Source of the DNA: Jiangella ureilytica
GTDB taxonomy: Bacteria > Actinomycetota > Actinomycetes > Jiangellales > Jiangellaceae
Length of the DNA stretch: 64,000 nt
NCBI RefSeq assembly: GCF_004348545.1
Contig: NZ_SMKL01000027.1
Span: forward strand, 1-64,000
Reading direction: 5' to 3'
In this document: piece by piece, positions 1 through 64,000 of the stretch
Position numbering within the stretch: the first letter of the stretch is position 1
Layout: each line of letters starts with the position of its first letter
Program-made: the position numbers and the translations under genes
The notes under the pieces: generated by a model
What the model was told of the DNA's origin: nothing
The model's input: the letters and a program-made list of their open reading frames with translations, nothing else
Database searches by the model: none

Positions 1-374
1 GCCGGAGCGGGCGCCGGGGCCGGCTCGGCGGGGGAGCCGGCCGAGTTCGCCGAGTTGGCCGACGCCGGGCTCGCCGGGCTCGCCGGGCTGGCGGCGGTCG
101 CGGGGCCGGCCGGGCTGGCGGGCGAGCCGGCAGTGGCCGGCGACGCCGCGGTGGAGGCCGAGGCGGGAGCAGCCGGGCTGTTCGCGCTGTTCGCCGTCGA
201 GGCCGACGAGCCGGACTGGGGCGCGGGCTTGGAGGAGTCCGACGGTGCGTCGACCACTCCGGCGGCCGGCGGTTGTGCCCCGTTGAGAACGGGCGCGGCC
301 ACGGCGGTGCCGACCCCGATACCCAGTGCCGCCATCGTCCCGACTGCGAGCCACGTCTTCTTCTGGAGCTTCAT
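1..374 (-). CDS. Secreted Ala/Ser/Pro-rich protein, N-terminal part, cut by window edge
   Basis: The start is ATG at 374, preceded by a good AGGAGG ribosome site on the minus strand. The first residues (MKLQKKTWLAVGTMAALG) form a basic stretch followed by a hydrophobic segment ending near AVAAP, a clear Sec signal peptide of about 28 residues. The rest of the visible part is low-complexity Ala/Ser/Pro/Gly sequence with SPASPAS-like repeats and no recognisable fold. It runs off the left edge, so any folded domain lies outside. It could be a cell-wall or secreted protein with a linker. An open frame on the other strand here is a shadow of this biased sequence. The function is unknown. Confidence 0.7.
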   Translation of the reverse strand, partial: MKLQKKTWLAVGTMAALGIGVGTAVAAPVLNGAQPPAAGVVDAPSDSSKPAPQSGSSASTANSANSPAAPASASTAASPATAGSPASPAGPATAASPASPASPASANSANSAGSPAEPAPAPAP

Positions 375-453
375 CGTTTCCTCCTGGGAACCAGACACCG
401 GATTCGCCGGCGTCGTGCTGACCCCTCAAGATTCGCGAGGCCTCGTGAATCCA

Positions 454-1767
454 TCAGGAGAGCCGGATGAGAGCGTTCTCAGAGCTGCCTGAGCCGGCCG
501 AGGCGGCGGCGTCGAGCCAGCGCTCGATCAGCTCGACGCGGTCGGCGGTGGCCTTCTCCCAGCCCGGGTCCTGGGCCCGGTACGGTCCGGTGGCCAGCGA
601 CAAGACGACACCGGCGGCGCGCAGCCGGAGCTCGGCCGGGTCGACCCGGCGGTCCAGCACCGGCAGCCAGTCCGTCAGCGCCGCCCGTGCTCCGGCGGCC
701 GCGGGGAACCCGCCGGTCGCCAGCACGGAGAGGTGCGCGACCAGGCAGCCGAGGTCGTCGGCGCGGCGGCCCGGGCCCATGGTGTCGATGTCGAGCAGCC
801 CGCTGACGGCGCCGTGCTCGACGAAGAGCTGGGCGTCGTAGAAGTCGCCATGCGTGGGCTCGTCGCCCGAGCCGGAGCCCGAGCCGTCGTACGCCGCCAG
901 CTCGGCCGCGATGTCACCCGCCAGGGCCCGCACCCGAACCCCGAGCGTCGGCGCCGCCGCCGCGACGACCCCCGCGTAGTGCTCGGCGTGCGCGGACCAC
1001 GGCAGCCGCCGCGGCAGCCCGGCGAGCTCGTCCGGCAGCCGGTCCAGCAGCGTCACCAGGTCGGCTGGGTCGTGCAGCGCCGTCGTGCCGGACTCGAGCG
1101 CCGTCCGCAGCGGCGTTCCGCGCAGGGGCGCGAGCACGATGATGCCGTCGTCGCTCCAGCCGAGGCTGCGCGGGACCGCGACCCCGGCCGCCGTCAGCAC
1201 GCGGTGCCGGCTGTCGACGTCGCGGACCTGCCGCGGCCGCAGCACCTTGATGAACAGCCGCTGCCGCTCGGTGACGACCTCGACGACGGCGCGTTTGCGC
1301 GGCCGGTACGAGACCACCTGCAGCTGGACGCCGTCGGGTGGCAGGCCCAGCCCGCGCAGCAGATCGGCGACCGACGACGGGAAGCAGGCGGCCGCGAGCC
1401 CGGGCAGTTCGGGGTCGAACGGGAACCGCCACACCTGGATGAAGCGGTCGCCGTCAGTGACGACGAGCCCGCCCTCGGGCCGCCGCCCGGACACCGTCGC
1501 CGCGAACGTCTCCTCGCGCTCGCCGTCGGCCCACGCGACGCGGACCACGTAGGAGGCCGTCGTGCGATCGCCGGGGCGGTGGTCGACGTCGCGCAGCGAC
1601 CAGCCGCGCAGCGTCCCGCCGGCTGGGGTCAGGGCGGCACCCAGGATATCCGGGACGGACGGGCCGGTGAGCAGCGCGAGGTCGGGATCGGCAGTCGGTC
1701 CGGGCACGCCGCCAGGGTTCCGGAGTGTGATGAGCCGCCGATGAGGCACGAATGAGACCGTTCTCAT
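454..1767 (-). CDS. Aminoglycoside phosphotransferase (APH)-like kinase
   Basis: This is a 437-residue protein if started at ATG 1767; an in-frame start exists at 1791, and neither has a strong ribosome site. The C-terminal half has the APH/choline-kinase fold signature: a probable ATP-binding Lys in FIKVL (about residue 174), a catalytic loop HGDFYDAQ (about 306-313) and the metal-binding DID segment (about 326-328). The usual Asn of the HxDxxxxN loop is Gln here. The N-terminal 150 residues are less typical. Members phosphorylate small molecules or act as metabolic kinases; the substrate cannot be read from the sequence. It stands alone, and its product should not be assumed to confer antibiotic resistance. 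Confidence 0.75.
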   Translation of the reverse strand: MRTVSFVPHRRLITLRNPGGVPGPTADPDLALLTGPSVPDILGAALTPAGGTLRGWSLRDVDHRPGDRTTASYVVRVAWADGEREETFAATVSGRRPEGGLVVTDGDRFIQVWRFPFDPELPGLAAACFPSSVADLLRGLGLPPDGVQLQVVSYRPRKRAVVEVVTERQRLFIKVLRPRQVRDVDSRHRVLTAAGVAVPRSLGWSDDGIIVLAPLRGTPLRTALESGTTALHDPADLVTLLDRLPDELAGLPRRLPWSAHAEHYAGVVAAAAPTLGVRVRALAGDIAAELAAYDGSGSGSGDEPTHGDFYDAQLFVEHGAVSGLLDIDTMGPGRRADDLGCLVAHLSVLATGGFPAAAGARAALTDWLPVLDRRVDPAELRLRAAGVVLSLATGPYRAQDPGWEKATADRVELIERWLDAAASAGSGSSENALIRLS

Positions 1768-2050
1768 GGACACCGGTGCCCGGGGCGACACGCCGCCCGA
1801 GCAGAACCGCCGAAGGGCTGCGGCGCCATGTCACCGAAGCGTCGCTGCCCCCCTTCCCTCGTGGGACTCGCCGCCGCCCGGGACCTCGCGGCCGGCGTGC
1901 CACTAAGCTGGTGCGACACGTTCGTATCGGGGCCGCGTCCATCGACGCGTGCCCCACCCCGAAGGGAGCTGTGTCCGCCGTGCCGACGGACGCGTCAAGT
2001 CGCATACACCCATCTCGCCGCCACCGTGACGCCGGGCCGGGAGCCGGCCG

Positions 2051-3400
2051 ATGACCGCCGCGGTGGCGATTCTCGCGGTCTTCGTCCTGACGTTCGGGAC
2101 CGCCTACTTCGTCGCGCAGGAGTTCGCCTACGTCTCCGCCGACCGGGTCGAGCTCGCCCGCCGGGCCGAGGCCGGCGACAAGCGGGCCGCGTCGGCCATC
2201 CGGGTCATGGAGCACCTGTCGTTCATGCTGTCGGCCGCGCAGGTCGGCATCACCGTCACCGGCCTCATCGTCGGGCTCATCGCGGAGCCCGCGTTCGCGC
2301 AGATCGTCCGGCCGTTCCTCGACGCCGTCGGGCTGCCCGAGAATGCCGTCCCGGGCGTCTCGGTCGCCATCGGGTTCGCCATCGCGACGATCATCCAGAT
2401 GGTGCTCGGTGAGCTGTTCCCCAAGAATCTCGCGCTGGCCACGCCCGAGCGGCTGGCCGTGCTGCTGGCGCCGTCGACCCACGTCTACCTGGCCGTCAGC
2501 GGCCCGGTGGTGCGGCTGTTCGACAACTCCGCCGCCTGGCTGCTGCGCCGGGTGGGCATCGAGCCGGTCGAGGAGCTGCACCACGGCGCCACCCTCGAGG
2601 AGCTGGGCCACGTCATCGGCGAGTCCGAGGCGGGCGGCTCGCTGTCGGCGCAGCTCTCGGGCATCCTGGGCCGCGCGCTGAGCTTCTCCGAGCACACCGC
2701 CGGCGAGGCCATGGTGCCGCGCCCCGACGTGCGCAGCGTCAGTTCCGACGACACCGCCGCCACCGTCATCGAGCTCATCGCCGCGCACGGCCACTCGAAC
2801 TACCCGGTCCGCGGCGAGGAGACCGACGACGTCACGGGCGTGGTCGGCGTGCGCGAGCTCATGTACGTCGCGCCCGGCGCCGTCGACACCACGCTGATCG
2901 GCGACATCGCCCGCCCGGCGCTGCTGGTGCCCGACAGCCTGCCGCTGCCGGCGCTGGTCGAGCGCATGCAGGACGCCGGTGACGAGTTCGCGTGCGTGGT
3001 CGACGAGTACGGCGGGCTGGCCGGCATCGTCACGCTCGAGGACGTGTCCGAGGAGCTGTTCGGCGACATCACCGACGAGACCGACGAGCAGGGCGTCCCG
3101 GTGACGCGCCAGGGCGACTGGTGGCAGCTCGACGCCGGGCTGCGGGTCGACGAGGCCGCGGACCGGACCGGCCTGCCGCTGCACGAGTCCGACGACTACG
3201 ACACCGTCGCCGGCCTGATCGTCGCCGAGCTGGGCCGGTTCGCCGAGCCCGGCGATCGCCTCGTCGTCGGCGACGGCACCAACGACCGCGACCAGGTCGA
3301 GATCGAGGTCGTGACGGTGGCGAGGCACGTCCCGGAGCTCGTGCGGCTGCGCGGGCTCGGCCGGGTCCGCACTGGTGACGGCGCGGAGGCCGCCTCGTGA
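2051..3400 (+). CDS. DUF21/CBS/CorC_HlyC membrane protein (hemolysin-like, CNNM family)
   Basis: A 449-residue protein. Residues 1-200 form the DUF21 (CNNM) membrane domain with about four hydrophobic segments and the conserved GELFPKNLA stretch. A CBS pair follows (about 215-335, including VVDEYGGLAGIVTLED), then a CorC_HlyC domain (about 350-430). The family is implicated in divalent cation (Mg2+/Co2+) transport or resistance; the hemolysin name is historical. The stop overlaps the GTG start of the next gene, which is a paralogue, so the two are probably made together and may form a heteromer. Confidence 0.9.
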   Translation: MTAAVAILAVFVLTFGTAYFVAQEFAYVSADRVELARRAEAGDKRAASAIRVMEHLSFMLSAAQVGITVTGLIVGLIAEPAFAQIVRPFLDAVGLPENAVPGVSVAIGFAIATIIQMVLGELFPKNLALATPERLAVLLAPSTHVYLAVSGPVVRLFDNSAAWLLRRVGIEPVEELHHGATLEELGHVIGESEAGGSLSAQLSGILGRALSFSEHTAGEAMVPRPDVRSVSSDDTAATVIELIAAHGHSNYPVRGEETDDVTGVVGVRELMYVAPGAVDTTLIGDIARPALLVPDSLPLPALVERMQDAGDEFACVVDEYGGLAGIVTLEDVSEELFGDITDETDEQGVPVTRQGDWWQLDAGLRVDEAADRTGLPLHESDDYDTVAGLIVAELGRFAEPGDRLVVGDGTNDRDQVEIEVVTVARHVPELVRLRGLGRVRTGDGAEAAS

Positions 3401-4431
3401 GCCCGGTCGTCGCCATCCTCCTCACCACCGGCCTGCTGATCGCCAGCGGGTTCTTCGTCGCCGCGGAGTTCGCGCTGGTCGGCGCCCGCCGGCACCGCAT
3501 CGAGCAGGCCGTCGACGCCGGTAAGCGCGGCGCCAAGGCGGCGCTCTCGGGCATCCGCGAGCTGTCGCTCATGCTGGCCGGCGCCCAGCTCGGCATCACC
3601 ATGGTCGTGATCGGCCTCGGCATGGTGTCCGAGCCGGCCTTCCACCACATCCTCGAGCGGCCGCTGCACGCCGTCGGCCTGCCCGACGGCACCGCCGACG
3701 TCGTCGCGCTGATCATCGCGCTCACCGGCGTGACGTTCCTGCACGTCGTCGTCGGCGAGATGGCGCCGAAATCGTGGGCGATCGCGCATCCCGAGCAGTC
3801 GGCCATGATCCTCGCCCCGGCGTTCCGGGCCTACGCGTTCGGGGTCCGCTGGCTGCTGGTGGTGCTCAACGGCGTCACCAACCTGCTGTTGCGACTGATT
3901 CGGGTGACCCCGCGCGACGAGCTCGCGACCATGCGCAACCGCGAGCAGCTGCACCAGCTGGTCCGCGAGTCCAACCGGCTCGGGCTCATCGAGGACGACG
4001 ACTACGGCCTGCTCACCCGTGCGCTGATCGCGCCCGAACAGCTGATCCGGACGGTCATGGTGCCGGCGGAGCGGATCGTCTCGGTGCCGGCCGGAGCCGG
4101 CCCGCAGGACGTCATCGAGGCCGGCCGCGCCAGCGAGCACACTCGGCTCGTGGTGCGCGACGCCGCCGGGACCGCCGTCGGCGCCGTGCACGTGCGCGGC
4201 GCGCTGATCGCGCGGGCCACGCCCGGCCCGGGGGCGACGGGGCCGGGATGGACGGCGGGCGGCGCGGCGCTGCCCGCCCCGCGGATCTCCGACGGCGCCG
4301 ATCTCGCCGAAGCGGCCGAGGTGCTGCGCGGCGCCCGCTCGCAGCTGGGCATCGTGGTCGACGGCGACGGCGCCGAGGTCGGCCTGGTCGCCATCGACGA
4401 CGTCGTCACGGCGGTGCTGGTCAACCGATGA
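3397..4431 (+). CDS. DUF21/CBS membrane protein, shorter paralogue
   Basis: A 344-residue protein starting at a GTG that overlaps the stop of the upstream DUF21 gene by 4 nt (GTGA). It has the DUF21 membrane domain (about 1-190, with GEMAPKSWAIA matching GELFPKNLA of its neighbour) and a degenerate CBS pair. It ends before any CorC_HlyC domain. A long/short pair of this type is common in actinobacteria, and one subunit may be regulatory. Its own stop overlaps the ATG of the next gene (ATGA), so three genes form one coupled unit. Confidence 0.88.
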   Translation: MSPVVAILLTTGLLIASGFFVAAEFALVGARRHRIEQAVDAGKRGAKAALSGIRELSLMLAGAQLGITMVVIGLGMVSEPAFHHILERPLHAVGLPDGTADVVALIIALTGVTFLHVVVGEMAPKSWAIAHPEQSAMILAPAFRAYAFGVRWLLVVLNGVTNLLLRLIRVTPRDELATMRNREQLHQLVRESNRLGLIEDDDYGLLTRALIAPEQLIRTVMVPAERIVSVPAGAGPQDVIEAGRASEHTRLVVRDAAGTAVGAVHVRGALIARATPGPGATGPGWTAGGAALPAPRISDGADLAEAAEVLRGARSQLGIVVDGDGAEVGLVAIDDVVTAVLVNR

Positions 4432-5231
4432 CGCCGTCGCTCATCGCGTTCCTCACCGACTACGGGCTGGCCGACGGCTACGTCGCGGCCTGCCACGGCG
4501 TCATCGCCCGCATCGCGCCGTCGGCCCGGGTCCTCGACGTCACGCACGACGTCCCCGCGCAGGACGTCCGGCACGGCGCGGTGGTGCTCGCCGACACCCT
4601 GCCCTACCTGCCGCCGTCGGTCGTGCTGGGCGTCGTCGATCCCGGCGTGGGCACCGAGCGCCGCGCCGTCGCCGTCGTCGCCGGTGAGTCCGTGCTGGTC
4701 GGGCCCGACAACGGGCTGCTGCTGTGGGCGGCCGCGGCCCTCGGCGGGGCGAGCCGGGCGATCGAGCTCACGGCGCCCGAGTACCGGCTGGTCACCGGCG
4801 CGACGACGTTCGACGGTCGGGACGTGTTCGCGCCGGCGGCGGCGCACCTGGCCGCGGGACTCGACGTCGCCGCGCTGGGGCCGTCGGTCGACGTGGCCGC
4901 ACTGGTCCGGCTGCCCGACCCGTGGCTGCGGGTCGCAGACGAGACCGTCGAGGCCGAGGTGCACGTCGTCGACCGCTTCGGCAACGTCGCGCTGGCGGCC
5001 GGACCGGCCGAGCTGACCGCGGCGGGGCTCGACGAGCACGCCCGGCTGCGGATCACCGTCGCCGACCGGTCGTCGTACGTGCCGTTGGCGACCTCGTACG
5101 CGGCGGTGCCGGAGCGTGACCCGGTGCTGCTGATCGACTCCGCCGGCCGGCTGGCGCTCGCGGTCAACCGGGGCAGCGCGGCCGCGGACCTGCGGCTGCA
5201 GGTCGGCGACCACGTGACCGTCAGCTCGTAG
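4428..5231 (+). CDS. SAM hydroxide adenosyltransferase / SAM hydrolase family protein (DUF62)
   Basis: A 267-residue protein, ATG overlapping the upstream stop. Family landmarks are FLTDYGLADGYV at the N-terminus, VVDPGVGTERR, GPDNGLL and TFDGRDVFAPAAAHLA. These belong to the fluorinase/chlorinase superfamily members that use water or hydroxide to cleave S-adenosylmethionine to adenosine and methionine. The extra loop typical of true fluorinases is not evident, so I favour the hydrolase activity. Coupling to a DUF21 cation-transport pair is notable and not explained by the enzyme's known role. It ends 11 bp inside the convergent gene. Confidence 0.88.
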   Translation: MTPSLIAFLTDYGLADGYVAACHGVIARIAPSARVLDVTHDVPAQDVRHGAVVLADTLPYLPPSVVLGVVDPGVGTERRAVAVVAGESVLVGPDNGLLLWAAAALGGASRAIELTAPEYRLVTGATTFDGRDVFAPAAAHLAAGLDVAALGPSVDVAALVRLPDPWLRVADETVEAEVHVVDRFGNVALAAGPAELTAAGLDEHARLRITVADRSSYVPLATSYAAVPERDPVLLIDSAGRLALAVNRGSAAADLRLQVGDHVTVSS

Positions 5232-5532
5232 CGGTCCGGCCGCGCCGGCCCCACGGGTCGGCCTGCCACATGCGGGCGTGGACGAGCCCGACCGTCAGCA
5301 CGCCCAGCGCCGCCGCGGTCCAGCCCGGCCACGGGTGGTTCGAGACGTCGGCGAAGTACCAGGCAAGCCCCGCGACGACCAGCCCGGCCCAGCCGGTGAG
5401 CACGTTGACGACGGCGCCCTCGCCGAACGGGCTCGGGTTGGTGGTGCGGCCGGTGCTGCCCTCGACGTAGTAGGGCAGCCCGTTGCCGGCGAAGAAGCCT
5501 GCGACGAACGCGAGCAGGACGGTGACGATCAT
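5221..5532 (-). CDS. Small three-helix membrane protein, unknown function
   Basis: A 103-residue protein with three hydrophobic segments (about 2-18, 40-60 and 70-86) separated by short polar loops. I recognise no named family. Its ATG overlaps the stop of the upstream TetR gene by 4 nt, so it is the second gene of a TetR operon and may be the transported-compound or stress-related target of that regulator. Its 3' end overlaps the convergent SAM hydrolase gene by 11 bp. Confidence 0.7.
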   Translation of the reverse strand: MIVTVLLAFVAGFFAGNGLPYYVEGSTGRTTNPSPFGEGAVVNVLTGWAGLVVAGLAWYFADVSNHPWPGWTAAALGVLTVGLVHARMWQADPWGRRGRTATS

Positions 5533-6113
5533 GGTGTCGCTCCATGGACGAGAGGAAGGATCACGGCGTCGGCCAGCCGGTCGAGGAAGGCGTCGTCGAG
5601 CGGCTCGCCGGTGACGAACAGGCGCGAGAACAGCAGCGCCGAGGCGACCTCGGCGATCAGGTCGTGATCCGGGACGGCCGCGATGTCGCCCCGGTCGGCC
5701 GCGCGGCGCAGCGCCGGTGCGAAGGCGTCACGCTTCACCCCGATCAGCCGGGCCCGGACCGCCGTCGCGAGCGCAGGGTCGTCGCGCATGGCCGTCAGCA
5801 GGCCCAGGACCAGCGCGGCGCTCTCGCCGGCGAGCCGGTCGCGCATGGCCGTGAGCAGGGCCAGCAGGTCGGCCCGGAGCGCGCCTGTGTCGGGCGGCGC
5901 CGAGCTGTCGCCGTCGCCGCTCGTGTGCCGTTCGATCGCGGCGATGACCAGGTCGGCCTTGCCGGCCCAGCGCCGGTAGATGGTCGCCTTGCTCGCCCGC
6001 GCCCGCGCGGCGACGGCGTCCATGGTGACCGAGCCGTAGCCGATCTCGGCGAGCAGCTCGAGGGTGGCCCGGAGGACCGCGTCCTCGCGCAGCTCGCCGC
6101 GGGTGGGGGACAT
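5529..6113 (-). CDS. TetR family transcriptional regulator
   Basis: A 194-residue protein with an N-terminal helix-turn-helix (about residues 8-55: ELLAEIGYGSVTMDAVAARA, then SKATIYRRWAGKADLV), the classic TetR_N pattern, and a ligand-binding helical C-terminal domain resembling TetR_C_11/AcrR types. A perfect odd palindrome lies just upstream (6133-6147), placed to control both this operon and the divergent YCII gene. The inducer is unknown. The following small membrane protein gene is translationally coupled. Confidence 0.9.
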   Translation of the reverse strand: MSPTRGELREDAVLRATLELLAEIGYGSVTMDAVAARARASKATIYRRWAGKADLVIAAIERHTSGDGDSSAPPDTGALRADLLALLTAMRDRLAGESAALVLGLLTAMRDDPALATAVRARLIGVKRDAFAPALRRAADRGDIAAVPDHDLIAEVASALLFSRLFVTGEPLDDAFLDRLADAVILPLVHGATP

Positions 6114-6132
6114 CGAGTTCCCTTCGAAGTGA

Positions 6133-6147
6133 ACGAAACGGTTTCGT
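6133..6147. promoter_or_regulatory. TetR-type operator between divergent genes
   Basis: The palindrome ACGAAAC-G-GTTTCGT has 7-nt arms with perfect symmetry and lies 20 nt upstream of the TetR start, in the intergenic region shared with the YCII gene. Its form (GAAAC/GTTTC) is common for AcrR/TetR operators. Autoregulation is inferred from position. Confidence 0.65.
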
Positions 6148-6236
6148 ACACTTTAGATCGTCCGGCTGCGGATGTCGAGATCTCGTCGTCGGCTCCGACG
6201 TCACCGGTGAGAGCAGCCGAACCGGAGGCGAAGCCG

Positions 6237-6554
6237 ATGAAGTACCTGATCCTGGTCTACCGCGATCCGCCCACGGCAGGACCCGGCCACGAGGCGCTGC
6301 AACGTGAGCTGGCGGGCGGCGGCGAGCTGATCGCCGCCGAGGCGCTGGCCGACCCGTCGCTGACGAAGCGGCTCCACGACGGCGTGGTCACCGACGGCCC
6401 GCTGCCGGGCGTCGACAGCCACCTGACCTCCTTCTACCTGGTCGAGTGCGAGACGATCGACCGCGCGCTCGGACACGCTCGGCAGCTCCCGGAGGCCGCG
6501 ACCGGCCGGGTGGAGGTACGCCCCGCGCTCTGTTGCAGCGGTTTGGAGATGTGA
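6237..6554 (+). CDS. YCII-related domain protein
   Basis: A 105-residue protein, ATG at 6237 with a GGAGG ribosome site 9 nt upstream. It begins MKYLILVYRD, has the alternating strand/helix pattern of the YCII (dimeric alpha-beta barrel) family, and includes DGPLPGVDSHLTSFYLVECE. This family often accompanies ECF sigma factors or regulators, but no sigma gene is present here. It is divergent from the TetR operon and likely shares its operator. The biochemical activity is not known for most members. Confidence 0.75.
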   Translation: MKYLILVYRDPPTAGPGHEALQRELAGGGELIAAEALADPSLTKRLHDGVVTDGPLPGVDSHLTSFYLVECETIDRALGHARQLPEAATGRVEVRPALCCSGLEM

Positions 6555-6640
6555 CCTCGGTCCCGCTCCCCGCGCCGGTGTCACATCGGGCCGGCCTCGC
6601 GGGTCTCGTGTGCCGAATCCGACGAGACCACGTCGCTGTC

Positions 6641-6823
6641 CTGGTCTGCGACATCACGCTGATGAAGGCCTTCGGCGTCGGGCTTGCGCTGGCCGTGCTG
6701 ATCGACGCGACCGTCATCCGGGGCGCCCTGCTGCCGGCGACGATGCGGCCGCTCGGCCGCGCGACCTGGTGGGCACCCGCCCGGCTGCGGCGGGTGCCCG
6801 GTTCGGCCACCGCCGCACCCTGA
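6641..6823 (+). pseudogene. C-terminal remnant of an MMPL family transporter
   Basis: The frame reads DITLMKAFGVGLALAVLID, then ATVIRGALLPATMRPLG and WWAPARLRR. This is the well-known last transmembrane segment and tail of MMPL/RND lipid or drug exporters of actinobacteria. No start codon or upstream MMPL sequence precedes it: the frame upstream is occupied by the end of the YCII gene and unrelated sequence. I read it as the leftover end of a deleted transporter of about 700 residues. A TetR regulator near a lost exporter would be a natural ancestral arrangement, but that is inference. Confidence 0.75.
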
Positions 6824-6829
6824 ATGGGA

Positions 6830-6877
6830 ATGGTTGGCGGCTTGGTGGTGCCAGGGCGCCACCAAACCGCCAACCAT
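6830..6877. terminator. Long hairpin between convergent genes
   Basis: Two 19-nt arms (6830-6848 and 6859-6877), differing at one base pair, enclose a 10-nt loop. The hairpin sits after the MMPL remnant and before the end of the convergent PheS-like gene. There is no T-run, as is usual in actinobacterial terminators. It probably acts in both directions. Confidence 0.65.
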
Positions 6878-6911
6878 CGCGCCGGGACGGCCCCGGCCCT
6901 TATCTAGGCGC

Positions 6912-8045
6912 TCACTCCGTGAGGGCGGCGACGACGCGATCGCGCAGGGTGTTGGCCTCCTCGCCGGTGAGGGTCCGGTCGACCGGGCGCAGGACCAGCC
7001 GGAGCAGCACGTTCTCCTGACCGGGCCGGATCCGGAGCCGCTCCCGAGCCGCCGCCGGCAGGTCGTCGTACGGCGTCGTCGACAGGACGGTGACCTCCTC
7101 GACGAGGTCGGCGTCGGGGCCGAGCGCCTCGCGGACGCGGTCGCCGATGATCTCGGCGTCGGATCCGGCGGGGACGGCGGCGGAGATGTCGCGCCGCGCG
7201 GGCGGCAGGTCGGACACCGGCTGGTACGGCGCCAGGCCGGTCAGCTGCTCAGCGACGCGCGGGTCCGCCGAGCGGAGCAGCCGGATGTCCGGGATGCCGG
7301 TGCGCAGCATCAGCACCCGATCCAGACCCATGCCGAGCGCGAGCCCGCTCCAGGACGACGGCGACAGCCCGGCGGCGGCGAGGACGCCCGGCGCGGCGAG
7401 CCCGCACTCGGCGATCTCGACCGGGCGGCCGTCGCGGATGGCCTCGACCTCGCGGCCGCCGGTCGTGTACGGGTGCGTCGTCGCCGTCCAGCGCCAGTGG
7501 GTGCCCGGCAGGACCGCGCCGACCAGCGTCGACACCAGCGTGTGCAGGTCGTCGTGGTCGAGCCGGCGGCCGCCGCGCCGCACCAGCCAGAGGTCGAGCT
7601 GGTGCGGCGTTCCGGTGTGCAGACGGTCGATGGAGTCGCGGCGGTGACAGATGCCCGGCAGTACCAGCAGCACGTCGCGCTCGTCGACGAGCGGCGCTGC
7701 GGCCAGCGCGCGCAGCGCCGGCGGCACCCCCGCCGACGTGTGGCTGCGCAGCATCGTGGTGTCGCTGACGTAGCGGGTGTAGCGGACGTCGCGCGAGACG
7801 GCGTCGGGCTGGTAGCCGAGGCGGTCGTAGTTGTCCTCGACGGCGACGACGGGGCGCGAACGCAGCACGCGGACGTCGGCGCCCCACTGCTCGCCGAGCG
7901 CGTCGGCGGCGGCCGAGACGAGGAGCTGCAGGGCGTGCGGCCCCTGCGCGGGATCGGTGAGGTCGCGCAGCGAGAGCGCGTCGACCAGGGCGGGCAGCGA
8001 CAGCGGCTGCGGCCGGCTGCCGGAGGCAAGAGTGGGAGCGGTCAT
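6912..8045 (-). CDS. PheS-like ligase with C-terminal FDX-ACB domain (SrmL-like)
   Basis: A 377-residue single-chain class II synthetase relative. Motif 2 is visible as TMLRSHTSAGVPPALRAL, matching PheS, and motif 3 as GLALGMGLDRVLMLRTGI then PDIRLLRS. The last about 100 residues (PPARRDISAAVPAG onward) form the ferredoxin-fold anticodon-binding domain normally found at the end of PheT. The domain order therefore resembles mitochondrial PheRS, not the bacterial PheS/PheT tetramer. I recall related actinobacterial proteins annotated as the PheS-related mystery ligase SrmL. It may charge tRNA or another carrier with an aromatic or other acid; the substrate is unknown. It is preceded by a strongly structured leader. 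Confidence 0.8.
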   Translation of the reverse strand: MTAPTLASGSRPQPLSLPALVDALSLRDLTDPAQGPHALQLLVSAAADALGEQWGADVRVLRSRPVVAVEDNYDRLGYQPDAVSRDVRYTRYVSDTTMLRSHTSAGVPPALRALAAAPLVDERDVLLVLPGICHRRDSIDRLHTGTPHQLDLWLVRRGGRRLDHDDLHTLVSTLVGAVLPGTHWRWTATTHPYTTGGREVEAIRDGRPVEIAECGLAAPGVLAAAGLSPSSWSGLALGMGLDRVLMLRTGIPDIRLLRSADPRVAEQLTGLAPYQPVSDLPPARRDISAAVPAGSDAEIIGDRVREALGPDADLVEEVTVLSTTPYDDLPAAARERLRIRPGQENVLLRLVLRPVDRTLTGEEANTLRDRVVAALTE

Positions 8046-8086
8046 GGCCAGGCCTTTCGCGGGGGCTGGGAAGCGGGACGGATGCT

Positions 8087-8157
8087 CCCCCGGCCGGTCG
8101 TCCGCGAAGGGTCAGGCGTGCGTACCCTCCGGGCGGCGGACGTTCGCCGACCGGGGG
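8087..8157 (-). promoter_or_regulatory. Structured 5' leader of the PheS-like ligase gene
   Basis: Three nested helices can be drawn in the RNA read from the minus strand. P1 pairs 8148-8157 with 8087-8100 (10 bp with a short bulge). P2 pairs 8136-8142 with 8099-8105 (7 bp). P3 pairs 8124-8128 with 8108-8112 (5 bp) under a loop of about 11 nt. The last 40 nt before the ATG are outside the fold. It could be a riboswitch, an attenuator or a protein-binding leader. It does not match a T-box or another class I know. Confidence 0.5.
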
Positions 8158-8192
8158 CCGCTAAACCAGCGCTGACCTGGCACGTCTTCAGA

Positions 8193-8645
8193 CTATCCGA
8201 TGGCGAGGTGATCGGCCAGGCGCGAGAGGCTGTCGTGCCAGGACTTGAGGTGGTCGTCGCGCTGTTCCTCGGTCGGGTTGTGGCTGTGCGTCACCACGAC
8301 CTCGGTGCCGCCCTGGTCCGCCGGCGCCAGCTTGACGGCGACGCGGCTCGCGGGCGCGCTGTCGCCGTTCCAGGACCAGATGTAGGTGATCAGCCGCGGC
8401 CTGCGGACCTCGCCGAAGATGCCGCGGATGGCGACGTTGTGCCCCGCCGCCAGGCCGGCCGTCCGGAACACGAACCGGCCGCCGGCCCGGGGATCGGTCT
8501 CGTAGATGGCGGCGAATGCCGCCGGCCAGAACCAGCCGGCGAGCCCACGCGGCTCGGTGAACATCGGGAACACGTCGTCGGGGTCGGCGTCGACCACGAC
8601 CGAGACGACGGCGGTGGTGGCGTCTGGCAGGGATGACTCGACCAT
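8193..8645 (-). CDS. SRPBCC/AHSA1 domain protein
   Basis: 150 residues from ATG 8645 (MVESSLPDATT); an alternative ATG ten codons earlier at 8675 cannot be excluded. The sequence fits the START/Bet v 1-like AHSA1 family: an early strand, VFPMFTEPRGLAGWFWPAAF, RAGGRFVFR, and a late helix LKSWHDSLSRLADHL. Such proteins bind hydrophobic ligands, and many are paired with ArsR regulators, though none is adjacent here. The specific ligand is unknown. Confidence 0.8.
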   Translation of the reverse strand: MVESSLPDATTAVVSVVVDADPDDVFPMFTEPRGLAGWFWPAAFAAIYETDPRAGGRFVFRTAGLAAGHNVAIRGIFGEVRRPRLITYIWSWNGDSAPASRVAVKLAPADQGGTEVVVTHSHNPTEEQRDDHLKSWHDSLSRLADHLAIG

Positions 8646-8717
8646 GGTTGCGAACTTTAGGGCATTTTCATACATCCTGACGAGAGCCGGCCCCAAGGCT
8701 CGTCGCCGCCGCATGAT

Positions 8718-8773
8718 CCATGATCATGTTCCCTCGCGGGCCGCTGACGCGCCGCAACCGAACATGATCATGG
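8718..8773. terminator. Inverted repeat at the end of the debranching-type gene
   Basis: Perfect 13-nt arms (8718-8730 and 8761-8773, core ATGATCAT) are separated by 30 nt, and the right arm covers the last codons and stop of the downstream-reading hydrolase gene. It may terminate that transcript before the SRPBCC gene. A similar TGATCA-containing pair lies at 48961-49202. Confidence 0.5.
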
Positions 8774-10849
8774 GAAGTGCGCGTCGACCGACACCGTCAG
8801 TGGTGCGGAGGTGCGGACGTCGGCCCGGCCCGAGGCGTCGACGGCGACGGTGAGCGGGTGGCCGGCCACCCGCAGGCCCTCGACGCGCAGCGGGAACCAG
8901 TCGGCGAACGCGGGATGCGGGGCGACCCGCAGCGTGCCCCCCGGCACGTCCGCCGTCAGGCCGAGTGCCGCCTGCAGCAGCGCCACCACCGTCGCCGCGG
9001 ACCACGCCTGCGGGCGGCACGCCGCCGGGTAGGCGAGCACCGGCTCGCCGGCCCGGGCGTCGGTGCCGGCGAACAGCTCCGGCAGCCGGTAGGCGAAGTC
9101 GGGCGCCGCCCGCAGGAGCCCGCCGGCCAGCGACGCCGCCACGCCCGCGAACCCGTCGGCGGCCAGCCCGCGGACGGCGATCGCGGTGTCGTGCGGCCAG
9201 ATGCTGCCCGCGTGGTAGCCGAGCGGGTTGAACCCGGTGGCGTCGGCGGTCATCGTGCGCAGGCCGTAGCCGGCGTCGAGGTCGGGGCGGCCGAGCCGGT
9301 CGGCGACGACGGCGGCCTCGTCGGGCCGGAGCAGGCCGGTGCCGAGCAGGTGGCCGAGGTTGGACGTGACGGTGCCGACCGGCTGCTTGGCGCCGTCGAG
9401 CGCGATGGCAGGGAAGCGGCCCTTCTCGTCGGACACCCAGAACGTGGCGGCGAACCGCTCGCGCAACGCGGCCGCCCACTCGCGCAGTGGCCCGCTCCCG
9501 GGCCGGTCGAACGCGTCGAGCAGCGCCGCCCCCGCCAGCGCCGCCTCGTGGGCGTAGGCCTGCGCCTCGCTCAGCGCGATGGGCGGGGCCGCGATGGAGC
9601 CGTCGGGGTGCTGGATGGAGTCGCCGGAGTCCTTCCAGCCCTGGTTGGCCAGGCCCCGGCCGCCGGTGTCGACGTACTCGAGGAAGCCGTCGCCGTCGGG
9701 GTCGGCCTCCTCCGTCAACCAGCGCAGCGCGCCCTCGAGCGGGTCGAGCAGCTCGGCGACGGCGGCGCCCGGCAGTCCCCAGCGCCAGGCGTCGTGCAGC
9801 AGGCAGATCCACAGGGCGGTGGCGTCGACGGTGCCGAAGTAGACCGGCGGCAGCCACGACCCGGGCGCCGGGATGCGCACCTCGTGCAGGATCTTGCCCG
9901 GCGCCTCGGCGGTGTCGGGGTCGTGCCGGCGCCCCTGCCGGCGGGCCAGCGTGCGCAGTGTGCCGCGGGCCAGGCCGGTGCCCAGCGGCAGCGTGAACCG
10001 CGCGGCCCAGAGGGAGTCGCGGCCGAACAGCGTGAAGAACCACGGGCTGCCGGCGGCGAGGAAGGTGTCGGACGGGTCGAGCGGGTCGGACAGCGCCAGC
10101 GCGGCGAGGTCCTCGACGCTGCGCTCGGCCAGCCGGGCGAGGTCGGACCGGCCGGCGACGGCGACGGCGTCCCAGCCCGCGCCGTCGGCCGGGCCGAACG
10201 CGTTGGCCGGGGGACCCCCGGTGAAAGCGGCCGCCACCTCGATGTCGGCCGTCCACGACGTGTGCGCGGGCAGGTGGACCACCCAGCTGAGCACGGCCCC
10301 CGTGGTGTGGGTCTCGACGCCGGCTCCCGGCGCGGTGACCGTGACGGTGAGGTCGCCGTCGCGCCAGCCCACGACGTCGGCGACCGACGACGACGGGGCC
10401 CGGCCGCCGCGCTGGGCGCCGTCGTGCTTGATCGCCTCGGCGGTGGCGAAGTCAGCCGCCACGTGCACGCGGACGGTGGCGGCGATCGCCTCGCGCGCGT
10501 CGTTGACCAGCTCGAGCCGCTCGGCGACGCCGTCGGGCCGGGCGAAGCGGTGCCGCTCGAGCCGCACCGTCGGGTCGGCGCCGGAGTCGCCGAGGTGCCG
10601 GACGAGGCCGGTGAACTGCGCGTGACCGGCGCCGCGCAGGCCGTGGCCGGCAGGCGACGGCTCGTGTCCGTCGACGTCGATCCACAGCTCGGAGAGGACG
10701 CGGCGGTCGTGGCTGAGCACACCCTGCGCGCCGGAGGGGCGGATCTGGCCGTCGGCCCCGGACAGCGCCACGGTCGGCGCCTTCACGCAGCTGACGAGGT
10801 CGTGCAGGAACGGCTGGGGCACCGGACCGGGGGCGGGTGGAACGGTCAC
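8768..10849 (-). CDS. Glycogen-debranching-type glycoside hydrolase (GDE N-terminal domain plus (alpha/alpha)6 barrel)
   Basis: A 693-residue cytoplasmic protein starting at GTG 10849. The N-terminal beta-rich part (about 1-250, with GVLSHDRRVLSELWIDVDG) fits the glycogen debranching enzyme N-terminal domain. The rest (LFGRDSLWAARFTLPLGTGL, GKILHEVR, WLTEEADPDGDGFLEY, GYHAGSIWPHDTAIAV) is the amylo-alpha-1,6-glucosidase-like (alpha/alpha)6 barrel. The exact substrate (glycogen branches, trehalose-type or plant oligosaccharides) is not determinable. It diverges from a lacI-ABC transporter operon across twin LacI-type operators, so it is likely co-induced with uptake of its sugar. Confidence 0.85.
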   Translation of the reverse strand: MTVPPAPGPVPQPFLHDLVSCVKAPTVALSGADGQIRPSGAQGVLSHDRRVLSELWIDVDGHEPSPAGHGLRGAGHAQFTGLVRHLGDSGADPTVRLERHRFARPDGVAERLELVNDAREAIAATVRVHVAADFATAEAIKHDGAQRGGRAPSSSVADVVGWRDGDLTVTVTAPGAGVETHTTGAVLSWVVHLPAHTSWTADIEVAAAFTGGPPANAFGPADGAGWDAVAVAGRSDLARLAERSVEDLAALALSDPLDPSDTFLAAGSPWFFTLFGRDSLWAARFTLPLGTGLARGTLRTLARRQGRRHDPDTAEAPGKILHEVRIPAPGSWLPPVYFGTVDATALWICLLHDAWRWGLPGAAVAELLDPLEGALRWLTEEADPDGDGFLEYVDTGGRGLANQGWKDSGDSIQHPDGSIAAPPIALSEAQAYAHEAALAGAALLDAFDRPGSGPLREWAAALRERFAATFWVSDEKGRFPAIALDGAKQPVGTVTSNLGHLLGTGLLRPDEAAVVADRLGRPDLDAGYGLRTMTADATGFNPLGYHAGSIWPHDTAIAVRGLAADGFAGVAASLAGGLLRAAPDFAYRLPELFAGTDARAGEPVLAYPAACRPQAWSAATVVALLQAALGLTADVPGGTLRVAPHPAFADWFPLRVEGLRVAGHPLTVAVDASGRADVRTSAPLTVSVDAHFP

Positions 10850-10916
10850 CAGCGTGATCCTCTCGAGACTTGACAGAACAGTCGCCGCGTTCTTAACTCT
10901 GAACCAGATCCCATTT

Positions 10917-10960
10917 TTGAACGATCAAAACACGCTACCAATCGAATTTTGATCGTTCAA
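10917..10960. promoter_or_regulatory. Twin LacI-type operators in the divergent promoter region
   Basis: Two copies of TTGAACGATCAAAA lie in opposite orientation (10917-10930 and 10947-10960), separated by 16 bp. Each has the imperfect symmetry and central CG dinucleotide typical of LacI-family sites (TTGAnCGnTCAA). They sit about 70 bp from the hydrolase start and 20 bp from the lacI start, so one regulator can control both directions. Centre-to-centre spacing is 30 bp, about three helical turns. Confidence 0.8.
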
Positions 10961-10979
10961 CACGTCGAGGAGGACGCGG

Positions 10980-12032
10980 ATGGCGACGCCGGAGAGCGGT
11001 GCCACGCTGGAGAGCGTCGCCACCGTGGCAGGAGTCTCGCGGCAGACCGTCTCCAACGTCCTCAACGCGCCCGAGCGGGTCGCGCCCGAGACCCGGCAGC
11101 GGGTCGAGGACGCCATCCGCGAGCTGCGCTACCGGCCCAACCGGTCCGCCCGCTCGCTGCGCACCCGCATCAGCCGGCTCATCGGCTACTGCATCCAGCC
11201 GGCCCCGGCCGGCAACCTCAACCCCGTCCTCGACCGGTTCGTCCACGCCGTCACCGAGTCCGCCGCGGCGCACGGCTTCCACGTGCTCCTCTTCACCGCG
11301 CCGACCGGCAGCGCCGGCCTCGACCGCTACGCCGAGCTGCTCGCCCAGCGCGCCGTCGACGGCTTCGTGCTCGCCGACACCGTCGTGGCCGACCCGCGCC
11401 CCGGGTGGCTGACGGAGCAGGGCGTGCCGTTCGTCGCGTTCGGCCGCAGCTGGTCCGGTCCCGACCGGGGCCACTGGGTCGACGTCGACGGCGCGGCCGG
11501 CATGACCGAGGCGGTCGAGCACCTGCACGCCATCGGCCACCGCCGCATCGCGTTCATCGGCTGGCCCGAGGGCTCCGGCGTCGGCGACGACCGCGTCGCC
11601 GGCTACACCGCCGCCTGCCTGCGGCTCGGCCTGGACCCACGCGTCGTCCGGGCCGAGGGCGGCGCCGGCACCGGCCGGGCCCTGGCCGCCGCCCTGCTCG
11701 ACGACGCCGCCGAAGCGCGGCCCACCGCGCTGGTCTGCGTCAGCGACGAGTCGGCCTACGGCGCGCTGCGGGCGCTCGCCGAGCGCGGCCTGCGCCCGGG
11801 CGAGGACGTCGCCGTCGTCGGCTTCGACGACACCCCCGCCGCCCGCCTGCCCGGGGTCGACCTCACCAGCCTGTCCCAGCCGATCGAGCAGATCGGGCAC
11901 GAGTCCGTCCTGATGCTGCTCGGCCTGCTCGGTGTCGTGGAGCTCCCGCCCGGCCCCGAGCACCGCCTGCTGCGCCCCTCGCTCGTCGTCCGGGCCAGCT
12001 CCCGTCCCGCCGTTCCCCCCACGGAGGCCTGA
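10980..12032 (+). CDS. LacI family transcriptional regulator
   Basis: 350 residues, ATG 10980 with a GAGGAGG ribosome site. The N-terminal LacI helix-turn-helix reads TLESVATVAGVSRQTVSNVLN with the hinge helix region PNRSARSLRTR. The remainder is a periplasmic-binding-protein-like effector domain (for example FIGWPEGSGVGDDRVAGYTA and VVGFDDTPAARL). It is the first gene of an operon with a complete sugar ABC importer and diverges from the hydrolase. Autoregulation through the twin operators is likely. The inducer is presumably the imported sugar. Confidence 0.93.
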   Translation: MATPESGATLESVATVAGVSRQTVSNVLNAPERVAPETRQRVEDAIRELRYRPNRSARSLRTRISRLIGYCIQPAPAGNLNPVLDRFVHAVTESAAAHGFHVLLFTAPTGSAGLDRYAELLAQRAVDGFVLADTVVADPRPGWLTEQGVPFVAFGRSWSGPDRGHWVDVDGAAGMTEAVEHLHAIGHRRIAFIGWPEGSGVGDDRVAGYTAACLRLGLDPRVVRAEGGAGTGRALAAALLDDAAEARPTALVCVSDESAYGALRALAERGLRPGEDVAVVGFDDTPAARLPGVDLTSLSQPIEQIGHESVLMLLGLLGVVELPPGPEHRLLRPSLVVRASSRPAVPPTEA

Positions 12033-12034
12033 TC

Positions 12035-13315
12035 ATGCGTCACTTCCCCCGTACCCCACTCGCGGTGGCCACGGCCGTGGCCACCGCCACTCTGCTCGCC
12101 GCCTGTGGCAGCGGCTTCGACGACAGCGACGACGGCGGCAGCGGCGAGCCGTCCGAGGCCAGCGGCGGCGACACCGGCGAGCCCGCGTCGCTCACCGTCA
12201 TGATCGGCTCGTCGGGCGAGGCCGAGACCGTCGCCGTCCAGGAGGCCACCGCCCGCTGGGCCGACGAGACCGGCAACGAGGTCGAGGTGATTCCCGCCCA
12301 GGACCTCGTGCAGCAGCTGCAGCAGGGGTTCGCCGGCGGCAACCCGCCCGACCTCTTCTACGTCAGCCCCGACCGCTTCCGCATGTTCGCCGAGGGCGGC
12401 TCGCTGTACCCGTACGGCGACCAGATCGAGGACGCCGAGGACATCTACCAGTCGCTGCGCGACGCGTTCACCTACGAGGACGAGCTCTACTGCGCGCCCA
12501 AGGACGGCGGCGTGCACGCACTGGTCATCGACACCGAGGCGTGGGCCGCGGCCGGGCTGACCGAGGCCGACTACCCGCAGGACTGGGACCAGCTCGCCTC
12601 CGTGGCGCAGACGCTGACCGCCGATGGCCGCGTGGGACTCGCGTTCACCGGCGACTACAACCCCGTCGGCTCGTTCATGCTGGCCGGCGGCGGGTTCTTC
12701 GTGAACGACGACCAGACCGAGGTCACAGCCGACACCCCGGAGAACCTGGCGACGCTGGAGTACCTCGAGCAGAACATGGACGCCGGCTCCTTCGCGTTCG
12801 CGCCGAACATCGACGCGGCCTGGGGCGGCGAGGCGCTGGGCAGCGGCAAGTCGGCCATGACCATCGAGGGCGCCTGGATCGTCGGCGCGCTGCAGAACGA
12901 CTTCCCGGACCGCCAGTGGACCGCGGTCCCGATGCCGGCCGGCCCCGGCGGGCAGGCCTCGACGGCGTTCACCAACTGCTGGGGCATCGCCGCCGACAGC
13001 GAGAACCAGGCGGCCGCCGTCGACCTCGTGAACTTCCTCATCGCCCCCGAGGAGCAGCAGGCCTTCGCCGAGGCGTTCGGCCCGATCCCGTCGCGAGCCG
13101 GCCTCGCCGACTGGAACGCCGAGACGTTCCCCGAGAAGGCGGCGTTCGCCGAGGGCATGGAGACCGCCCGCAGCCAGGTCGCCGTGCCGGGCTTCGAGTC
13201 CGTCCTGGCCGACTTCAACACCCAGCTCGAGGGCATGGCCGCCGGTACCGTCACGCCGGAGCAGGCGCTGCAGGCCCTGCAGACCAACGGCGAAGCCGTC
13301 CTCACCCAGGAGTGA
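12035..13315 (+). CDS. Sugar ABC transporter substrate-binding lipoprotein
   Basis: 426 residues, ATG 12035 two bases after the lacI stop. A signal peptide ends in a lipobox (LLAAC, lipidated Cys 24), followed by a Gly/Ser/Asp-rich linker. The mature part is a family 1 solute-binding protein (SBP_bac_1/8), with features such as FAGGNPPDLFYVSPDRFRMF, MTIEGAWIVGALQ and LLxxx-rich C-terminal helices. It would capture a mono- or oligosaccharide outside the membrane and deliver it to the two permeases encoded next. The ATPase (MsiK-like) is not encoded here and is probably shared from elsewhere. Confidence 0.92.
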   Translation: MRHFPRTPLAVATAVATATLLAACGSGFDDSDDGGSGEPSEASGGDTGEPASLTVMIGSSGEAETVAVQEATARWADETGNEVEVIPAQDLVQQLQQGFAGGNPPDLFYVSPDRFRMFAEGGSLYPYGDQIEDAEDIYQSLRDAFTYEDELYCAPKDGGVHALVIDTEAWAAAGLTEADYPQDWDQLASVAQTLTADGRVGLAFTGDYNPVGSFMLAGGGFFVNDDQTEVTADTPENLATLEYLEQNMDAGSFAFAPNIDAAWGGEALGSGKSAMTIEGAWIVGALQNDFPDRQWTAVPMPAGPGGQASTAFTNCWGIAADSENQAAAVDLVNFLIAPEEQQAFAEAFGPIPSRAGLADWNAETFPEKAAFAEGMETARSQVAVPGFESVLADFNTQLEGMAAGTVTPEQALQALQTNGEAVLTQE

Positions 13316-13316
13316 C

Positions 13317-14393
13317 GTGACCGCGACGGTCACCCGGGACACGCCGGCGGGCCGGACCCGGCCGGTCCGCCGACGCCCGGTCTCCGGATATCGGCTGCAG
13401 GAGCGCCGCGCCGGCTGGCTGTTCGTCGCACCGGCCGTGATCGTGCTGGTGGTGTTCCTGTTCGCGCCGATCGTCATGGCGGCGTGGGTCAGCCTGCTGG
13501 ACTGGAACGGGCAGTCCAGCCCGTTCTCCGGCGAGGCGGAGTTCGTCGGGCTCTCCAACTACCAGAGCCTGCTGGCCGACGCGGGGCTGCTCCGGGGCGA
13601 CTTCATGCTGAGCGTGCGCAACACGCTCTACTACGTCCTGTTCAACGTCACCGGCGTGGTCGTGCTGTCGTTCGTGCTGGCACTGGCCGTGAACTCCTAC
13701 GTGCTGCGCGGCCGGTCGTTCTTCCGCACCGTCTTCTACTTCCCCGCCATCACGTCGTCGGTGGCGATCAGCGTGCTGTTCCTCTTCCTGTTCCAAGGGT
13801 CCGGCGTGGTGAACGTCGTGCTGTCCTGGGTGGGGATCGACGGGCCGACCTGGTTCACCGACCCGCGCGGCGTGCTGCACATCGTGCTGGGCTGGGCCGG
13901 GGTCGACGCGGCGCCGGGTGCCTTGGCCGACACGACGGTGGGCGGGCTGAGCCTCTGGAACTGGCTGTCCGGGCCGTCGGTCGCCATGTGCGCGCTGATC
14001 GCGCTGACCATCTGGGCGTCGTCGGGCACGTTCATGCTGTTCTTCCTGGTCGGGTTGCAGGACATCCCGGTCGAGCTGGAGGAGGCGGCCGCCATCGACG
14101 GCGCGAGCGCCTGGCAGCGCTTCCGCCACCTCACGCTGCTGCTCATGCGCCGCAGCATCGTCCTCGTCATCACGCTGGCGCTGATCAGTAGCTGGCAGGT
14201 GTTCGACCAGGTGTTCATCCTGTCGCAGGGCGCGCCGGCCAAGACCACGCTGACGCCGGCCTACATCTCCTACGTGCGCAGCTTCGGCGACGGTCAGTTC
14301 GGCGTCGGCGCGGCCGTCGCGTTCGTGCTGTTCGCGATCATCATCGTCCTCACGCTGGTGCAGCGGTGGGTGGGAAGGGAGCGGCGGGCATGA
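13317..14393 (+). CDS. Sugar ABC transporter permease, MalF type
   Basis: 358 residues, GTG start one base after the binding-protein stop. Six or more hydrophobic segments are visible, starting with LFVAPAVIVLVVFLFAPIVM. The EAA loop, which contacts the ATPase, is EEAAAIDGASAWQRFRHLTL (about 258-277). An insertion of about 50 residues between segments (roughly 165-215) is longer than in short permeases. It pairs with the MalG-type permease that overlaps its stop. Confidence 0.92.
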   Translation: MTATVTRDTPAGRTRPVRRRPVSGYRLQERRAGWLFVAPAVIVLVVFLFAPIVMAAWVSLLDWNGQSSPFSGEAEFVGLSNYQSLLADAGLLRGDFMLSVRNTLYYVLFNVTGVVVLSFVLALAVNSYVLRGRSFFRTVFYFPAITSSVAISVLFLFLFQGSGVVNVVLSWVGIDGPTWFTDPRGVLHIVLGWAGVDAAPGALADTTVGGLSLWNWLSGPSVAMCALIALTIWASSGTFMLFFLVGLQDIPVELEEAAAIDGASAWQRFRHLTLLLMRRSIVLVITLALISSWQVFDQVFILSQGAPAKTTLTPAYISYVRSFGDGQFGVGAAVAFVLFAIIIVLTLVQRWVGRERRA

Positions 14394-15349
14394 GCGGGCT
14401 GCTCGAGCGACGACGGCGACAACCTGCGGACCCGCGGGCCGCGCGGTCCGCACGGTCCGAGCGCGAGGCCGTCCCCGTCGTCCTCACCGACCTGTACTCG
14501 CCCCTGTCGCGCAAGGTGCTGGTGCGCGTCATCGGCTACGGGCTGCTGGCGCTCGGGACGATCCTGTACCTCGGGCCGTTCCTCGTGCAGATCGCGACGT
14601 CGTTCAAGACCGACGCCGACGCCGTCACGAACCCCGTCTCGCTGTGGCCGTCACCGGTGTCGACGGCGGCGTGGGCGGTGGTGGCGGGGGAGAACCCGGC
14701 CTACTCGATCCCAGTCTTCCGCTGGCTGGGCAACTCGTTCCTCGTGACCATCTCGGTGACGCTGGGGCGGCTGATCATCGACAGCCTGGCCGGCTACGCG
14801 CTGGCCCGGCTGCGCTTCCGCGGCCGCGCGGTGGTCTTCGCCGGCGTGGTCGCGGTGCTGGCCGTGCCCGGTGTCGTGCTGCTGATCCCGAAGTTCCTGG
14901 TGCTCAACCAGCTGGGCATGTTCGACAGCTACGCCGGCATGATCCTGCCGCTGTTCTGCGACGCCGTCGGGATCCTGCTGATGAAGACGGCGTTCGAGGC
15001 GGTCCCGGCGGAGCTGGACGAGGCGGCGCGCATCGACGGCGCGGGCGTGTTCCGGACGTTCTGGAGTGTGATCCTGCCGCTGGTCCGCCCGGCGCTGGTG
15101 ACGGTGACGATCCTGTCCTTCCAGGGGTCGTGGAACGAGTTCACCCACTTCCTGGTGGCGACGTCGGACCCCGACCTCGCCACGATGAATCTCGGCATCG
15201 CCCGGCTCACGGCCGGTGACCTGCAGGGATCTCAGCAGTTCCCGCTGAAGCTGGCGCTGGCGACGCTCTCGACCATCCCGATCGCGATCGTCTACGTGTT
15301 CTTCTCGCGGTACTTCCTGCGCTCCGGCAACGCCACCGGGCTCAAGTGA
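14390..15349 (+). CDS. Sugar ABC transporter permease, MalG type
   Basis: 319 residues from ATG 14390, which overlaps the stop of the MalF-type gene (ATGA); longer upstream starts are unlikely. After a basic N-terminus (LLERRRRQPADPRAARSAR) come about six membrane spans and the EAA loop DEAARIDGAGVFRTFWSVIL. It is the last gene of the importer operon. No ATP-binding subunit follows, which is usual for actinobacterial carbohydrate importers that share one ATPase. Confidence 0.92.
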   Translation: MSGLLERRRRQPADPRAARSARSEREAVPVVLTDLYSPLSRKVLVRVIGYGLLALGTILYLGPFLVQIATSFKTDADAVTNPVSLWPSPVSTAAWAVVAGENPAYSIPVFRWLGNSFLVTISVTLGRLIIDSLAGYALARLRFRGRAVVFAGVVAVLAVPGVVLLIPKFLVLNQLGMFDSYAGMILPLFCDAVGILLMKTAFEAVPAELDEAARIDGAGVFRTFWSVILPLVRPALVTVTILSFQGSWNEFTHFLVATSDPDLATMNLGIARLTAGDLQGSQQFPLKLALATLSTIPIAIVYVFFSRYFLRSGNATGLK

Positions 15350-15476
15350 CGGCGGCCTCTCGGCGAGCGCCTCGGCGACGGCTCGACGTGCCGGCCGCCA
15401 TGATGCCGGTGAGAGGTGCACGCGGGACGCGCGCGGCCACTCTGCCGGGGCCGGCCGCCCGGTGTCGCCGGGGTTG

Positions 15477-18455
15477 TCAGCCGTCGGCGAGCAGTCCGCG
15501 CTGGTGGGCGACGGAGACGGCCTCGGTGCGGCTGGCGGCGCCGAGCTTCGTCATGACCCGCGACAGGTGCACGCTGACGGTCTTCTCGCTGATGAACAGC
15601 TCTTCGCCGACCTTGCGGTTGGTGTAGCCGCGGGCCACGAGCTCGAGCACGGACAGCTCGCGCGGTGTCAGCAACCCGGTGGCCGGCAGGACGGTGCCGG
15701 GCAGCGCGAGGTGCGCACGGCGGGCGAGGTCGCGGACGGCGTCGGCCAGCGGTTGTGCGCCCAGCCGCCCGGCGGTCTCGTGCGCGGCCGCGAGCTCGAC
15801 GGCGGCGGCGTCGCGGTCGCCGGCGGTGACCAGGACCTCGCCGAGCCGCCACTGCGCCAGCGCGGCGTGGAAGACGTCGCCGTAGCCGAACGCCTCGACG
15901 GTGGCCCGCCACGGCGCGGGGTCGGTGGAGCCGGTCAGCCGGGACTCCTCGGCGGCCAGCCGGGCCAGCCAGGCCACCCCTTCGGGGCCGAGGCGATCGG
16001 CGCGCGGGATTCCGTGCTGGGCGGTCAGCCGGGCGTGCTCGGCGAAGCGGCGGCCCTCGGCGACGGCGGCCGTCTCGGCGTGGGTGTCATGCTCGAGACG
16101 GGCCACCCGGGCGGCGTCGGCCAGCGCGCCGATGGCCAGCACGGCCAGCCGGATGCCGCCCAGCGGCCACCGGTCGGCGTCGCCCTTGCGCATGGCCGCG
16201 ATGGCCTCGTCGGCCAGCGCGGTGGCATCGGAGTGCCGGCCCTGCCAGCCGGCCATCTCGACGCCCGCGACACCGGCGAGCAGCGCGATCTGGCCGTCGC
16301 GGTGCCATTCGGGCCGGACCCGCACGAGCTCGCGCTGGGCGTCGTCGAAGTGGCCGCGGCTGACCTTGATGATGGCCGCCGAGGCCGCCAGCAGCGCGGT
16401 GATGGTGTCGGACACCTGCTCGCCCGGCGGGCTGGCGGCGGCCAGCGCCTCGTCCCAGCTGCCGTGCCCGTAGTGGACCATGGCGCGCAGCCAGCGCAGC
16501 TCGAGGCCGTACATGCTCCACGTGACGCCGAGCGCGTTGGCCCGTTGCACGGCGGCGTCGGCCAGGGCGACGGCGGCGTCGAGCAGCCCCTGCTCGTAGC
16601 GCGTGGTGACGAGGTTGAACGAGGCGCGCAGCTCGACGTTGGCGGAGCCGACCCGGACGGCGTTCTGCCGGGCCTGCTCGAACAGCGTGCAGGCGTCCTC
16701 GACGGCGCCGGCGCGGAGGTCGTTGAAGGCCAGCGAGATGAGCGCGTCGGACTCGGCGCTGACGCTGCCGGCGGCCCGGGCGTCCTCGATGGCCTGCTCG
16801 GCGTAGGAGCGCGAGACGTCGTCGTCGGTGGCCCAGAGCGTGCGGGCGCGTAAGGCCAGGACCCAGGCGCGGGTGCGGCTGGGCGGCTGGGACTCGACCA
16901 GCTCCCAGGCGTCGGCGATGGTCTTCTGCGCCTCGGCCCACCGGCCGTTGGCCAGGAACGCCTCGGTGAGCTGACGGCGGACGTCGGCGCGGGTGACGGA
17001 GTCGGAGTCGCGGTCGGCCACCACGACCGCTGCCTGCGCGTAGGCGAGCGCCCGCTCGGGGTGTCCGGCGGCGCTGGCGACGTAGGCGGCCTTGCGGGTG
17101 AGGGTGAGCTCGTCGACGCCGGCGTGCTCGGCCGGGTTCTGCACCGCCGACCACAGTTCGAGCGCCTGCTCGACGTGGCGCAGCTCGGCCGCGAGCGCAC
17201 CGACCCGCATGGCGTCGTCGGCCGCCTTGACCGATGCGGCGAGCGCCGTGGGGAGGTCGTTGCTGCGCAGGCTGTGGTAGGCGAGCGCGCCGGCCAGCTC
17301 GTCCTGCTGGAGGTCGACGATGCGCCGGGCGTAGGCGGCGTGCAGCCGGACTCGCTCGCCGGGGAGCAGGTCGGCGTAGACGGCCTCGCGCAGCAGCGCG
17401 TGCCGGAAGGTGTAACCGTCCTGGTCGTCGGTGACGAGGATGTGGTGCTGCAGCGCCTCGCGCAGCGCGGCGTCGAGCTCGCCGTCGGGGAGGTCGACGA
17501 CGGAGCGCACCGCGGCGTGCCGGACATGCCGGCGGCCGGTGACGGAGATGGCGCCGACGACGCGCTGGGCCGCCGGGCTGAGCGTCTCGACCCGGGACAG
17601 GAGGACATCGGCCAGGGCCGTGGGGATGCCGCCGACCGGGCCGGTGGCGCTGGCCGCGACCAGCTCTTCGGCGAAGAACGCGTTGCCCTCGGAGCGGGCG
17701 GCGACGTCGGCCATGAGCTCGGCGTCGATGCTGCCGTCGGCCAGGGTCTCGACGAACGCCAGGGTGTCGGCCGGGCCGAACGGCGTGAGGTCGAGCCGCT
17801 CGACGACCGGCAGCCGGACCAGCTCGGCGAGCAACGGGCGCAGCGGGTGCTGCCGGTGGAGGTCGTCGGAGCGGTACGTGCCGACGAGCAGCAGCCGTTG
17901 CCCGGCCAGCCGCGAGACCAGGAACGAGAGCAGGTCGCGGCTGGAGGCGTCGCTCCAGTGCAGGTCCTCGACCGCCAGCAGCACCGGGGCGTCGTCGCCC
18001 AGCTCGGCGAGTGCGGTGAACATGGCGTCGAAGAGCTGCAGCTGGCCGAGGTCGTTCTCTTCGCGCGACGGCGCCGCGGTGCTGGCCGTGCGGCCGATGA
18101 GCCCGGACAGCGCCGGGCGGGCCTCGACGAGGCCGGGCCGGAGCGCCCGCAGCTGTTCGACGACCTCTTTGAACGGCAGGTACGGCAGGCCGGCCTCGCC
18201 GACGCTGAGGCAGCGGCCGAGCAGCACGTGTGCGCCGCCCGACCCCGCCTCGGCGAGGAACTCGGTGAGCAGCCGGCTCTTGCCGACGCCGGCGTCGCCG
18301 GAGACGAGGACCGCACCGCCCCCGCCCGTGCGGGCGCGGGCGAGCGCCGCACGCAGGCGACCGATCTCGTCGCCGCGCGCGATGAAGGGGACTCCGGTAC
18401 CGAGCCGAGGCACGATACCGATGCTCGCACACCCCTCCGACATCGGCGTGAGCAT
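15477..18455 (-). CDS. Large ATP-binding LuxR family regulator (LAL type)
   Basis: 992 residues. Walker A is SGDAGVGKS (about 52-60) and a Walker B-like LLAVEDLHWSD lies near 160-168, followed by a STAND-type NTPase region and a long helical, TPR-like segment (about 420-890). The LuxR/GerE helix-turn-helix is at the extreme C-terminus (about 925-985, LTPRELSVLELVARGYTN). Proteins of this kind (MalT-like/LAL) switch on transcription when a ligand reaches the sensor repeats. The start is uncertain: several in-frame starts lie within the first 20 codons. It is convergent with the sugar importer, and a 76-residue ORF lies 8 nt upstream. Confidence 0.9.
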   Translation of the reverse strand: MLTPMSEGCASIGIVPRLGTGVPFIARGDEIGRLRAALARARTGGGGAVLVSGDAGVGKSRLLTEFLAEAGSGGAHVLLGRCLSVGEAGLPYLPFKEVVEQLRALRPGLVEARPALSGLIGRTASTAAPSREENDLGQLQLFDAMFTALAELGDDAPVLLAVEDLHWSDASSRDLLSFLVSRLAGQRLLLVGTYRSDDLHRQHPLRPLLAELVRLPVVERLDLTPFGPADTLAFVETLADGSIDAELMADVAARSEGNAFFAEELVAASATGPVGGIPTALADVLLSRVETLSPAAQRVVGAISVTGRRHVRHAAVRSVVDLPDGELDAALREALQHHILVTDDQDGYTFRHALLREAVYADLLPGERVRLHAAYARRIVDLQQDELAGALAYHSLRSNDLPTALAASVKAADDAMRVGALAAELRHVEQALELWSAVQNPAEHAGVDELTLTRKAAYVASAAGHPERALAYAQAAVVVADRDSDSVTRADVRRQLTEAFLANGRWAEAQKTIADAWELVESQPPSRTRAWVLALRARTLWATDDDVSRSYAEQAIEDARAAGSVSAESDALISLAFNDLRAGAVEDACTLFEQARQNAVRVGSANVELRASFNLVTTRYEQGLLDAAVALADAAVQRANALGVTWSMYGLELRWLRAMVHYGHGSWDEALAAASPPGEQVSDTITALLAASAAIIKVSRGHFDDAQRELVRVRPEWHRDGQIALLAGVAGVEMAGWQGRHSDATALADEAIAAMRKGDADRWPLGGIRLAVLAIGALADAARVARLEHDTHAETAAVAEGRRFAEHARLTAQHGIPRADRLGPEGVAWLARLAAEESRLTGSTDPAPWRATVEAFGYGDVFHAALAQWRLGEVLVTAGDRDAAAVELAAAHETAGRLGAQPLADAVRDLARRAHLALPGTVLPATGLLTPRELSVLELVARGYTNRKVGEELFISEKTVSVHLSRVMTKLGAASRTEAVSVAHQRGLLADG

Positions 18456-18462
18456 TTTCCGG

Positions 18463-18693
18463 TCAGCAGACGCGGCCGCCGGGCTGTGGCCCCGCGCTCA
18501 CCGCGCGCGGCCGGGCGTACTGCACCGCCGGCCGGGGGCGCCGGGTGGCGCGCCGGCCGGCGGCGGGGTGGTCCTCCGTCATGCGAGCGGTCCGCTCGGC
18601 GCGGTTCGTCCCTTTGGTGCGGCGGCCCGCGGCGACGTCGCGCCTGACCTGCTCGCGGCGGTAGCCGATCTCGGCGAGGACGCTGTCGATCAT
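18463..18693 (-). CDS. Small basic protein, unknown function
   Basis: 76 residues from ATG 18693, chosen because GGGAGGG lies 7 nt upstream; a longer upstream frame lacks such a site. The N-terminus (MIDSVLAEIGYRREQVRRDV) looks like a helix, and the rest is strongly Arg-rich and probably disordered. It ends 8 nt before the start of the LAL regulator, so the two may be co-transcribed. I recognise no family. Confidence 0.5.
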   Translation of the reverse strand: MIDSVLAEIGYRREQVRRDVAAGRRTKGTNRAERTARMTEDHPAAGRRATRRPRPAVQYARPRAVSAGPQPGGRVC

Positions 18694-18787
18694 GATGTCC
18701 CTCCCTCGGACTTCTCTTCTCACACGAGACTCATGCTGAGGGCGGTTCCGCGGCATCGGGCGTCCACGCACACCCCGGCGGCGCCGG

Positions 18788-18820
18788 CCCCTTACCCCGT
18801 CGTCCGCGGGGAGTAAGGGG
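18788..18820. promoter_or_regulatory. Inverted repeat upstream of the malic enzyme gene
   Basis: CCCCTTACCCCG (18788-18799) pairs with the reverse complement 18807-18820, with one extra base, around a 7-nt spacer. It lies between the divergent small protein/LAL unit and the malic enzyme gene, about 90 bp before the latter. It could be an operator or a hairpin; neither is proven. Confidence 0.4.
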
Positions 18821-18907
18821 TCAGTTCGGCCGACCCGGCCGCCACAGCCCGGTGGGTGCGGGATCATCTACGGTGGTCCTGCTCACATCTCGGCAAGAAG
18901 GGTCACC

Positions 18908-20341
18908 GTGGTCAGCGTTCCGAGCGTCTCCTACTCGATCACCGTCCGGCTCGAGGTGCCCGCGGGCGGCTCGTCGGTGGGGCAGCTCACCGCCGCCGTC
19001 GAGAAGGCCGGCGGGCTCGTCACCGCGCTCGACGTCACGGGCTCCGGCACCGACCGCATCCAGGTCGACGTCACCTGCGCGGCCACGTCGTCGGCGCACG
19101 CCGGCGAGCTGGTCATGGCGTTGCGCTCGGTGGCCGGCGTCATCATCGGCAAGGTCAGCGACCGGACCTTCCTCGTGCACCTGGGCGGCAAGATCGAGGT
19201 CGTGTCGAAGGTCCCGATCCGCAACCGCGACGATCTCTCGCTCATCTACACCCCCGGCGTCGCGCGGGTGTCGCAGGCGCTCGTCGAGAACCCCGGCGAC
19301 GCCCGCCGCCTCACCATCAAGCGCAACACCGTCGCCGTCGTCACCGACGGCTCGGCGGTGCTGGGGCTGGGCAACATCGGCGCGACGGCGGCCCTTCCCG
19401 TCATGGAGGGCAAGGCGGCGCTGTTCAAGCGGTTCGGCGGCATCGACGCGTTCCCCATCTGCCTCGACACCCAGGACGTCGACGAGATCATCCGCACCGT
19501 CCAGCACATCGCCCCGGTCTTCGCCGGCATCAACCTCGAGGACATCTCCGCGCCGCGCTGCTTCGAGATCGAGGCCCGGCTGCGCGAGCTGCTCGACATC
19601 CCCGTCTTCCACGACGACCAGCACGGCACCGCCATCGTCGTCCTCGCGGCGCTGCACAACGCGCTCAAGGTGGTCGGCAAGGACATCGGCACCATCAGGG
19701 TCGCCATGTCCGGCGCGGGCGCCGCCGGGCACGCCATCGCCCAGTTGCTGGTGGCGGCCGGCGTCACCGACATCGTCGCCGCCGACATCAACGGCGTCAT
19801 CCATCCCGGCCGGGCCGACCTCACCGGCGTGCCCACCTGGTACCTCGAGCACTGCAACCCGCGCGGCGTGGTGGGCGACCTGCGCGACGCCGTCCTGGGC
19901 GCCGACGTGTTCATCGGCGTGTCCGCGCCGAACGTGCTCGCCGCCGCCGACGTCGCCACCATGGCGCCCGACTCCATCGTGTTCGCGCTGGCCAACCCCG
20001 AGCCCGAGATCGACCCGCGCGCGGCGAGCGAGTTCGCCGCCGTCGTCGCCACCGGCCGCTCCGACTATCCGAACCAGATCAACAACGTGCTCGCGTTCCC
20101 CGGCGTCTTCCGTGGCCTGCTCGACGCCCGCAGCCGTTCGGTGACGACGGAGATGATGATCGCCGCCGCCCGGGCCCTGGCCGCCACCGTCAAGGACGAC
20201 GAGCTCAACCCGTCGTACATCGTGCCCAGCGTGTTCCACTCCGGCGTCGCCGAAGCCGTCGCCGAGGCCGTCCGCGGCAGCGTCGAGACCATCCGCCGCG
20301 TGGCCGAGGAGACCGGTGAGTTCCCCGCCATCCCGGTCTGA
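18908..20341 (+). CDS. NAD-dependent malic enzyme with N-terminal ACT domain
   Basis: 477 residues, GTG 18908. Residues 8-85 form an ACT-like regulatory domain. The malic enzyme core follows: catalytic Tyr in IYTPGV (about 114), catalytic Lys in MEGKAALFK (about 169), metal ligands in [10 protein letters not shown] (Glu211, Asp212) and FHDDQHGTA (about 235-243), and the dinucleotide loop SGAGAAGHA (about 268-276). It converts malate to pyruvate plus CO2 with reduction of NAD(P)+. The ACT domain suggests allosteric control by a small metabolite. Its stop overlaps the next start by one base (TGATG). Confidence 0.93.
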
Positions 20342-20913
20342 TGGACGATGGAATCGTGGGCTCTGAGACACTGACCGGCAAGCTGCTCGTCGCGGCGCCG
20401 TCCCTGCGCGGCTCCACCTTCGACCGCGCCGTCGTCCTCATGCTCTCCCACGACGGCGACGGCGCCCTCGGCGTCATGGTCAACAAACCCACGGAAGTAC
20501 TGGTGGGCGACGTCCTGCCGCGCTGGATCTCGGTGGTGTCCGAGCCCGGGGTCGTCTTCCAGGGCGGGCCGGTGAGCCTCGACAGCGCGCTGGGCCTGGT
20601 CGCCGTGGGCGGGAACGACGAGCCGCTCGGGATCCGGCGCGTGCGCGGGCAGCTCGGGGTCGTCGACCTGGACACCCCGGCCGAGATCATCGAGCCCGCC
20701 GTGACGGCGATGCGCGTCTTCGCGGGCTACGCGGGCTGGGCCCCGGACCAGCTGGAGGGCGAGATCGACGAGGGCTCCTGGTTCGTGGTCGACGCGGAGC
20801 CGGGCGACGCCTTCCGTCTGGACGCCCAGGACATGTGGCCGGCGGTGCTGCGGCGGCAAGGTGGGCAGCTGGCCCTGATGGCGACGTTTCCGGCCGACCC
20901 GTCGATGAATTGA
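20341..20913 (+). CDS. YqgE/AlgH family protein (UPF0301)
   Basis: 190 residues, ATG 20341 sharing its first base with the malic enzyme stop. Family hallmarks are GKLLVAAPSLRGSTFDRAVV, LMLSHDGDGALGVMVNKPTE, VFQGGPV, and a late FAGYAGWAPDQLEGEIDEGSWFV split across conserved Gly/Trp positions. The molecular function is unresolved; in some bacteria the homologue affects alginate and other regulation. Co-expression with malic enzyme is likely from the overlap. Confidence 0.93.
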   Translation: MDDGIVGSETLTGKLLVAAPSLRGSTFDRAVVLMLSHDGDGALGVMVNKPTEVLVGDVLPRWISVVSEPGVVFQGGPVSLDSALGLVAVGGNDEPLGIRRVRGQLGVVDLDTPAEIIEPAVTAMRVFAGYAGWAPDQLEGEIDEGSWFVVDAEPGDAFRLDAQDMWPAVLRRQGGQLALMATFPADPSMN

Positions 20914-20925
20914 GGTTCTGCGGTT

Positions 20926-21064
20926 CCCCCCGTCCCCCTGCTGCCCATTCTCTTAGCCCCGAACGGTCGCCTCAAGCGGACCCTGGTGGCGCTTCGCGCC
21001 GTGGGGGTCCGCTTGACCCGCCCGTCCGGGGCCCAAGAACGGGCAGCTATCAGGGGGACGGGGG
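20926..21064. repeat. Hairpin-rich repeat element, copy A
   Basis: A 139-bp element bounded by CCCCGTCCCCCTG and its reverse complement. Within it, outer arms (with TGCCCATTCTCTTA against AAGAACGGGCA) and inner arms (CAAGCGGACCC against GGGTCCGCTTG) pair with each other, giving one long imperfect cruciform. A second copy in opposite orientation lies at 21293-21428. There is no open frame or transposase. Confidence 0.75.
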
Positions 21065-21137
21065 AGTCTGGCGACGGGTGCGGGGTCGGCGGGCCTTGGT
21101 GCGTCCGCGAGGTGGGATTTGGCGCGTTTCGCGGGGC

Positions 21138-21205
21138 CATCACGAGGTTCTCTGCCGCTTCACGAGGCCTGCATGCCTGGTGAAGCGGCAGAACGCCTGG
21201 TGATG
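21138..21205. repeat. CATCACGAGG-type palindromic repeat, short copy
   Basis: 31-nt imperfect arms (21138-21168 and 21175-21205) surround a 6-nt loop. The left arm carries CATCACGAGG, 9 nt, then GCTTCACGAGG. The same two boxes at the same spacing occur in the long element at 34329-34536, so these are two members of one family. It lies between repeat copies A and B; the rest of the 21065-21292 segment shows no gene. Confidence 0.7.
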
Positions 21206-21292
21206 TAGCGGATCGCCGATGATCATCGCGGTGCACAGCCCGTCGAACCGGGACGAAACGGGCGCGCGAACGGCGAGGCGTGCCCAGGGCCT

Positions 21293-21428
21293 CCCCGTCC
21301 CCCTGATAGCTGCCCGTTCTTAGGCCGCGGGTGCACGGGTCAAGCGGACCCCCAGGGCGCGCAGCGCCCACCGGTCCGCTTGAGGCGTGTGCACGCGGCT
21401 AAGAGAATGGGCAGCAAGGGGGACGGGG
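21293..21428. repeat. Hairpin-rich repeat element, copy B (inverted relative to A)
   Basis: 136 bp, closely matching the reverse complement of copy A: both ends, the CTGATAGCTGCCCGTTCTTA arm and the GGTCAAGCGGACCCCCA centre are shared, while a few internal stretches have drifted. A, the 228-bp middle and B fill the space between the convergent yqgE-like and calpain-partner genes. Confidence 0.75.
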
Positions 21429-21461
21429 AGCCCGCCCACCTCACCACCCCGGCCAACTGGC

Positions 21462-21758
21462 TCAACCGTCCAGGCGAAGCAGCACCGCGACCGTGTGCTC
21501 GCCCAACGAACCCGGCGCCGCATCGTCGGACGACCGAGGCGCGGCGCTCGTGCTCACCACCCGCCACCGGTGTCCACCGGCCATCAGCACGTTGCCCGGC
21601 GCGTACCAGGCGGTGGTCCGGTGCCCGGCCGGATCGTCCACCCCCAGGCACACGAGCGGCGGGTCGAGGCCCATGACGGTGACCCAGGCGGCGCCGACCA
21701 GTGCCGGATAGCCGAGCCGGACCTCGATTGTCACCGTGCGGCGCTCAGTCGTCGTCAT
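21462..21758 (-). CDS. Small beta-rich protein coupled to the calpain-like protease
   Basis: 98 residues from ATG 21758 (MTTTERRTVTIEVRLGYP), which lies 14 nt inside the end of the protease gene, so translation is coupled. The sequence is predicted mostly strand (TVTIEVRLGYPALVGAAWV, HRWRVVSTS, HTVAVLLRLDG) with no membrane segment or signal. I recognise no family. A longer in-frame start at 21887 exists, but it would overlap the protease over a long stretch. It may be an inhibitor, scaffold or substrate of its partner. Confidence 0.6.
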   Translation of the reverse strand: MTTTERRTVTIEVRLGYPALVGAAWVTVMGLDPPLVCLGVDDPAGHRTTAWYAPGNVLMAGGHRWRVVSTSAAPRSSDDAAPGSLGEHTVAVLLRLDG

Positions 21759-22740
21759 CGGTCTCGCACCAGTCGATGCGGGTGAAGAGGCGCCGGAAGA
21801 GGCCGAGCGGCAACGGCTCCGGGTGGCGCAGGCCCCACGGGTTGTGCAGCAGCACCCGCCCCTCGGGGTCGAGCCCGCACACCGCATACGCGTGACCGAC
21901 CGGTGACAGCCCGTACCGCACGGCCAGCGCGGCGTCGGCGGGGTCGTCGTCGAAGGGGCGGCTGCAGGCGACCGCGGGCCGGCGGGACGTGATCAGTGCG
22001 GTCAGCGCCTCGTCGGGCGCCCGCGGCAGGCGGAGCAGCCAGCACGGCCGGCCGGTGATCCAGTGCAGCGCCTCGACCGGCAGCCCGCCCTCGCCGAGCA
22101 CCGGATAGCCGCCGGCGTAGACGGCGAACGCCTTCTCGACGTACGGCACGAGCGTGGAGTGGTCGGGGGAGTGCGCGTACGCGAGCCGCCCGCTGCCGCC
22201 GTCGACCGGAAGTGTCGCGCGCAGCCGGTACCGACGCCCCGGCACGTCGACCAGCACGACGTCGTCGCCGGCCGTGGCGCGCGGCAGCAGCTCGGGCGCG
22301 CGGTCGGCCACGGCCCCCAGAGCCGCGACGAGGTGGCAGTCGCTGATGCCGCCCTGCCGCGCGAACCGCACATCGACGGCGACCGGGTGCGTGAGCGGGC
22401 GCCCCGCGTACTCGACGCCCGCGGTGACCTCGGGCTCGACGGTCAGCCCGGGGACGGGAGAAGGACCGCCGGCCGGTGTCCCCGAGGGGGCGAGGAACGG
22501 TGGCCGGCGGCCCGCCGGAGGTGAGTCGCGCAACAGCCCGCGCAGCCGCCGGGCCTCGGCGTCGACGGCGTGCAGCGTGCGGTCGGCGGCGTCGTCGACC
22601 GCGGCCACGACGCCGTCCGCACCGGCCATGCCGGCCGCACGCCCCACCGTCGCCGAGCGCAGCGCGCCGAACTCCGTCGCCGCCGCCGCGCGCAGGGCCG
22701 CCAGAGCATCGGCGGCCGCGCGGACCGGCCGCTCACCCAT
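21745..22740 (-). CDS. Calpain-like (family C2) cysteine protease
   Basis: 331 residues. The catalytic triad can be read: Cys135 in QGGISDCHLVAALGAV, His283 in VGHAYAVCGL and Asn300 in VLLHNPWGLRHPE. The segment YVEKAFAVYAGGYPVLGEGG (about 200-219) matches the calpain core EKAYAK..G.Y..L.GG. Residues 1-75 are Ala-rich helices, perhaps a targeting or partner-binding domain like those of WXG/LXG-type secreted proteins, followed by a Pro/Gly linker (about 73-100). There is no signal peptide or calcium-binding EF hands. Bacterial calpains are scattered and poorly characterised. The downstream 98-residue gene overlaps it. Confidence 0.8.
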   Translation of the reverse strand: MGERPVRAAADALAALRAAAATEFGALRSATVGRAAGMAGADGVVAAVDDAADRTLHAVDAEARRLRGLLRDSPPAGRRPPFLAPSGTPAGGPSPVPGLTVEPEVTAGVEYAGRPLTHPVAVDVRFARQGGISDCHLVAALGAVADRAPELLPRATAGDDVVLVDVPGRRYRLRATLPVDGGSGRLAYAHSPDHSTLVPYVEKAFAVYAGGYPVLGEGGLPVEALHWITGRPCWLLRLPRAPDEALTALITSRRPAVACSRPFDDDPADAALAVRYGLSPVGHAYAVCGLDPEGRVLLHNPWGLRHPEPLPLGLFRRLFTRIDWCETDDDD

Positions 22741-22823
22741 GGGCGCACCCGGCCGCCGCCGGACTCGTTGTCGCTCTCACACCCCCTATGGGTGTTCTCA
22801 GCGACCCGAATGTGACACGACGC

Positions 22824-23084
22824 TCAGGATTTCTCGCCGCCGCCGGGCTTCATGGACTCCCAGATCTCCTTGCATTGCGGGCAGACCGGGTACTTCTGGG
22901 GGTCGCGGCTGGGCACCCACACCTTGCCGCAGAGAGCGATGACGGGGGTGCCGTTGATCATGGCCTCGGTGAGCTTGTCCTTGGGCACGTAATGCGAGAA
23001 CCGCTCGTGGTCGCCGTCGCCGCTGCCGGGCTGGGTGCGGCGGTCCTCGATGGTCTCGGTGCCGGGGCTCATCTGCGTGCTCAC
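22824..23084 (-). CDS. DUF3039 family protein
   Basis: 86 residues. The conserved core HYVPKDKLTEAMINGTPVIA followed by LCGKVWVPSRDPQKYPVCPQCKEIW is the DUF3039 pattern of actinobacteria. The CG...CPxC cysteines may bind zinc. It is divergent from the MFS transporter gene. The function is unknown, but the family is nearly universal in actinobacteria. Confidence 0.9.
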   Translation of the reverse strand: MSTQMSPGTETIEDRRTQPGSGDGDHERFSHYVPKDKLTEAMINGTPVIALCGKVWVPSRDPQKYPVCPQCKEIWESMKPGGGEKS

Positions 23085-23147
23085 GCCGTCAGTCTACGGA
23101 CCGAAATCCCGAAGAGACCATGTCGGGAGCGTCGCTATGATTCGCTC

Positions 23148-24575
23148 GTGACAGCGAGGCCGGCCGACGACGGCGCCCAGGGGATCCTCGGCCCGGCGTA
23201 TCTCCGCCTCTCCGTCGGCATCGTCTCGGCGGTCGTGTTCGTCGCGTTCGAGTCCATGGCCATCGCCACCGCCATGCCGAAGGCCGTGCCCGAGCTCGAC
23301 GGCATGGCGCTCTACGCGTTCGCCTTCTCCGCCTTCTTCACCACCAGCCTGTTCGCCATGGTCGTCTCCGGCGAGCTGTGCGACCGGAAGGGGCCGCGGC
23401 TGCCGCTGATCCTCGGCACCGGCGCCTTCACGGTGGGCCTGCTGCTGGCGGGGTCGGCGCAGTCGATGTGGCCGTTCCTGGCCGGCCGGGCCATCCAAGG
23501 GCTCGGCGGCGGGCTGGTCATCGTCGCGCTGTACGTGGTGGTCGGGCGGGCCTACCCGGAGCGGCTGCGGCCGAAGATCTTCGCCGCCATGGCGGCCGCC
23601 TGGGTGCTGCCGTCCATCATCGGACCGCTGGTCGCGGGCATCCTGACCGACGAGCTCTCGTGGCGGTGGGTGTTCCTCGGCATCGCGCCGCTGGTGCTGA
23701 TCCCGGTCTTCCTGGCGCTGCCGCAGGCCAAAGCGCTCGACGGACCGCCGCCGGGCGGTGCGTCGCAGCGCAGCGGGCGCAAGCGGTTCGCCGCGGCCGC
23801 CGCGCTCGGCGTGGGGCTGCTGCAGTACGCGGGCTCGCGCGCCGACCTGCTCGGCCTGGGTGTCGCCGTCGTCGCGCTGGCGCTCATGGTGCCGACGGTG
23901 CCGAAGCTGCTGCCGCCGGGCACCATCGCGCTGCGGCGCGGGCTGCCCACCGTCGTCGCGCTGCGCGGCATCTACGCGGGCGCGTTCTTCGGCACCGAGA
24001 CCTTCCTCCCGCTGCTGCTGGTCTCGGAGCGCGGGATGTCGTCGACGCTGGCCGGCCTGTCGCTGACGGGGGGAGCGCTCGGCTGGGCGGCCGGGTCCTG
24101 GTACCAGGGCCGCACCCGCACCGTCGCGCCGCGCTACCTGCTGGTGCGGGCCGGCGGCGTGTTCGTGGCGATCGCGATCTGCCTGGTCGCGCTGACGCTG
24201 GTGCCGGCCGTGCCGCCGGTCGCCGTCATGCTCGGCTGGGTCATCGGCGCGTTCGGCATGGGCATCGCGACGGCGAGCATGAGCGTGCTGCTGTTCCAGC
24301 TGTCGCCGGTCGCCGACCACGGCGCCAACTCCGCTGCGCTGCAGGTCAGCGACGCCCTGTTCACGGCGACGTTCGTCGGCCTGGCCGGCACCATCTTCGG
24401 CACCGGGCACGCGGGCGACCTCGCCGAGGCCGCCGTCGAGCACTGGGTCTACCTGGTGATCATCGGGGTCATGGCGGCGCTCGCCCTGTTCGGGGCGTGG
24501 GCGGCCGGCCGGGTCCGCACGCCGCCGGTCGCGACGCCGTCGGCACCCGATCAGACGGCGGAGCCGGCTGCGTGA
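23148..24575 (+). CDS. MFS transporter
   Basis: 475 residues from GTG 23148. About 12-14 hydrophobic segments are present with the MFS loop pattern after segment 2 (ELCDRKGPRLPLILGTGAF, a GxxxDRxGxR/K-like motif) and GLGGGLVIVALYVVVGRAYP. It resembles the DHA2/EmrB side of drug and metabolite exporters. The substrate cannot be predicted. The frame is open far upstream, but the GTG fits a CTATGATT -10-like box just ahead, suggesting a short leader. Confidence 0.88.
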   Translation: MTARPADDGAQGILGPAYLRLSVGIVSAVVFVAFESMAIATAMPKAVPELDGMALYAFAFSAFFTTSLFAMVVSGELCDRKGPRLPLILGTGAFTVGLLLAGSAQSMWPFLAGRAIQGLGGGLVIVALYVVVGRAYPERLRPKIFAAMAAAWVLPSIIGPLVAGILTDELSWRWVFLGIAPLVLIPVFLALPQAKALDGPPPGGASQRSGRKRFAAAAALGVGLLQYAGSRADLLGLGVAVVALALMVPTVPKLLPPGTIALRRGLPTVVALRGIYAGAFFGTETFLPLLLVSERGMSSTLAGLSLTGGALGWAAGSWYQGRTRTVAPRYLLVRAGGVFVAIAICLVALTLVPAVPPVAVMLGWVIGAFGMGIATASMSVLLFQLSPVADHGANSAALQVSDALFTATFVGLAGTIFGTGHAGDLAEAAVEHWVYLVIIGVMAALALFGAWAAGRVRTPPVATPSAPDQTAEPAA

Positions 24576-24686
24576 GTCTGTGCGCGTCCGGCCGCGGGCT
24601 GTCGGTCCCGGCCGTTAGGCTCGAACCATCGGTGTCGGCAGTGCCGCCGGCGGACCGGACTCCGACGTCGACATCACGGGAGATGT

Positions 24687-26486
24687 GTGAGCACTTCGGC
24701 CGCTGAGCACCTGCCTCCTGCCTATCCCGATCGTGCCCCGTGGGGAACCGCGGGGCGCCTGCGTGCCTGGCAGGCGGCGGCGCTCGAGGACTACATGGGG
24801 CGCGACCCCCGCGACTACCTCGCGGTGGCCACGCCGGGCGCGGGCAAGACGACGTTCGCACTGCGCATCGCCGCGGAGCTGCTCGCACGCCGGGTCGTCC
24901 ACCAGCTCACCATCGTCGCGCCCACGGAGCACCTGAAGCGGCAGTGGGCCGAGGCCGCCGACAAGGTCGGCATCACCGTCGACCCCGCGTTCAGCGGCCG
25001 CACGGCCCGCACCAGCCGCGACTTCACCGGTGTCGCGGTCACCTACGCCGGCGTCGCGGCGCACCCCATGCTGCACCGCGCCCGCTGCGAGAACCGCCGC
25101 ACCCTGGTCATCCTCGACGAGGTGCACCACGCCGGCGACTCCCTGTCCTGGGGCGAGGCCACGCGCGAGGCGTTCGAGCCGGCGGCGCGGCGGCTGGCGC
25201 TGACGGGCACCCCGTTCCGCTCCGACATCAACCCCATCCCGTTCGTCACCTACGCGCCCGACGCGCAGGGCGTCCCGCGCAGCGTCGCCGACCACTCCTA
25301 CGGCTACGCCGAGGCGCTCAAGGACGGCGTCGTCCGGCCGGTGCTGTTCATGGCGTACTCCGGTGAGATGCGCTGGCGCACCCGGGCCGGCGACGAGGTC
25401 GCGGCGCGGCTGGGCGAGCCGCTCACCAAGGACATCACCGCGCAGGCCTGGCGCACCGCGCTCGACCCGCACGGCGATTGGATCCCGTCGGTCCTGCAGG
25501 CGGCCGACACCCGGCTCACCGAGGTGCGCCGGCACGTGCCCGACGCCGGCGGCCTGGTCATCTCCACCGACCAGGAGTCCGCCCGGGCCTACGCCGCGCT
25601 GCTCAAGCGGGTCTGCGGCGAGTCGCCCACCGTCGTGCTCTCCGACGAGCCCAAGGCGTCGAAGAAGATCGCCGAGTTCAGCGCCGGCGACAGCCGCTGG
25701 ATGGTCGCCGTGCGCATGGTGTCCGAGGGCGTCGACGTCCCCCGGCTCGCGGTCGGGGTCTACGCCACGGCCACCCAGACGCCGCTGTTCTTCGCCCAGG
25801 CCGTCGGCCGCTTCGTCCGGGTCCGCAAGCGCGGAGAGACCGCGTCGATCTTCCTGCCGACGGTGCCGTCGCTGCTGTCGTACGCGGGCGAGATGGAGGT
25901 CTCGCGCGACCACGTCCTGGGCAAGCCGCCCGGCGCCGACGACGACCCCAACGCCGTCGAGGAAGCGCTCATGGAGGCCGCCCAGCGCGAGGAGCCCGGC
26001 GACGGCGAAGAGCTCGTGCCGTTCGAGGCGCTCGGCTCCGACGCCTCCTTCGACCGCGTCCTGTACGACGGCGGCGAGTTCGGCACCCAGGCCCGCACCG
26101 GGTCCGCCGAAGAGGCCGACTACCTGGGCATCCCCGGCCTGCTCGAGCCCGACCAGGTCGCGACTCTGCTGCGACGGCGGCAGGCCGAGCAGCAGGCGGC
26201 TCGTGCGGCGGCCACGGCCGACGGCGACGGCGACGGCGACGGCTCGGCCGCCGGTGGCGGCCACGGCGAGCGCGACCCCGCCGTCTTCGAGCAGATCTCG
26301 CTGCTGCGGCGCGAGCTGAACGGGCTGGTCGGCGCCTGGCACCACCGCACCGGCAAGCCGCACGGCGTCATCCACACCGAGCTGCGCAAGTCGTGCGGCG
26401 GCCCGCCGGCCGCGCTGGCCACGGCGGCTGAAATCCAGGAGCGCATCGACACCATCCGCGCCTGGGCGGTCGCCCGCAGCGGCTAG
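24687..26486 (+). CDS. DEAD/DEAH-box (superfamily 2) helicase-like ATPase
   Basis: 599 residues, GTG 24687. Motif I is ATPGAGKTT (about 49-57), motif II LDEVHH (about 146-151), motif III LTGTPFRSD, and motif VI QAVGRFVRVRKRG, the SSL2/type III restriction-like arrangement. The C-terminal third (about 400-599) is acidic then helical, with a run of Asp/Gly repeats (about 513-520), and may be a partner-binding region. No methyltransferase or nuclease gene is adjacent, so I do not call it a restriction or defence component. Relatives are common next to DUF3039 in actinobacteria. Confidence 0.85.
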   Translation: MSTSAAEHLPPAYPDRAPWGTAGRLRAWQAAALEDYMGRDPRDYLAVATPGAGKTTFALRIAAELLARRVVHQLTIVAPTEHLKRQWAEAADKVGITVDPAFSGRTARTSRDFTGVAVTYAGVAAHPMLHRARCENRRTLVILDEVHHAGDSLSWGEATREAFEPAARRLALTGTPFRSDINPIPFVTYAPDAQGVPRSVADHSYGYAEALKDGVVRPVLFMAYSGEMRWRTRAGDEVAARLGEPLTKDITAQAWRTALDPHGDWIPSVLQAADTRLTEVRRHVPDAGGLVISTDQESARAYAALLKRVCGESPTVVLSDEPKASKKIAEFSAGDSRWMVAVRMVSEGVDVPRLAVGVYATATQTPLFFAQAVGRFVRVRKRGETASIFLPTVPSLLSYAGEMEVSRDHVLGKPPGADDDPNAVEEALMEAAQREEPGDGEELVPFEALGSDASFDRVLYDGGEFGTQARTGSAEEADYLGIPGLLEPDQVATLLRRRQAEQQAARAAATADGDGDGDGSAAGGGHGERDPAVFEQISLLRRELNGLVGAWHHRTGKPHGVIHTELRKSCGGPPAALATAAEIQERIDTIRAWAVARSG

Positions 26487-26492
26487 GTGTAC

Positions 26493-26513
26493 CCGGCCGG
26501 GTCCTCCGGCCGG
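26493..26513. terminator. Short GC hairpin after the helicase gene
   Basis: CCGGCCGG - GTCCT - CCGGCCGG starts 7 nt after the helicase stop, in the convergent intergenic region. A further GGCGGCCGCC palindrome occurs twice at about 26548-26594. It is likely a terminator. Confidence 0.6.
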
Positions 26514-26629
26514 TGAGGTGCACCCGTCCGGATGGGGACGGCGGGAAGGGGGCGGCCGCCCGCAACCTGGAGGGCTGGGTCGCAGGCGGCCGCCGGTGGG
26601 GCTCCGGGGCGCCCCGGTCGTGGGAACGT

Positions 26630-28153
26630 CTAGCGGGAGATGCGCACGGCGTCGGCCTCGATGGAGCCGGCGGCCGACGTCCAGCGGCTGACGCCGACGA
26701 CCGGGCGGTTGCCGGCGGCCAGCGAGAAGGTCCCGATCGAGACCCAGCGGCCGCCGTTGCTGCGCTGGTCGACGTAGACCGTCTGATTGCCGCTCGGGGT
26801 CGCGACGATGTACGGCGTCCGCGAGTTGTTGGCGGGGTCCTGCGGATACCAGACCTCGACCCGGTAGGTGGCGGCCGACGGGATGTTCGCGCTGAACCAG
26901 GCGACGTCGCTGGACAGTACCGGCTGGGCGTGGCGGTGGTTGCTGCCGTACTGCCCGGGCGCCGACGCCGTGACCCAGTTGGCGCTGGCGGTGAACGCGC
27001 CGCCGTTGTCGACGATGACGCTCCACGAGGGCTCGCCGCCGCCACCGTTGACATAGCTCATGTACCGGTTCCAGTCCCAGTTGGGACCCGGGTCGGTGTG
27101 TGTCGCGCCGGGGGCCTCGCTGTGGGCGATGATGTGGGTCCGCGTGCGCGGGATGCCGTAGCGGTCGCAGACGTGGCGGGTGAGGGCCGCCGACGAGCGG
27201 TACATGGCCTCGGTGTACCAGGCGGGGTCGTTGACCCAGCCCTCGTGCTCGATGCCGATGGACCGGTTGTTGGTGTTGCCGACGTGCCAGGCGACGTCCT
27301 TGTTGCGCACCATCTGCGTCACCTCGCCGTCGGACGAGCGGATGACGTAGTGCGCCGACACGTTCGCGCTGGGGTTCTGGAACCAGGAGATGCAGCCGGC
27401 GTACGAGCCCTGGACCGTGTGAATGACTACGCGATCGATGGCGTAGTCACTGGGCCGGTTGGCGACGCGGTAGTTGCCCGAGTTGGCGGCCACCCAGCGG
27501 GCCGGCGGGTAGTCGTCGGTCATGACGGTGAACCGCTGGCCGAGCGTGGGGACGTCGGCGAACGCGCCGTAGTCGGGGGCGACGGGGCGGGCGGCGACGG
27601 TGAACGTCTCGCCGTTCGCCCGCAGGGACAGGCCACGCTCGAGCGTCTGGTAGACGGTGTCGGCCTCGAGCCGGGCGACGGACGGGTCGGCGAACGCCGA
27701 GTAGCGGGCCACCGGCTCGTACCAGGCGTCGAGGCGGCCGCGGTCGGCCGCCGTCAGCCCCGCACCGTCGGCCAGGCCACGCAGCAGCGCGGCGGCGCCG
27801 TCGACGTTGGCCGCGAGGTCGGTCTGCAGCGCGGACACCGGCTGGCCGCTGAGCTTCGAGGCCGTGCCCAGTGTGTCGGTGGTGGGGTTGCGGACCAGGT
27901 GCATGACGCCGTAGCCGCCGGCCGAGCTGGGCTGCCCGTCGTGGTCGTCGATGCGGGTGACGGTGTGCGCGAGCGCGATCAGCAGGTCGCGCGGGACGCC
28001 GTGGCGACGGGCCGCCGCGGCGAAGACGCTGGTGAGCCGCGTGACGGGCCGGACGGGGTGGCCGGCGGCGTTCGCGGCGGTGGAGACGGCGGGTGTCACG
28101 ACGATGGCGGCGCCGAGCGCCAGGACGGCGCGGCGGGTGGGTTGGCTGGTCAC
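26630..28153 (-). CDS. Secreted N-acetylmuramoyl-L-alanine amidase
   Basis: 507 residues from GTG 28153 with GAGGGG 8 nt upstream, preferred over 28204. A twin-arginine-like signal (TRRAVLALGAAIVVTPA) is followed by a lysozyme/transglycosylase-like helical domain (about 40-130, HGVPRDLLIALAHTVTRIDD, GGYGVMHL). A type 2 amidase domain follows (about 240-380: RVVIHTVQGSYAGCISWFQN, SAHYVIRSSDG, GIEHEGWV, IIAHSEAPGATHTDPGPNW) with the zinc His/His/Cys or Asp pattern of T7-lysozyme relatives. The end is a golvesin-type beta-sandwich (about 385-507), perhaps sugar binding. It probably acts in cell-wall turnover outside the membrane. Confidence 0.9.
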   Translation of the reverse strand: MTSQPTRRAVLALGAAIVVTPAVSTAANAAGHPVRPVTRLTSVFAAAARRHGVPRDLLIALAHTVTRIDDHDGQPSSAGGYGVMHLVRNPTTDTLGTASKLSGQPVSALQTDLAANVDGAAALLRGLADGAGLTAADRGRLDAWYEPVARYSAFADPSVARLEADTVYQTLERGLSLRANGETFTVAARPVAPDYGAFADVPTLGQRFTVMTDDYPPARWVAANSGNYRVANRPSDYAIDRVVIHTVQGSYAGCISWFQNPSANVSAHYVIRSSDGEVTQMVRNKDVAWHVGNTNNRSIGIEHEGWVNDPAWYTEAMYRSSAALTRHVCDRYGIPRTRTHIIAHSEAPGATHTDPGPNWDWNRYMSYVNGGGGEPSWSVIVDNGGAFTASANWVTASAPGQYGSNHRHAQPVLSSDVAWFSANIPSAATYRVEVWYPQDPANNSRTPYIVATPSGNQTVYVDQRSNGGRWVSIGTFSLAAGNRPVVGVSRWTSAAGSIEADAVRISR

Positions 28154-28260
28154 TGCGGATCCCCTCTGTCGCCCTGCACCGGCGGGTCGCGCCGGCCGAG
28201 TCACAGCAGAACCTACCGACAGTTTGTGGCGCTGTCACCAGAATCTGGGCGAATGTCCGG

Positions 28261-29703
28261 TTAATCGGCCCGAGGGATGGAGTGTCGCTCGAGGAAATCG
28301 TAGACGTCGGTGTCGTCGACCCCGGGAAAAGTGCCCGGTGGCAATGCTGCCAGCAGGTGCGAGTGGACCCGCGCACTGGGCCACGCCCGGCTGGCCCAGC
28401 GGTCGGCGAGGGCGGCCGGCGGACGGCGGCAGCAGGACGGGTCGGGGCAGCCCGACGTCGCCCGGACGGTGGTCTCGCGGCCCTGGAACCACTTCGAGTG
28501 CGCGTACGGCACGCCGACGTCGATGGCGAAGTCGCCCTCAGGCGTGCTCTCGACGTGCGTGGTGCACCAGTACGTGCCGCGGCCCATGTCGGTGTACTGG
28601 TGGTGGGTGGCGTGCCGGTCGGGTGCGGAGAACACCGCCCGCGACGCCCAGAACCGGCAGACCAGCTGGCCCTCGATGGCGCCGGTGACGTCGGTGGGGA
28701 ACGTGACGTCGTCGTTCTCGTACGCCTTGTAGATGACGCCGTCCTCGCCGACGCGCATGAAGTGCACCGGCAGGCCCAGGTGGTGCGTCGCGAGATTGGT
28801 GAACCGGTGCGCCGCCGTCTCGTAGGACACCGCGAACACGTCGCGGAGGTCGTCGATGGCCAGCTCGCGCCGGGCCTTGGCCCGCTGCAGGAACCCGGCC
28901 GCGGCCGCCTCGGGCATCAGCAGCGCCGCGGCGAAGTAGTTGGTCTCGACCCGCTGGCGCAGGAAGTCGGCGTAGTCGGCCGGCTCGCGGTGGCCCAGCG
29001 CGAAGTGCCCGAGCGTCTGCAGCACGATGGTCCGCGGGTCGTGCCCGCCGCGGCCGGCCGCCGGCAGGTAGATGCGCCGGTCGGCGAGGTCGGTGACGGA
29101 CCGGGTGGCGCGCGGCAGGTCGGCCACGCGGTGCAGCGTGAAGCCGAGGTGCGTGGTCAGCTCGCCGACGCCTCGCTCTGTCAGCGGGCCGCCCTCGTGG
29201 CCGACGGCGCGCGAGATGCCGGCCGCGACCTGCTCGATCTCGGCGAAGTAGTTGCCGCGGTCGCGCATCTGCCGGCGCAGCTCGGCGTTGGCCCGGCGCG
29301 CCTCCTCGGGCGTGGCGGCCTGCTCGGTGGCCCGGCGCTGCAACTCGCGGTGCAGGCCGACCAGCGACTCGAGCACATCGGTGCCGAGCGTCGCCGTTGC
29401 GGCGACGTGGGGGAGCCCGAGCGACGCGTACAGCGGCTCGGCCTGTGCGTGCTCGAGCGCGATCTCGAGCGCGGCCCGGTGCGACGGCGGCTCCGGCTTC
29501 ATGAGGTCGGCGACGTCGGCGCCCAGCGCCGTCGCGATGGCCTGCAGCAGTGTGAGCCGCGGCTCACGCCGTCCGTTCTCGATCTGCGAGAGCAGCGACG
29601 GCGCGCGATCGACGGCGACGGCGAGCGCGCCGAGCGTGAGCCCGGCGGCCTTGCGGGCGTGCCGGATGCGGCGGCCCAGGGTGACGAGGTCGAGATCGGC
29701 CAT
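28261..29703 (-). CDS. ramB: RamB-like XRE family regulator of acetate/short-chain acyl metabolism
   Basis: 480 residues from ATG 29703, which has GAGGGGG directly upstream; a longer frame to 29847 lacks a site. The Xre helix-turn-helix is at residues 10-60 (LGRRIRHARKAAGLTLGALA, PSLLSQIENGRREP). An IrrE/ImmA-like region (about 270-330, with LQTLGHFALGHRE) and the long C-terminal ScfR domain with several Cys (for example near GTYWCTTHVES and SGCPDPSCC) follow. This is the architecture of corynebacterial RamB, which controls glyoxylate-cycle genes. It is divergent from isocitrate lyase, as expected for that role. Confidence 0.88.
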   Translation of the reverse strand: MADLDLVTLGRRIRHARKAAGLTLGALAVAVDRAPSLLSQIENGRREPRLTLLQAIATALGADVADLMKPEPPSHRAALEIALEHAQAEPLYASLGLPHVAATATLGTDVLESLVGLHRELQRRATEQAATPEEARRANAELRRQMRDRGNYFAEIEQVAAGISRAVGHEGGPLTERGVGELTTHLGFTLHRVADLPRATRSVTDLADRRIYLPAAGRGGHDPRTIVLQTLGHFALGHREPADYADFLRQRVETNYFAAALLMPEAAAAGFLQRAKARRELAIDDLRDVFAVSYETAAHRFTNLATHHLGLPVHFMRVGEDGVIYKAYENDDVTFPTDVTGAIEGQLVCRFWASRAVFSAPDRHATHHQYTDMGRGTYWCTTHVESTPEGDFAIDVGVPYAHSKWFQGRETTVRATSGCPDPSCCRRPPAALADRWASRAWPSARVHSHLLAALPPGTFPGVDDTDVYDFLERHSIPRAD

Positions 29704-29732
29704 GCCCCCTCTTCCACAAAATTGTCCTGCCA

Positions 29733-29754
29733 GTGAAATTCGTCGAATCTTCAC
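29733..29754. promoter_or_regulatory. Imperfect palindrome in the ramB-aceA divergent region
   Basis: GTGAA-ATTCG-T-CGAAT-C-TTCAC reads as an imperfect inverted repeat midway between the two starts. It is a candidate binding site for the RamB-like regulator or another protein. The known corynebacterial RamB box (AAAGTTTGCAAA type) is not obvious here, so assignment is tentative. Confidence 0.4.
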
Positions 29755-29834
29755 CCACTCTAGCGGTAGATCGGACCGTATGACGGCCAGCACGGTGGAG
29801 GACGTCAGCAATTCACCGCACTCCGGGAGTGAGC

Positions 29835-31127
<1,293 letters not shown>

Positions 31128-31140
31128 CAAGGGAATGGCT

Positions 31141-31184
31141 GCGGGCGGACCACCGGGGTTCTGGGCCGCCGGTGATCCGCCCGC
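31141..31184. terminator. Terminator between aceA and the GH127 gene
   Basis: 16-nt arms (31141-31156 and 31169-31184) with one mismatch and a 12-nt loop lie 13 nt after the aceA stop and just before the end of the convergent gene. It is a likely bidirectional terminator. Confidence 0.7.
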
Positions 31185-31196
31185 GGTCTGTGAGTG

Positions 31197-34124
31197 TCAG
31201 AGCTCGCTCTTCGAACGGGCCGCCGCGATCAGGATGTCCTGCCGCTGCCGCCGGGTGTGCCGGCCTGCGTCGACCCACTCCTGCGACACGGCCTCGACCC
31301 TGCGGACGAGGTCGGCGTGGGTGGCGAACGGCGCCGCCTCCCACACGCGGTCGAGGAACGTCTCGCCCTGCTGGTCGCGGACGGCGTCGTTCGGCACGCC
31401 GGTGCGCTGCGACCGGAACACGATCTCCGGCTCCACCCGCTTGAAGTACGGGTGGTAGGCGTTGAACTCCCCCGGCACCGGGTCGGCGACGTAGTACGGC
31501 GCCAGCAGGTAGCCGTGTGTCGTGAAGTGCATCGACGCGTCGCTGGGCCGGATGGACGCCGCGAGGTCGCCGTTCAGCCCGAGCTGGGAGAAGAACGAGA
31601 ACTGCCGGTAGGTGGTGTTCGCGTCGCGCACGACCATCAGCGTCGGGCCGTACATGATCGACTGCACCGACTTGTCGTTGATCGCCTTGTCGACCCAGAA
31701 GCTCAGCGGCATGGTGATGTCGACGACGTCGCCGGCCTGCCAGACGCGGCTGACGGTGACGTAGGACGTCGGCGTCGCGTCGACCTTCTGGTCCTTGCCG
31801 TTGACGGCGACCGTGTAGCCCTGCTTCGCCCAGCCGGGGACCCGCAGCTTCAGGTCCAGGGGCCCGCTGCCGCTGACGAAGCGCAGCCGGGTCGAGCCGG
31901 CCGCCGGGAACGCCGTCTCCTGCGTGATGACGAAGCCCCGCTCCGGCCAGGTCAGCGTCGCCTGGATGAACAGGTTGAGGTAGAGCGCCGACCCGTCGCC
32001 GGAGCGGAAGAACACCGTCTCCTGGTACTTCGTGTGGCTCTCGACACCGGTGCCGTTGCAGCAGCTGCCGTTGCCGCCGTAGCGGCTGTACTCGACGAAC
32101 GTGCCGATGCGCCGCGACCGGCCCGGCCACATGTTCTGGTGGTACGTGACCTCGGTGTTCGTGACGCTGTCGATGTCGCGGCGCGAGCTCATGATCTGGT
32201 TGTGCAGGGCCTTCTCGTAGAAGTCCATGAACGCCGGCTCGGGCTCGATGAAGAACAGGTTCCGGGTGAGCCGGAGCATGTTGTACGCGCAGCAGGTCTC
32301 GGCGTGCCGCGGGTCGCTGCCCGACGTGAACCCGGACGTGATGTCGCCGCGGGCGCGGAAGTGCTCGCTGCGTCCCGCGCCGCCGTTGCTGAACGTGCGG
32401 TGCGGCACGACCATGCCCCAGAAGTTGCGGGCCGCCGTGTGGTACTGCTCCTCGCCGGTGTGCTCGAAGATGCGCAGGTAGCCGATGTTCGGCGCCATGT
32501 ACTGGTTCGCGTGGCGGCCGTTGAGCTGGTCGACGTCGTTGATGGTGGCGTTGAACAGCGTGCTGAACGTGAACATCTTGGCGGTCTCGAGGAACCGGTC
32601 GCGCTGCGCGGCGTCGCTGGTGTGCGACGCGAGCTCGGCCATGACCTCGTTCATCGACCCGGCCTCGCCGGCGCTGTAGGTGTTCCACATGCTGTCGCGG
32701 CCCTCGGGCGTGAGCGCGCTGAGCCGGCTGTGGACCCATTCGCCCATGCGGAACAGGATCGGCAGCGCGTCCTCGTTGCCGGTGAGGTCGTAGGCGTTGA
32801 GCAGTCCGCGCATGATCTTGTGGTGGGTGTACCAGACCGCCCAGACGGCGTTCGGCCCGCTGTTGGGCTGCACCATCGGCGGTTCGATGCGGATGAACTG
32901 GCCCTCGGGGAACGCCGCGAGGTAGCCGGGGTAGCCGGTGCCGACGATGGTGGCGTCGCGGCCGTGGCCCGACGCGTCCGGCGCGGCCTGGCCCTCGGCG
33001 TCGAAGGTCCAACGGGCCAGCAGGCCGGTGCCGTCGACCCCGCCGGTCGGGTCCGTGGTGGCGGTGGCGAGCGCCTGGACCTCGGCCGCGGACAGTGCCC
33101 GGCCGTGCAGCTGCACCTCGTCGACCGCGGCGTTGAGCAGCGCGTGGTCGTTGCTGGTCGAGCGGCCGATCCAGTTGCTGACCGTGGCGCCGACGGCCGC
33201 GGGCGTGACGGTCATGGCAGGGTTGACGGCGACCTCGGCGCCGTCGACGTAGAGCCGCCCGGTGCCGCCGCCGATGGTGACCGCGACGTGCGACCAGGTG
33301 CCGACCGGCAGCTGCACGGGGGAGTCGATGCGCTGCTCGGCGCCGGACCCGTCGACCGTGATGGCGAACCGGGGGCCGACGGTATCGGAGATGCGCGCCG
33401 TCAGGGCGACGTAGGCCCGCGTGCTGGTCGCGAGGGTGAGGATGCGCGCGTTGGTCTGGTTCGCGACCGGCCGCACCCAGGCGGCGAAGGTGACGTCGGT
33501 GACGCCGGTGTTCAGGCCGGCGGGCAGCGTGACGAACTGGTTCGGATGCGGGTCGCTGAGCTGGACGGCCTGGCCGAACCTGCCGGCGACGCGGCCGAGA
33601 TTGCGCTGGTCCAGGGCGTCCTGGACCTTCGCGAGCTCCGCCACGATGTAGTCGAGCTTCGTCAGGAAGAGCTCCTCGCCGGTGGCCGCCCAGCACTGCG
33701 CGAGCATGGTCATCCAGTGGCCGGAGAAGTGGCCGCGGAGCAGGTGGTTCGGCGTGTCCCAGCCGCCGGGCCAGGTGCCCGGCGCCGGCAGCCCCGCGTT
33801 GCGGCGGAACAGGTGCAGCATGCGGTCAGGCCCGTCGAGCACGTTCCCCGTGCCCGGGTAGTTGCGGGCATAGTTGAGCATCCGGTCGCGCTTGTCCTTG
33901 TAGATGCCATCGCCCAGGGTGACCTGGTTCAGCGCGAACGGCGCGACCTCCCACGTGTCCGACGTCCACCCCGGCCGCGGCGCGCCGCCGATGACGGCGC
34001 CGGCGCCGGTGTCGGCGTGAGCGGCGGGTGCGACCGCGGTGGCGACGGCGGACGCCGCAGCCGGGGCGGCCGCCGCCATCGCGCCCATGCGCAACGCGTC
34101 GCGTCGGGAGAATCTCTTGCTCAT
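31197..34124 (-). CDS. Secreted GH127 glycoside hydrolase (beta-L-arabinofuranosidase-like) with inserted LamG domain
   Basis: 975 residues from ATG 34124 with GAGGAGG ahead. A Tat signal (SRRDALRMGAMAAAAPAA) indicates export of a folded enzyme. The (alpha/alpha)6 core begins near residue 60 (LGDGIYKDKRDRMLNYARNY), is interrupted by a LamG/concanavalin-like beta-sandwich (about 175-370, ILTLATSTRAYVALTARI, GTWSHVAVTIGGGTGRLYVD), then resumes (VWYTHHKIMRGLLNAYDLTG). GH127 residues are present: ETCC and GSCCNGTGVES, carrying the Cys/Glu cluster that in characterised members holds zinc and the nucleophilic Cys. The likely substrate is an arabinofuranosyl polymer of plants. It stands alone, not near the sugar importer. 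Confidence 0.87.
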   Translation of the reverse strand: MSKRFSRRDALRMGAMAAAAPAAASAVATAVAPAAHADTGAGAVIGGAPRPGWTSDTWEVAPFALNQVTLGDGIYKDKRDRMLNYARNYPGTGNVLDGPDRMLHLFRRNAGLPAPGTWPGGWDTPNHLLRGHFSGHWMTMLAQCWAATGEELFLTKLDYIVAELAKVQDALDQRNLGRVAGRFGQAVQLSDPHPNQFVTLPAGLNTGVTDVTFAAWVRPVANQTNARILTLATSTRAYVALTARISDTVGPRFAITVDGSGAEQRIDSPVQLPVGTWSHVAVTIGGGTGRLYVDGAEVAVNPAMTVTPAAVGATVSNWIGRSTSNDHALLNAAVDEVQLHGRALSAAEVQALATATTDPTGGVDGTGLLARWTFDAEGQAAPDASGHGRDATIVGTGYPGYLAAFPEGQFIRIEPPMVQPNSGPNAVWAVWYTHHKIMRGLLNAYDLTGNEDALPILFRMGEWVHSRLSALTPEGRDSMWNTYSAGEAGSMNEVMAELASHTSDAAQRDRFLETAKMFTFSTLFNATINDVDQLNGRHANQYMAPNIGYLRIFEHTGEEQYHTAARNFWGMVVPHRTFSNGGAGRSEHFRARGDITSGFTSGSDPRHAETCCAYNMLRLTRNLFFIEPEPAFMDFYEKALHNQIMSSRRDIDSVTNTEVTYHQNMWPGRSRRIGTFVEYSRYGGNGSCCNGTGVESHTKYQETVFFRSGDGSALYLNLFIQATLTWPERGFVITQETAFPAAGSTRLRFVSGSGPLDLKLRVPGWAKQGYTVAVNGKDQKVDATPTSYVTVSRVWQAGDVVDITMPLSFWVDKAINDKSVQSIMYGPTLMVVRDANTTYRQFSFFSQLGLNGDLAASIRPSDASMHFTTHGYLLAPYYVADPVPGEFNAYHPYFKRVEPEIVFRSQRTGVPNDAVRDQQGETFLDRVWEAAPFATHADLVRRVEAVSQEWVDAGRHTRRQRQDILIAAARSKSEL

Positions 34125-34328
34125 CTCGCCCTCCTCGTTCCGGCCCTCGTTGGCCGCGCAGTGGTGCAAATGTGAGCGTTAACAGAAGTGCTCCGGGATC
34201 CGCTCTTGAGCGGAATGTGACCGGTAACAGGTGAAATATCGCATCCGCGCCGGGGGCGGGTCAAGGGTGATCCGTCGACCGCGTCAGCCTGCGGTCGCGC
34301 CGTGCTCGCTTACCGGCCCACCACCGGA

Positions 34329-34536
34329 ATGACCACGTTCACCACCCGATCCGGTGCCACACGAGGCCTTCGGACCTCGTGACGCACCTGAGCGCCTCGT
34401 GATGTGACGCGCACGCGGCCCGGCAATCGCTTTCCCGGATGTTCGCGGCGCTGGCGGCGACATCACGAGGGTCACCCGCGCTTCACGAGGTCCGCAGGCC
34501 TCGTGTGGCAGGGATTCGGGTGGTGAACGTGATCAT
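34329..34536. repeat. Long-armed palindromic repeat (CATCACGAGG family)
   Basis: A 208-bp inverted repeat with 77-nt arms (34329-34405 and 34460-34536) and a 54-nt centre. Arms begin with ATGACCACGTTCACCACCC and ATGATCACGTTCACCACCC (the latter on the opposite strand) and contain repeated CACGAGG boxes. It fills most of the 424-bp gap between the GH127 start and dhaM. The remaining 34125-34328 holds only the GH127 promoter region, and I see no gene there. It has no coding capacity. Confidence 0.8.
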
Positions 34537-34548
34537 CGGGAGGGCGGG

Positions 34549-34947
34549 TCAGAGCTTGCGCATCGACCAGGCGTGTTCGGCGGAGGCGACGACGGCGTCG
34601 AGGTCCTGTCCCGTCGACGCCAGCACGGCGGCGGCCACGGCGCCCTCGGCGAACGGGGCGTCGGCGAGGCGCACGACCGGCGCGTCGGCCTCGTCCTCGA
34701 GGTCCTCGACCAGGGTCTTCGACGTCAGGACGGAACTTCCCATGTCCATGATCACGCAGACGCCGTCGCCGCTGTCGGCGGAGCGGACGGCGGCGGAGAT
34801 CAGCTCGATGCTGGTGCCGAACCGGCCGTCGTCGGTGCCGCCGGCGGCCCGGATGGCGACCGACGGACCGGCGAGCTCCGCCGCCAGATCGGCGACGGAG
34901 CCCGCGACCGCCGGGCTGTGCGAGACCAGCACGATGCCCACCGTCAC
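34549..34947 (-). CDS. dhaM: DhaM, EIIA-like phosphocarrier of PTS-dependent dihydroxyacetone kinase
   Basis: 132 residues. It is an EIIA-Man-fold domain with the phosphorylated His in VSHSPAVAG (about residue 10) and AGGTDDGRFGTS and MDMGSSVLTSKTL typical of DhaM. No HPr or EI domain is fused, so phosphate must come from general PTS proteins encoded elsewhere. Its ATG overlaps the dhaL stop by 4 nt. It donates phosphate to DhaL-bound ADP. Confidence 0.92.
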   Translation of the reverse strand: MTVGIVLVSHSPAVAGSVADLAAELAGPSVAIRAAGGTDDGRFGTSIELISAAVRSADSGDGVCVIMDMGSSVLTSKTLVEDLEDEADAPVVRLADAPFAEGAVAAAVLASTGQDLDAVVASAEHAWSMRKL

Positions 34948-35573
34948 GCCGTGACCTCCGCGAGCGCCCGCAGGATCAGCGCCAGCGACGCCGCACCCGG
35001 GTCCTCGTGGCCCACGCTGCGCGCGCCGAGGTAGCTGGCCCGGCCCTTGCGCGCCTGCAGCGGGACCGTCGCGGCGAGCCCGGCCTCGGCGGCGTCGGCG
35101 GCCGCGACGGACGCCGACGCGAGATCGCCGCCGTCGGCGACCGCCTGCCGGAACGCCGCCACCGCCGGAGCGAGGCCGTCGACCATGGTCTTGTCGCCCT
35201 CGGCGGCGCCGCCCAGCTCCTTGATCGCCGTCAGGGCGGCCTCGAGCGCGTCGCCGACCTGCTCCGCCGTCGCCTCGGTGGCGTCGCCGAGCGCCTTGCC
35301 GGCCCGGCGGAACGCGGTGCCGTAGAGCGGCCCGGACGCGCCGCCGGTCTTGGCGACGATGCCGCGGCCGGCCGCGACCAGCACGTCACCGGGCGTGGCG
35401 GGCTCCTTCTCGGCGATGTTGGCCAGGGCGGCGGCGAGACCGCGGGCCATGTTGGCCCCGTGGTCGCCGTCGCCGATCGCGGCGTCGAGGCCGGTCAGCC
35501 GTGCCTCGTTCGCCTTGACGACGGCCTCGGACGCGGTGATCCACGCCGTCGCCGTCTGGACGTCGAACGCCAT
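34944..35573 (-). CDS. dhaL: DhaL, ADP-binding subunit of dihydroxyacetone kinase
   Basis: 209 residues from ATG 35573; a GTG at 35579 overlapping the dhaK stop is the alternative. The Mg-nucleotide loop IGDGDHGANMARG (Asp cluster) and the GAASGPLYGTAF-like segment (here GGASGPLYGTAFRRAG) mark the DhaL fold. It holds ADP/ATP and passes phosphate from DhaM to dihydroxyacetone bound by DhaK. It is the middle gene of dhaK-dhaL-dhaM. Confidence 0.94.
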   Translation of the reverse strand: MAFDVQTATAWITASEAVVKANEARLTGLDAAIGDGDHGANMARGLAAALANIAEKEPATPGDVLVAAGRGIVAKTGGASGPLYGTAFRRAGKALGDATEATAEQVGDALEAALTAIKELGGAAEGDKTMVDGLAPAVAAFRQAVADGGDLASASVAAADAAEAGLAATVPLQARKGRASYLGARSVGHEDPGAASLALILRALAEVTA

Positions 35574-35575
35574 GG

Positions 35576-36568
35576 TCACCGTCCCCACCGCAGCGCGGGC
35601 GTCGACACCGGGGCGTCCCACAGCCGCAGCAACTCGTCGTCCAGCGACATGACGGTGATCGAGAAGCCCTGCTGGTCGAGGCTGGTGATGTAGTTGCCGA
35701 CCAGGCTGCGCGCGACGGTGCCGCCGTGGCCCTCGATCCAGGCGACGGCCTCGGCGAAGGCGCCGTACAGTTCGATCAGCGGGGTGCCGCCCTGGCCGTT
35801 CAGCATGACCAGCTGGTCGCCGGCGATGGGGCGGTCGGCGTGGATGACGTCGAGGGCGTAGCCGACGAGGTCGTGCACCGGCTGCATGGTGCCGCGCTCG
35901 CGGCCCGGCTCGCCGTGGATGCCGACGCCCAGCTCGACCTCGTTCTCGGCGAGGTCGAAGCCCGGCTTGCCGGCCGCCGGGACGGTGCCGGCGTGCAGCG
36001 CGATGGCGAACGAGCGGGTGGCCTCGTTGACGCGGGTGGCGAGGGCGGCGACGGTGTCGAGGTCGGCACCCTCCTCGGCGGCCGCGCCGGCGAGCTTCTC
36101 GACGAAGACCGTGCCGCCGACGCCGCGGCGCCCAGCGGTGTAGGTGGAGTCCTCGACGGCGGCGTCGTCGTTGGTGACCACGCTGACGACGCGGATGTCC
36201 TCGTCCTCGGCCAGCTCGGCCGCCATGCGGAAGTTGAGCACGTCGCCGGTGTAGTTCTTCACGATGTGCAGCACCCCCGACCCGTGGTCGGCGGCCTTGG
36301 TGGCGGCCAGGATCTGGTCCGGCACCGGTGACGTGTAGACCTCGCCAGGCGCGGCGGCGTCGAGCATGCCGTAGCCGACGTAGCCGCCGTGCAGCGGCTC
36401 GTGGCCGGAGCCACCTCCCGAGACCAGTCCCACCTTGCCCGCCATGACGCCGCCGGCTCGCGAGACGACCCGGTTCTCGAGGTCGACGGCGAGCGACGGG
36501 TGGGCGGCGGCCATGCCGCGCAGAGCGTCGGCGATGACCGAGTCGGGGGAGTTGATCAGCTTCTTCAT
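35576..36568 (-). CDS. dhaK: DhaK, dihydroxyacetone-binding subunit
   Basis: 330 residues from ATG 36568 (MKKLINSPDSVI). It has SGGGSGHEPLHGGYVGYGML, IVKNYTGDVLNFRMAAE and GVGIHGEPGRERG; the His residues in these motifs bind and covalently hold dihydroxyacetone in characterised homologues. It is the first gene of the kinase operon and phosphorylates dihydroxyacetone to the triose phosphate in the cytoplasm. An upstream frame to 36649 lacks typical DhaK sequence. An IclR regulator gene diverges. Confidence 0.95.
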   Translation of the reverse strand: MKKLINSPDSVIADALRGMAAAHPSLAVDLENRVVSRAGGVMAGKVGLVSGGGSGHEPLHGGYVGYGMLDAAAPGEVYTSPVPDQILAATKAADHGSGVLHIVKNYTGDVLNFRMAAELAEDEDIRVVSVVTNDDAAVEDSTYTAGRRGVGGTVFVEKLAGAAAEEGADLDTVAALATRVNEATRSFAIALHAGTVPAAGKPGFDLAENEVELGVGIHGEPGRERGTMQPVHDLVGYALDVIHADRPIAGDQLVMLNGQGGTPLIELYGAFAEAVAWIEGHGGTVARSLVGNYITSLDQQGFSITVMSLDDELLRLWDAPVSTPALRWGR

Positions 36569-36637
36569 CGACGGACCGACCTTTCCGTGACGGCGGCGTT
36601 CCCGTGGCGCCGGGGCTCGGCCGCGCTGTGGGCGATG

Positions 36638-36654
36638 CGCAGATGTCATCTGCG
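36638..36654. promoter_or_regulatory. Palindrome between dhaK and the IclR gene
   Basis: CGCAGATG-T-CATCTGCG is a perfect 17-bp palindrome with 8-nt arms, 70 bp upstream of dhaK and about 60 bp upstream of the IclR start. It is the best candidate operator for the IclR-family protein and the kinase operon. Confidence 0.65.
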
Positions 36655-36716
36655 TGACACAGTACGCGTGAATGTGCGTCGCGGACCGGGCACCGGCGAA
36701 CCTCTATGGTGGGGCC

Positions 36717-37346
36717 GTGGTGGAGATCTCCCAGACCCTCGATCGCGGGCTACGGCTGCTCGAGGTGCTGTCCGGCTCGAGCGGCGGGCTCACTGTCGCC
36801 GAGGCCTCCGCCGTGCTCGGCGTCAACCGCACCATCGTCTACCGCCTGCTGGCCACGCTCGAGCAGCACGGGCTCGTGCGCAGGGTGGCCGGCGGCCGGT
36901 TCAGCGTCGGCTTCGGCGTGCTCACGCTGGCCGGCAGTGTGCAGCCGTCGCTGCGCCAGGTCGCCCAGCCGGTGCTGCGCTCGCTCGCCGAGGACCTCGG
37001 CACCACGGCGCATCTCACCATCGCCGACGGCGTCGAGGCGCTGGCCGTGGCGGTGGTCGAGCCGACCCGCACCGACTACCACGTCGCCTACCGGGTCGGG
37101 TCCCGTCATGCGCTCGAGCGGGGCGCGGCCGGGCGGGCGATCCTGGGGGCGCGGTCGGGGTCGAGGTCGTACGTGGCGACGGCGGGCGAGCTGCAGACCG
37201 GGGCGAGCGGGGTGGCGGCGCCGGTGCTCGACCTCCCCGGCGTCGAGGCGAGCGTCGGCGTCATCGCGCTCGGGGCGCTCGACGCGGACACCGTCGGGCC
37301 CCGGACGGTCGCGGCCGCGGCCGAGCTGGCGGCGGCGCTGGCCTGA
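36717..37346 (+). CDS. IclR family transcriptional regulator
   Basis: 209 residues from GTG 36717 (or the adjacent GTG 36720). The winged helix-turn-helix is at about 5-65 (QTLDRGLRLLEVLSGSSG, NRTIVYRLLATLEQHGLV). A shortened effector domain follows, with TAHLTIADGVEALAVAVVEP and ELQTGASGVAAPVLDLPG. Most family members are about 250 residues, so the effector domain is compact but seems intact. It diverges from dhaKLM and probably senses a triose or glycerol-related metabolite. Confidence 0.85.
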   Translation: MVEISQTLDRGLRLLEVLSGSSGGLTVAEASAVLGVNRTIVYRLLATLEQHGLVRRVAGGRFSVGFGVLTLAGSVQPSLRQVAQPVLRSLAEDLGTTAHLTIADGVEALAVAVVEPTRTDYHVAYRVGSRHALERGAAGRAILGARSGSRSYVATAGELQTGASGVAAPVLDLPGVEASVGVIALGALDADTVGPRTVAAAAELAAALA

Positions 37347-37353
37347 GGCCGCC

Positions 37354-39174
37354 CTATTCCGCGACGGTGACCTCGATCTCGTTCGAGGCCTCGTCGGGGT
37401 CGTCGACGTTCACGACGCGGAAGAAGTTGGGCCCCGGCGCACCGGTGGCGACGGAGCCGCTGAACGAGCCGTCGGCGCGGGTGGTGAACGTGAGCGGACG
37501 GCTGGCGGGATAGTCGACCCACTCGCCGTCGCCGACCCGGTGCTGGAGGCTGACCTCGACGCCGTCCTCGACCGGCGCCAGCGTGCCGGCGAGGGCGATC
37601 AGGTCGTTCGGCGCGACCTCGACCGGGTCGGCCGAGAGCGTCAGGCCCTCCGCGGGCGGCGCCTCGCCCTCGCCCGGCGCGCCGGGGTCGGACGTGCGTG
37701 CGTCGCCCGCCGGGTCGGCGCCGCCGTCGCGGGAGCCGAACCAGGCGCCGCCGGCGAACCCGAGCACCGCGGCGACGGCGAGACATGCGGCCAGCGCCCC
37801 GGCGGTGGCCCGGCTGGGCGGGGGCGCGTCGCCGGCCCGGCGCGGCCGGGTGCGCGGCGACCTGCCGCGCGTGCCGCCGCCTCCTCGGGCCGACGGCTCG
37901 CGCGCGGGCGCGTCCTCGTCCTCGTCGATCGGGTCGGGCGCCAGAGCGGGTGCGAATGCCTGGATGGCCGGCGCGGCGGCGGTGCCGACCTCGGGGGCGC
38001 GGGGGGCGACCCGGGTGGCGGTCTCCGGCGGAGGCGAGGGTGCCCAGGCCTGCGTGACGGCCTTGGCCGAGCCGTCGGACCGGGTCGCCCGGCTCGCCCG
38101 GAGGCCGGGGGCGGCGTCGGGCTCGCCGAGGCCGAGCGGGTCGTCGGGATCGGGCTCCTGGCTCGGCCCGGACCAGAACGGGGTGCCGAAGACGGGCGCG
38201 CCGCCGGCCGCGGCCGCGGGGGCAGCATCGGTGGGGACGGGCCCGGAGCGCCGGCGTCGGCCGCCGGCGTGCTTGGACACGCGGTGTCCCGCAGAGGCCT
38301 CGTCGCCGGCGCCGGTCGCAGGGTGGGATTCGCCGGGCTCGCCGGCGCGGCGGGTGTGGGATCGGCTCGACTCGGCCGCGCGGTTGGAGCCGCCCAGTAC
38401 ACCGGCGTCGCCGGTGCTGGGCCGGCCGGGCTCGCCGGCGGATGGGGACGGGCCGGTGGTGCCGGTTCGGCCGGACTCGCGTCGCCCGCCGCCGACGGCG
38501 GCGCCGGGCTCGGCAGCGTGCCGGGACTCGGTCGTGGGCGCGGTCGCACGGGCTCGCCGGGAGCCGGGAACCGCACCCGCGCCCGCCTCACCTGCGCCGG
38601 ACTCACTCGGCCCGCCGGCTTCGGCCGCGGACGGGGCCGGGCCGGTGGTGCCGTTTCGGCCGGACTCGCGTCGCCCGCCGCCGTCGGCGGCGCCGGGTTC
38701 GGCACCATGCCCGGGCCCGCCGTCGCGTGCGGTCGGTCCCGTGCTGCGAGACCGGCGAGAGCCGTGGAGCTCGCCGTCACCCTCGCTCGACCGGCCGGAG
38801 CCGGCACCGGCACCATCACGATCGCCCGGCCGGCCGAGGTCGGCCGCGAGGCGAGGCTCGGCAGCCCGACCGGACGGGGCCGCGTGTCTGGAGGCCGGAC
38901 GGGCTGCGTCGGGCGCCTCGTCGTCTGCGGGGAGACCCGGGTCGCTCAGGCCGCCCAGGCCGGGCAGCAGTGGTCCGGTCTCGTGCGGGGCGGGTCCGGC
39001 GGCGTCGAGCCAGGCGGCGATGCCGAGATCGTCGCCGGAGTCGGCGACCTCAGGCGCCGAGGAGTCGCCGGAGCGGCGGCCGGAGTCGCTGGCCGAGCCG
39101 CGATCCGCCGCGCGTCGTCCACCGGCTGCATGCCTGGACGTGGGCCGGGCGTCGCCTGAGGCTGGAGGGGACAT
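37354..39174 (-). CDS. Single-pass membrane protein with long disordered N-terminus and Ig-like C-terminus
   Basis: 606 residues. Residues 1-440 are low-complexity Ser/Gly/Pro/Ala/Arg sequence, presumably cytoplasmic and disordered. One hydrophobic segment (about 462-485, GALAACLAVAAVLGFAGGAWFG) follows a basic stretch. An extracellular acidic linker and one beta-sandwich domain (about 515-606, LTLSADPVEVAPNDLIALAG, FFRVVNVDDP) complete it. The tail matches the smaller neighbour downstream of its promoter, which confirms the reading strand. The disordered part has an internal duplication (see the repeat entry). A longer opposite-strand frame exists but is a shadow. The function is unknown. 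Confidence 0.7.
   Translation of the reverse strand: MSPPASGDARPTSRHAAGGRRAADRGSASDSGRRSGDSSAPEVADSGDDLGIAAWLDAAGPAPHETGPLLPGLGGLSDPGLPADDEAPDAARPASRHAAPSGRAAEPRLAADLGRPGDRDGAGAGSGRSSEGDGELHGSRRSRSTGPTARDGGPGHGAEPGAADGGGRRESGRNGTTGPAPSAAEAGGPSESGAGEAGAGAVPGSRRARATAPTTESRHAAEPGAAVGGGRRESGRTGTTGPSPSAGEPGRPSTGDAGVLGGSNRAAESSRSHTRRAGEPGESHPATGAGDEASAGHRVSKHAGGRRRRSGPVPTDAAPAAAAGGAPVFGTPFWSGPSQEPDPDDPLGLGEPDAAPGLRASRATRSDGSAKAVTQAWAPSPPPETATRVAPRAPEVGTAAAPAIQAFAPALAPDPIDEDEDAPAREPSARGGGGTRGRSPRTRPRRAGDAPPPSRATAGALAACLAVAAVLGFAGGAWFGSRDGGADPAGDARTSDPGAPGEGEAPPAEGLTLSADPVEVAPNDLIALAGTLAPVEDGVEVSLQHRVGDGEWVDYPASRPLTFTTRADGSFSGSVATGAPGPNFFRVVNVDDPDEASNEIEVTVAE
38450..38703. repeat. Internal 65-bp direct duplication in the disordered region
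   Basis: 38450-38514 and 38639-38703 are near-identical copies 189 bp apart (63 codons, frame preserved), encoding GGGRRESGR-GTTGP-PSA-like segments. This is a recent in-frame duplication inside the disordered half of the membrane protein. Confidence 0.75.
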
Positions 39175-39201
39175 CGTCGCCTATTGAAGCATCCGCCACC
39201 G

Positions 39202-39705
39202 TCACCCGATGGGCACGTCGACGGCGTTTGAGACGACCGACTCGTCGTCGGCCCGTACGACTCGGAAGCTGTTGACGCCTTCACGCTGGGAGTTCACGCG
39301 CGACGTGCCCGCGCCGTTCGCATCGGTGACGATGGGACTGACGTTGGGGAATGCCTCCCACTCACCGCCGTCGACGCTGCGCTGGATGATCAGCTCGACG
39401 CCCTCTTCGGGCGGATCCATGGTGACGGCGAAGTTGATGTCTTCGCTCGGACCGACCTGGGTGGGTTCCGCGGACAGCGTGATGGCGCCGTCGCCCGCGG
39501 GGGTCTCGGTGGCCGCCGGGGTCTCGCCCGCGGGGGTCTCACCGACCGGCGTGGTGCTGTCGCCGGAGGTGGACTCCGAGTCGGACGGGCTGCCGCCGCC
39601 GGACTGCGAGCCGATGTAGGCACCGCCGCCGAAGCCGACGATGGCGGCGATGATGAGGCAGGCGGCGAGCGCGCCGCCCGAGGCTCGACTGGACATCGGA
39701 GACAT
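39202..39705 (-). CDS. Single-pass membrane protein with Ig-like domain, short paralogue
   Basis: 167 residues. A short basic N-terminus and one membrane segment (about 9-32, GALAACLIIAAIVGFGGGAY) are followed by a Thr/Pro/Glu-rich linker (about 35-70) and a beta-sandwich (about 72-167: LSAEPTQVGPSEDINFAVTM, FRVVRADDESVVSNAVDVPIG). It is the same plan and sequence as the C-terminal 150 residues of the 606-residue neighbour, so the pair arose by duplication and the larger one gained a disordered N-terminal extension. It may be a surface or envelope-associated sensor; the role is unknown. Confidence 0.75.
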   Translation of the reverse strand: MSPMSSRASGGALAACLIIAAIVGFGGGAYIGSQSGGGSPSDSESTSGDSTTPVGETPAGETPAATETPAGDGAITLSAEPTQVGPSEDINFAVTMDPPEEGVELIIQRSVDGGEWEAFPNVSPIVTDANGAGTSRVNSQREGVNSFRVVRADDESVVSNAVDVPIG

Positions 39706-39753
39706 TCAACCCCGTCACCCCGGGGGCGAGGCAAGTCCGCAGGGCCGCGACGA

Positions 39754-39781
39754 TTGACATGACCAGCAGTGATGATCACTG
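39754..39781 (+). promoter_or_regulatory. Possible promoter with operator ahead of the FAD monooxygenase gene
   Basis: A consensus-like -35 TTGACA (39754-39759) is followed by CAGTGA-TGA-TCACTG (39767-39781), a perfect 15-bp palindrome sitting in the spacer/-10 area, where a repressor would block transcription. No regulator gene is adjacent, so the binding protein is unknown. Confidence 0.45.
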
Positions 39782-39855
39782 TGACGACGGCGACAGGTGC
39801 GCCGGCCGCCCGGACGGGTACGGTGCCCGCAGGCCGAAGGAGCCGGAGGGATGCG

Positions 39856-41331
39856 ATGAGTGACGCGCCGGACGTCGTTGTGGTCGGTGGCGGTCCCACC
39901 GGCCTGCTGCTCGCGGGTGACCTGGCCGCCGCCGGCCTCGCGTGCACCCTGGTCGAGAAGCGCACCGCCCGCTCGCCGCTGACCCGCGCGTTCGCCGTCC
40001 ACGCCCGCACCCTCGAGGTGTTCGACGCCCGCGGCATTGCCGAGCAGGTCATCGACACCGGGCAGCGGGTGGCCGCGCTCAGCCTGTTCGGCAACGTCGA
40101 GGTCGACCTCTCCGATCTCCCGACGCGTTTTCCGTTCGTGCTGGTCACGCCGCAGTACCACGTCGAGGACGTCCTCGAGGAGCGGGCCCGGCGGGCCGGC
40201 GCCACCCTGCTGACCGGGGCGACGGTGACGGCGCTCGCACACGACGACGACGGCGTCACCGTGCGGCTCACGGGCGACGACGGCGGCGCCCGGGAGTTGC
40301 GAGCGGCGTACGCGGTCGGCGCCGACGGGGTCCGGTCCACCGTCCGCGAGACGCTGGGGCTGCCGTTCCCCGGCGAGGCCGTCGTGCGGTCGGTGATGCT
40401 GGCCGACGTCCGGCTGGCCGAGCCGCCCGACGAGGTCCTGGTGGTGAACGCCAACGACGACGGGTTCGCGTTCGTCGCGCCCTACGGCGACGGCTGGTAC
40501 CGCGTCATCGCCTGGGACCGGCGCGAGCAGCGGCCCGACGACGACCCCGTCGACCTCGAGGAGGTCCGCGACGTCGCGGTCCGCGTGCTCGGCACCGACT
40601 ACGGGATGCGCGACGTGCGCTGGCTGTCGCGCTTCCACAGCGACGAGCGGCTGGTGCCGAGCTACCGCGAGGGCCGGGCGTTCCTGGCCGGCGACGCCGC
40701 TCACGTGCACTCGCCGGCCGGCGGGCAGGGCATGAACACCGGGCTGCAGGACGCCGCCAACCTCGGCTGGAAGCTCGCCGCGGCGGTGCGCGGCTGGGCA
40801 CCGCCCGGGCTGCTCGACACCTACGACACCGAGCGCCGAGCCGTCGGGGCCAGCGTCGTGCAGGGGAGCGGCACGCTGCTGCGCATGGCGCTGACGGGGT
40901 CGGCGGCGCTGCGGGCGGTGCGCAACATCGCCGGCGCCGTCGCCGCGAGCATCGGCCCGCTGCAGCGCAAGGCCGGCGAGTTCGTCTCGGGCCTGGCCAT
41001 CGGCTACGACCGCGACCGCGGCGACCACCCCCTGGTGGGCAAGCGGGTCCCCGACGTCACCGTCGTCACCGGGTCCGGCACGAAGACCCGGCTCTACGAG
41101 GAGCTGCGGCGCGGCCGGTTCCTGCTGCTGACCGGACAGGACCACCACGGCCTGGTCGACCCGTGGGACGGGCGGGTCGACCTCGTCACGACGGTCGACC
41201 GCTCGCACGGCCTCACGCTGGTCCGGCCCGACGGCTACGTCGCCTGGGCCACCGACACCAGGCCGATGATCCGCCGCGACGCCGCGTTGCGCGCCGCCCT
41301 CATCGCCTGGGCGGGCGACCCCACGGGCTGA
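39856..41331 (+). CDS. FAD-dependent aromatic monooxygenase (PHBH/RdmE type)
   Basis: 491 residues from ATG 39856 with GGAGGG ahead. The N-terminal FAD loop is VVVGGGPTGLLLAGDLAAAG; the DG motif GADGVRSTVRE (about 158-168) and the GD motif FLAGDAAHVHSPAGGQGMNT (about 277-296) are intact. A thioredoxin-like C-terminal domain (about 395-491, RFLLLTGQDHHGLVDPW, GLTLVRPDGYVAW) places it with the phenol hydroxylase/rifampicin monooxygenase branch. It hydroxylates an aromatic compound with NAD(P)H and O2. It may inactivate a drug or serve in catabolism; the substrate is not evident. Confidence 0.88.
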   Translation: MSDAPDVVVVGGGPTGLLLAGDLAAAGLACTLVEKRTARSPLTRAFAVHARTLEVFDARGIAEQVIDTGQRVAALSLFGNVEVDLSDLPTRFPFVLVTPQYHVEDVLEERARRAGATLLTGATVTALAHDDDGVTVRLTGDDGGARELRAAYAVGADGVRSTVRETLGLPFPGEAVVRSVMLADVRLAEPPDEVLVVNANDDGFAFVAPYGDGWYRVIAWDRREQRPDDDPVDLEEVRDVAVRVLGTDYGMRDVRWLSRFHSDERLVPSYREGRAFLAGDAAHVHSPAGGQGMNTGLQDAANLGWKLAAAVRGWAPPGLLDTYDTERRAVGASVVQGSGTLLRMALTGSAALRAVRNIAGAVAASIGPLQRKAGEFVSGLAIGYDRDRGDHPLVGKRVPDVTVVTGSGTKTRLYEELRRGRFLLLTGQDHHGLVDPWDGRVDLVTTVDRSHGLTLVRPDGYVAWATDTRPMIRRDAALRAALIAWAGDPTG

Positions 41332-41372
41332 CCGGCAACTGTCGCCGTCCCGCCCGCCGCCGACGAAGTCGA

Positions 41373-41906
41373 TCATGGAACAACCGCGGAGTTCCGGTCC
41401 GATTCGCCCGGAGTGATTCCGCGGGTACTCCAAGATCGACTCGGCGGGGTGGCGGCGGACTCGACCAAGGGGAGGATCCGCGGCGCGACGACGGTGGACA
41501 GCGCGATCAGCGTCGACGTGCGGACGATGTCGTCGTCGCCCACGAGGTCGTCGATGACCCGCTGCAGGTCGTCGTTGTCGCGCGCGACGATGCGGCAGAG
41601 CAGGTCGCCCTGGCCGGTGATGGTGTGCACCTCGAGTACCTCGGGGATGCGGCTCAGGTGCGCCGCGACCGACGCGCGGGCGCCCTGGCGGATGTCGAGC
41701 GAGGCGAACGCCGTGACCCGGAAGCCCAGGGCCGCCGGGTCGACCGTCGGTGCCAGGCTCGCGATGACGCCGGTGTCGCGGAGCCGGTCGAGCCGGGCCT
41801 GCACCGTGCCGCGGGCGACCTGGAGCCGTCGGGACGCCTCGAGCACGCCGATGCGCGGCTCGCGTGTGAACAGCTCGAGGATCCGGGCGTCGAGGCCGTC
41901 GATCAC
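41373..41906 (-). CDS. Lrp/AsnC family transcriptional regulator
   Basis: 177 residues from GTG 41906 (GGAG nine bases ahead); a GTG at 41933 is the alternative. The helix-turn-helix is at about 1-50 (LDARILELFTREPRIGVLEA, RLQVARGTVQARLDRL) and the RAM ligand domain at about 60-140 (VLEVHTITGQGDLLCRIVAR). A 28-residue tail after the RAM domain is unusual. It diverges from 4-hydroxyphenylpyruvate dioxygenase, so it probably senses tyrosine, phenylalanine or a keto acid and controls that gene. Confidence 0.88.
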   Translation of the reverse strand: MIDGLDARILELFTREPRIGVLEASRRLQVARGTVQARLDRLRDTGVIASLAPTVDPAALGFRVTAFASLDIRQGARASVAAHLSRIPEVLEVHTITGQGDLLCRIVARDNDDLQRVIDDLVGDDDIVRTSTLIALSTVVAPRILPLVESAATPPSRSWSTRGITPGESDRNSAVVP

Positions 41907-41948
41907 AGTAGAACTCCAGTGGACAATCTGCACAGTGGTTTGGCGGTT

Positions 41949-41971
41949 ACGGTGTTCATACCGTACACCGT
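41949..41971. promoter_or_regulatory. Candidate AsnC operator between the regulator and hpd
   Basis: ACGGTGT - 9 nt - ACACCGT is perfect, 23 bp overall. It is nested in a wider pair GCACAGT (41930-41936) and ACTGTGC (41976-41982) in the same divergent region. Stacked imperfect palindromes suit Lrp-type octamers. Confidence 0.6.
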
Positions 41972-41973
41972 GA

Positions 41974-43798
<1,825 letters not shown>

Positions 43799-43802
43799 CG
43801 AT

Positions 43803-46016
43803 TCAGCCGGTCAGCCCGCGCTCGTCGCCGTCGGGGCGGCCGAGCGCGCGGCGGGTGATGCCGAGGAGGAAGCGCTCGACCGGAGACCCGTACGGATCGT
43901 CGCGGACGACGTAGGTCCAGGTCGCCGACGGCCGGCCGAGGCCGAGCCCCTCCGCGTCCGCGTCGCTGAGGTCCGGGTGCGCGGCCAGGAACTCGTCGGC
44001 GTCGTCCTCGGCGCTCTGCAGCAGCGACTCGAAGGCGCGGACGGCCTCGGCGTTGAACTCCACGACGGGGGCCTTGCCGGACAGCGAGCGCAGTGGCGTG
44101 GCGTCGCGCAGGTGCGCCAGGTGGGCGAGGTGGTCGGCCCACGCGCGGTCGAGGAAGGACAGCCGCGCGCCGCGCTCGGGCTCGGGCAGCGCGAGCAGCT
44201 CCTCGCGGCGGGCCAGGACGTGGGCGCGCTGGCGACGCGGGACGACGGCGTACTCGTGCGTGTTCGCGTAGATCCGCAGCGCCGTGCCCTCGGCCACCCG
44301 CTGCGCATGTGCGGCCTGGGCGACAGCGCCCGCGGACGTGATGCGGCCGTCGGCGGCCGGGGTGGCCCGGATCCGGGCGTGCCGGGCGATGAGGTCGTCG
44401 TCGAGCGAGGCGAAGAACACCGAGCCGCCGGGGTCGCCCTGGCGCCCGGCGCGGCCGCGGAGCTGGTCGTCGAGCCGCGCCGCCGCATGCGGCTCCGTCC
44501 CGATGACCAGCAGCCCGCCGAGGCCCGCGACGTCGGCACGAGCGTCCGCCCCGTCGCTGCCGCCCAGCCGGATGTCGACGCCGCGGCCGGCCAGCTGGGT
44601 CGAGACGGTGACGGCGCCGCGGCGGCCGGCCTCGGCGATGACCGCCGCCTCGGCCTCGTGGTTCTTCGCGTTCAGCACCACGCAGGGCACGTCCGCGCCG
44701 GCGAGGAGCCCGGCCAGCTCCTCGCTGTCGGCGACGCTGGGGGTGCCGACGAGGACGGGCCGGCCGGTCGCGTGCGCGGCCGCGATGCGGTCGACGACGG
44801 CGTTCAGCTTGTCCGCGCGGGTGGCGTAGAGGGCGAGCGGCTCGTCGGTGCGGATGCCCGGCACGTTCGGCGGGATCGTCTCGACCCGGAGGCGGTACAT
44901 CCGGTCGAACTGCTCGGCGGCCGAGGCCGCCGTGCCGGTCATGCCGCACAGCAGGCCGAACTCCTGCACCAGTTCCGCGGCCGTGATGGAGTCGAGGATC
45001 TCGCCGGCCCGGCTGGGCACCAGCCCCTCCTTCGCCTCGACGGCGGCCTGGAGACCGTCGGGCCAGCGGTGCAACCGGGCCACCCGGCCCTTGGTGACGT
45101 CGACGAGCTGGACGGCGCCGTCGCGGACGATGTAGTCGACGTCGCGGGTCAGCAGCGCCTCGGCATGGACGGCCAGGTTGGCCCGGGTGAGGATGCGGCC
45201 GCCGTCGGCCTCGGAGTACAGGTCGACGTCGAAGGCCTGCTCGACCAGCTCCTCGCCCGCGGGCGTCAGGGCGACCCCGTAGCCGTCGTCGGTCACCGCG
45301 TAGTGGACCCCGGCGCGCATCGACGCGACCAGCCCGGCCATGGCGGTGTCGGACTCGGCGTCGTCGACGGCGCCGGCGAGGACCAGCGGCTGCCGCGCCT
45401 GGTCGATGAGCACGGAGTCGGCTTCGTCGACGATGACGACCTCGCGCCGGCCGCGCACCCGTTCCTCGGGGTCGCGGGCCAGCCGGTCGCGCAGCTCGTC
45501 GAAGCCCAGCTCGCTCGCCGGTACGTACGTGACGTCGGCGGCGTAGGCGGCCCGCCGCGCCTCCGGATCCGAGGCCGCGTCGACCCAGGCCACGCTCACG
45601 CCGGCCGCGTCGTACAGCGGTCGCATCCAGGTGGCGTCGCGGCGGGCGAGGTAGTCGTTGGCCGCCAGCACCGTGACGTGCCGGTCGCGGACGCTGGACA
45701 GGGTGGCGGCGAGCGCGCCGGCCAGCGTCTTGCCCTCGCCGGTGTCGAGCTGCACGATCCGGCCGGCGAGCAGGCCCACGACGGCGAGCAGCTGGTTGTC
45801 GTGGGCGCGCTCGCCGAGCGCCCGCCGTCCCAGCTCACGGACGAGGGCGAGCGCGTCGTCGCGGTCCGCGCGCAGGCGCGTGACCAGCTCGTCGTCGGGG
45901 ACGTCCGCCAGCGCCGCCTCGGCCTGCGCCGCGCGGTGCACCGCCCGGCGCGCGGCGGCGTCCGGAACCAGCGGTCGGACACCCAGGAAACCGGCGAGTC
46001 GCGCGCGTACACCCAC
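43803..46016 (-). CDS. secA2: Accessory SecA2-type preprotein translocase ATPase
   Basis: 737 residues, shorter than housekeeping SecA (about 900). Walker A is DTGEGKT (about 91-97), the DEAD-type box is VIVDEADSVLID (about 193-204), and later motifs are TQLAGRGVDIRLGG and QLRGRAGRQGDPGGS. The C-terminal zinc-binding tail of SecA1 is absent. It drives export of a subset of proteins through the Sec channel, with SecA1 presumably encoded elsewhere. The tightly linked 205-residue gene is likely its functional partner. The gene lies between the two tyrosine-pathway blocks without obvious metabolic relation. Confidence 0.92.
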   Translation of the reverse strand: MGVRARLAGFLGVRPLVPDAAARRAVHRAAQAEAALADVPDDELVTRLRADRDDALALVRELGRRALGERAHDNQLLAVVGLLAGRIVQLDTGEGKTLAGALAATLSSVRDRHVTVLAANDYLARRDATWMRPLYDAAGVSVAWVDAASDPEARRAAYAADVTYVPASELGFDELRDRLARDPEERVRGRREVVIVDEADSVLIDQARQPLVLAGAVDDAESDTAMAGLVASMRAGVHYAVTDDGYGVALTPAGEELVEQAFDVDLYSEADGGRILTRANLAVHAEALLTRDVDYIVRDGAVQLVDVTKGRVARLHRWPDGLQAAVEAKEGLVPSRAGEILDSITAAELVQEFGLLCGMTGTAASAAEQFDRMYRLRVETIPPNVPGIRTDEPLALYATRADKLNAVVDRIAAAHATGRPVLVGTPSVADSEELAGLLAGADVPCVVLNAKNHEAEAAVIAEAGRRGAVTVSTQLAGRGVDIRLGGSDGADARADVAGLGGLLVIGTEPHAAARLDDQLRGRAGRQGDPGGSVFFASLDDDLIARHARIRATPAADGRITSAGAVAQAAHAQRVAEGTALRIYANTHEYAVVPRRQRAHVLARREELLALPEPERGARLSFLDRAWADHLAHLAHLRDATPLRSLSGKAPVVEFNAEAVRAFESLLQSAEDDADEFLAAHPDLSDADAEGLGLGRPSATWTYVVRDDPYGSPVERFLLGITRRALGRPDGDERGLTG

Positions 46017-46117
46017 GAGACCCGAGCCTATGCCGTCGCGCGAGGCGTTCCCTTTTGCCCGGATCTCCGGCAGGCTGCGGTGATCGACCGTCGTCTACCC
46101 GGGGGAGCGTGCTCGAC

Positions 46118-47539
46118 ATGAGATCTCGTATGGTGTGCGGCCTGGCCGCGGCGGCCGCCGTCGTGTTGGCAGCGGGAGCGGCGCTGCCCGCCGTCGCCGC
46201 AGACGGCGAGTCGTCGAGGCCGGCGCCGGGCGCGTCCGGCGCGGGCGACGCCTACTTCCCGTTCGCGGGCAACGGCGGCTACGACGCCGTCCACTACGAC
46301 CTCGACCTGCGCTACCAGCCGCCGGCCCCGGCGCCCGCCCCACTGACCGGCCAGCTGACCGCCGTCGCCACCGTCACGATCGTGCCGACGCGGCACCTGA
46401 CCAGCTTCGATCTGGATCTGCGCGGGCTCACGGTCGAGTCCGTCGTCGTCAAGGACCGGCCGGCGGAGTTCACGCGCAGCGGTGACGAGCTGGTCATCAC
46501 GCCCAAGACGATCCTGCCCCGGGGCCGCGCCGTCGACGTCGTCGTCACGTACCACGGCGCCACCGGCCGGCCCCTCGACATCGAGGGCGCGCTCTACGGC
46601 TGGGTGACCACGCGCGACGGCGCCATGGTGGCGAGCGAGCCGGAAGGCTCGATGACCTGGTACCCGGTCAGCGACCACCCCACCGACAAGGCGACCTACG
46701 ACGTCGCCGTCACCGTGCCGGAGGGGCGGGTCGCGGTCGGCAACGGCGACCTCGTCGGCTCCTCGACGGCGAACGGCTGGACGACGTGGGAGTGGTCGTC
46801 GCGCGAGCCGATGGCCAGCTACCTGGTGACGGCGTCGGTCGGCAACTACGAGCTGCGGCAGTGGACGACGCCGGACGGGCTGCCGATCATCGACGCGATC
46901 GACCGCGATCTCGCGCCCGCGGCGTCGGCCGGCCTCGCGCAGACCGCCGAGATGATCGCGTTCTTCGAGACCCGGTTCGGGCCGTACCCGTTCTCGTCGT
47001 ACGGCGCCATCGTCGACGACGACAGCGTCGGCTACGCGCTGGAGACGCAGACCCGGCCGATCTACTCCAGGAGCGCGTCGGAGGGCACGGTCGCGCACGA
47101 GCTCGCGCACCAGTGGATGGGCAACTCCGTCAGCCCGGAGCGCTGGTCGGACATCTGGCTGAACGAGGGCTGGGCCAGCTACGCGGAGTGGCTGTGGTCC
47201 GAGCACGACGGCCGCACCACGGCGGCGGAGAACTTCGCCGATGTCATGGCGATCCCGGCGACCAGCTCGTTCTGGCAGACGGTCATCGCCGACCCCGGGC
47301 CGCTCGGGCTGTTCGCCGGCGCCGTCTACGACCGGGGCGCGGCGACGCTGTACGCGCTGCGGCAGGAGATCGGCGGCGAGGCGTTCGACGCGCTGTCCGT
47401 GGAGTGGCCGACGCGGTACAAGGACTCGGTGGCGACGACCGACGACTTCCAGGCGCTGGCCGAGGAGCTGTCCGGCCAGGACCTCGAGGCCTTCTTCGAC
47501 GCGTGGGTGTGGACCGCGGGCAAGCCGGCTCTGCCGTGA
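46118..47539 (+). CDS. Secreted M1 family metallopeptidase
   Basis: 473 residues from ATG 46118 (a GTG at 46109 has a closer GGGGGAG site and is a real alternative). A signal peptide (MVCGLAAAAAVVLAAGAALP then AVAA) is followed by the M1 N-terminal beta-saddle and the thermolysin-like catalytic domain: HELAHQWMGNSV (His327 first ligand) and LNEGWASYAEW give the HExxH(18)E zinc site. The exopeptidase GxMEN motif is replaced by VGYALETQTRP. It ends after the catalytic domain, without the ERAP-like C-terminal domain, so it is compact. It acts outside the cell as a peptidase. Confidence 0.88.
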   Translation: MRSRMVCGLAAAAAVVLAAGAALPAVAADGESSRPAPGASGAGDAYFPFAGNGGYDAVHYDLDLRYQPPAPAPAPLTGQLTAVATVTIVPTRHLTSFDLDLRGLTVESVVVKDRPAEFTRSGDELVITPKTILPRGRAVDVVVTYHGATGRPLDIEGALYGWVTTRDGAMVASEPEGSMTWYPVSDHPTDKATYDVAVTVPEGRVAVGNGDLVGSSTANGWTTWEWSSREPMASYLVTASVGNYELRQWTTPDGLPIIDAIDRDLAPAASAGLAQTAEMIAFFETRFGPYPFSSYGAIVDDDSVGYALETQTRPIYSRSASEGTVAHELAHQWMGNSVSPERWSDIWLNEGWASYAEWLWSEHDGRTTAAENFADVMAIPATSSFWQTVIADPGPLGLFAGAVYDRGAATLYALRQEIGGEAFDALSVEWPTRYKDSVATTDDFQALAEELSGQDLEAFFDAWVWTAGKPALP

Positions 47540-47576
47540 CGCGGCACACCTGACGGTTCATCGGTGAGGGGCGCTA

Positions 47577-47596
47577 TCATCGTCGTATGACGATGA
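47577..47596. promoter_or_regulatory. ArsR/SmtB-type operator overlapping the regulator start
   Basis: TCATCGTC-GTAT-GACGATGA is a perfect 8+8 inverted repeat covering the ATG at 47587. The position and ATCATCG pattern suit autorepression by an ArsR/SmtB protein released by metal. Confidence 0.7.
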
Positions 47597-48018
47597 ATCG
47601 GGCGTCCGTCGACGCGGCGGCCGTGCAGCTGTTCCACAGCCTGGCCGATCCGGCCAGACTGGAGATCGTGCGGCTGCTCGGCGCCGGCGAACGACGGGTG
47701 GTCGACCTCACCGCCGAGCTCGGACTGGCCCAGTCGACGGTGTCCGGCCACCTGTCCTGCCTGCGCCACGCCGGGCTGGTCGAGCCGCACCCGCACGGCC
47801 GGTCCACGTACTACGCGCTGATCCGGCCCGAGCTGTGGGCGATGCTGACCGCCGCCGAGGACGTCCTGGCGGCGGCCGGCTCGCCCGCGAGGCTGCGGCC
47901 CGACGGCGTCGCCGCTGACGGAACCCACGCGGAACCGCACGCTGACGCCGTCGTACCCGGGCACCGGGCGCGGCCCGACACCGCCGCCCCCGCGACCAGA
48001 CCCGGGAAGGCGCACTGA
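47587..48018 (+). CDS. ArsR/SmtB family metal-sensing regulator
   Basis: 143 residues. Helix-turn-helix is at about 15-85 (LFHSLADPARLEIVRLLGAG, QSTVSGHLSCLRHAGLVEP, HGRSTYYALI). The C-terminal 45 residues are His/Asp/Ala-rich (DGTHAEPHADAVVPGHRARP) and could add metal ligands. The stop overlaps the ATG of a cation efflux gene by one base, so the two are made together. It most likely senses Zn, Cd, Co or Ni. Confidence 0.92.
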   Translation: MTMNRASVDAAAVQLFHSLADPARLEIVRLLGAGERRVVDLTAELGLAQSTVSGHLSCLRHAGLVEPHPHGRSTYYALIRPELWAMLTAAEDVLAAAGSPARLRPDGVAADGTHAEPHADAVVPGHRARPDTAAPATRPGKAH

Positions 48019-48947
48019 TGGGTGCCGGGCACGGGCACGGGCTGCCGCCGCGCGGGACCACCGCGTCGTACGCGTACCGGCGGCGCATGCAGGCCGTGCT
48101 GGTCATCATCGGCGTCGTGCTGGTGGCCGAGGTCGTCGGCGCGTTCCTGTCCGGGTCGCTGGCTCTGTTCGCCGACGCCGGTCACATGCTGGCCGACGGG
48201 CTGGGGGTGGCGCTGGCGCTGCTGGCCACGGCCATCGCGACCCGGCCGACGACGGTGGCGCGGACGTTCGGCTGGCAGCGGGCGGAGATCCTGGCGGCGC
48301 TGACCAACGGCATCGTGGTCGCGGCCATCGGCGTGCTGGCGATCGTCGGCGGCGTCCGGCGGCTGGGCGAGCCCGGCGAGATCGAGGCCGGCATCATGCT
48401 GGTCATCGCCGTGGTCGGCCTGGTGGCGAACGTGGGCGGACTGCTGCTCCTGCGGTCCGGGCAGTCGTCGAGCCTGAACGTCCGCGGCGCGTACCTCGAG
48501 GTGCTGGGCGACACGCTGGGGTCGCTGGCCGTCGTGGCGGCGGCGCTGGTCATCATGGCCAGCGGCTGGACGCAGGCCGACGCACTGGCGTCGATCCTCA
48601 TCGGCGTGCTGATCCTGCCGCGGGCCTGGCTGCTGCTGCGCGAGGTGCTCGACGTCCTGCTCGAGGCCACACCCAAGGGCGTCGACCTCGAGGACGTCCG
48701 CCGCCACATCATGGAGATCCCCGGCGTCGTCGACGTGCACGACCTGCACGCCTGGACCATCACCAGCGGCGTCCCGGTGTTGTCGGCCCACGTCGTCATC
48801 GCCGACGAGTCGCCGCCGGGGTGTGGCGCCGACTCCGTCCTGGACGGCCTGCACGCCTGCCTCGCCGGCCATTTCGACATCGAGCACAGCACGTTCCAGA
48901 TCGAGCCGGAAGGTCACGTCGAACACGAGCACGCCGGCCACGCCTGA
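48018..48947 (+). CDS. Cation diffusion facilitator (CzcD/ZitB type)
   Basis: 309 residues with six membrane segments. Metal-site motifs are FADAGHMLADGLG (HxxxD, segment 2) and YLEVLGDTLGSLAV (segment 5, where HxxxD is ExxxD/GD). Both ends carry histidines (GAGHGHGL and GHVEHEHAGH) and the cytoplasmic domain has VVDVHDLHAWTI. It exports Zn or a related divalent ion in exchange for protons under control of the upstream ArsR protein. Confidence 0.94.
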   Translation: MGAGHGHGLPPRGTTASYAYRRRMQAVLVIIGVVLVAEVVGAFLSGSLALFADAGHMLADGLGVALALLATAIATRPTTVARTFGWQRAEILAALTNGIVVAAIGVLAIVGGVRRLGEPGEIEAGIMLVIAVVGLVANVGGLLLLRSGQSSSLNVRGAYLEVLGDTLGSLAVVAAALVIMASGWTQADALASILIGVLILPRAWLLLREVLDVLLEATPKGVDLEDVRRHIMEIPGVVDVHDLHAWTITSGVPVLSAHVVIADESPPGCGADSVLDGLHACLAGHFDIEHSTFQIEPEGHVEHEHAGHA

Positions 48948-48960
48948 CCCCACCCGTCCC

Positions 48961-49198
48961 TTGATCATCAAAGAAGCGGGTCGTGATGACGCGCAGGTCT
49001 CGGCGTCCTGTGGGTGCGGTGTCCTCGACGCGCGTGCGCGGCGGGGTCTCGGCCGGGGGCCGGGTGAGCGGCAGGCGGTGCGCGTAGTGGACCCGAACAC
49101 CGTCGATCTTGCCGACGTCGTGGTCGGCTACGACGGTGACGTGGATGACCAGGATCAGCCGAGTAACGGGTCGCCAGGGCAACCCGATGCTTTGGTGA

Positions 49199-49202
<4 letters not shown>
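48961..49202. repeat. Distant inverted repeat in the convergent CDF-fahA gap
   Basis: TTGATCATCAAAG (48961-48973) is nearly the reverse complement of 49190-49202 (11 of 13), and the right arm covers the fahA stop. The 216 bp between contain a minus-strand open frame (for example VTRLILVIHVTVVADHDVGK) with normal actinobacterial codon bias but no start site or family that I recognise. It may be a gene fragment or repeat-borne sequence; otherwise I see nothing here. Confidence 0.45.
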
Positions 49203-50400
<1,198 letters not shown>

Positions 50401-50404
<4 letters not shown>

Positions 50405-51246
50405 CGCGCGACCCTACCGGGTTCGGCGACCAGTCCGAGGGCGATCAGCTCCGACAGCGGCTCGGCGATGCTGCACGACCCGTACGACGCGAACCAGCGC
50501 CGCACCGCGGCGGCGTCCAGCGCCCCCACGGCGGCGGCCAGGCGAGCGCCGTCGTCGATCGACAGCGCCGCCGCCACGTCCGCCACGGACCCGCCGCCCG
50601 CCGCCGTCCCCACCGCGAGCAGCACGTTGAGGAACCCGTGCTCGACGGGGCCGCGGACGGCGTGGTGCAGCCCCGCGGTGAACTTCATGGCCACGCCGCG
50701 GTCGAGGCAGGCGACGACGAACGCCGCCACCTCCTCGTTCGACGGGACGGCGTCAGCCGCGGCCCCGCCGGTGCGCAGCTTCGCCCGGTAGCCGGCCTCG
50801 GCGACGACGTCGAGCGCCACCTCCCACCCGTGCTCGCGCGGGACCTCGACGTACGTGGGCTCGTCGTCGTCGGGGCCGCCCAGCGCGGCGTCGAGCGCGG
50901 CCACCGTCCGCCGGGCCGCGTCCCCGAGCGGCGAGCCACGCAGCGGCACCTCGATCCCGCGCAGCCTCACGTGCGGCTCGGCGTCGACGGCGTCGACGGC
51001 GTCGAGCACGCCTCCCGTCCCGGTGTCGACGACGACGGCGACCTCGAGCGGCGCGGGCAGCCCCCGCGCCGACGACGCCAGCGAGTCCAGCGACGACGCC
51101 GCGCAGAGCAGCGGGCCGACCAGCCCGGCGTACCAGGCCGCCCGGTGCGCGACGTGCGCCGGAACGGCGTCGGCCAGCGGCAGGTCACCCGGCGGGAACA
51201 CGGCGGCATCGTCGATCAGCCGCTCGAAGATCGGTGGAATCGTCAT
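50401..51246 (-). CDS. Unknown protein of the homogentisate gene cluster
   Basis: 281 residues from ATG 51246 with a strong AAGGAGG ahead; a longer open frame upstream is a shadow of the divergent gene. The sequence is mixed alpha/beta: PPIFERLIDDAAVFPPGDLP at the start, LEVAVVVDTGTGG, GWEVALDVVAEAGYRAKLRTGG, MKFTAGLHHAVRGPVEHGFL, a pattern that suggests a TIM-barrel-like or aldolase-like fold, but I cannot name it. Being first in the fahA operon and sharing the operator region with hmgA, it likely belongs to tyrosine or aromatic degradation, perhaps the missing maleylacetoacetate isomerisation step or regulation; that is inference only. Confidence 0.7.
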
Positions 51247-51311
51247 CGCACGCCCGCCCTCCTTGACACCCATCCCACCATCCTCGACTCTGGTCGATAT
51301 ACGGGCAAGTG

Positions 51312-51328
51312 TGTCCGATTTTCGAACA
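51312..51328. promoter_or_regulatory. Candidate operator in the fahA-hmgA divergent region
   Basis: TGTCCGA-TTT-TCGAACA is a 17-bp palindrome with one mismatch, 20 bp upstream of hmgA and 66 bp upstream of the divergent operon. The TGTnCGA form resembles IclR-family sites, which control homogentisate genes in other bacteria. The only IclR gene in the window lies 15 kb away. Confidence 0.6.
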
Positions 51329-51348
51329 ATGCCGAGAAGGTGACGGAG

Positions 51349-52551
51349 ATGTTCTACCGCAGCGTCGGCCAGGTACCGCCGAAGCGGCACACCCAGTTCC
51401 GCAAGCCCGACGGCGGCCTCTACTACGAGGAGCTGATGGGCGAGGAAGGCTTCTCCTCGGACTCGTCGCTGCTCTACCACGAGGGCGTGCCGTCGGCCAT
51501 CGTCGACTCCCGCATCTGGGAGCTGCCCGACGCCCGCACCGTCGCCAACCACCCGCTCAAGCCGCTGCACCTCAAGCCGCACGATCTCTTCCCGGGCAAG
51601 GACTGGAAGGCGTTCGACGTCGTGACGGGGCGGCGGCTGCTGCTCGGCAACGGCGACGTCCGCATCGCCTACGTCGCGGCCGGCGAGTCGTCGCCGCTCT
51701 ACCGCAACGCCATCGGCGACGAGTGCGTCTACATCGAGGACGGCGAGGCGACGCTCGAGACGATGTTCGGCCTCCTGCGTGTGCGCAAGGGCGACTACGC
51801 GATCATCCCGCGGGCGACGGTGCACCGCTGGGTCCCGACGGGCGACGGCCCGCTGCGTGCGTACGTGGTCGAGGCGAACTCGCACATCACCCCGCCCAAG
51901 CGGTACCTGTCGCGGTTCGGCCAGTTCCTCGAGCACGCGCCGTACTGCGAGCGCGACCTCACCGCGCCGGCCGAGCCGTACGTCACCGAGGGCAGCGACG
52001 TCGACGTCTACACGAAGCACCGCGGGCACGGGCCGTCCGGGCTGGTCGGCAGCATCGTGACCTACCCGACGCACCCCTTCGACGTGGTCGGCTGGGACGG
52101 CTGCCTCTATCCGTACACGTTCAACGTCGACGACTTCGAGCCGATCACCGGGCGCATCCACCAGCCGCCGCCCGTGCACCAGGTCTTCCAGGGCCACAAC
52201 TTCGTCATCTGCAACTTCGTGCCGCGCAAGGTCGACTACCACCCGCTGGCCGTGCCGGTGCCGTACTACCACTCCAACGTCGACTCCGACGAGGTCATGT
52301 TCTACTGCGGCGGCGACTACGAGGCGCGCAAGGGCTCCGGCATCGGCCAGGGCTCGATCACGCTGCACCCCGGCGGCCACTCGCACGGGCCGCAGCCGGC
52401 CGCCATCGAGCGGGCGCTGGGCAAGGACTACTTCGACGAGCTGGCGGTCATGGTCGACACCTTCCGGCCGCTCGAGATCGGCGAGGCCGGGCAGCAGAGC
52501 GACGACGGCGCCTACGCCTGGAGCTGGAGCGGCCGCGGCCCGACGGGATGA
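51349..52551 (+). CDS. hmgA: Homogentisate 1,2-dioxygenase
   Basis: 400 residues from ATG 51349 (AAGGTG seven bases ahead; a GTG three codons earlier is possible). It is a cupin enzyme: the Fe(II) ligands can be placed in YYHSNVDSDEVMFY (His, Glu) and LHPGGHSHGPQ (His). Other conserved parts are HPFDVVGWDGCLYPYTFNVD and IHQPPPVHQVFQGHNFVICN. It opens the ring of homogentisate to maleylacetoacetate. With hppD and fahA it gives three of the four core steps from hydroxyphenylpyruvate; no maleylacetoacetate isomerase gene is seen. Confidence 0.97.
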   Translation: MFYRSVGQVPPKRHTQFRKPDGGLYYEELMGEEGFSSDSSLLYHEGVPSAIVDSRIWELPDARTVANHPLKPLHLKPHDLFPGKDWKAFDVVTGRRLLLGNGDVRIAYVAAGESSPLYRNAIGDECVYIEDGEATLETMFGLLRVRKGDYAIIPRATVHRWVPTGDGPLRAYVVEANSHITPPKRYLSRFGQFLEHAPYCERDLTAPAEPYVTEGSDVDVYTKHRGHGPSGLVGSIVTYPTHPFDVVGWDGCLYPYTFNVDDFEPITGRIHQPPPVHQVFQGHNFVICNFVPRKVDYHPLAVPVPYYHSNVDSDEVMFYCGGDYEARKGSGIGQGSITLHPGGHSHGPQPAAIERALGKDYFDELAVMVDTFRPLEIGEAGQQSDDGAYAWSWSGRGPTG

Positions 52552-52638
52552 CCCCGCGGTGACCTCGTCGTGATGCTCGTTGTCGGCGGGCGTGGTTAGA
52601 GTTCGCTCGATCCTGGTCCCATCCTCCGAGGAGCCTCC

Positions 52639-53628
52639 GTGCGCCGCATCACCGGCTGCCTGCCACTGGCCGCTGTCCTGCTCGTCCTCGCCGGCTGCGG
52701 CGACGACTCCGACGGCGGGTCCGCTGCCGAGACCTCCGAACCGACGGCCGAGGCGTCCGAGCAGCCCGGGCCCACGCAGGAGCCGACCGAGGAGCCGGCG
52801 GCCGACGACGACGCCTCCTGCGCCGCCGACGGCCCGCCCCAGGTCACCGTCACCGACCCGGGGGCGGAGCCGCGCTCCGTCATGGAGCTCTCGCCCACCG
52901 CCGGCGACACCGTCGAGCTCGACATGCGCATCCTCTCCGAGTCGACGCAGACCCTCGACGGCGAGGCCCAGCCGCCGCAGCAGATCCCGCCCATGATCTT
53001 CGGTCTCGCGGTCACCGTCGACGAGGTCACCGACGAGCAGATCTCCATGTCGGTCGTCTACGACCGCGCCGAGTTCGAGTCCGACGATCCCCAGCTGCAG
53101 GCGACCATGGAGTCCATGGTCGGACTCACCAGCACGGTCACCACCAACCGCAGCGGGGTGTTCATCGACGGCACCATCGACACCACGGGCGTCGACCCCG
53201 CGCTGGGGGCGGCCATCGGCCAGATGGGCGCCCAGCTCGAGCAGCTGGCCATGCCGCTGCCCACGGACCCGGTCGGCGTCGGCGCCGTCTGGGACGTCAC
53301 CACGGCCATCGACTCCAACGGGGTCGTCTTCTGCAGCACCACCACCTACCGGCTCACCGAGTTCGACGGCGACGCGTACGCGTTCGAGACCGAGGTGACG
53401 CAGCAGGCCCAGCCCACCACCCTCGAGCAGGGCACCGCGACCATCGAGGTGCTCGAGGGCACCGGCACCGGCTCGGGGACCAGCAGCGGCAGCCTGAGCT
53501 TCCCGATGGCGGTCAGCGGCTCCAGCACCGGCTCAAACAGCATCCTGCTCCTGGTCGAGGACGGCTCCGACCAGGGCGAGATCGGCACCGACGTATCGCT
53601 GGAGATGCAGATCAGCGCGCGGGAGTGA
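52639..53628 (+). CDS. Lipoprotein, unknown function
   Basis: 329 residues from GTG 52639. The signal peptide ends in a lipobox (LLVLAGC, Cys 20), followed by an acidic Glu/Thr/Pro-rich linker (about 22-65). The mature part is strand-rich and repeats polar-aromatic patterns (LAVTVDEVTDEQISMSVVYD, GVGAVWDVTTAIDSNGVVF, YRLTEFDGDAYAFETEV), reminiscent of DUF6263-like actinobacterial lipoproteins. It is anchored to the outer face of the membrane. The neighbours give no functional hint. Confidence 0.8.
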   Translation: MRRITGCLPLAAVLLVLAGCGDDSDGGSAAETSEPTAEASEQPGPTQEPTEEPAADDDASCAADGPPQVTVTDPGAEPRSVMELSPTAGDTVELDMRILSESTQTLDGEAQPPQQIPPMIFGLAVTVDEVTDEQISMSVVYDRAEFESDDPQLQATMESMVGLTSTVTTNRSGVFIDGTIDTTGVDPALGAAIGQMGAQLEQLAMPLPTDPVGVGAVWDVTTAIDSNGVVFCSTTTYRLTEFDGDAYAFETEVTQQAQPTTLEQGTATIEVLEGTGTGSGTSSGSLSFPMAVSGSSTGSNSILLLVEDGSDQGEIGTDVSLEMQISARE

Positions 53629-53677
53629 CCACGGCGGAGCGGACGGCCCAGGGCCGCCCGCTCCCGTGATCGCCTGA

Positions 53678-53709
53678 TCGCCGGCCGGGGTCCGATCACC
53701 GGCCGGCGA
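53678..53709. terminator. Bidirectional terminator hairpin
   Basis: TCGCCGGCCGG (53678-53688) and its exact complement (53699-53709) enclose a 10-nt loop, midway between the convergent lipoprotein and ABC permease genes. Confidence 0.75.
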
Positions 53710-53714
53710 CGGCG

Positions 53715-54641
53715 TCACACCACGTCACGGTGGCGCATGAGCAGCGCCGCCACCGCGGCGAAGACCACCAGGTAGGCGGCCACCAGCAGCGCCGCCGGCC
53801 CGCCGTCGAGCACGGTCAGCACGCCCGGCGCGCCGTCCGGGTCGCCCGCGCCGCCGGCGCCCAGTGCGCCGGCCAGCGAACCCGCTGCCGTCCCCGGCAG
53901 CACGTCGGTCACGTACTCGATGCCGCTGAGCAGGTTGCCGACGCCCCGAAGCAGGTTCTCGACCACCAGCGACCACACCAGCCCGAGGCCGACCGCCAGC
54001 GCCGGGCTGCGGGTCAGCACGCCGACCAGCACGCCGGCCGCCGCCCACATCCCGAAGATCAGCAGCGCGCCGGCGGCCGACTCGGCCAGCGGGCCGAGGG
54101 CCGGCCACACGATGCTCTGCCCCTCGACGACGGCGATCAGCGTCGACGTCGCGACGTCGAGGACCAGCGTCGCCGCGACCACCCCGACGACCGCCACGCC
54201 GACGGCGGCCAGCGTGCCGCCGAACGCCGGCAGCCGGCGCGGACGCTGCGTGAGCACGGTCTTCCAGGTGCCCCAGCCGAAGCCGCTGCCTGCGGCCAGC
54301 GCGCCGAGGATGAACATGATGGCGCCGCCGAACATCGGCATGCCGCCGGTGAGGACCGACGGGATCGCCGCGGGCAGCAGGTCCGGCAGCAGCGCGTCCG
54401 GCGGGACGCCCTCGTTGGAGAAGCCGGACGAGCCGGTCGCGTAGGCGATGTAGTTGAAGAGGTAGGCGAAGGTGAGGTTGAGCAGCAGCCACACCGTCGC
54501 CAGGACCCAGACGGCGGGCCACTTGCGCAGCCGCAGCAGTTCGGCCCGGGTGCTGGCGACCAGGCCGCCCAGCGGGCCCGTCGCGGATCGCACCGAGCCG
54601 CTCCGGGCGGCGGGCGCGCTGGTCATCGTCGCGGTGCTCAT
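53715..54641 (-). CDS. ABC-2 type transporter permease
   Basis: 308 residues, ATG overlapping the ATPase stop (ATGA). About six membrane segments (WPAVWVLATVWLLLNLTFAY, MFGGAIMFILGALAAGSGFG, LIFGMWAAAGVLVGVLTR, and others) form an ABC-2/ABC2_membrane_5-like fold. With the preceding ATPase it makes a Bcr/Nat-type exporter. The substrate is unknown; a two-component system diverges and could be its regulator. Confidence 0.88.
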   Translation of the reverse strand: MSTATMTSAPAARSGSVRSATGPLGGLVASTRAELLRLRKWPAVWVLATVWLLLNLTFAYLFNYIAYATGSSGFSNEGVPPDALLPDLLPAAIPSVLTGGMPMFGGAIMFILGALAAGSGFGWGTWKTVLTQRPRRLPAFGGTLAAVGVAVVGVVAATLVLDVATSTLIAVVEGQSIVWPALGPLAESAAGALLIFGMWAAAGVLVGVLTRSPALAVGLGLVWSLVVENLLRGVGNLLSGIEYVTDVLPGTAAGSLAGALGAGGAGDPDGAPGVLTVLDGGPAALLVAAYLVVFAAVAALLMRHRDVV

Positions 54642-55561
54642 CGGTTCTCCTCCGGGTCAGAGTGGTCCGAGTGGTCCGCCGTCATCTCGAAGAACACGTC
54701 CTCCAGGGACCGCTCCGAGGGCCGGATCTCGTGGATGTCGGCGCCGGCCTCGACCAGCGCGCGGGCGAGCTCGGGGGCGCGCTCCTCGGGCAGCTCCAGC
54801 CGAACCCCGTCGTCGATGAGCTGGACGGCGTCGTCGCCGGCCACCCGCATCGACACCGAGAGCGCGAGGTCGACCGGGTGCGCGCGGACCAGCAGGGTGC
54901 TGGCGCCGCGCAGCTCGGCGACGGTGCTCTCGGCGAGCAGCCGGCCGTGCGCGATGACGCCGACGCGGTCGCAGATCTCCTGGACCTCGGCCAGCAGGTG
55001 GCTCGACAGCAGCACCGTCTGGCCCTGCTTCGCGAGGTCGACGACGAGCTTGCGCATGTCGGCCATGCCGGCCGGGTCCAGGCCGTTCGTCGGCTCGTCG
55101 AGGACCAGCAGGTCCGGCTCGCCGAGCAGCGCCGACGCCACGCCGAGCCGCTGCTTCATGCCCAGCGAGTACGACTTGAACGCGTCGCCGCCGCGGTCGG
55201 CGAGGTCGACCCGCGCGAGCGCCTCGTCGGCGGCGCGGTCCGAGACGCCCTGGTAGCGGGCCATGACGCGCAAGTTGTCGCGGCCGGAGAGGTACGGGTA
55301 GAAGCCCGGGCCCTCGACCAGCGCGCCGATGCGCGACGTCGCGCCGGTCTCGCCGGGCGCGTGCCCGAGGATCGTCGCGGTCCCGCTGGTGGGACGGACC
55401 AGGCCGAGCAGCATGCGCAGCGTGGTCGTCTTGCCGGCTCCGTTGGGTCCGAGGAAGCCGTACACCTCGCCGCTGCGGACGGTGAGGCTCACGTCGCTCA
55501 CGGCGAGCCGGTCGCCGTAGCGCTTGGTCAGCCGGTCGGTGACCACGATGGTGTTCGTCAT
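54638..55561 (-). CDS. ABC transporter ATP-binding protein
   Basis: 307 residues from ATG 55561 with GGAG seven bases ahead. Walker A is GPNGAGKTTT (about 38-47), the signature YSLGMKQRLG (about 134-143), Walker B DLLVLDEPTNGLD and the switch His in LLSSHLL. The C-terminal 80 residues carry a dimerisation/regulatory tail as in drug or bacitracin exporters (CcmA/NatA type). It powers the coupled permease. It diverges from the histidine kinase gene by about 250 bp, so joint control is likely. Confidence 0.93.
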   Translation of the reverse strand: MTNTIVVTDRLTKRYGDRLAVSDVSLTVRSGEVYGFLGPNGAGKTTTLRMLLGLVRPTSGTATILGHAPGETGATSRIGALVEGPGFYPYLSGRDNLRVMARYQGVSDRAADEALARVDLADRGGDAFKSYSLGMKQRLGVASALLGEPDLLVLDEPTNGLDPAGMADMRKLVVDLAKQGQTVLLSSHLLAEVQEICDRVGVIAHGRLLAESTVAELRGASTLLVRAHPVDLALSVSMRVAGDDAVQLIDDGVRLELPEERAPELARALVEAGADIHEIRPSERSLEDVFFEMTADHSDHSDPEENR

Positions 55562-55813
55562 GGCTCCACGCTCCCGCGCAGGCACCGTCACCCGCGTCGG
55601 CCGTGGAGCGGCATCACACGTACGCAGATCCGCGTAGTGCGGTTACGCCCCGTTGCCGACGCCGCGAGCCGGGCGGCGGTCCTAGGGTCCTGTGGAGGGC
55701 CTTGCACACCGCCGAGGAGCGGGGGGCCGGAGGCTCCCCAAGTCGTCGGTCGAGCGGACGACTGGAGAGACCACGTGTGTCGTGCACGGCCGGACACGAA
55801 GAGGATGAGGTGC

Positions 55814-57034
55814 GTGAAGACGTTCGCCCGGTTGAGGATGTCGCTGCCCGACGTGGGCATCGCGCTGTTCCTGCTGTTCATCTGCATCGCCGGCACCCAC
55901 GGGGCCAGCGCCGCCGACGACGCCGGCCGCGACGCCGACGCGCTCGCGTACGGACTGGTGGTGCTCGCGACGCTGCCGTTCGTGCTGCGCCGCCGCTATC
56001 CGCGCACCGTCCTCGTGGTCAGCGGCGCGGCCGTGCTGTCCTACCTCACCGCCGGCTACGCCTACGGGCCGATCATGTTCACCATCCTGGTGGTCAGCTT
56101 CACGTTCGGCTACGAGCTGCCGCTGCGGACGGCGGTGCGCTGGATCGGCGGGTACTGGGTGCTCATCGCCGTGGTGTCGGTGTCGCGCCTGATCGACGAG
56201 TCCGGGGACTTCTGGCGGCAGGCCAGCGCCGGCACCATCGGCTCGCTGGCCGCGTTCGCCGCGCCGCTGGCCATCGGCGCGGCGCTGAAGACGCGGCGCG
56301 AGTCGCAGGCCGACGTCCGTGCGGCGCTGGCCCGGCGCGCGGTGTCGGAGGAGCGGCTGCGCATGGCGCAGGAGCTGCACGACTCCGTCGGCCACGGGCT
56401 CGCCGTCATCGCCATGCAGGCCGGCGTCGCGCTGCACGTGCTCGACCGCAACCCCGAGAAGGTGCGGGCGGCGCTCGAGGCGATCCGCGACACCAGCAGG
56501 TCCTCGCTCGACGGCCTGCGCGCCGAGCTGCAGGTGCTGCGCAGCCCGGTCACCGACGCCGCGCCGCGCCGGCCGGTCGCCGGCCTGTCCGAGGTCGGCG
56601 TGCTGCTCGACCGCATCCGGGCCGGCGGGGTCGAAGTGACGGCGGACCTCTCAGGGGCCGACGCCGACCTCCCGCCGGACGTCGACGTCGCCGCCTACCG
56701 GATCGTGCAGGAGTCGCTCACGAACGTGCTGCGCCACGCCGCCGCCACCCGGGCCGAGGTGAGCATCCGGCGCTCGGCCGGCGAGCTGCTGCTGGACGTG
56801 AGCGACAACGGCGTCGGCGGCGGCGTCGGGGCCGCGCCCGGTACGGAACCGCGGCTGACGCCGTCGTCGCCCGATGGGTCGGGGACGGGGATCGCGGGCA
56901 TGCGCGCCCGGGCCGAGGCGCTCGGCGGGCGGCTGCAGGCCGGTCCGCGCGCGGGCGGCGGGTTCGCCGTCCACGCCCGGCTGCCCCTCGCCCACGCGGA
57001 CCGTCAGCCGGACATGTCAGGATCGACGTCATGA
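55814..57034 (+). CDS. Sensor histidine kinase, NarL/DesK type
   Basis: 406 residues from GTG 55814 (an ATG at 55805 is the alternative). The N-terminal region has four or five membrane segments (ALFLLFICIAGTHGASA, AYGLVVLATLPFVL, VLSYLTAGYAYGPIMFTILV). The HisKA_3 box has the phosphorylated His in MAQELHDSVGHGLAVIAM (about 190-207), and the HATPase ends with DNGVGGG and GSGTGIAGMRARAEALGG. It senses an envelope signal and phosphorylates the response regulator that overlaps its stop (ATGA). Confidence 0.92.
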   Translation: MKTFARLRMSLPDVGIALFLLFICIAGTHGASAADDAGRDADALAYGLVVLATLPFVLRRRYPRTVLVVSGAAVLSYLTAGYAYGPIMFTILVVSFTFGYELPLRTAVRWIGGYWVLIAVVSVSRLIDESGDFWRQASAGTIGSLAAFAAPLAIGAALKTRRESQADVRAALARRAVSEERLRMAQELHDSVGHGLAVIAMQAGVALHVLDRNPEKVRAALEAIRDTSRSSLDGLRAELQVLRSPVTDAAPRRPVAGLSEVGVLLDRIRAGGVEVTADLSGADADLPPDVDVAAYRIVQESLTNVLRHAAATRAEVSIRRSAGELLLDVSDNGVGGGVGAAPGTEPRLTPSSPDGSGTGIAGMRARAEALGGRLQAGPRAGGGFAVHARLPLAHADRQPDMSGSTS

Positions 57035-57714
57035 GCGACGGTGCGGGCGATGGCGTGATCCGGGTTGCGGTGGTCGACGACCAGGCGCTGGTGCGCATGG
57101 GACTGACCACGCTCCTGGAGACCGAGGACGACACCGAGCTGGCCGGCGAGGCCGCCGACGGGAAGGCCGGCGTCGACCTCGTCCGCCGCACGAAGCCCGA
57201 CGTCGTGCTCATGGACATCCGCATGCCGGTGCTCGACGGGCTGGCGGCGCTGCGCGAGATCACCTCCGATCCCTCGCTCGCGGAGGTGAAGGTCATCGTG
57301 CTGACGACGTTCGAGCTCGACGAGTACGTGTTCGAGGCGCTGCGCGGCGGGGCCAGCGGGTTCGTGCTCAAGGACTCGCCGCCCGAGGAGCTGCTGCACG
57401 CCATCCGGGTGGTCGCCGACGGCGCCAGCCTGCTGTCGCCGTCGGTCACCCGCCGCGTCATCGAGCAGTTCAGCGCCCGCGACGTGCCGGCCAGCGCGCC
57501 GCACCCGGAGCTGGCCCGGCTGACCGAGCGCGAGCGCGAGATCGTCGCCTGGGTCGCCACCGGCCGGTCCAACGACGAGATCGCCGCCGAGCTCGTCGTC
57601 AGCCCGGCCACCGTCCGCACCCACGTGTCGCGGGCCATGGTGAAGCTGCACGCCCGCGACCGTGCCCAACTGGTGGTCTTCGCCGTCCAGTCCGGGCTGA
57701 CGCTGCCGGGATGA
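57031..57714 (+). CDS. Response regulator, NarL/FixJ type
   Basis: 227 residues. The receiver domain has VAVVDDQALVRMG and the phosphoacceptor Asp62 in VVLMDIRMPV; later T and K positions are VIVLTTF and FVLKDSP. The LuxR-type helix-turn-helix is at about 160-215 (LTEREREIVAWVATGRSNDE, SPATVRTHVSRAMVKL). It is coupled to the kinase by an ATGA overlap, and its stop overlaps the HAD gene the same way. It probably controls the divergent ABC exporter. Confidence 0.94.
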   Translation: MSDGAGDGVIRVAVVDDQALVRMGLTTLLETEDDTELAGEAADGKAGVDLVRRTKPDVVLMDIRMPVLDGLAALREITSDPSLAEVKVIVLTTFELDEYVFEALRGGASGFVLKDSPPEELLHAIRVVADGASLLSPSVTRRVIEQFSARDVPASAPHPELARLTEREREIVAWVATGRSNDEIAAELVVSPATVRTHVSRAMVKLHARDRAQLVVFAVQSGLTLPG

Positions 57715-58517
57715 GCGGCTCGCGCTCCGGGCCGCCGAAGGTCGTGGCCACAGACCTCGACGGCACCCTGCTGCACAGCGACGGGACGGTGTCCCCGCGC
57801 ACCCGGGCGGTGCTGGCGCGGGCCGAGGAGTCCGGCGCGACGGTCGTCTTCGTGTCCGGCCGGCCGCCGCGCTGGATCGACGTCCTGGCCTCGGAGGTCG
57901 GGTCGCACGGGCTGGCCATCTGCGCGAACGGCGCCCTGGTCTACGACGTGCGGCGCCGCGAGGTGGTCGAGGAGCACGGCCTGCCCGGCGACGTCGCGCT
58001 CGAGGTCGCGCGGGCGATCCGCGCCAGTGTGCCGGGCGCGACCTTCGCCATCGAGCGGCGGCTGACGTTCGGGCAGGAGCCCTCGTTCCGCGGTACCTGG
58101 CCGGCGCCCGACGGCACGGTGATCGCCTCGCTGGAGGAGCTGCTCGCCGAGCCGGTGTCGAAACTGGTGGTCACGCATCCCGAACTGGACGCGCGCGAGT
58201 TCGTCTCGCGCGCGGCGGCGGTGGTCGGCTCGCTGGCGGCCGCGACGTACTCGGGGCACGCGCCCGTCCTCGAGGTCAGCCGGGCCGGCGTCTCGAAGGC
58301 GTCCGCCCTGGCCGCGCTGTGCGGCTCGTTGGGGGTGGACGCCCACGACGTGGTCGCCTTCGGCGACATGCCCAACGACGTGCCCATGCTCACCTGGGCC
58401 GGCACCTCGTACGCCGTCCGCAACGCCCACCCCGACGCCGTCGCCGCCGCCACCCACCGCTGCGCCTCGAACGACGAGGACGGGGTCGCCCAGGTGCTGG
58501 AGCGGCTCTTCCCCTGA
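57711..58517 (+). CDS. HAD family phosphatase (Cof type)
   Basis: 268 residues. HAD motif I DLDGTLLHSDGTV (about 15-27), motif II FVSGRPP, motif III around VSKASAL (Lys) and motif IV FGDMPNDVPML (about 220-230), with a type IIB cap between. Cof-type enzymes dephosphorylate sugar phosphates, pyridoxal phosphate or similar metabolites. The ATG overlaps the response regulator stop, so it is co-transcribed with the two-component genes although its role there is not obvious. Confidence 0.92.
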   Translation: MSGSRSGPPKVVATDLDGTLLHSDGTVSPRTRAVLARAEESGATVVFVSGRPPRWIDVLASEVGSHGLAICANGALVYDVRRREVVEEHGLPGDVALEVARAIRASVPGATFAIERRLTFGQEPSFRGTWPAPDGTVIASLEELLAEPVSKLVVTHPELDAREFVSRAAAVVGSLAAATYSGHAPVLEVSRAGVSKASALAALCGSLGVDAHDVVAFGDMPNDVPMLTWAGTSYAVRNAHPDAVAAATHRCASNDEDGVAQVLERLFP

Positions 58518-58540
58518 TCAGCCACGGACCGGAGGCCACG

Positions 58541-59275
58541 ATGACGAGGACCCGCCGAGCCACACGCGGGCCGTGCTGGCCGGCCGCCGTGCTCCTGACG
58601 GTGGCGGCCTGCGGGTCCGAGGGCGCCGAACCCGACGTGGCGGCTCCGTCCGACCCGGCGGCGGTGGTCTACGACTGCTTCGGCGTCACCACCACCGCTG
58701 CGGCGTGGGACGAGGCGCCACCGGTCGACGGCCTGGACCACCCGGGCGTCGACGCGTTCGCGGCCGCCACCGACCGGCTCGACGAGTGGCGCGCGCTCGA
58801 CATCGGCGACGAGCAGCTCGGCGCGGTCCGTCCGCTCGACCCGCCCGACCTCCTGGACGGCGAGGTCCGCGATCACGAACGCCTGGTCGTGGCGCCGGTG
58901 GACGGGGTCTGGCAGGTCGTCTCGGCCGGCCCGTGCGCGCTGCGGGCCGAGCTCGCCGGGCTCGGGCCCGCGACGGTGCTGCTCGACCCGGCGGCCCTGC
59001 CGGCGGCCGACGACACCACGCTGTCACTGCTCGTGGTGGAGCAGGCCTGCGCATCCGGTCAGCCGGCGACCGGCCGGGTCAGGGTGTTCGTCGACGAGGC
59101 GGCCGACGAGGTGCGGCTCGTCGCCGGGGTGCGCGAGGTCGAGGGCGGTGCGCACTGCCAGGGCAACCCGCCCACGCCGGTCACCGTCGAGCTCGGCGAC
59201 CCGCTGGGCGAGCGGCCGATCGTCGACACGGCCCGGATGCCACCCGTCGAGGTCACCGTCGCCCCTTCGCGATGA
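58541..59275 (+). CDS. Small secreted lipoprotein-like protein, unknown function
   Basis: 244 residues, GGAGG eight bases ahead. A signal peptide with a lipobox-like end (LTVAACGSEG, Cys about 25) is followed by a mature domain with three further Cys pairs or singles (VYDCFGV, AGPCALRAE, EQACASGQ, AHCQGNPP) that could form two disulphides. The sequence lacks a named family. It lies 23 nt after the HAD gene and may share its transcript. It is probably an extracytoplasmic protein. Confidence 0.75.
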   Translation: MTRTRRATRGPCWPAAVLLTVAACGSEGAEPDVAAPSDPAAVVYDCFGVTTTAAAWDEAPPVDGLDHPGVDAFAAATDRLDEWRALDIGDEQLGAVRPLDPPDLLDGEVRDHERLVVAPVDGVWQVVSAGPCALRAELAGLGPATVLLDPAALPAADDTTLSLLVVEQACASGQPATGRVRVFVDEAADEVRLVAGVREVEGGAHCQGNPPTPVTVELGDPLGERPIVDTARMPPVEVTVAPSR

Positions 59276-59362
59276 GCATCTGGACGCACCACCCGGCGGT
59301 GACGCGTCGAGGGGCTCATGCAAGGGGGCGAGAAGGCGCGGACGTCGCGCGGGTCGTCGGGT

Positions 59363-59409
59363 GGTCCCCGCCCCGATCCTGGTGAAATCCCACCCGAGGG
59401 GCGGGGACC
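59363..59409. terminator. Terminator hairpin between convergent genes
   Basis: GGTCCCCGCCCC (59363-59374) and its exact complement (59398-59409) enclose a 23-nt loop 88 nt after the lipoprotein gene and 14 nt before the convergent kinase-like gene end. Confidence 0.7.
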
Positions 59410-59422
59410 GACAACGGCCGCG

Positions 59423-59992
59423 CTACCGGGCCCGGGCGAGCAGGGCGGCCAGCTGGTCGTCGAGCGGCGGCGCGCCGCGGCGGTTGTCGATCTCGGTGTG
59501 CGGCGCGGGCGGCGCGACGTCGGGCAGGGTCGCGGCGGTGAACTCCTCGAAGTTCGCCAGCTTCTGCCCGTCGCGGTCGTGGCCGCGGCCCATGATCCGC
59601 TCACGCAACGTGTCGCCGTCGGACCGCACCCACAGCAGGTGCACCGGATCACCACCCAGCCGCCGCACGTACGCCGCCCAGCCGTCCAGCGAACGGGTCT
59701 GGCCGGTGAACGGGGCGACCAGGATCACCTGGCAGCCGGCCGACCGGACCTCGGCGGCGGTGTCGGCGAGGCCGGCGTACTCGTGCACCTTGATGTGCTC
59801 GTCGTACCAGGGGCCCTCGCGCTCGCCGAACGGCCGCCCGTTGGCCTCCAGCGTCGCCACCACGAATGGCGCGTAGACGGTGTCCTTGTCCAGCAGAGCG
59901 GGGACGGGGTCGAGACGGGCGGCCAGCTTGCGCGCCACGGTGGTCTTCCCGGCGCCGGGCGCGCCGGCGATCATCCACACGGCAGGGGTCAC
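59423..59992 (-). CDS. P-loop kinase-like ATPase (AAA_33/shikimate kinase-like)
   Basis: 189 residues. Walker A is AGAPGAGKTTVA (about 9-20) right at the N-terminus, followed by an acidic patch LDKDTVYAPF and a lid with Arg residues (GDTLRERIMGRGHDRDG). This is the pattern of small-molecule or RNA-end kinases. The substrate is unknown. It ends near the next minus-strand gene with an 11-nt gap, so the two may share a transcript. Confidence 0.85.
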   Translation of the reverse strand: MTPAVWMIAGAPGAGKTTVARKLAARLDPVPALLDKDTVYAPFVVATLEANGRPFGEREGPWYDEHIKVHEYAGLADTAAEVRSAGCQVILVAPFTGQTRSLDGWAAYVRRLGGDPVHLLWVRSDGDTLRERIMGRGHDRDGQKLANFEEFTAATLPDVAPPAPHTEIDNRRGAPPLDDQLAALLARAR

Positions 59993-60003
59993 GCCAGCCG
60001 ACC

Positions 60004-60648
60004 CTATCCGGCGCCCTCCACGCCCAGCGCCAGCCGGTGGTGCCGCGGCCGCTCCAGCTCATCGGCGACGGCGACCGCGAGGTCCGCGTACGAGATGCGG
60101 CTGGCGGCGTCACCAGGGACGAACCGGTAGCGGCCGATCCGCGGGCCGCCGTGGTCGAAATCGCCCGCCGGGGCGATCACGAGCCAGTCGAGGCTGGTGA
60201 GCGCGGTGCGGAAGACGTCCAGCCCGGCGCCGTGGCCGATCATGAACTCGCGGTGCTCGGACGGGTAGCCGGGCGTGTCGATCAGCGGTGTCCCCGTCAC
60301 GTCCGGCAGCTGCGAGGCCAGCCCGACGGCGACCAGCCTCCGCACGCCCGCCGTGGTCAGGCCGCTGAGCAGCGCGGTCGCCGCCGCGGGGAAGAACCGA
60401 GCGGCGGGCACCCCGAGGTCGGCCGCCGCGTGGACGGCTGCGTCGTGCCCCGCCGACAGGGTCGCGACGGCGTCGGCGTCGGTCACGTCGCCGGCCACCA
60501 GCCGCACGCTGCCGCCGTGGTCGCCCAGGTCCGGATGCCGCGCGGGGTCGCGCACCACCGCCGTCACCGTCCACCCGCGCGCCGCCGCCTCGGCCAGCAC
60601 CGCCCGACCGGCCCGTCCGCCGGCCCCGAACACCGCGATCGTCGTCAT
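60004..60648 (-). CDS. NAD(P)-binding NmrA-like oxidoreductase
   Basis: 214 residues from ATG 60648; no ribosome site precedes it, so the message may be leaderless. The dinucleotide loop is IAVFGAGGRAGRAVLAEAAA at the N-terminus, then the typical VRLVAGDVTDADAVATLSAG. No catalytic YxxxK is clear, so it belongs with atypical SDR/NmrA proteins that act on or sense NADPH. It diverges from the HxlR regulator, a common pairing. Confidence 0.87.
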   Translation of the reverse strand: MTTIAVFGAGGRAGRAVLAEAAARGWTVTAVVRDPARHPDLGDHGGSVRLVAGDVTDADAVATLSAGHDAAVHAAADLGVPAARFFPAAATALLSGLTTAGVRRLVAVGLASQLPDVTGTPLIDTPGYPSEHREFMIGHGAGLDVFRTALTSLDWLVIAPAGDFDHGGPRIGRYRFVPGDAASRISYADLAVAVADELERPRHHRLALGVEGAG

Positions 60649-60787
60649 GGCGCGGACGCTAGGCGAGCACCCGGTCACCCCGGGGTGACCACCGAGGTCA
60701 GTACCGTGCCTGTTGAGGGTCGAGACTGTCGGATGACCGGAGTGAGGGCCCTGCGTGCACGGCCCGAGACGTGAGGAGTGTTACAGC

Positions 60788-61159
60788 ATGCGTACGCCGC
60801 TCGATCCCGACATGTTCGACCCCGTCTGCCCGTCGACGCTGATGCCGCTTCGGTTCGCCGACAAGTGGGCCGGCATGGTGATCCGCTGCCTCGAGGACGG
60901 CCCGCGCCGGTTCTCCGAGCTGCGCATCCCGCTGCGCGCCGTCAGCGCCAAGTCGCTGACCGCGTCGCTGCGGAACCTGCAGCGCGACGGCATGGTCACC
61001 CGTGCCGAGCGGCCCGGCCCGGAGCGGCACGTCGAGTACGCGCTGACGCCGCTGGGGCGCAGCATGCTCCCGGTCGTCGAGGCGCTGTGCGAATGGGGCG
61101 CCGAGCACTGGGACGAGCTGCTCGACGCGCGCGAGGCCACCGTCGCCCGAACCGCTTGA
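60788..61159 (+). CDS. HxlR family transcriptional regulator
   Basis: 123 residues. The winged helix-turn-helix reads LRFADKWAGMVIRCLEDGPR, FSELRIPLRAVSAKSLTASL, and the wing region GPERHVEYALTPLGRSM. An early Cys (DPVCPS, about 14), which in redox-sensing HxlR proteins is the reactive residue, is present. It probably controls the divergent NAD(P)-binding protein. Confidence 0.9.
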   Translation: MRTPLDPDMFDPVCPSTLMPLRFADKWAGMVIRCLEDGPRRFSELRIPLRAVSAKSLTASLRNLQRDGMVTRAERPGPERHVEYALTPLGRSMLPVVEALCEWGAEHWDELLDAREATVARTA

Positions 61160-61172
61160 TCAGCGGACGGCG

Positions 61173-61766
61173 TCAGCGGACGATCGGCTCGCCCTCGAGC
61201 CGCACGCCGGCCCCGCGCATCTCGTCGAGAGCCGCCACGGTGCTCCGCGCCGCGACCCCGGCGGTGAGGTCGAGCAGCACCGTCGTGCTCAACCCCGCAC
61301 GGGCGGCGTCGAGCGCCGTCGCCCGGACGCAGTGGTCGGTGGCGATGCCGACGACGTCGACGGTGCCGACCTCGTGCCGGCGCAGCCAGTCGGCCAGCCC
61401 GACGCCGTCGTGCGACGTGCCCTCGAAGCCGGAGTAGGCGGCCTGGTACTCGCCCTTGTCGAAGACGGCGTCGAACGGCTGCGGGTCGAGGTTCGGGTGG
61501 AACGCGACGCCGTCGGTCCCGGCCACGCAGTGTCGCGGCCAGCTGTCGACGAAGTCCGGGGAGTCGGAGAAGTGGTCGCCGGGGTCGATGTGGTGGTCGC
61601 GGGTGGCGACGACGTAGTCGTACGGGCGGTCCCACGGGTCGGCCTCGGACCAGCGCTTGAGCACCTCGGCGATGCCGAACGCGACGTCGGCGCCGCCCGC
61701 GACGGCGAGGCTGCCGCCTTCGCAGAAGTCGTTCTGGACGTCGACGACGATGAGTGCGCGCTTCAT
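61173..61766 (-). CDS. pncA: Nicotinamidase (isochorismatase-like fold)
   Basis: 197 residues. The catalytic triad is Asp9 (VVDVQNDF), Lys104 (VFDKGEY) and Cys146 (ATDHCVRAT), and the metal site is at TRDHHIDPGDHF (about 55-66). It hydrolyses nicotinamide to nicotinate and ammonia. The ATG overlaps the stop of pncB (ATGA), so it acts with that enzyme in NAD salvage. It is convergent with the HxlR gene. Confidence 0.94.
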   Translation of the reverse strand: MKRALIVVDVQNDFCEGGSLAVAGGADVAFGIAEVLKRWSEADPWDRPYDYVVATRDHHIDPGDHFSDSPDFVDSWPRHCVAGTDGVAFHPNLDPQPFDAVFDKGEYQAAYSGFEGTSHDGVGLADWLRRHEVGTVDVVGIATDHCVRATALDAARAGLSTTVLLDLTAGVAARSTVAALDEMRGAGVRLEGEPIVR

Positions 61767-63067
61767 GAGCGATCCTCCCAGCGGGTCGGGATGGCGGGCT
61801 CACCGCGCGACAGCTGCAGCGCGGTGCGGGGAAGCTCGGCACGGGACCGGTGATGGCGCCCGCGGGCGGCGGCCAGCGGCTCGCGGCCGACGGTCTCGCC
61901 GTCGCGGACCAGGGGAATGAGCAACGGACGGTCGTCGCCGTCGTCGACGGGTTCCCGTCCAACGCCGATGACCTCGGCCTCGGCGATCCCGCGGCGGTTG
62001 CGGCGGCGCAGCGCGAACTTGCGGCCGCCGTGGCTGACCTTGTCGGGACTCTTCTTCTCGACGGAGACGAGCGTGCCGTCGTCGTCCTCGCGGGCCACCA
62101 GCTTGTAGACCATGCCCGCGGTCGGCGAGCCGGACCCCGTCACCACCCGGGTGCCGACGCCGTACGCGTCGACGGGGGCGGCGGCCAGGCCCGCGATGGC
62201 GTATTCGTCGAGGTCGCTGGTGACGACGATGCGGGTGTCGCGGGCGCCGAGGGAGTCGAGCAGGGCTCGGACCTCGCCGGCCAGCGACAGCAGGTCGCCG
62301 GAGTCGAGGCGCACCGCGCCCAGCTCCGGCCCGGCGATCTCGACGCCCAGCCGGACCGCCTCGTCGACGTCGTAGGTGTCGACCAGCAACGTGGTGCCCT
62401 TGCCCAGGGAGTCGACCTGGGCCGTGAACGCGTCGCGCTCGGTGTCGTGCAGGAGCGTGAACGAGTGCGCGCTGGTTCCCGCGGTGGGAACGCCATGGGT
62501 GTGGCCGGCCTCGAGGTTGCTGGTGGTGGCGAAGCCGGCGATGTAGGCGGCCCGCGCGGCGGCGACGGCGGCCTGCTCGTGGGTGCGCCGCGACCCCATC
62601 TCGATGCACGGACGGGACCCTGCCGCCGTCGTCATCCGGGACGCCGCCGTCGCGACCGCGGAGTCGAAGTTGAGCACCGACAGCGCCAGCGTCTCGAGCA
62701 GGACCGCCTCGGCGAACGTCGACTCGACGACCAGCAGCGGCGAGTTCGGGAAGTACGTCTCGCCCTCGCCGTAGCCCCAGACGTCGCCGGTGAACCGGTA
62801 ATCGGACAACCAGGCGAGCGTCGCCCCGTCGACGACGGCATTCCGCTCGAGGAAGGCGAGGGTGTCGTCGTCGAACCGGAACCGCTCGATCGCGTCGAGC
62901 AGCCGGCCGGTGCCGCCGACCACGCCGTACCGGCGACCACCGGGTAAGCGTCTGGCGAACACCTCGAACACCGAGCGCCGCCCGGCGGTGCCCCGGGCGA
63001 GCGCCGCCTGCAGCATCGTCAGCTCGTAATGGTCGGTGAGCAGGGCCGTCGTAGCCGACACAAGCAC
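61763..63067 (-). CDS. pncB: Nicotinate phosphoribosyltransferase
   Basis: 434 residues from GTG 63067 (a GTG at 63061 is possible; a -10-like CATACT lies just ahead, so the message may be leaderless). It shows [20 protein letters not shown], the phosphoribosyl-binding FEMGSRRTH-like stretch (here [14 protein letters not shown]), [20 protein letters not shown] with the autophosphorylated-His region, and VRLDSGDLL. It makes nicotinate mononucleotide from the product of pncA. The pair diverges from clpS. Confidence 0.95.
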
Positions 63068-63250
63068 CAGAGTATGCGGCTGCGCAACGAATGGCCCGGA
63101 TCACGCCGAGACTGGCGAAGGCGTGGCGCGGGGTGGATGATGAGATGTCGTGGGCCGGTGGGAACAACCCCGGTTCAGGGCACGGTTGTGCATGTCAGCG
63201 CAAGGACGGCGCGGGGTGATGGCCGGAAGATGACACCATTGGGGGCCGTG

Positions 63251-63547
63251 ATGACCGCACCCGTCGAGATCGAGCGCCCGGAGGCCGAGGAGGTCCCCAA
63301 GGCCGACGTGCCCTGGGTCACCGTGGTGTGGAACGACCCGGTCAACCTCATGTCCTATGTCACCTACGTCTTTCAGGCATACTTCGCGTATCCGAAGACC
63401 AAGGCCGAGAAGCTGATGCTCGACGTGCACGAGAAGGGGAAGGCGGTCGTGTCCTCCGGCACGCGTGAAGAGATGGAGCGCGACGTCGAGGCGATGCACT
63501 CCTACGGCCTGTGGGCCACGCTGCAGAAGGCGGGGGACCGAGTCTGA
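63251..63547 (+). CDS. clpS: ClpS adaptor of the ClpAP/ClpCP protease
   Basis: 98 residues from ATG 63251 with GGGGG six bases ahead. The N-degron pocket is visible: [15 protein letters not shown] (about 27-41), later VHEKGKAVV and the C-terminal YGLWATLQK. It delivers substrates with destabilising N-terminal residues to the Clp ATPase. It diverges from pncB-pncA, and its stop overlaps the start of the next gene by 4 nt. Confidence 0.96.
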
Positions 63548-64000
63548 GCACCGCGTTCCGTCGCGCGCGCGGAGGCGTCGTCGCCGCGTCGTTCCACGTC
63601 GTCGAGGTCGAGCTGCTGCGCTCCCTCGTGGGGCAGCTGCTCGAGCTCGTGCGCGACGACCCGGCCGACCTCAAGGCCGGCGACCGCTGGGCCGCCGAGC
63701 TCGGCCTCGCCGACGAGGCGCCGTCGCGACCCACCGACCCGGTGCTGCTGCGGCTGTTCCCCGACGGCTACCGCGAGGACACCGAGGCCGCATCGGACTT
63801 CCGCCGCTTCACCGAGCGCGGCCTGCGCGACCGCAAGGCCGCGACGGCAGCGACGGTGCTCGCGTCGCTGGCCACGGCCGACGGCGCCGGAGTGTCGGAG
63901 AAGGAACGCGAGAAGATCCGCATCGAGCTCGATCCGGGCGAGTCCGAGGCCTGGCTGCGCACCCTGACCGACCTGCGGCTGGCGCTCGGCACCCGCCTCG
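63544..64000 (+). CDS. DUF2017 family protein, 5' part, apparently starting at CTG; cut by window edge
   Basis: The frame [20 protein letters not shown] continues open to the window end (152 codons). DUF2017 genes follow clpS in most actinobacteria, and the pattern here ([71 protein letters not shown]) fits. No ATG, GTG or TTG lies in frame before the conserved part. CTG at 63544 overlaps the clpS stop (CTGA) and has a GGGGGA site seven bases ahead. The function is unknown. Confidence 0.8.

Follow-up and report, generated by a model that had tools for sequence, protein, structure and literature searches.

Palindromic repeats and their gene-bearing relatives

MITEs lack a gene and share their ends with an element that has one, and TRIT, the repeated terminators of Mycobacterium tuberculosis, are sequence-conserved hairpins repeated behind stop codons. 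REPtrons show a gene between inverted palindromes, with dispersed gene-less palindromes at 3' ends (PMC3733652, PMC8266576), and REPs serve as IS landing sites (PMC11208160, PMC8450116); the IS110-family element IS621 inserts into REPs and has a bridge-RNA target guide (PMC11208160). The AbiEi antitoxin binds inverted repeats beside its own gene and needs its winged helix for repression (PMC3985639). In the open-access literature, we found no title or abstract on palindromes flanking DUF559 or AbiEi genes, and no paper joining DUF559, inverted repeat and transposition. Here we describe a 208-bp repeat of the soil actinobacterium Jiangella ureilytica, probably a relative, without a gene, of a REPtron-like unit whose AbiEi/DUF559-type protein is unrelated to RAYT.

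The palindrome behind the DhaM-type gene

The window, a stretch of 64,000 nucleotides, contains a 208-bp palindrome with arms at 34329-34405 and 34460-34536 (77 nt, 83% complementary, 54 nt between them; inverted-repeat search), much as a sequence-only reading of this DNA had described it. The minus-strand RNA of 34310-34560 shows a folding energy of -170.7 kcal/mol (z -11.9), which none of 200 shuffles equals. CACGAGG is found 29 times in the window against 20.4 expected, a mild enrichment, and six of the 29 are inside the 208-bp element. The DhaM-type gene has its stop codon 12 nt from the arm end at 34536. The parts of the element, which belongs to the repeat family here called family A, and its neighbouring genes are:

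31197-34169, minus strand: next downstream gene, with GH127 beta-L-arabinofuranosidase domains and Laminin_G_3 (Pfam)
34326-34359, no strand: left foot of this family A copy, GGAATGACCACGTTCACCACCCGATCCGGTGCCA; the foot pattern has 42 genome matches, control 0
34360-34381, no strand: left inner hairpin, CACGAGG-CCTTCGGA-CCTCGTG, placed 29 nt inward of the GATC foot
34395-34404, no strand: left second box CCTCGTGATG, mirror of CATCACGAGG
34405-34460, no strand: variable centre; the same position holds an AbiEi-like gene in the relative on contig C55
34422-34434, inside the variable centre: centre motif GGCAATCGCTTTC, which we take to resemble a LacI-family operator
34461-34470, no strand: right second box CATCACGAGG
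34484-34505, no strand: right inner hairpin, CACGAGG-TCCGCAGG-CCTCGTG
34506-34540, no strand: right foot, ending in GGTGGTGAACGTGATCATCGGG, 8 nt to the stop codon of the DhaM-type gene
34549-34947, minus strand: DhaM-type gene with EIIA-man domain, in front of the palindrome (Pfam)
34944-35588 and 35576-36568, minus strand: Dak2 and Dak1, adjoining the DhaM-type gene (Pfam)

By eye, neither strand shows a T-run after the window hairpin, and the hairpin foot, GGAATGATCACGTTCA, has no GTAG or CGTC tag. Rfam gives no match in the window at gathering score.

Family A in the genome

The sequence-only reading had proposed a genome-wide search with the two-box pattern. In the genome of the strain itself (G000, 6.35 Mb; the 12 genus genomes are G000 to G011, and C-numbers denote contigs or loci) the pattern ATCACGAGG-N5..14-CTTCACGAGG has 16 matches, and the reversed control has none. 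A BLAST search with the window copy, in which 40 of 170 candidates were scored, gives at least 86 HSPs (E up to 1); sorted manually, they make up at least 31 family A places and at least eight places of the kind found at 21138. The terminal sequence AATGATCACGTTCACCACCCG, with up to three mismatches, adds seven family A places (42 genome matches, control 0), and both searches together give at least 38 places; these hand-grouped counts are lower bounds, and the assembly breaks at these repeats. Further copies of the family are numerous and do not lie in coding regions only, so that neither outcome named as refuting the earlier reading was observed.

A full-length copy runs from the foot GGAATGATCACGTTCA to the foot TGAACGTGATCATTCC, and its second half mirrors the first: from the foot inward, a CACGAGG-N8-CCTCGTG hairpin at 29 nt, the second box and the variable centre. 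Among 30 full-length copies of three species, the inner hairpin is at the exact 29-nt offset in 25 on the left and 24 on the right, and 14 contain a GGCAANCGCTTTC-like sequence in the centre, often about 90 nt from one end. The foot-to-foot lengths in the own genome are 80, 151, 155, 161, 182-194, 204, 288 and 327 nt, with one copy of 1239 nt, and the 80-nt forms show one hairpin only. Within copies the outer arms covary weakly (0.719, compared with 0.683, sd 0.020), and we do not accept this as proof of structure. At the variable position of the inner hairpin, 30 of 49 pairs are Watson-Crick pairs, with 21.4 expected, which is suggestive only. Fourteen copies of the own genome show no target-site duplication overall (mean 3.43, null 3.44), one of the 14 having an 8-nt direct repeat, and no clean empty site for a family A copy was found.

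Family B and the shared box module

The second hairpin, at 21138-21205, is also real: its 34-nt arms, 21138-21171 and 21172-21205, are 82% complementary, and the RNA of 21130-21215 shows a folding energy of -55.2 (z -7.4). It belongs to a composite repeat of its own:

20920-21435, no strand: family B composite repeat, 516 bp, in a gap between convergent genes, 6 nt past the stop at 20913
20920-20982 and 21373-21435: outer arms of family B
20988-21063 and 21293-21368: inner arms of family B
21138-21205, no strand: core hairpin of family B, with the shared CATCACGAGG and TTCACGAGG boxes

Family B has about 20 nearly full places and 104 HSPs in the genome, and many of its copies are at contig ends. 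The two window sites do share boxes, as had been noticed, and the CATCACGAGG...TTCACGAGG module is common to families A and B. The idea that both sites belong to one family, with 21138-21205 as a short-armed copy of the 208-bp element, was rejected, because BLAST separates two families with a common module and the short hairpin is the core of the 516-bp repeat. What stands of the proposed interspersed family is a set of mostly intergenic palindromes of differing length (80-327 nt), of which the hairpin at 21138 is not a member.

Position relative to genes

Family A copies are found at gene 3' ends, just behind stop codons and often between convergent genes, which answers the question of where the copies lie relative to gene ends. 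With neighbours taken from our own simple gene caller, which missed at least one frame, both neighbours are called at 24 of the 38 places: 13 are convergent, nine tandem and two divergent. The remaining 14 places are at contig edges, and 13 of them face the 3' end of the single visible gene. A less biased sample consists of the TGATC-footed palindromes of two other species, G001 (0.8 Mb) and G003 (0.4 Mb), with a direct-repeat control of 0: of these 23, 16 are convergent, seven tandem, none divergent and none inside called genes, with a median distance to the stop codon of 18 and 7.5 nt. The same stretches contain 494 gaps of 60 nt or more, 78 of them convergent and 159 divergent, and the convergent excess has a p of about 1e-8. 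A GC-rich hairpin directly behind a stop codon is a trait that these palindromes share with intrinsic terminators, and effects on transcripts, one of the functions offered earlier, would be compatible with this position.

The window contains two other sites with inverted repeats. A GATC-footed palindrome, CCATGATCATGTTC..GAACATGATCATGG, is at 8718-8773 (no strand), at a 3' gene end (8768). The hairpin at 31141-31184, in the convergent gap before the GH127 gene, has near-identical arms in G001, G004, G007 and G009 and is an ordinary conserved terminator-like site.

The gene-bearing form and its protein

One copy, C55:21033-22275 (1239 nt), shows family A halves enclosing a gene of 320 codons, and the halves of the window copy are 85-88% identical to these halves. 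The C55 protein matches AbiEi_4 (Pfam, 1e-11), and a protein search found eight further relatives of it in the own genome. AbiEi_4 is above the cut-off in the proteins of C55, C34 and C78, of locus L403 of G009, and of the g35 loci of G001 and G003; C154 has an AbiEi_1 match, the AbiEi match of C84 is below the cut-off, and C33, C76 and C113 have no AbiEi-type Pfam match. As for the nuclease-type domains, DUF559 is above the Pfam cut-off only in C33 and C76 and MTES_1575 in C33, and matches to one or the other are below the cut-off in C84, C154, the g35 protein of G003 and three Arthrobacter proteins. C55, including its C-terminal half, C34, C78, L403 and C113 show no DUF559 or MTES_1575 match. 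By eye, the D and E-x-D motif positions are kept in the aligned proteins. Both domains are of the Vsr-like PD-(D/E)XK nuclease type, and MTES_1575 is placed in the Vsr-like class (PMC3710099). Since dN/dS is 0.15-0.21 in four ortholog pairs, the gene is maintained. The boxes had earlier been considered as protein-binding sites; the AbiEi-type winged helix of the associated protein makes box-binding by this protein plausible.

Palindrome pairs around these genes and around control genes

Each gene was scored by the best inverted repeat between its two flanks, and genes with 24 or more were counted as flanked. Members of the gene family are flanked at 10 of 14 independent loci, and only one of 1099 called control genes is (p about 1e-20, Fisher, calculated with 1/1100 controls; the right count is 1/1099, as the 683 scored G001 genes include one member). 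A stricter count is eight of 12, leaving out C55, the discovery case, and g35, which was met through its palindromes; the other twelve loci came from similarity to the gene at the protein or DNA level, independently of what flanks them. The scores are:

Flanked, Jiangella: C55 57.0, C33 39.5, C76 50.5, C34 36.5, C84 31.5, L403 of G009 51.5, g35 locus of G001 50.0
Flanked, Arthrobacter: 24.0, 28.5, 36.0
Unflanked: C78 12.5, C113 8.5, C125 11.5, Nonomuraea 11.0 or 10.0

The unflanked C78, C113 and C125 are one protein subgroup. The 14 loci leave out C154 (contig edge, one side), the g35 copies of G009 (11.5, IS-broken) and G004 (42.5 and 19.0, gene fragments), and the orthologs: the C55 type in G001, G002, G003, G006, G007 and G008, C76 in G001, g35 in G003 and C78 in G001. 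The controls are 682 genes of G001, 323 of G003 and 94 of the Arthrobacter stretches; the 800-kb stretch of G001 contains one member of the gene family and the 400-kb stretch of G003 none, hence their use. This single member (1094504), 76% identical to C78, is unflanked (9.0). Flanks were 320-330 nt for members and 260 nt for controls, and two members scored both ways are equal (28.5 and 24.0). For one Arthrobacter member the automatic caller had mis-set the ends (rank 8 of 21), and the ORF ends give 36.0.

The sole control of 24 or more is a transposase-like remnant, ISL3-like by eye, at G003:C1:1128979-1129263 (L454), which lies between A-like half palindromes with their tips inward. A 340-codon frame of G001 (C1:1404774-1405865, L428), without Pfam or PADLOC match, is between two nearly identical palindromes and is possibly another cargo; since it scores 43.0 and the gene caller missed it, the control undercounts. 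Because pairs also enclose this frame and the G003 remnant, a palindrome pair is no proof of a mobiliser.

Arthrobacter and other plasmids

The arrangement recurs in another actinobacterial order. A tblastn search with the C76 protein found four records of the plasmid collection, three of Arthrobacter (29-39% identical) and one of Nonomuraea. All three Arthrobacter genes are between inverted palindromes whose sequences are unlike those of Jiangella, and the Nonomuraea gene is unflanked. The latter record, NZ_LT559118.1 of Nonomuraea gerenzanensis, is labelled plasmid in PLSDB, and its size of 11.85 Mb suggests a chromosome. The Arthrobacter dispersal search counts both strands of a palindrome, so that distinct copies are at least half of the places: in the two StoSoilB13 plasmids, the first family has 27 and 21 places (at least 14 and 11 copies) and the second six and four (at least three and two copies). 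Six 49-kb StoSoilB13 stretches contain eight distinct places of the first family, two of them at the gene, and three of the second, one at its gene. Arthrobacter ERGS1:01 has six places, and the two 49-kb stretches read hold only the pair at the gene. The C34-type protein has no plasmid match, and none of 13 viral-contig pattern matches is a relative.

Matching of protein and palindrome, and turnover between species

Proteins and palindromes go together by type. The C55 type, present in eight genomes with 55-85% identity and at another locus in G009, has feet like GAAATGATCACGTTCA. C33 and C76, 80% identical and at two loci, have the palindrome GTTGATCATGGAGAA, and C154, with 40-42% identity to them, shows GTTGATCTTGGAGTAA on its one visible side. 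The C34 and g35 loci have CCCATGATCATC followed by differing stems, the C84 palindrome is unrelated to the others, and the C78/C113/C125 subgroup is without palindrome. By eye, the two palindromes of one species, left and right, are more alike than either is to those of most other species, both at the C55 and at the g35 locus.

The C55 locus contains the gene with its ends in G000, G001, G002, G003, G006 and G008, and in G007 it is near a contig end. In G004, G009, G010 and G011 this locus has another frame, acetyltransferase-like by eye, and in G005 its two flanks fall on separate contigs and no gene match is present. G001 and G003 have the gene in inverted orientation; gene and ends are found together at different loci and in either orientation. 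The g35 locus shows open genes between two different palindrome families in G001 and G003, and fragments in G004. The window itself contains a lost cassette, at 48961-49206:

48961-48980, no strand: decayed half palindrome TTGATCATCAAAGAAGCGGG; congeners have an AbiEi-like gene between palindromes here
49183-49206, no strand: right-hand half palindrome of this lost cassette, also decayed

Family A matches are found in 14 of the 40 genomes searched, the own genome included, and the relatives with the largest numbers are G001, G014, G002, G018 and G006; G014, G016 and G018, relatives at the family level, all have many. The single matches of G003 and G009 are borderline (E about 6e-4 and 8e-4). 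Within the genus, none is found in G004, G005, G010 and G011. The C55-type gene is present in all eight genus genomes with family A matches, counting the G009 paralog, and in none of these four; the p of 0.002 for this 12-genome profile is optimistic, as the genomes are related and relatedness is ignored.

Behind the orthologous dhaM of ten congeners (by eye), G001, G004, G005, G009 and G011 show palindromes of other sequence, G003, G006 and G010 show GATC-footed palindromic sequence of further kinds, G007 has no palindrome and G008 none obvious. A comparison of 18 G001 loci with the own genome matched six family A places, with flanks 88-95% identical (one on one side only), and a seventh, C20, on one side and at a distance. 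Five of the six contain diverged family A copies in both species, and the sixth has an 80-nt copy in G000 and a 204-nt copy in G001. Since these places are common to both species, many copies are old, and their content is changing. A pattern scan over named organisms gave 74 stretches across bacteria and archaea, mostly chance by our reading, of which three were compared: locus L112 of Jiangella endophytica contains both window repeats, and two loci of Actinopolymorpha alba contain neither.

An IS110-family element in the palindromes

All nine ends found of an IS110-family element in the own genome (contigs C20, C21, C34, C43, C90, C109, C126, C132 and C167) are exactly in the family A foot, at GTGAACGTG(A/G)T|C, and the opposite IS ends, six of nine inspected, continue with CATT, like the other half of the foot. 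The domains were read on its G001 relative, which shows DEDD_Tnp_IS110 (4e-24) and Transposase_20 (2e-21). This element uses family A palindromes as landing sites. Its relatives are in other palindromes: CCATGATC in G001 and G004, CCAAGATC in G002 and GGTTGATGATC in G010; at one site each of G007 and G010 a palindrome is not clearly recognisable. The IS of G000 contains CCAACGTGATCTG about 70 nt inward of its end, and those of G001 and G004 contain CATCCATGATCTG there; each matches its respective target, as a bridge-RNA target guide would. For the G002 copies, and for those G010 copies whose end is like the rest, the guide lies past the contig ends. Species-specific palindromes with matching target-guide-like sequences offer a natural series for guide evolution.

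Possible mechanism and alternative explanations

Three functions had been offered for the repeat (transcript stabilisation, nucleoid binding and mobility), and mobility is the best supported, by the shared termini, the gene-bearing form, the differing loci and the lineage-specific copy number. The association of these genes with palindromes is observed; in the sequence of events that we infer from it, the winged helix would bind the boxes and feet that recur in its own family of palindromes, the nuclease part would cut at the bound palindrome, and through repair or strand transfer a copy would arrive at a new place or replace an older palindrome. Just behind stop codons, copies would be kept since they do little harm there and perhaps provide two-way transcription ends. 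The concerted change of palindromes within species fits cutting and copying, and fits ordinary gene conversion too.

A REPtron-like unit with its own AbiEi/DUF559-type protein remains the reading that we favour, ahead of four alternatives. The palindromes could be selected two-way terminators or 3'-end stabilisers, alike by gene conversion, with the AbiEi-like genes merely between them. The bias to convergent and tandem gaps (13/9/2 for family A, 16/7/0 for the TGATC-footed sample) and the different palindromes of several species behind the same gene agree with this, which we nevertheless consider unlikely: it leaves unpredicted the pairing of like palindromes around the genes of a single protein family and almost no others, the agreement between protein and palindrome types, the occurrence of the cassette at several loci and the lack of the family in species without the gene. 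The window hairpin also lacks the T-run of a terminator, and REPs elsewhere, proposed to be mobile, show the same 3'-end pattern (PMC3733652). That source also gives the REP/RAYT layout, a gene between inverted palindromes with dispersed 3'-end copies, so palindromes moved by a Y1 HUH transposase would look much like these; this alternative was rejected and is given next to no weight, as a search for Y1_Tnp (PF01797) found none in 12 of 12 genus genomes (control positive in five of 14) and, by eye, no GTAG tag is at the feet.

Two further explanations concern the gene between the palindromes. It could be mere cargo of a classical MITE system, in which a DDE transposase unrelated to the AbiEi-like gene acts on the ends in trans. 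The element does have terminal inverted repeats, falls into length classes and has many copies without a gene beside one with a gene, and an unrelated frame is also found between palindromes; even so this appears improbable, because there is no target-site duplication overall, whole hairpins are part of the ends, palindromes of several sequence families go with the one protein family, also in another order, and among the copies read none has a transposase gene with these ends. We know of no DDE transposase for family A. Slightly more improbable still is that the palindromes are operators of AbiEi-like regulators and the dispersed copies their regulon sites. The binding of AbiEi to inverted repeats beside its gene, the need of its winged helix for repression and the recurrence of the boxes at fixed spacing speak for operators, and the palindromes on both sides of the gene, with the other copies behind genes and not at promoters, speak against them.

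The preferred REPtron-like reading suggests a little-known way of bacterial repeat spread. We put forward, tentatively and with somewhat less confidence than we have in the relationship of the 208-bp repeat to a gene-bearing unit, that proteins with an AbiEi winged helix and a Vsr-like nuclease may be a class of mobilisers apart from the HUH, DDE, serine and tyrosine recombinases, and that each lineage may own, spread and overwrite a palindrome family of its own. If so, many orphan actinobacterial AbiEi/DUF559 genes would be palindrome-spreading elements, REPtron-like or homing-like, and not antitoxins. A nuclease-type protein with its own palindromes in two actinobacterial orders would be a candidate mobiliser for RAYT-less repeats; such a link would explain what a little-understood family of genes does, and it predicts a cognate gene for each palindrome family.

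Comparison with known systems

The entry of the IS110-family element resembles that of IS621/IS110 elements into REPs, with insertion at palindrome tips and a copy of part of the target in the non-coding end of the IS, and differs in the target families; this comparison concerns the IS, not the palindrome itself. With the AbiE type IV toxin-antitoxin systems the unit has in common the AbiEi-type winged helix, a domain whose AbiEi representative binds inverted repeats beside its gene (PMC3985639). It differs from them in the DUF559/MTES_1575 nuclease-type domain of some members, in neighbours that vary by locus and among which no AbiEii partner was noticed, and in palindromes that are on both sides of the gene and dispersed.

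Among the repeats, family A is like the MITEs in terminal inverted repeats common to a gene-bearing element, and unlike them in having hairpin ends and no target-site duplication overall. It is like TRIT in being a set of sequence-conserved hairpins repeated behind stop codons, and differs in its gene-flanking cassettes, termination at family A being putative. The closest likeness of layout is to REPs and REPtrons: a gene with inverted palindromes, many extragenic copies and a bias to the 3' ends of convergent and tandem genes. Family A differs from them in having an AbiEi/DUF559-type protein, with no Y1 HUH transposase found in the 12 genus genomes and no GTAG tag seen, and in its architecture, since its palindrome is split around the gene, whereas a REPtron shows whole palindromes on each side.
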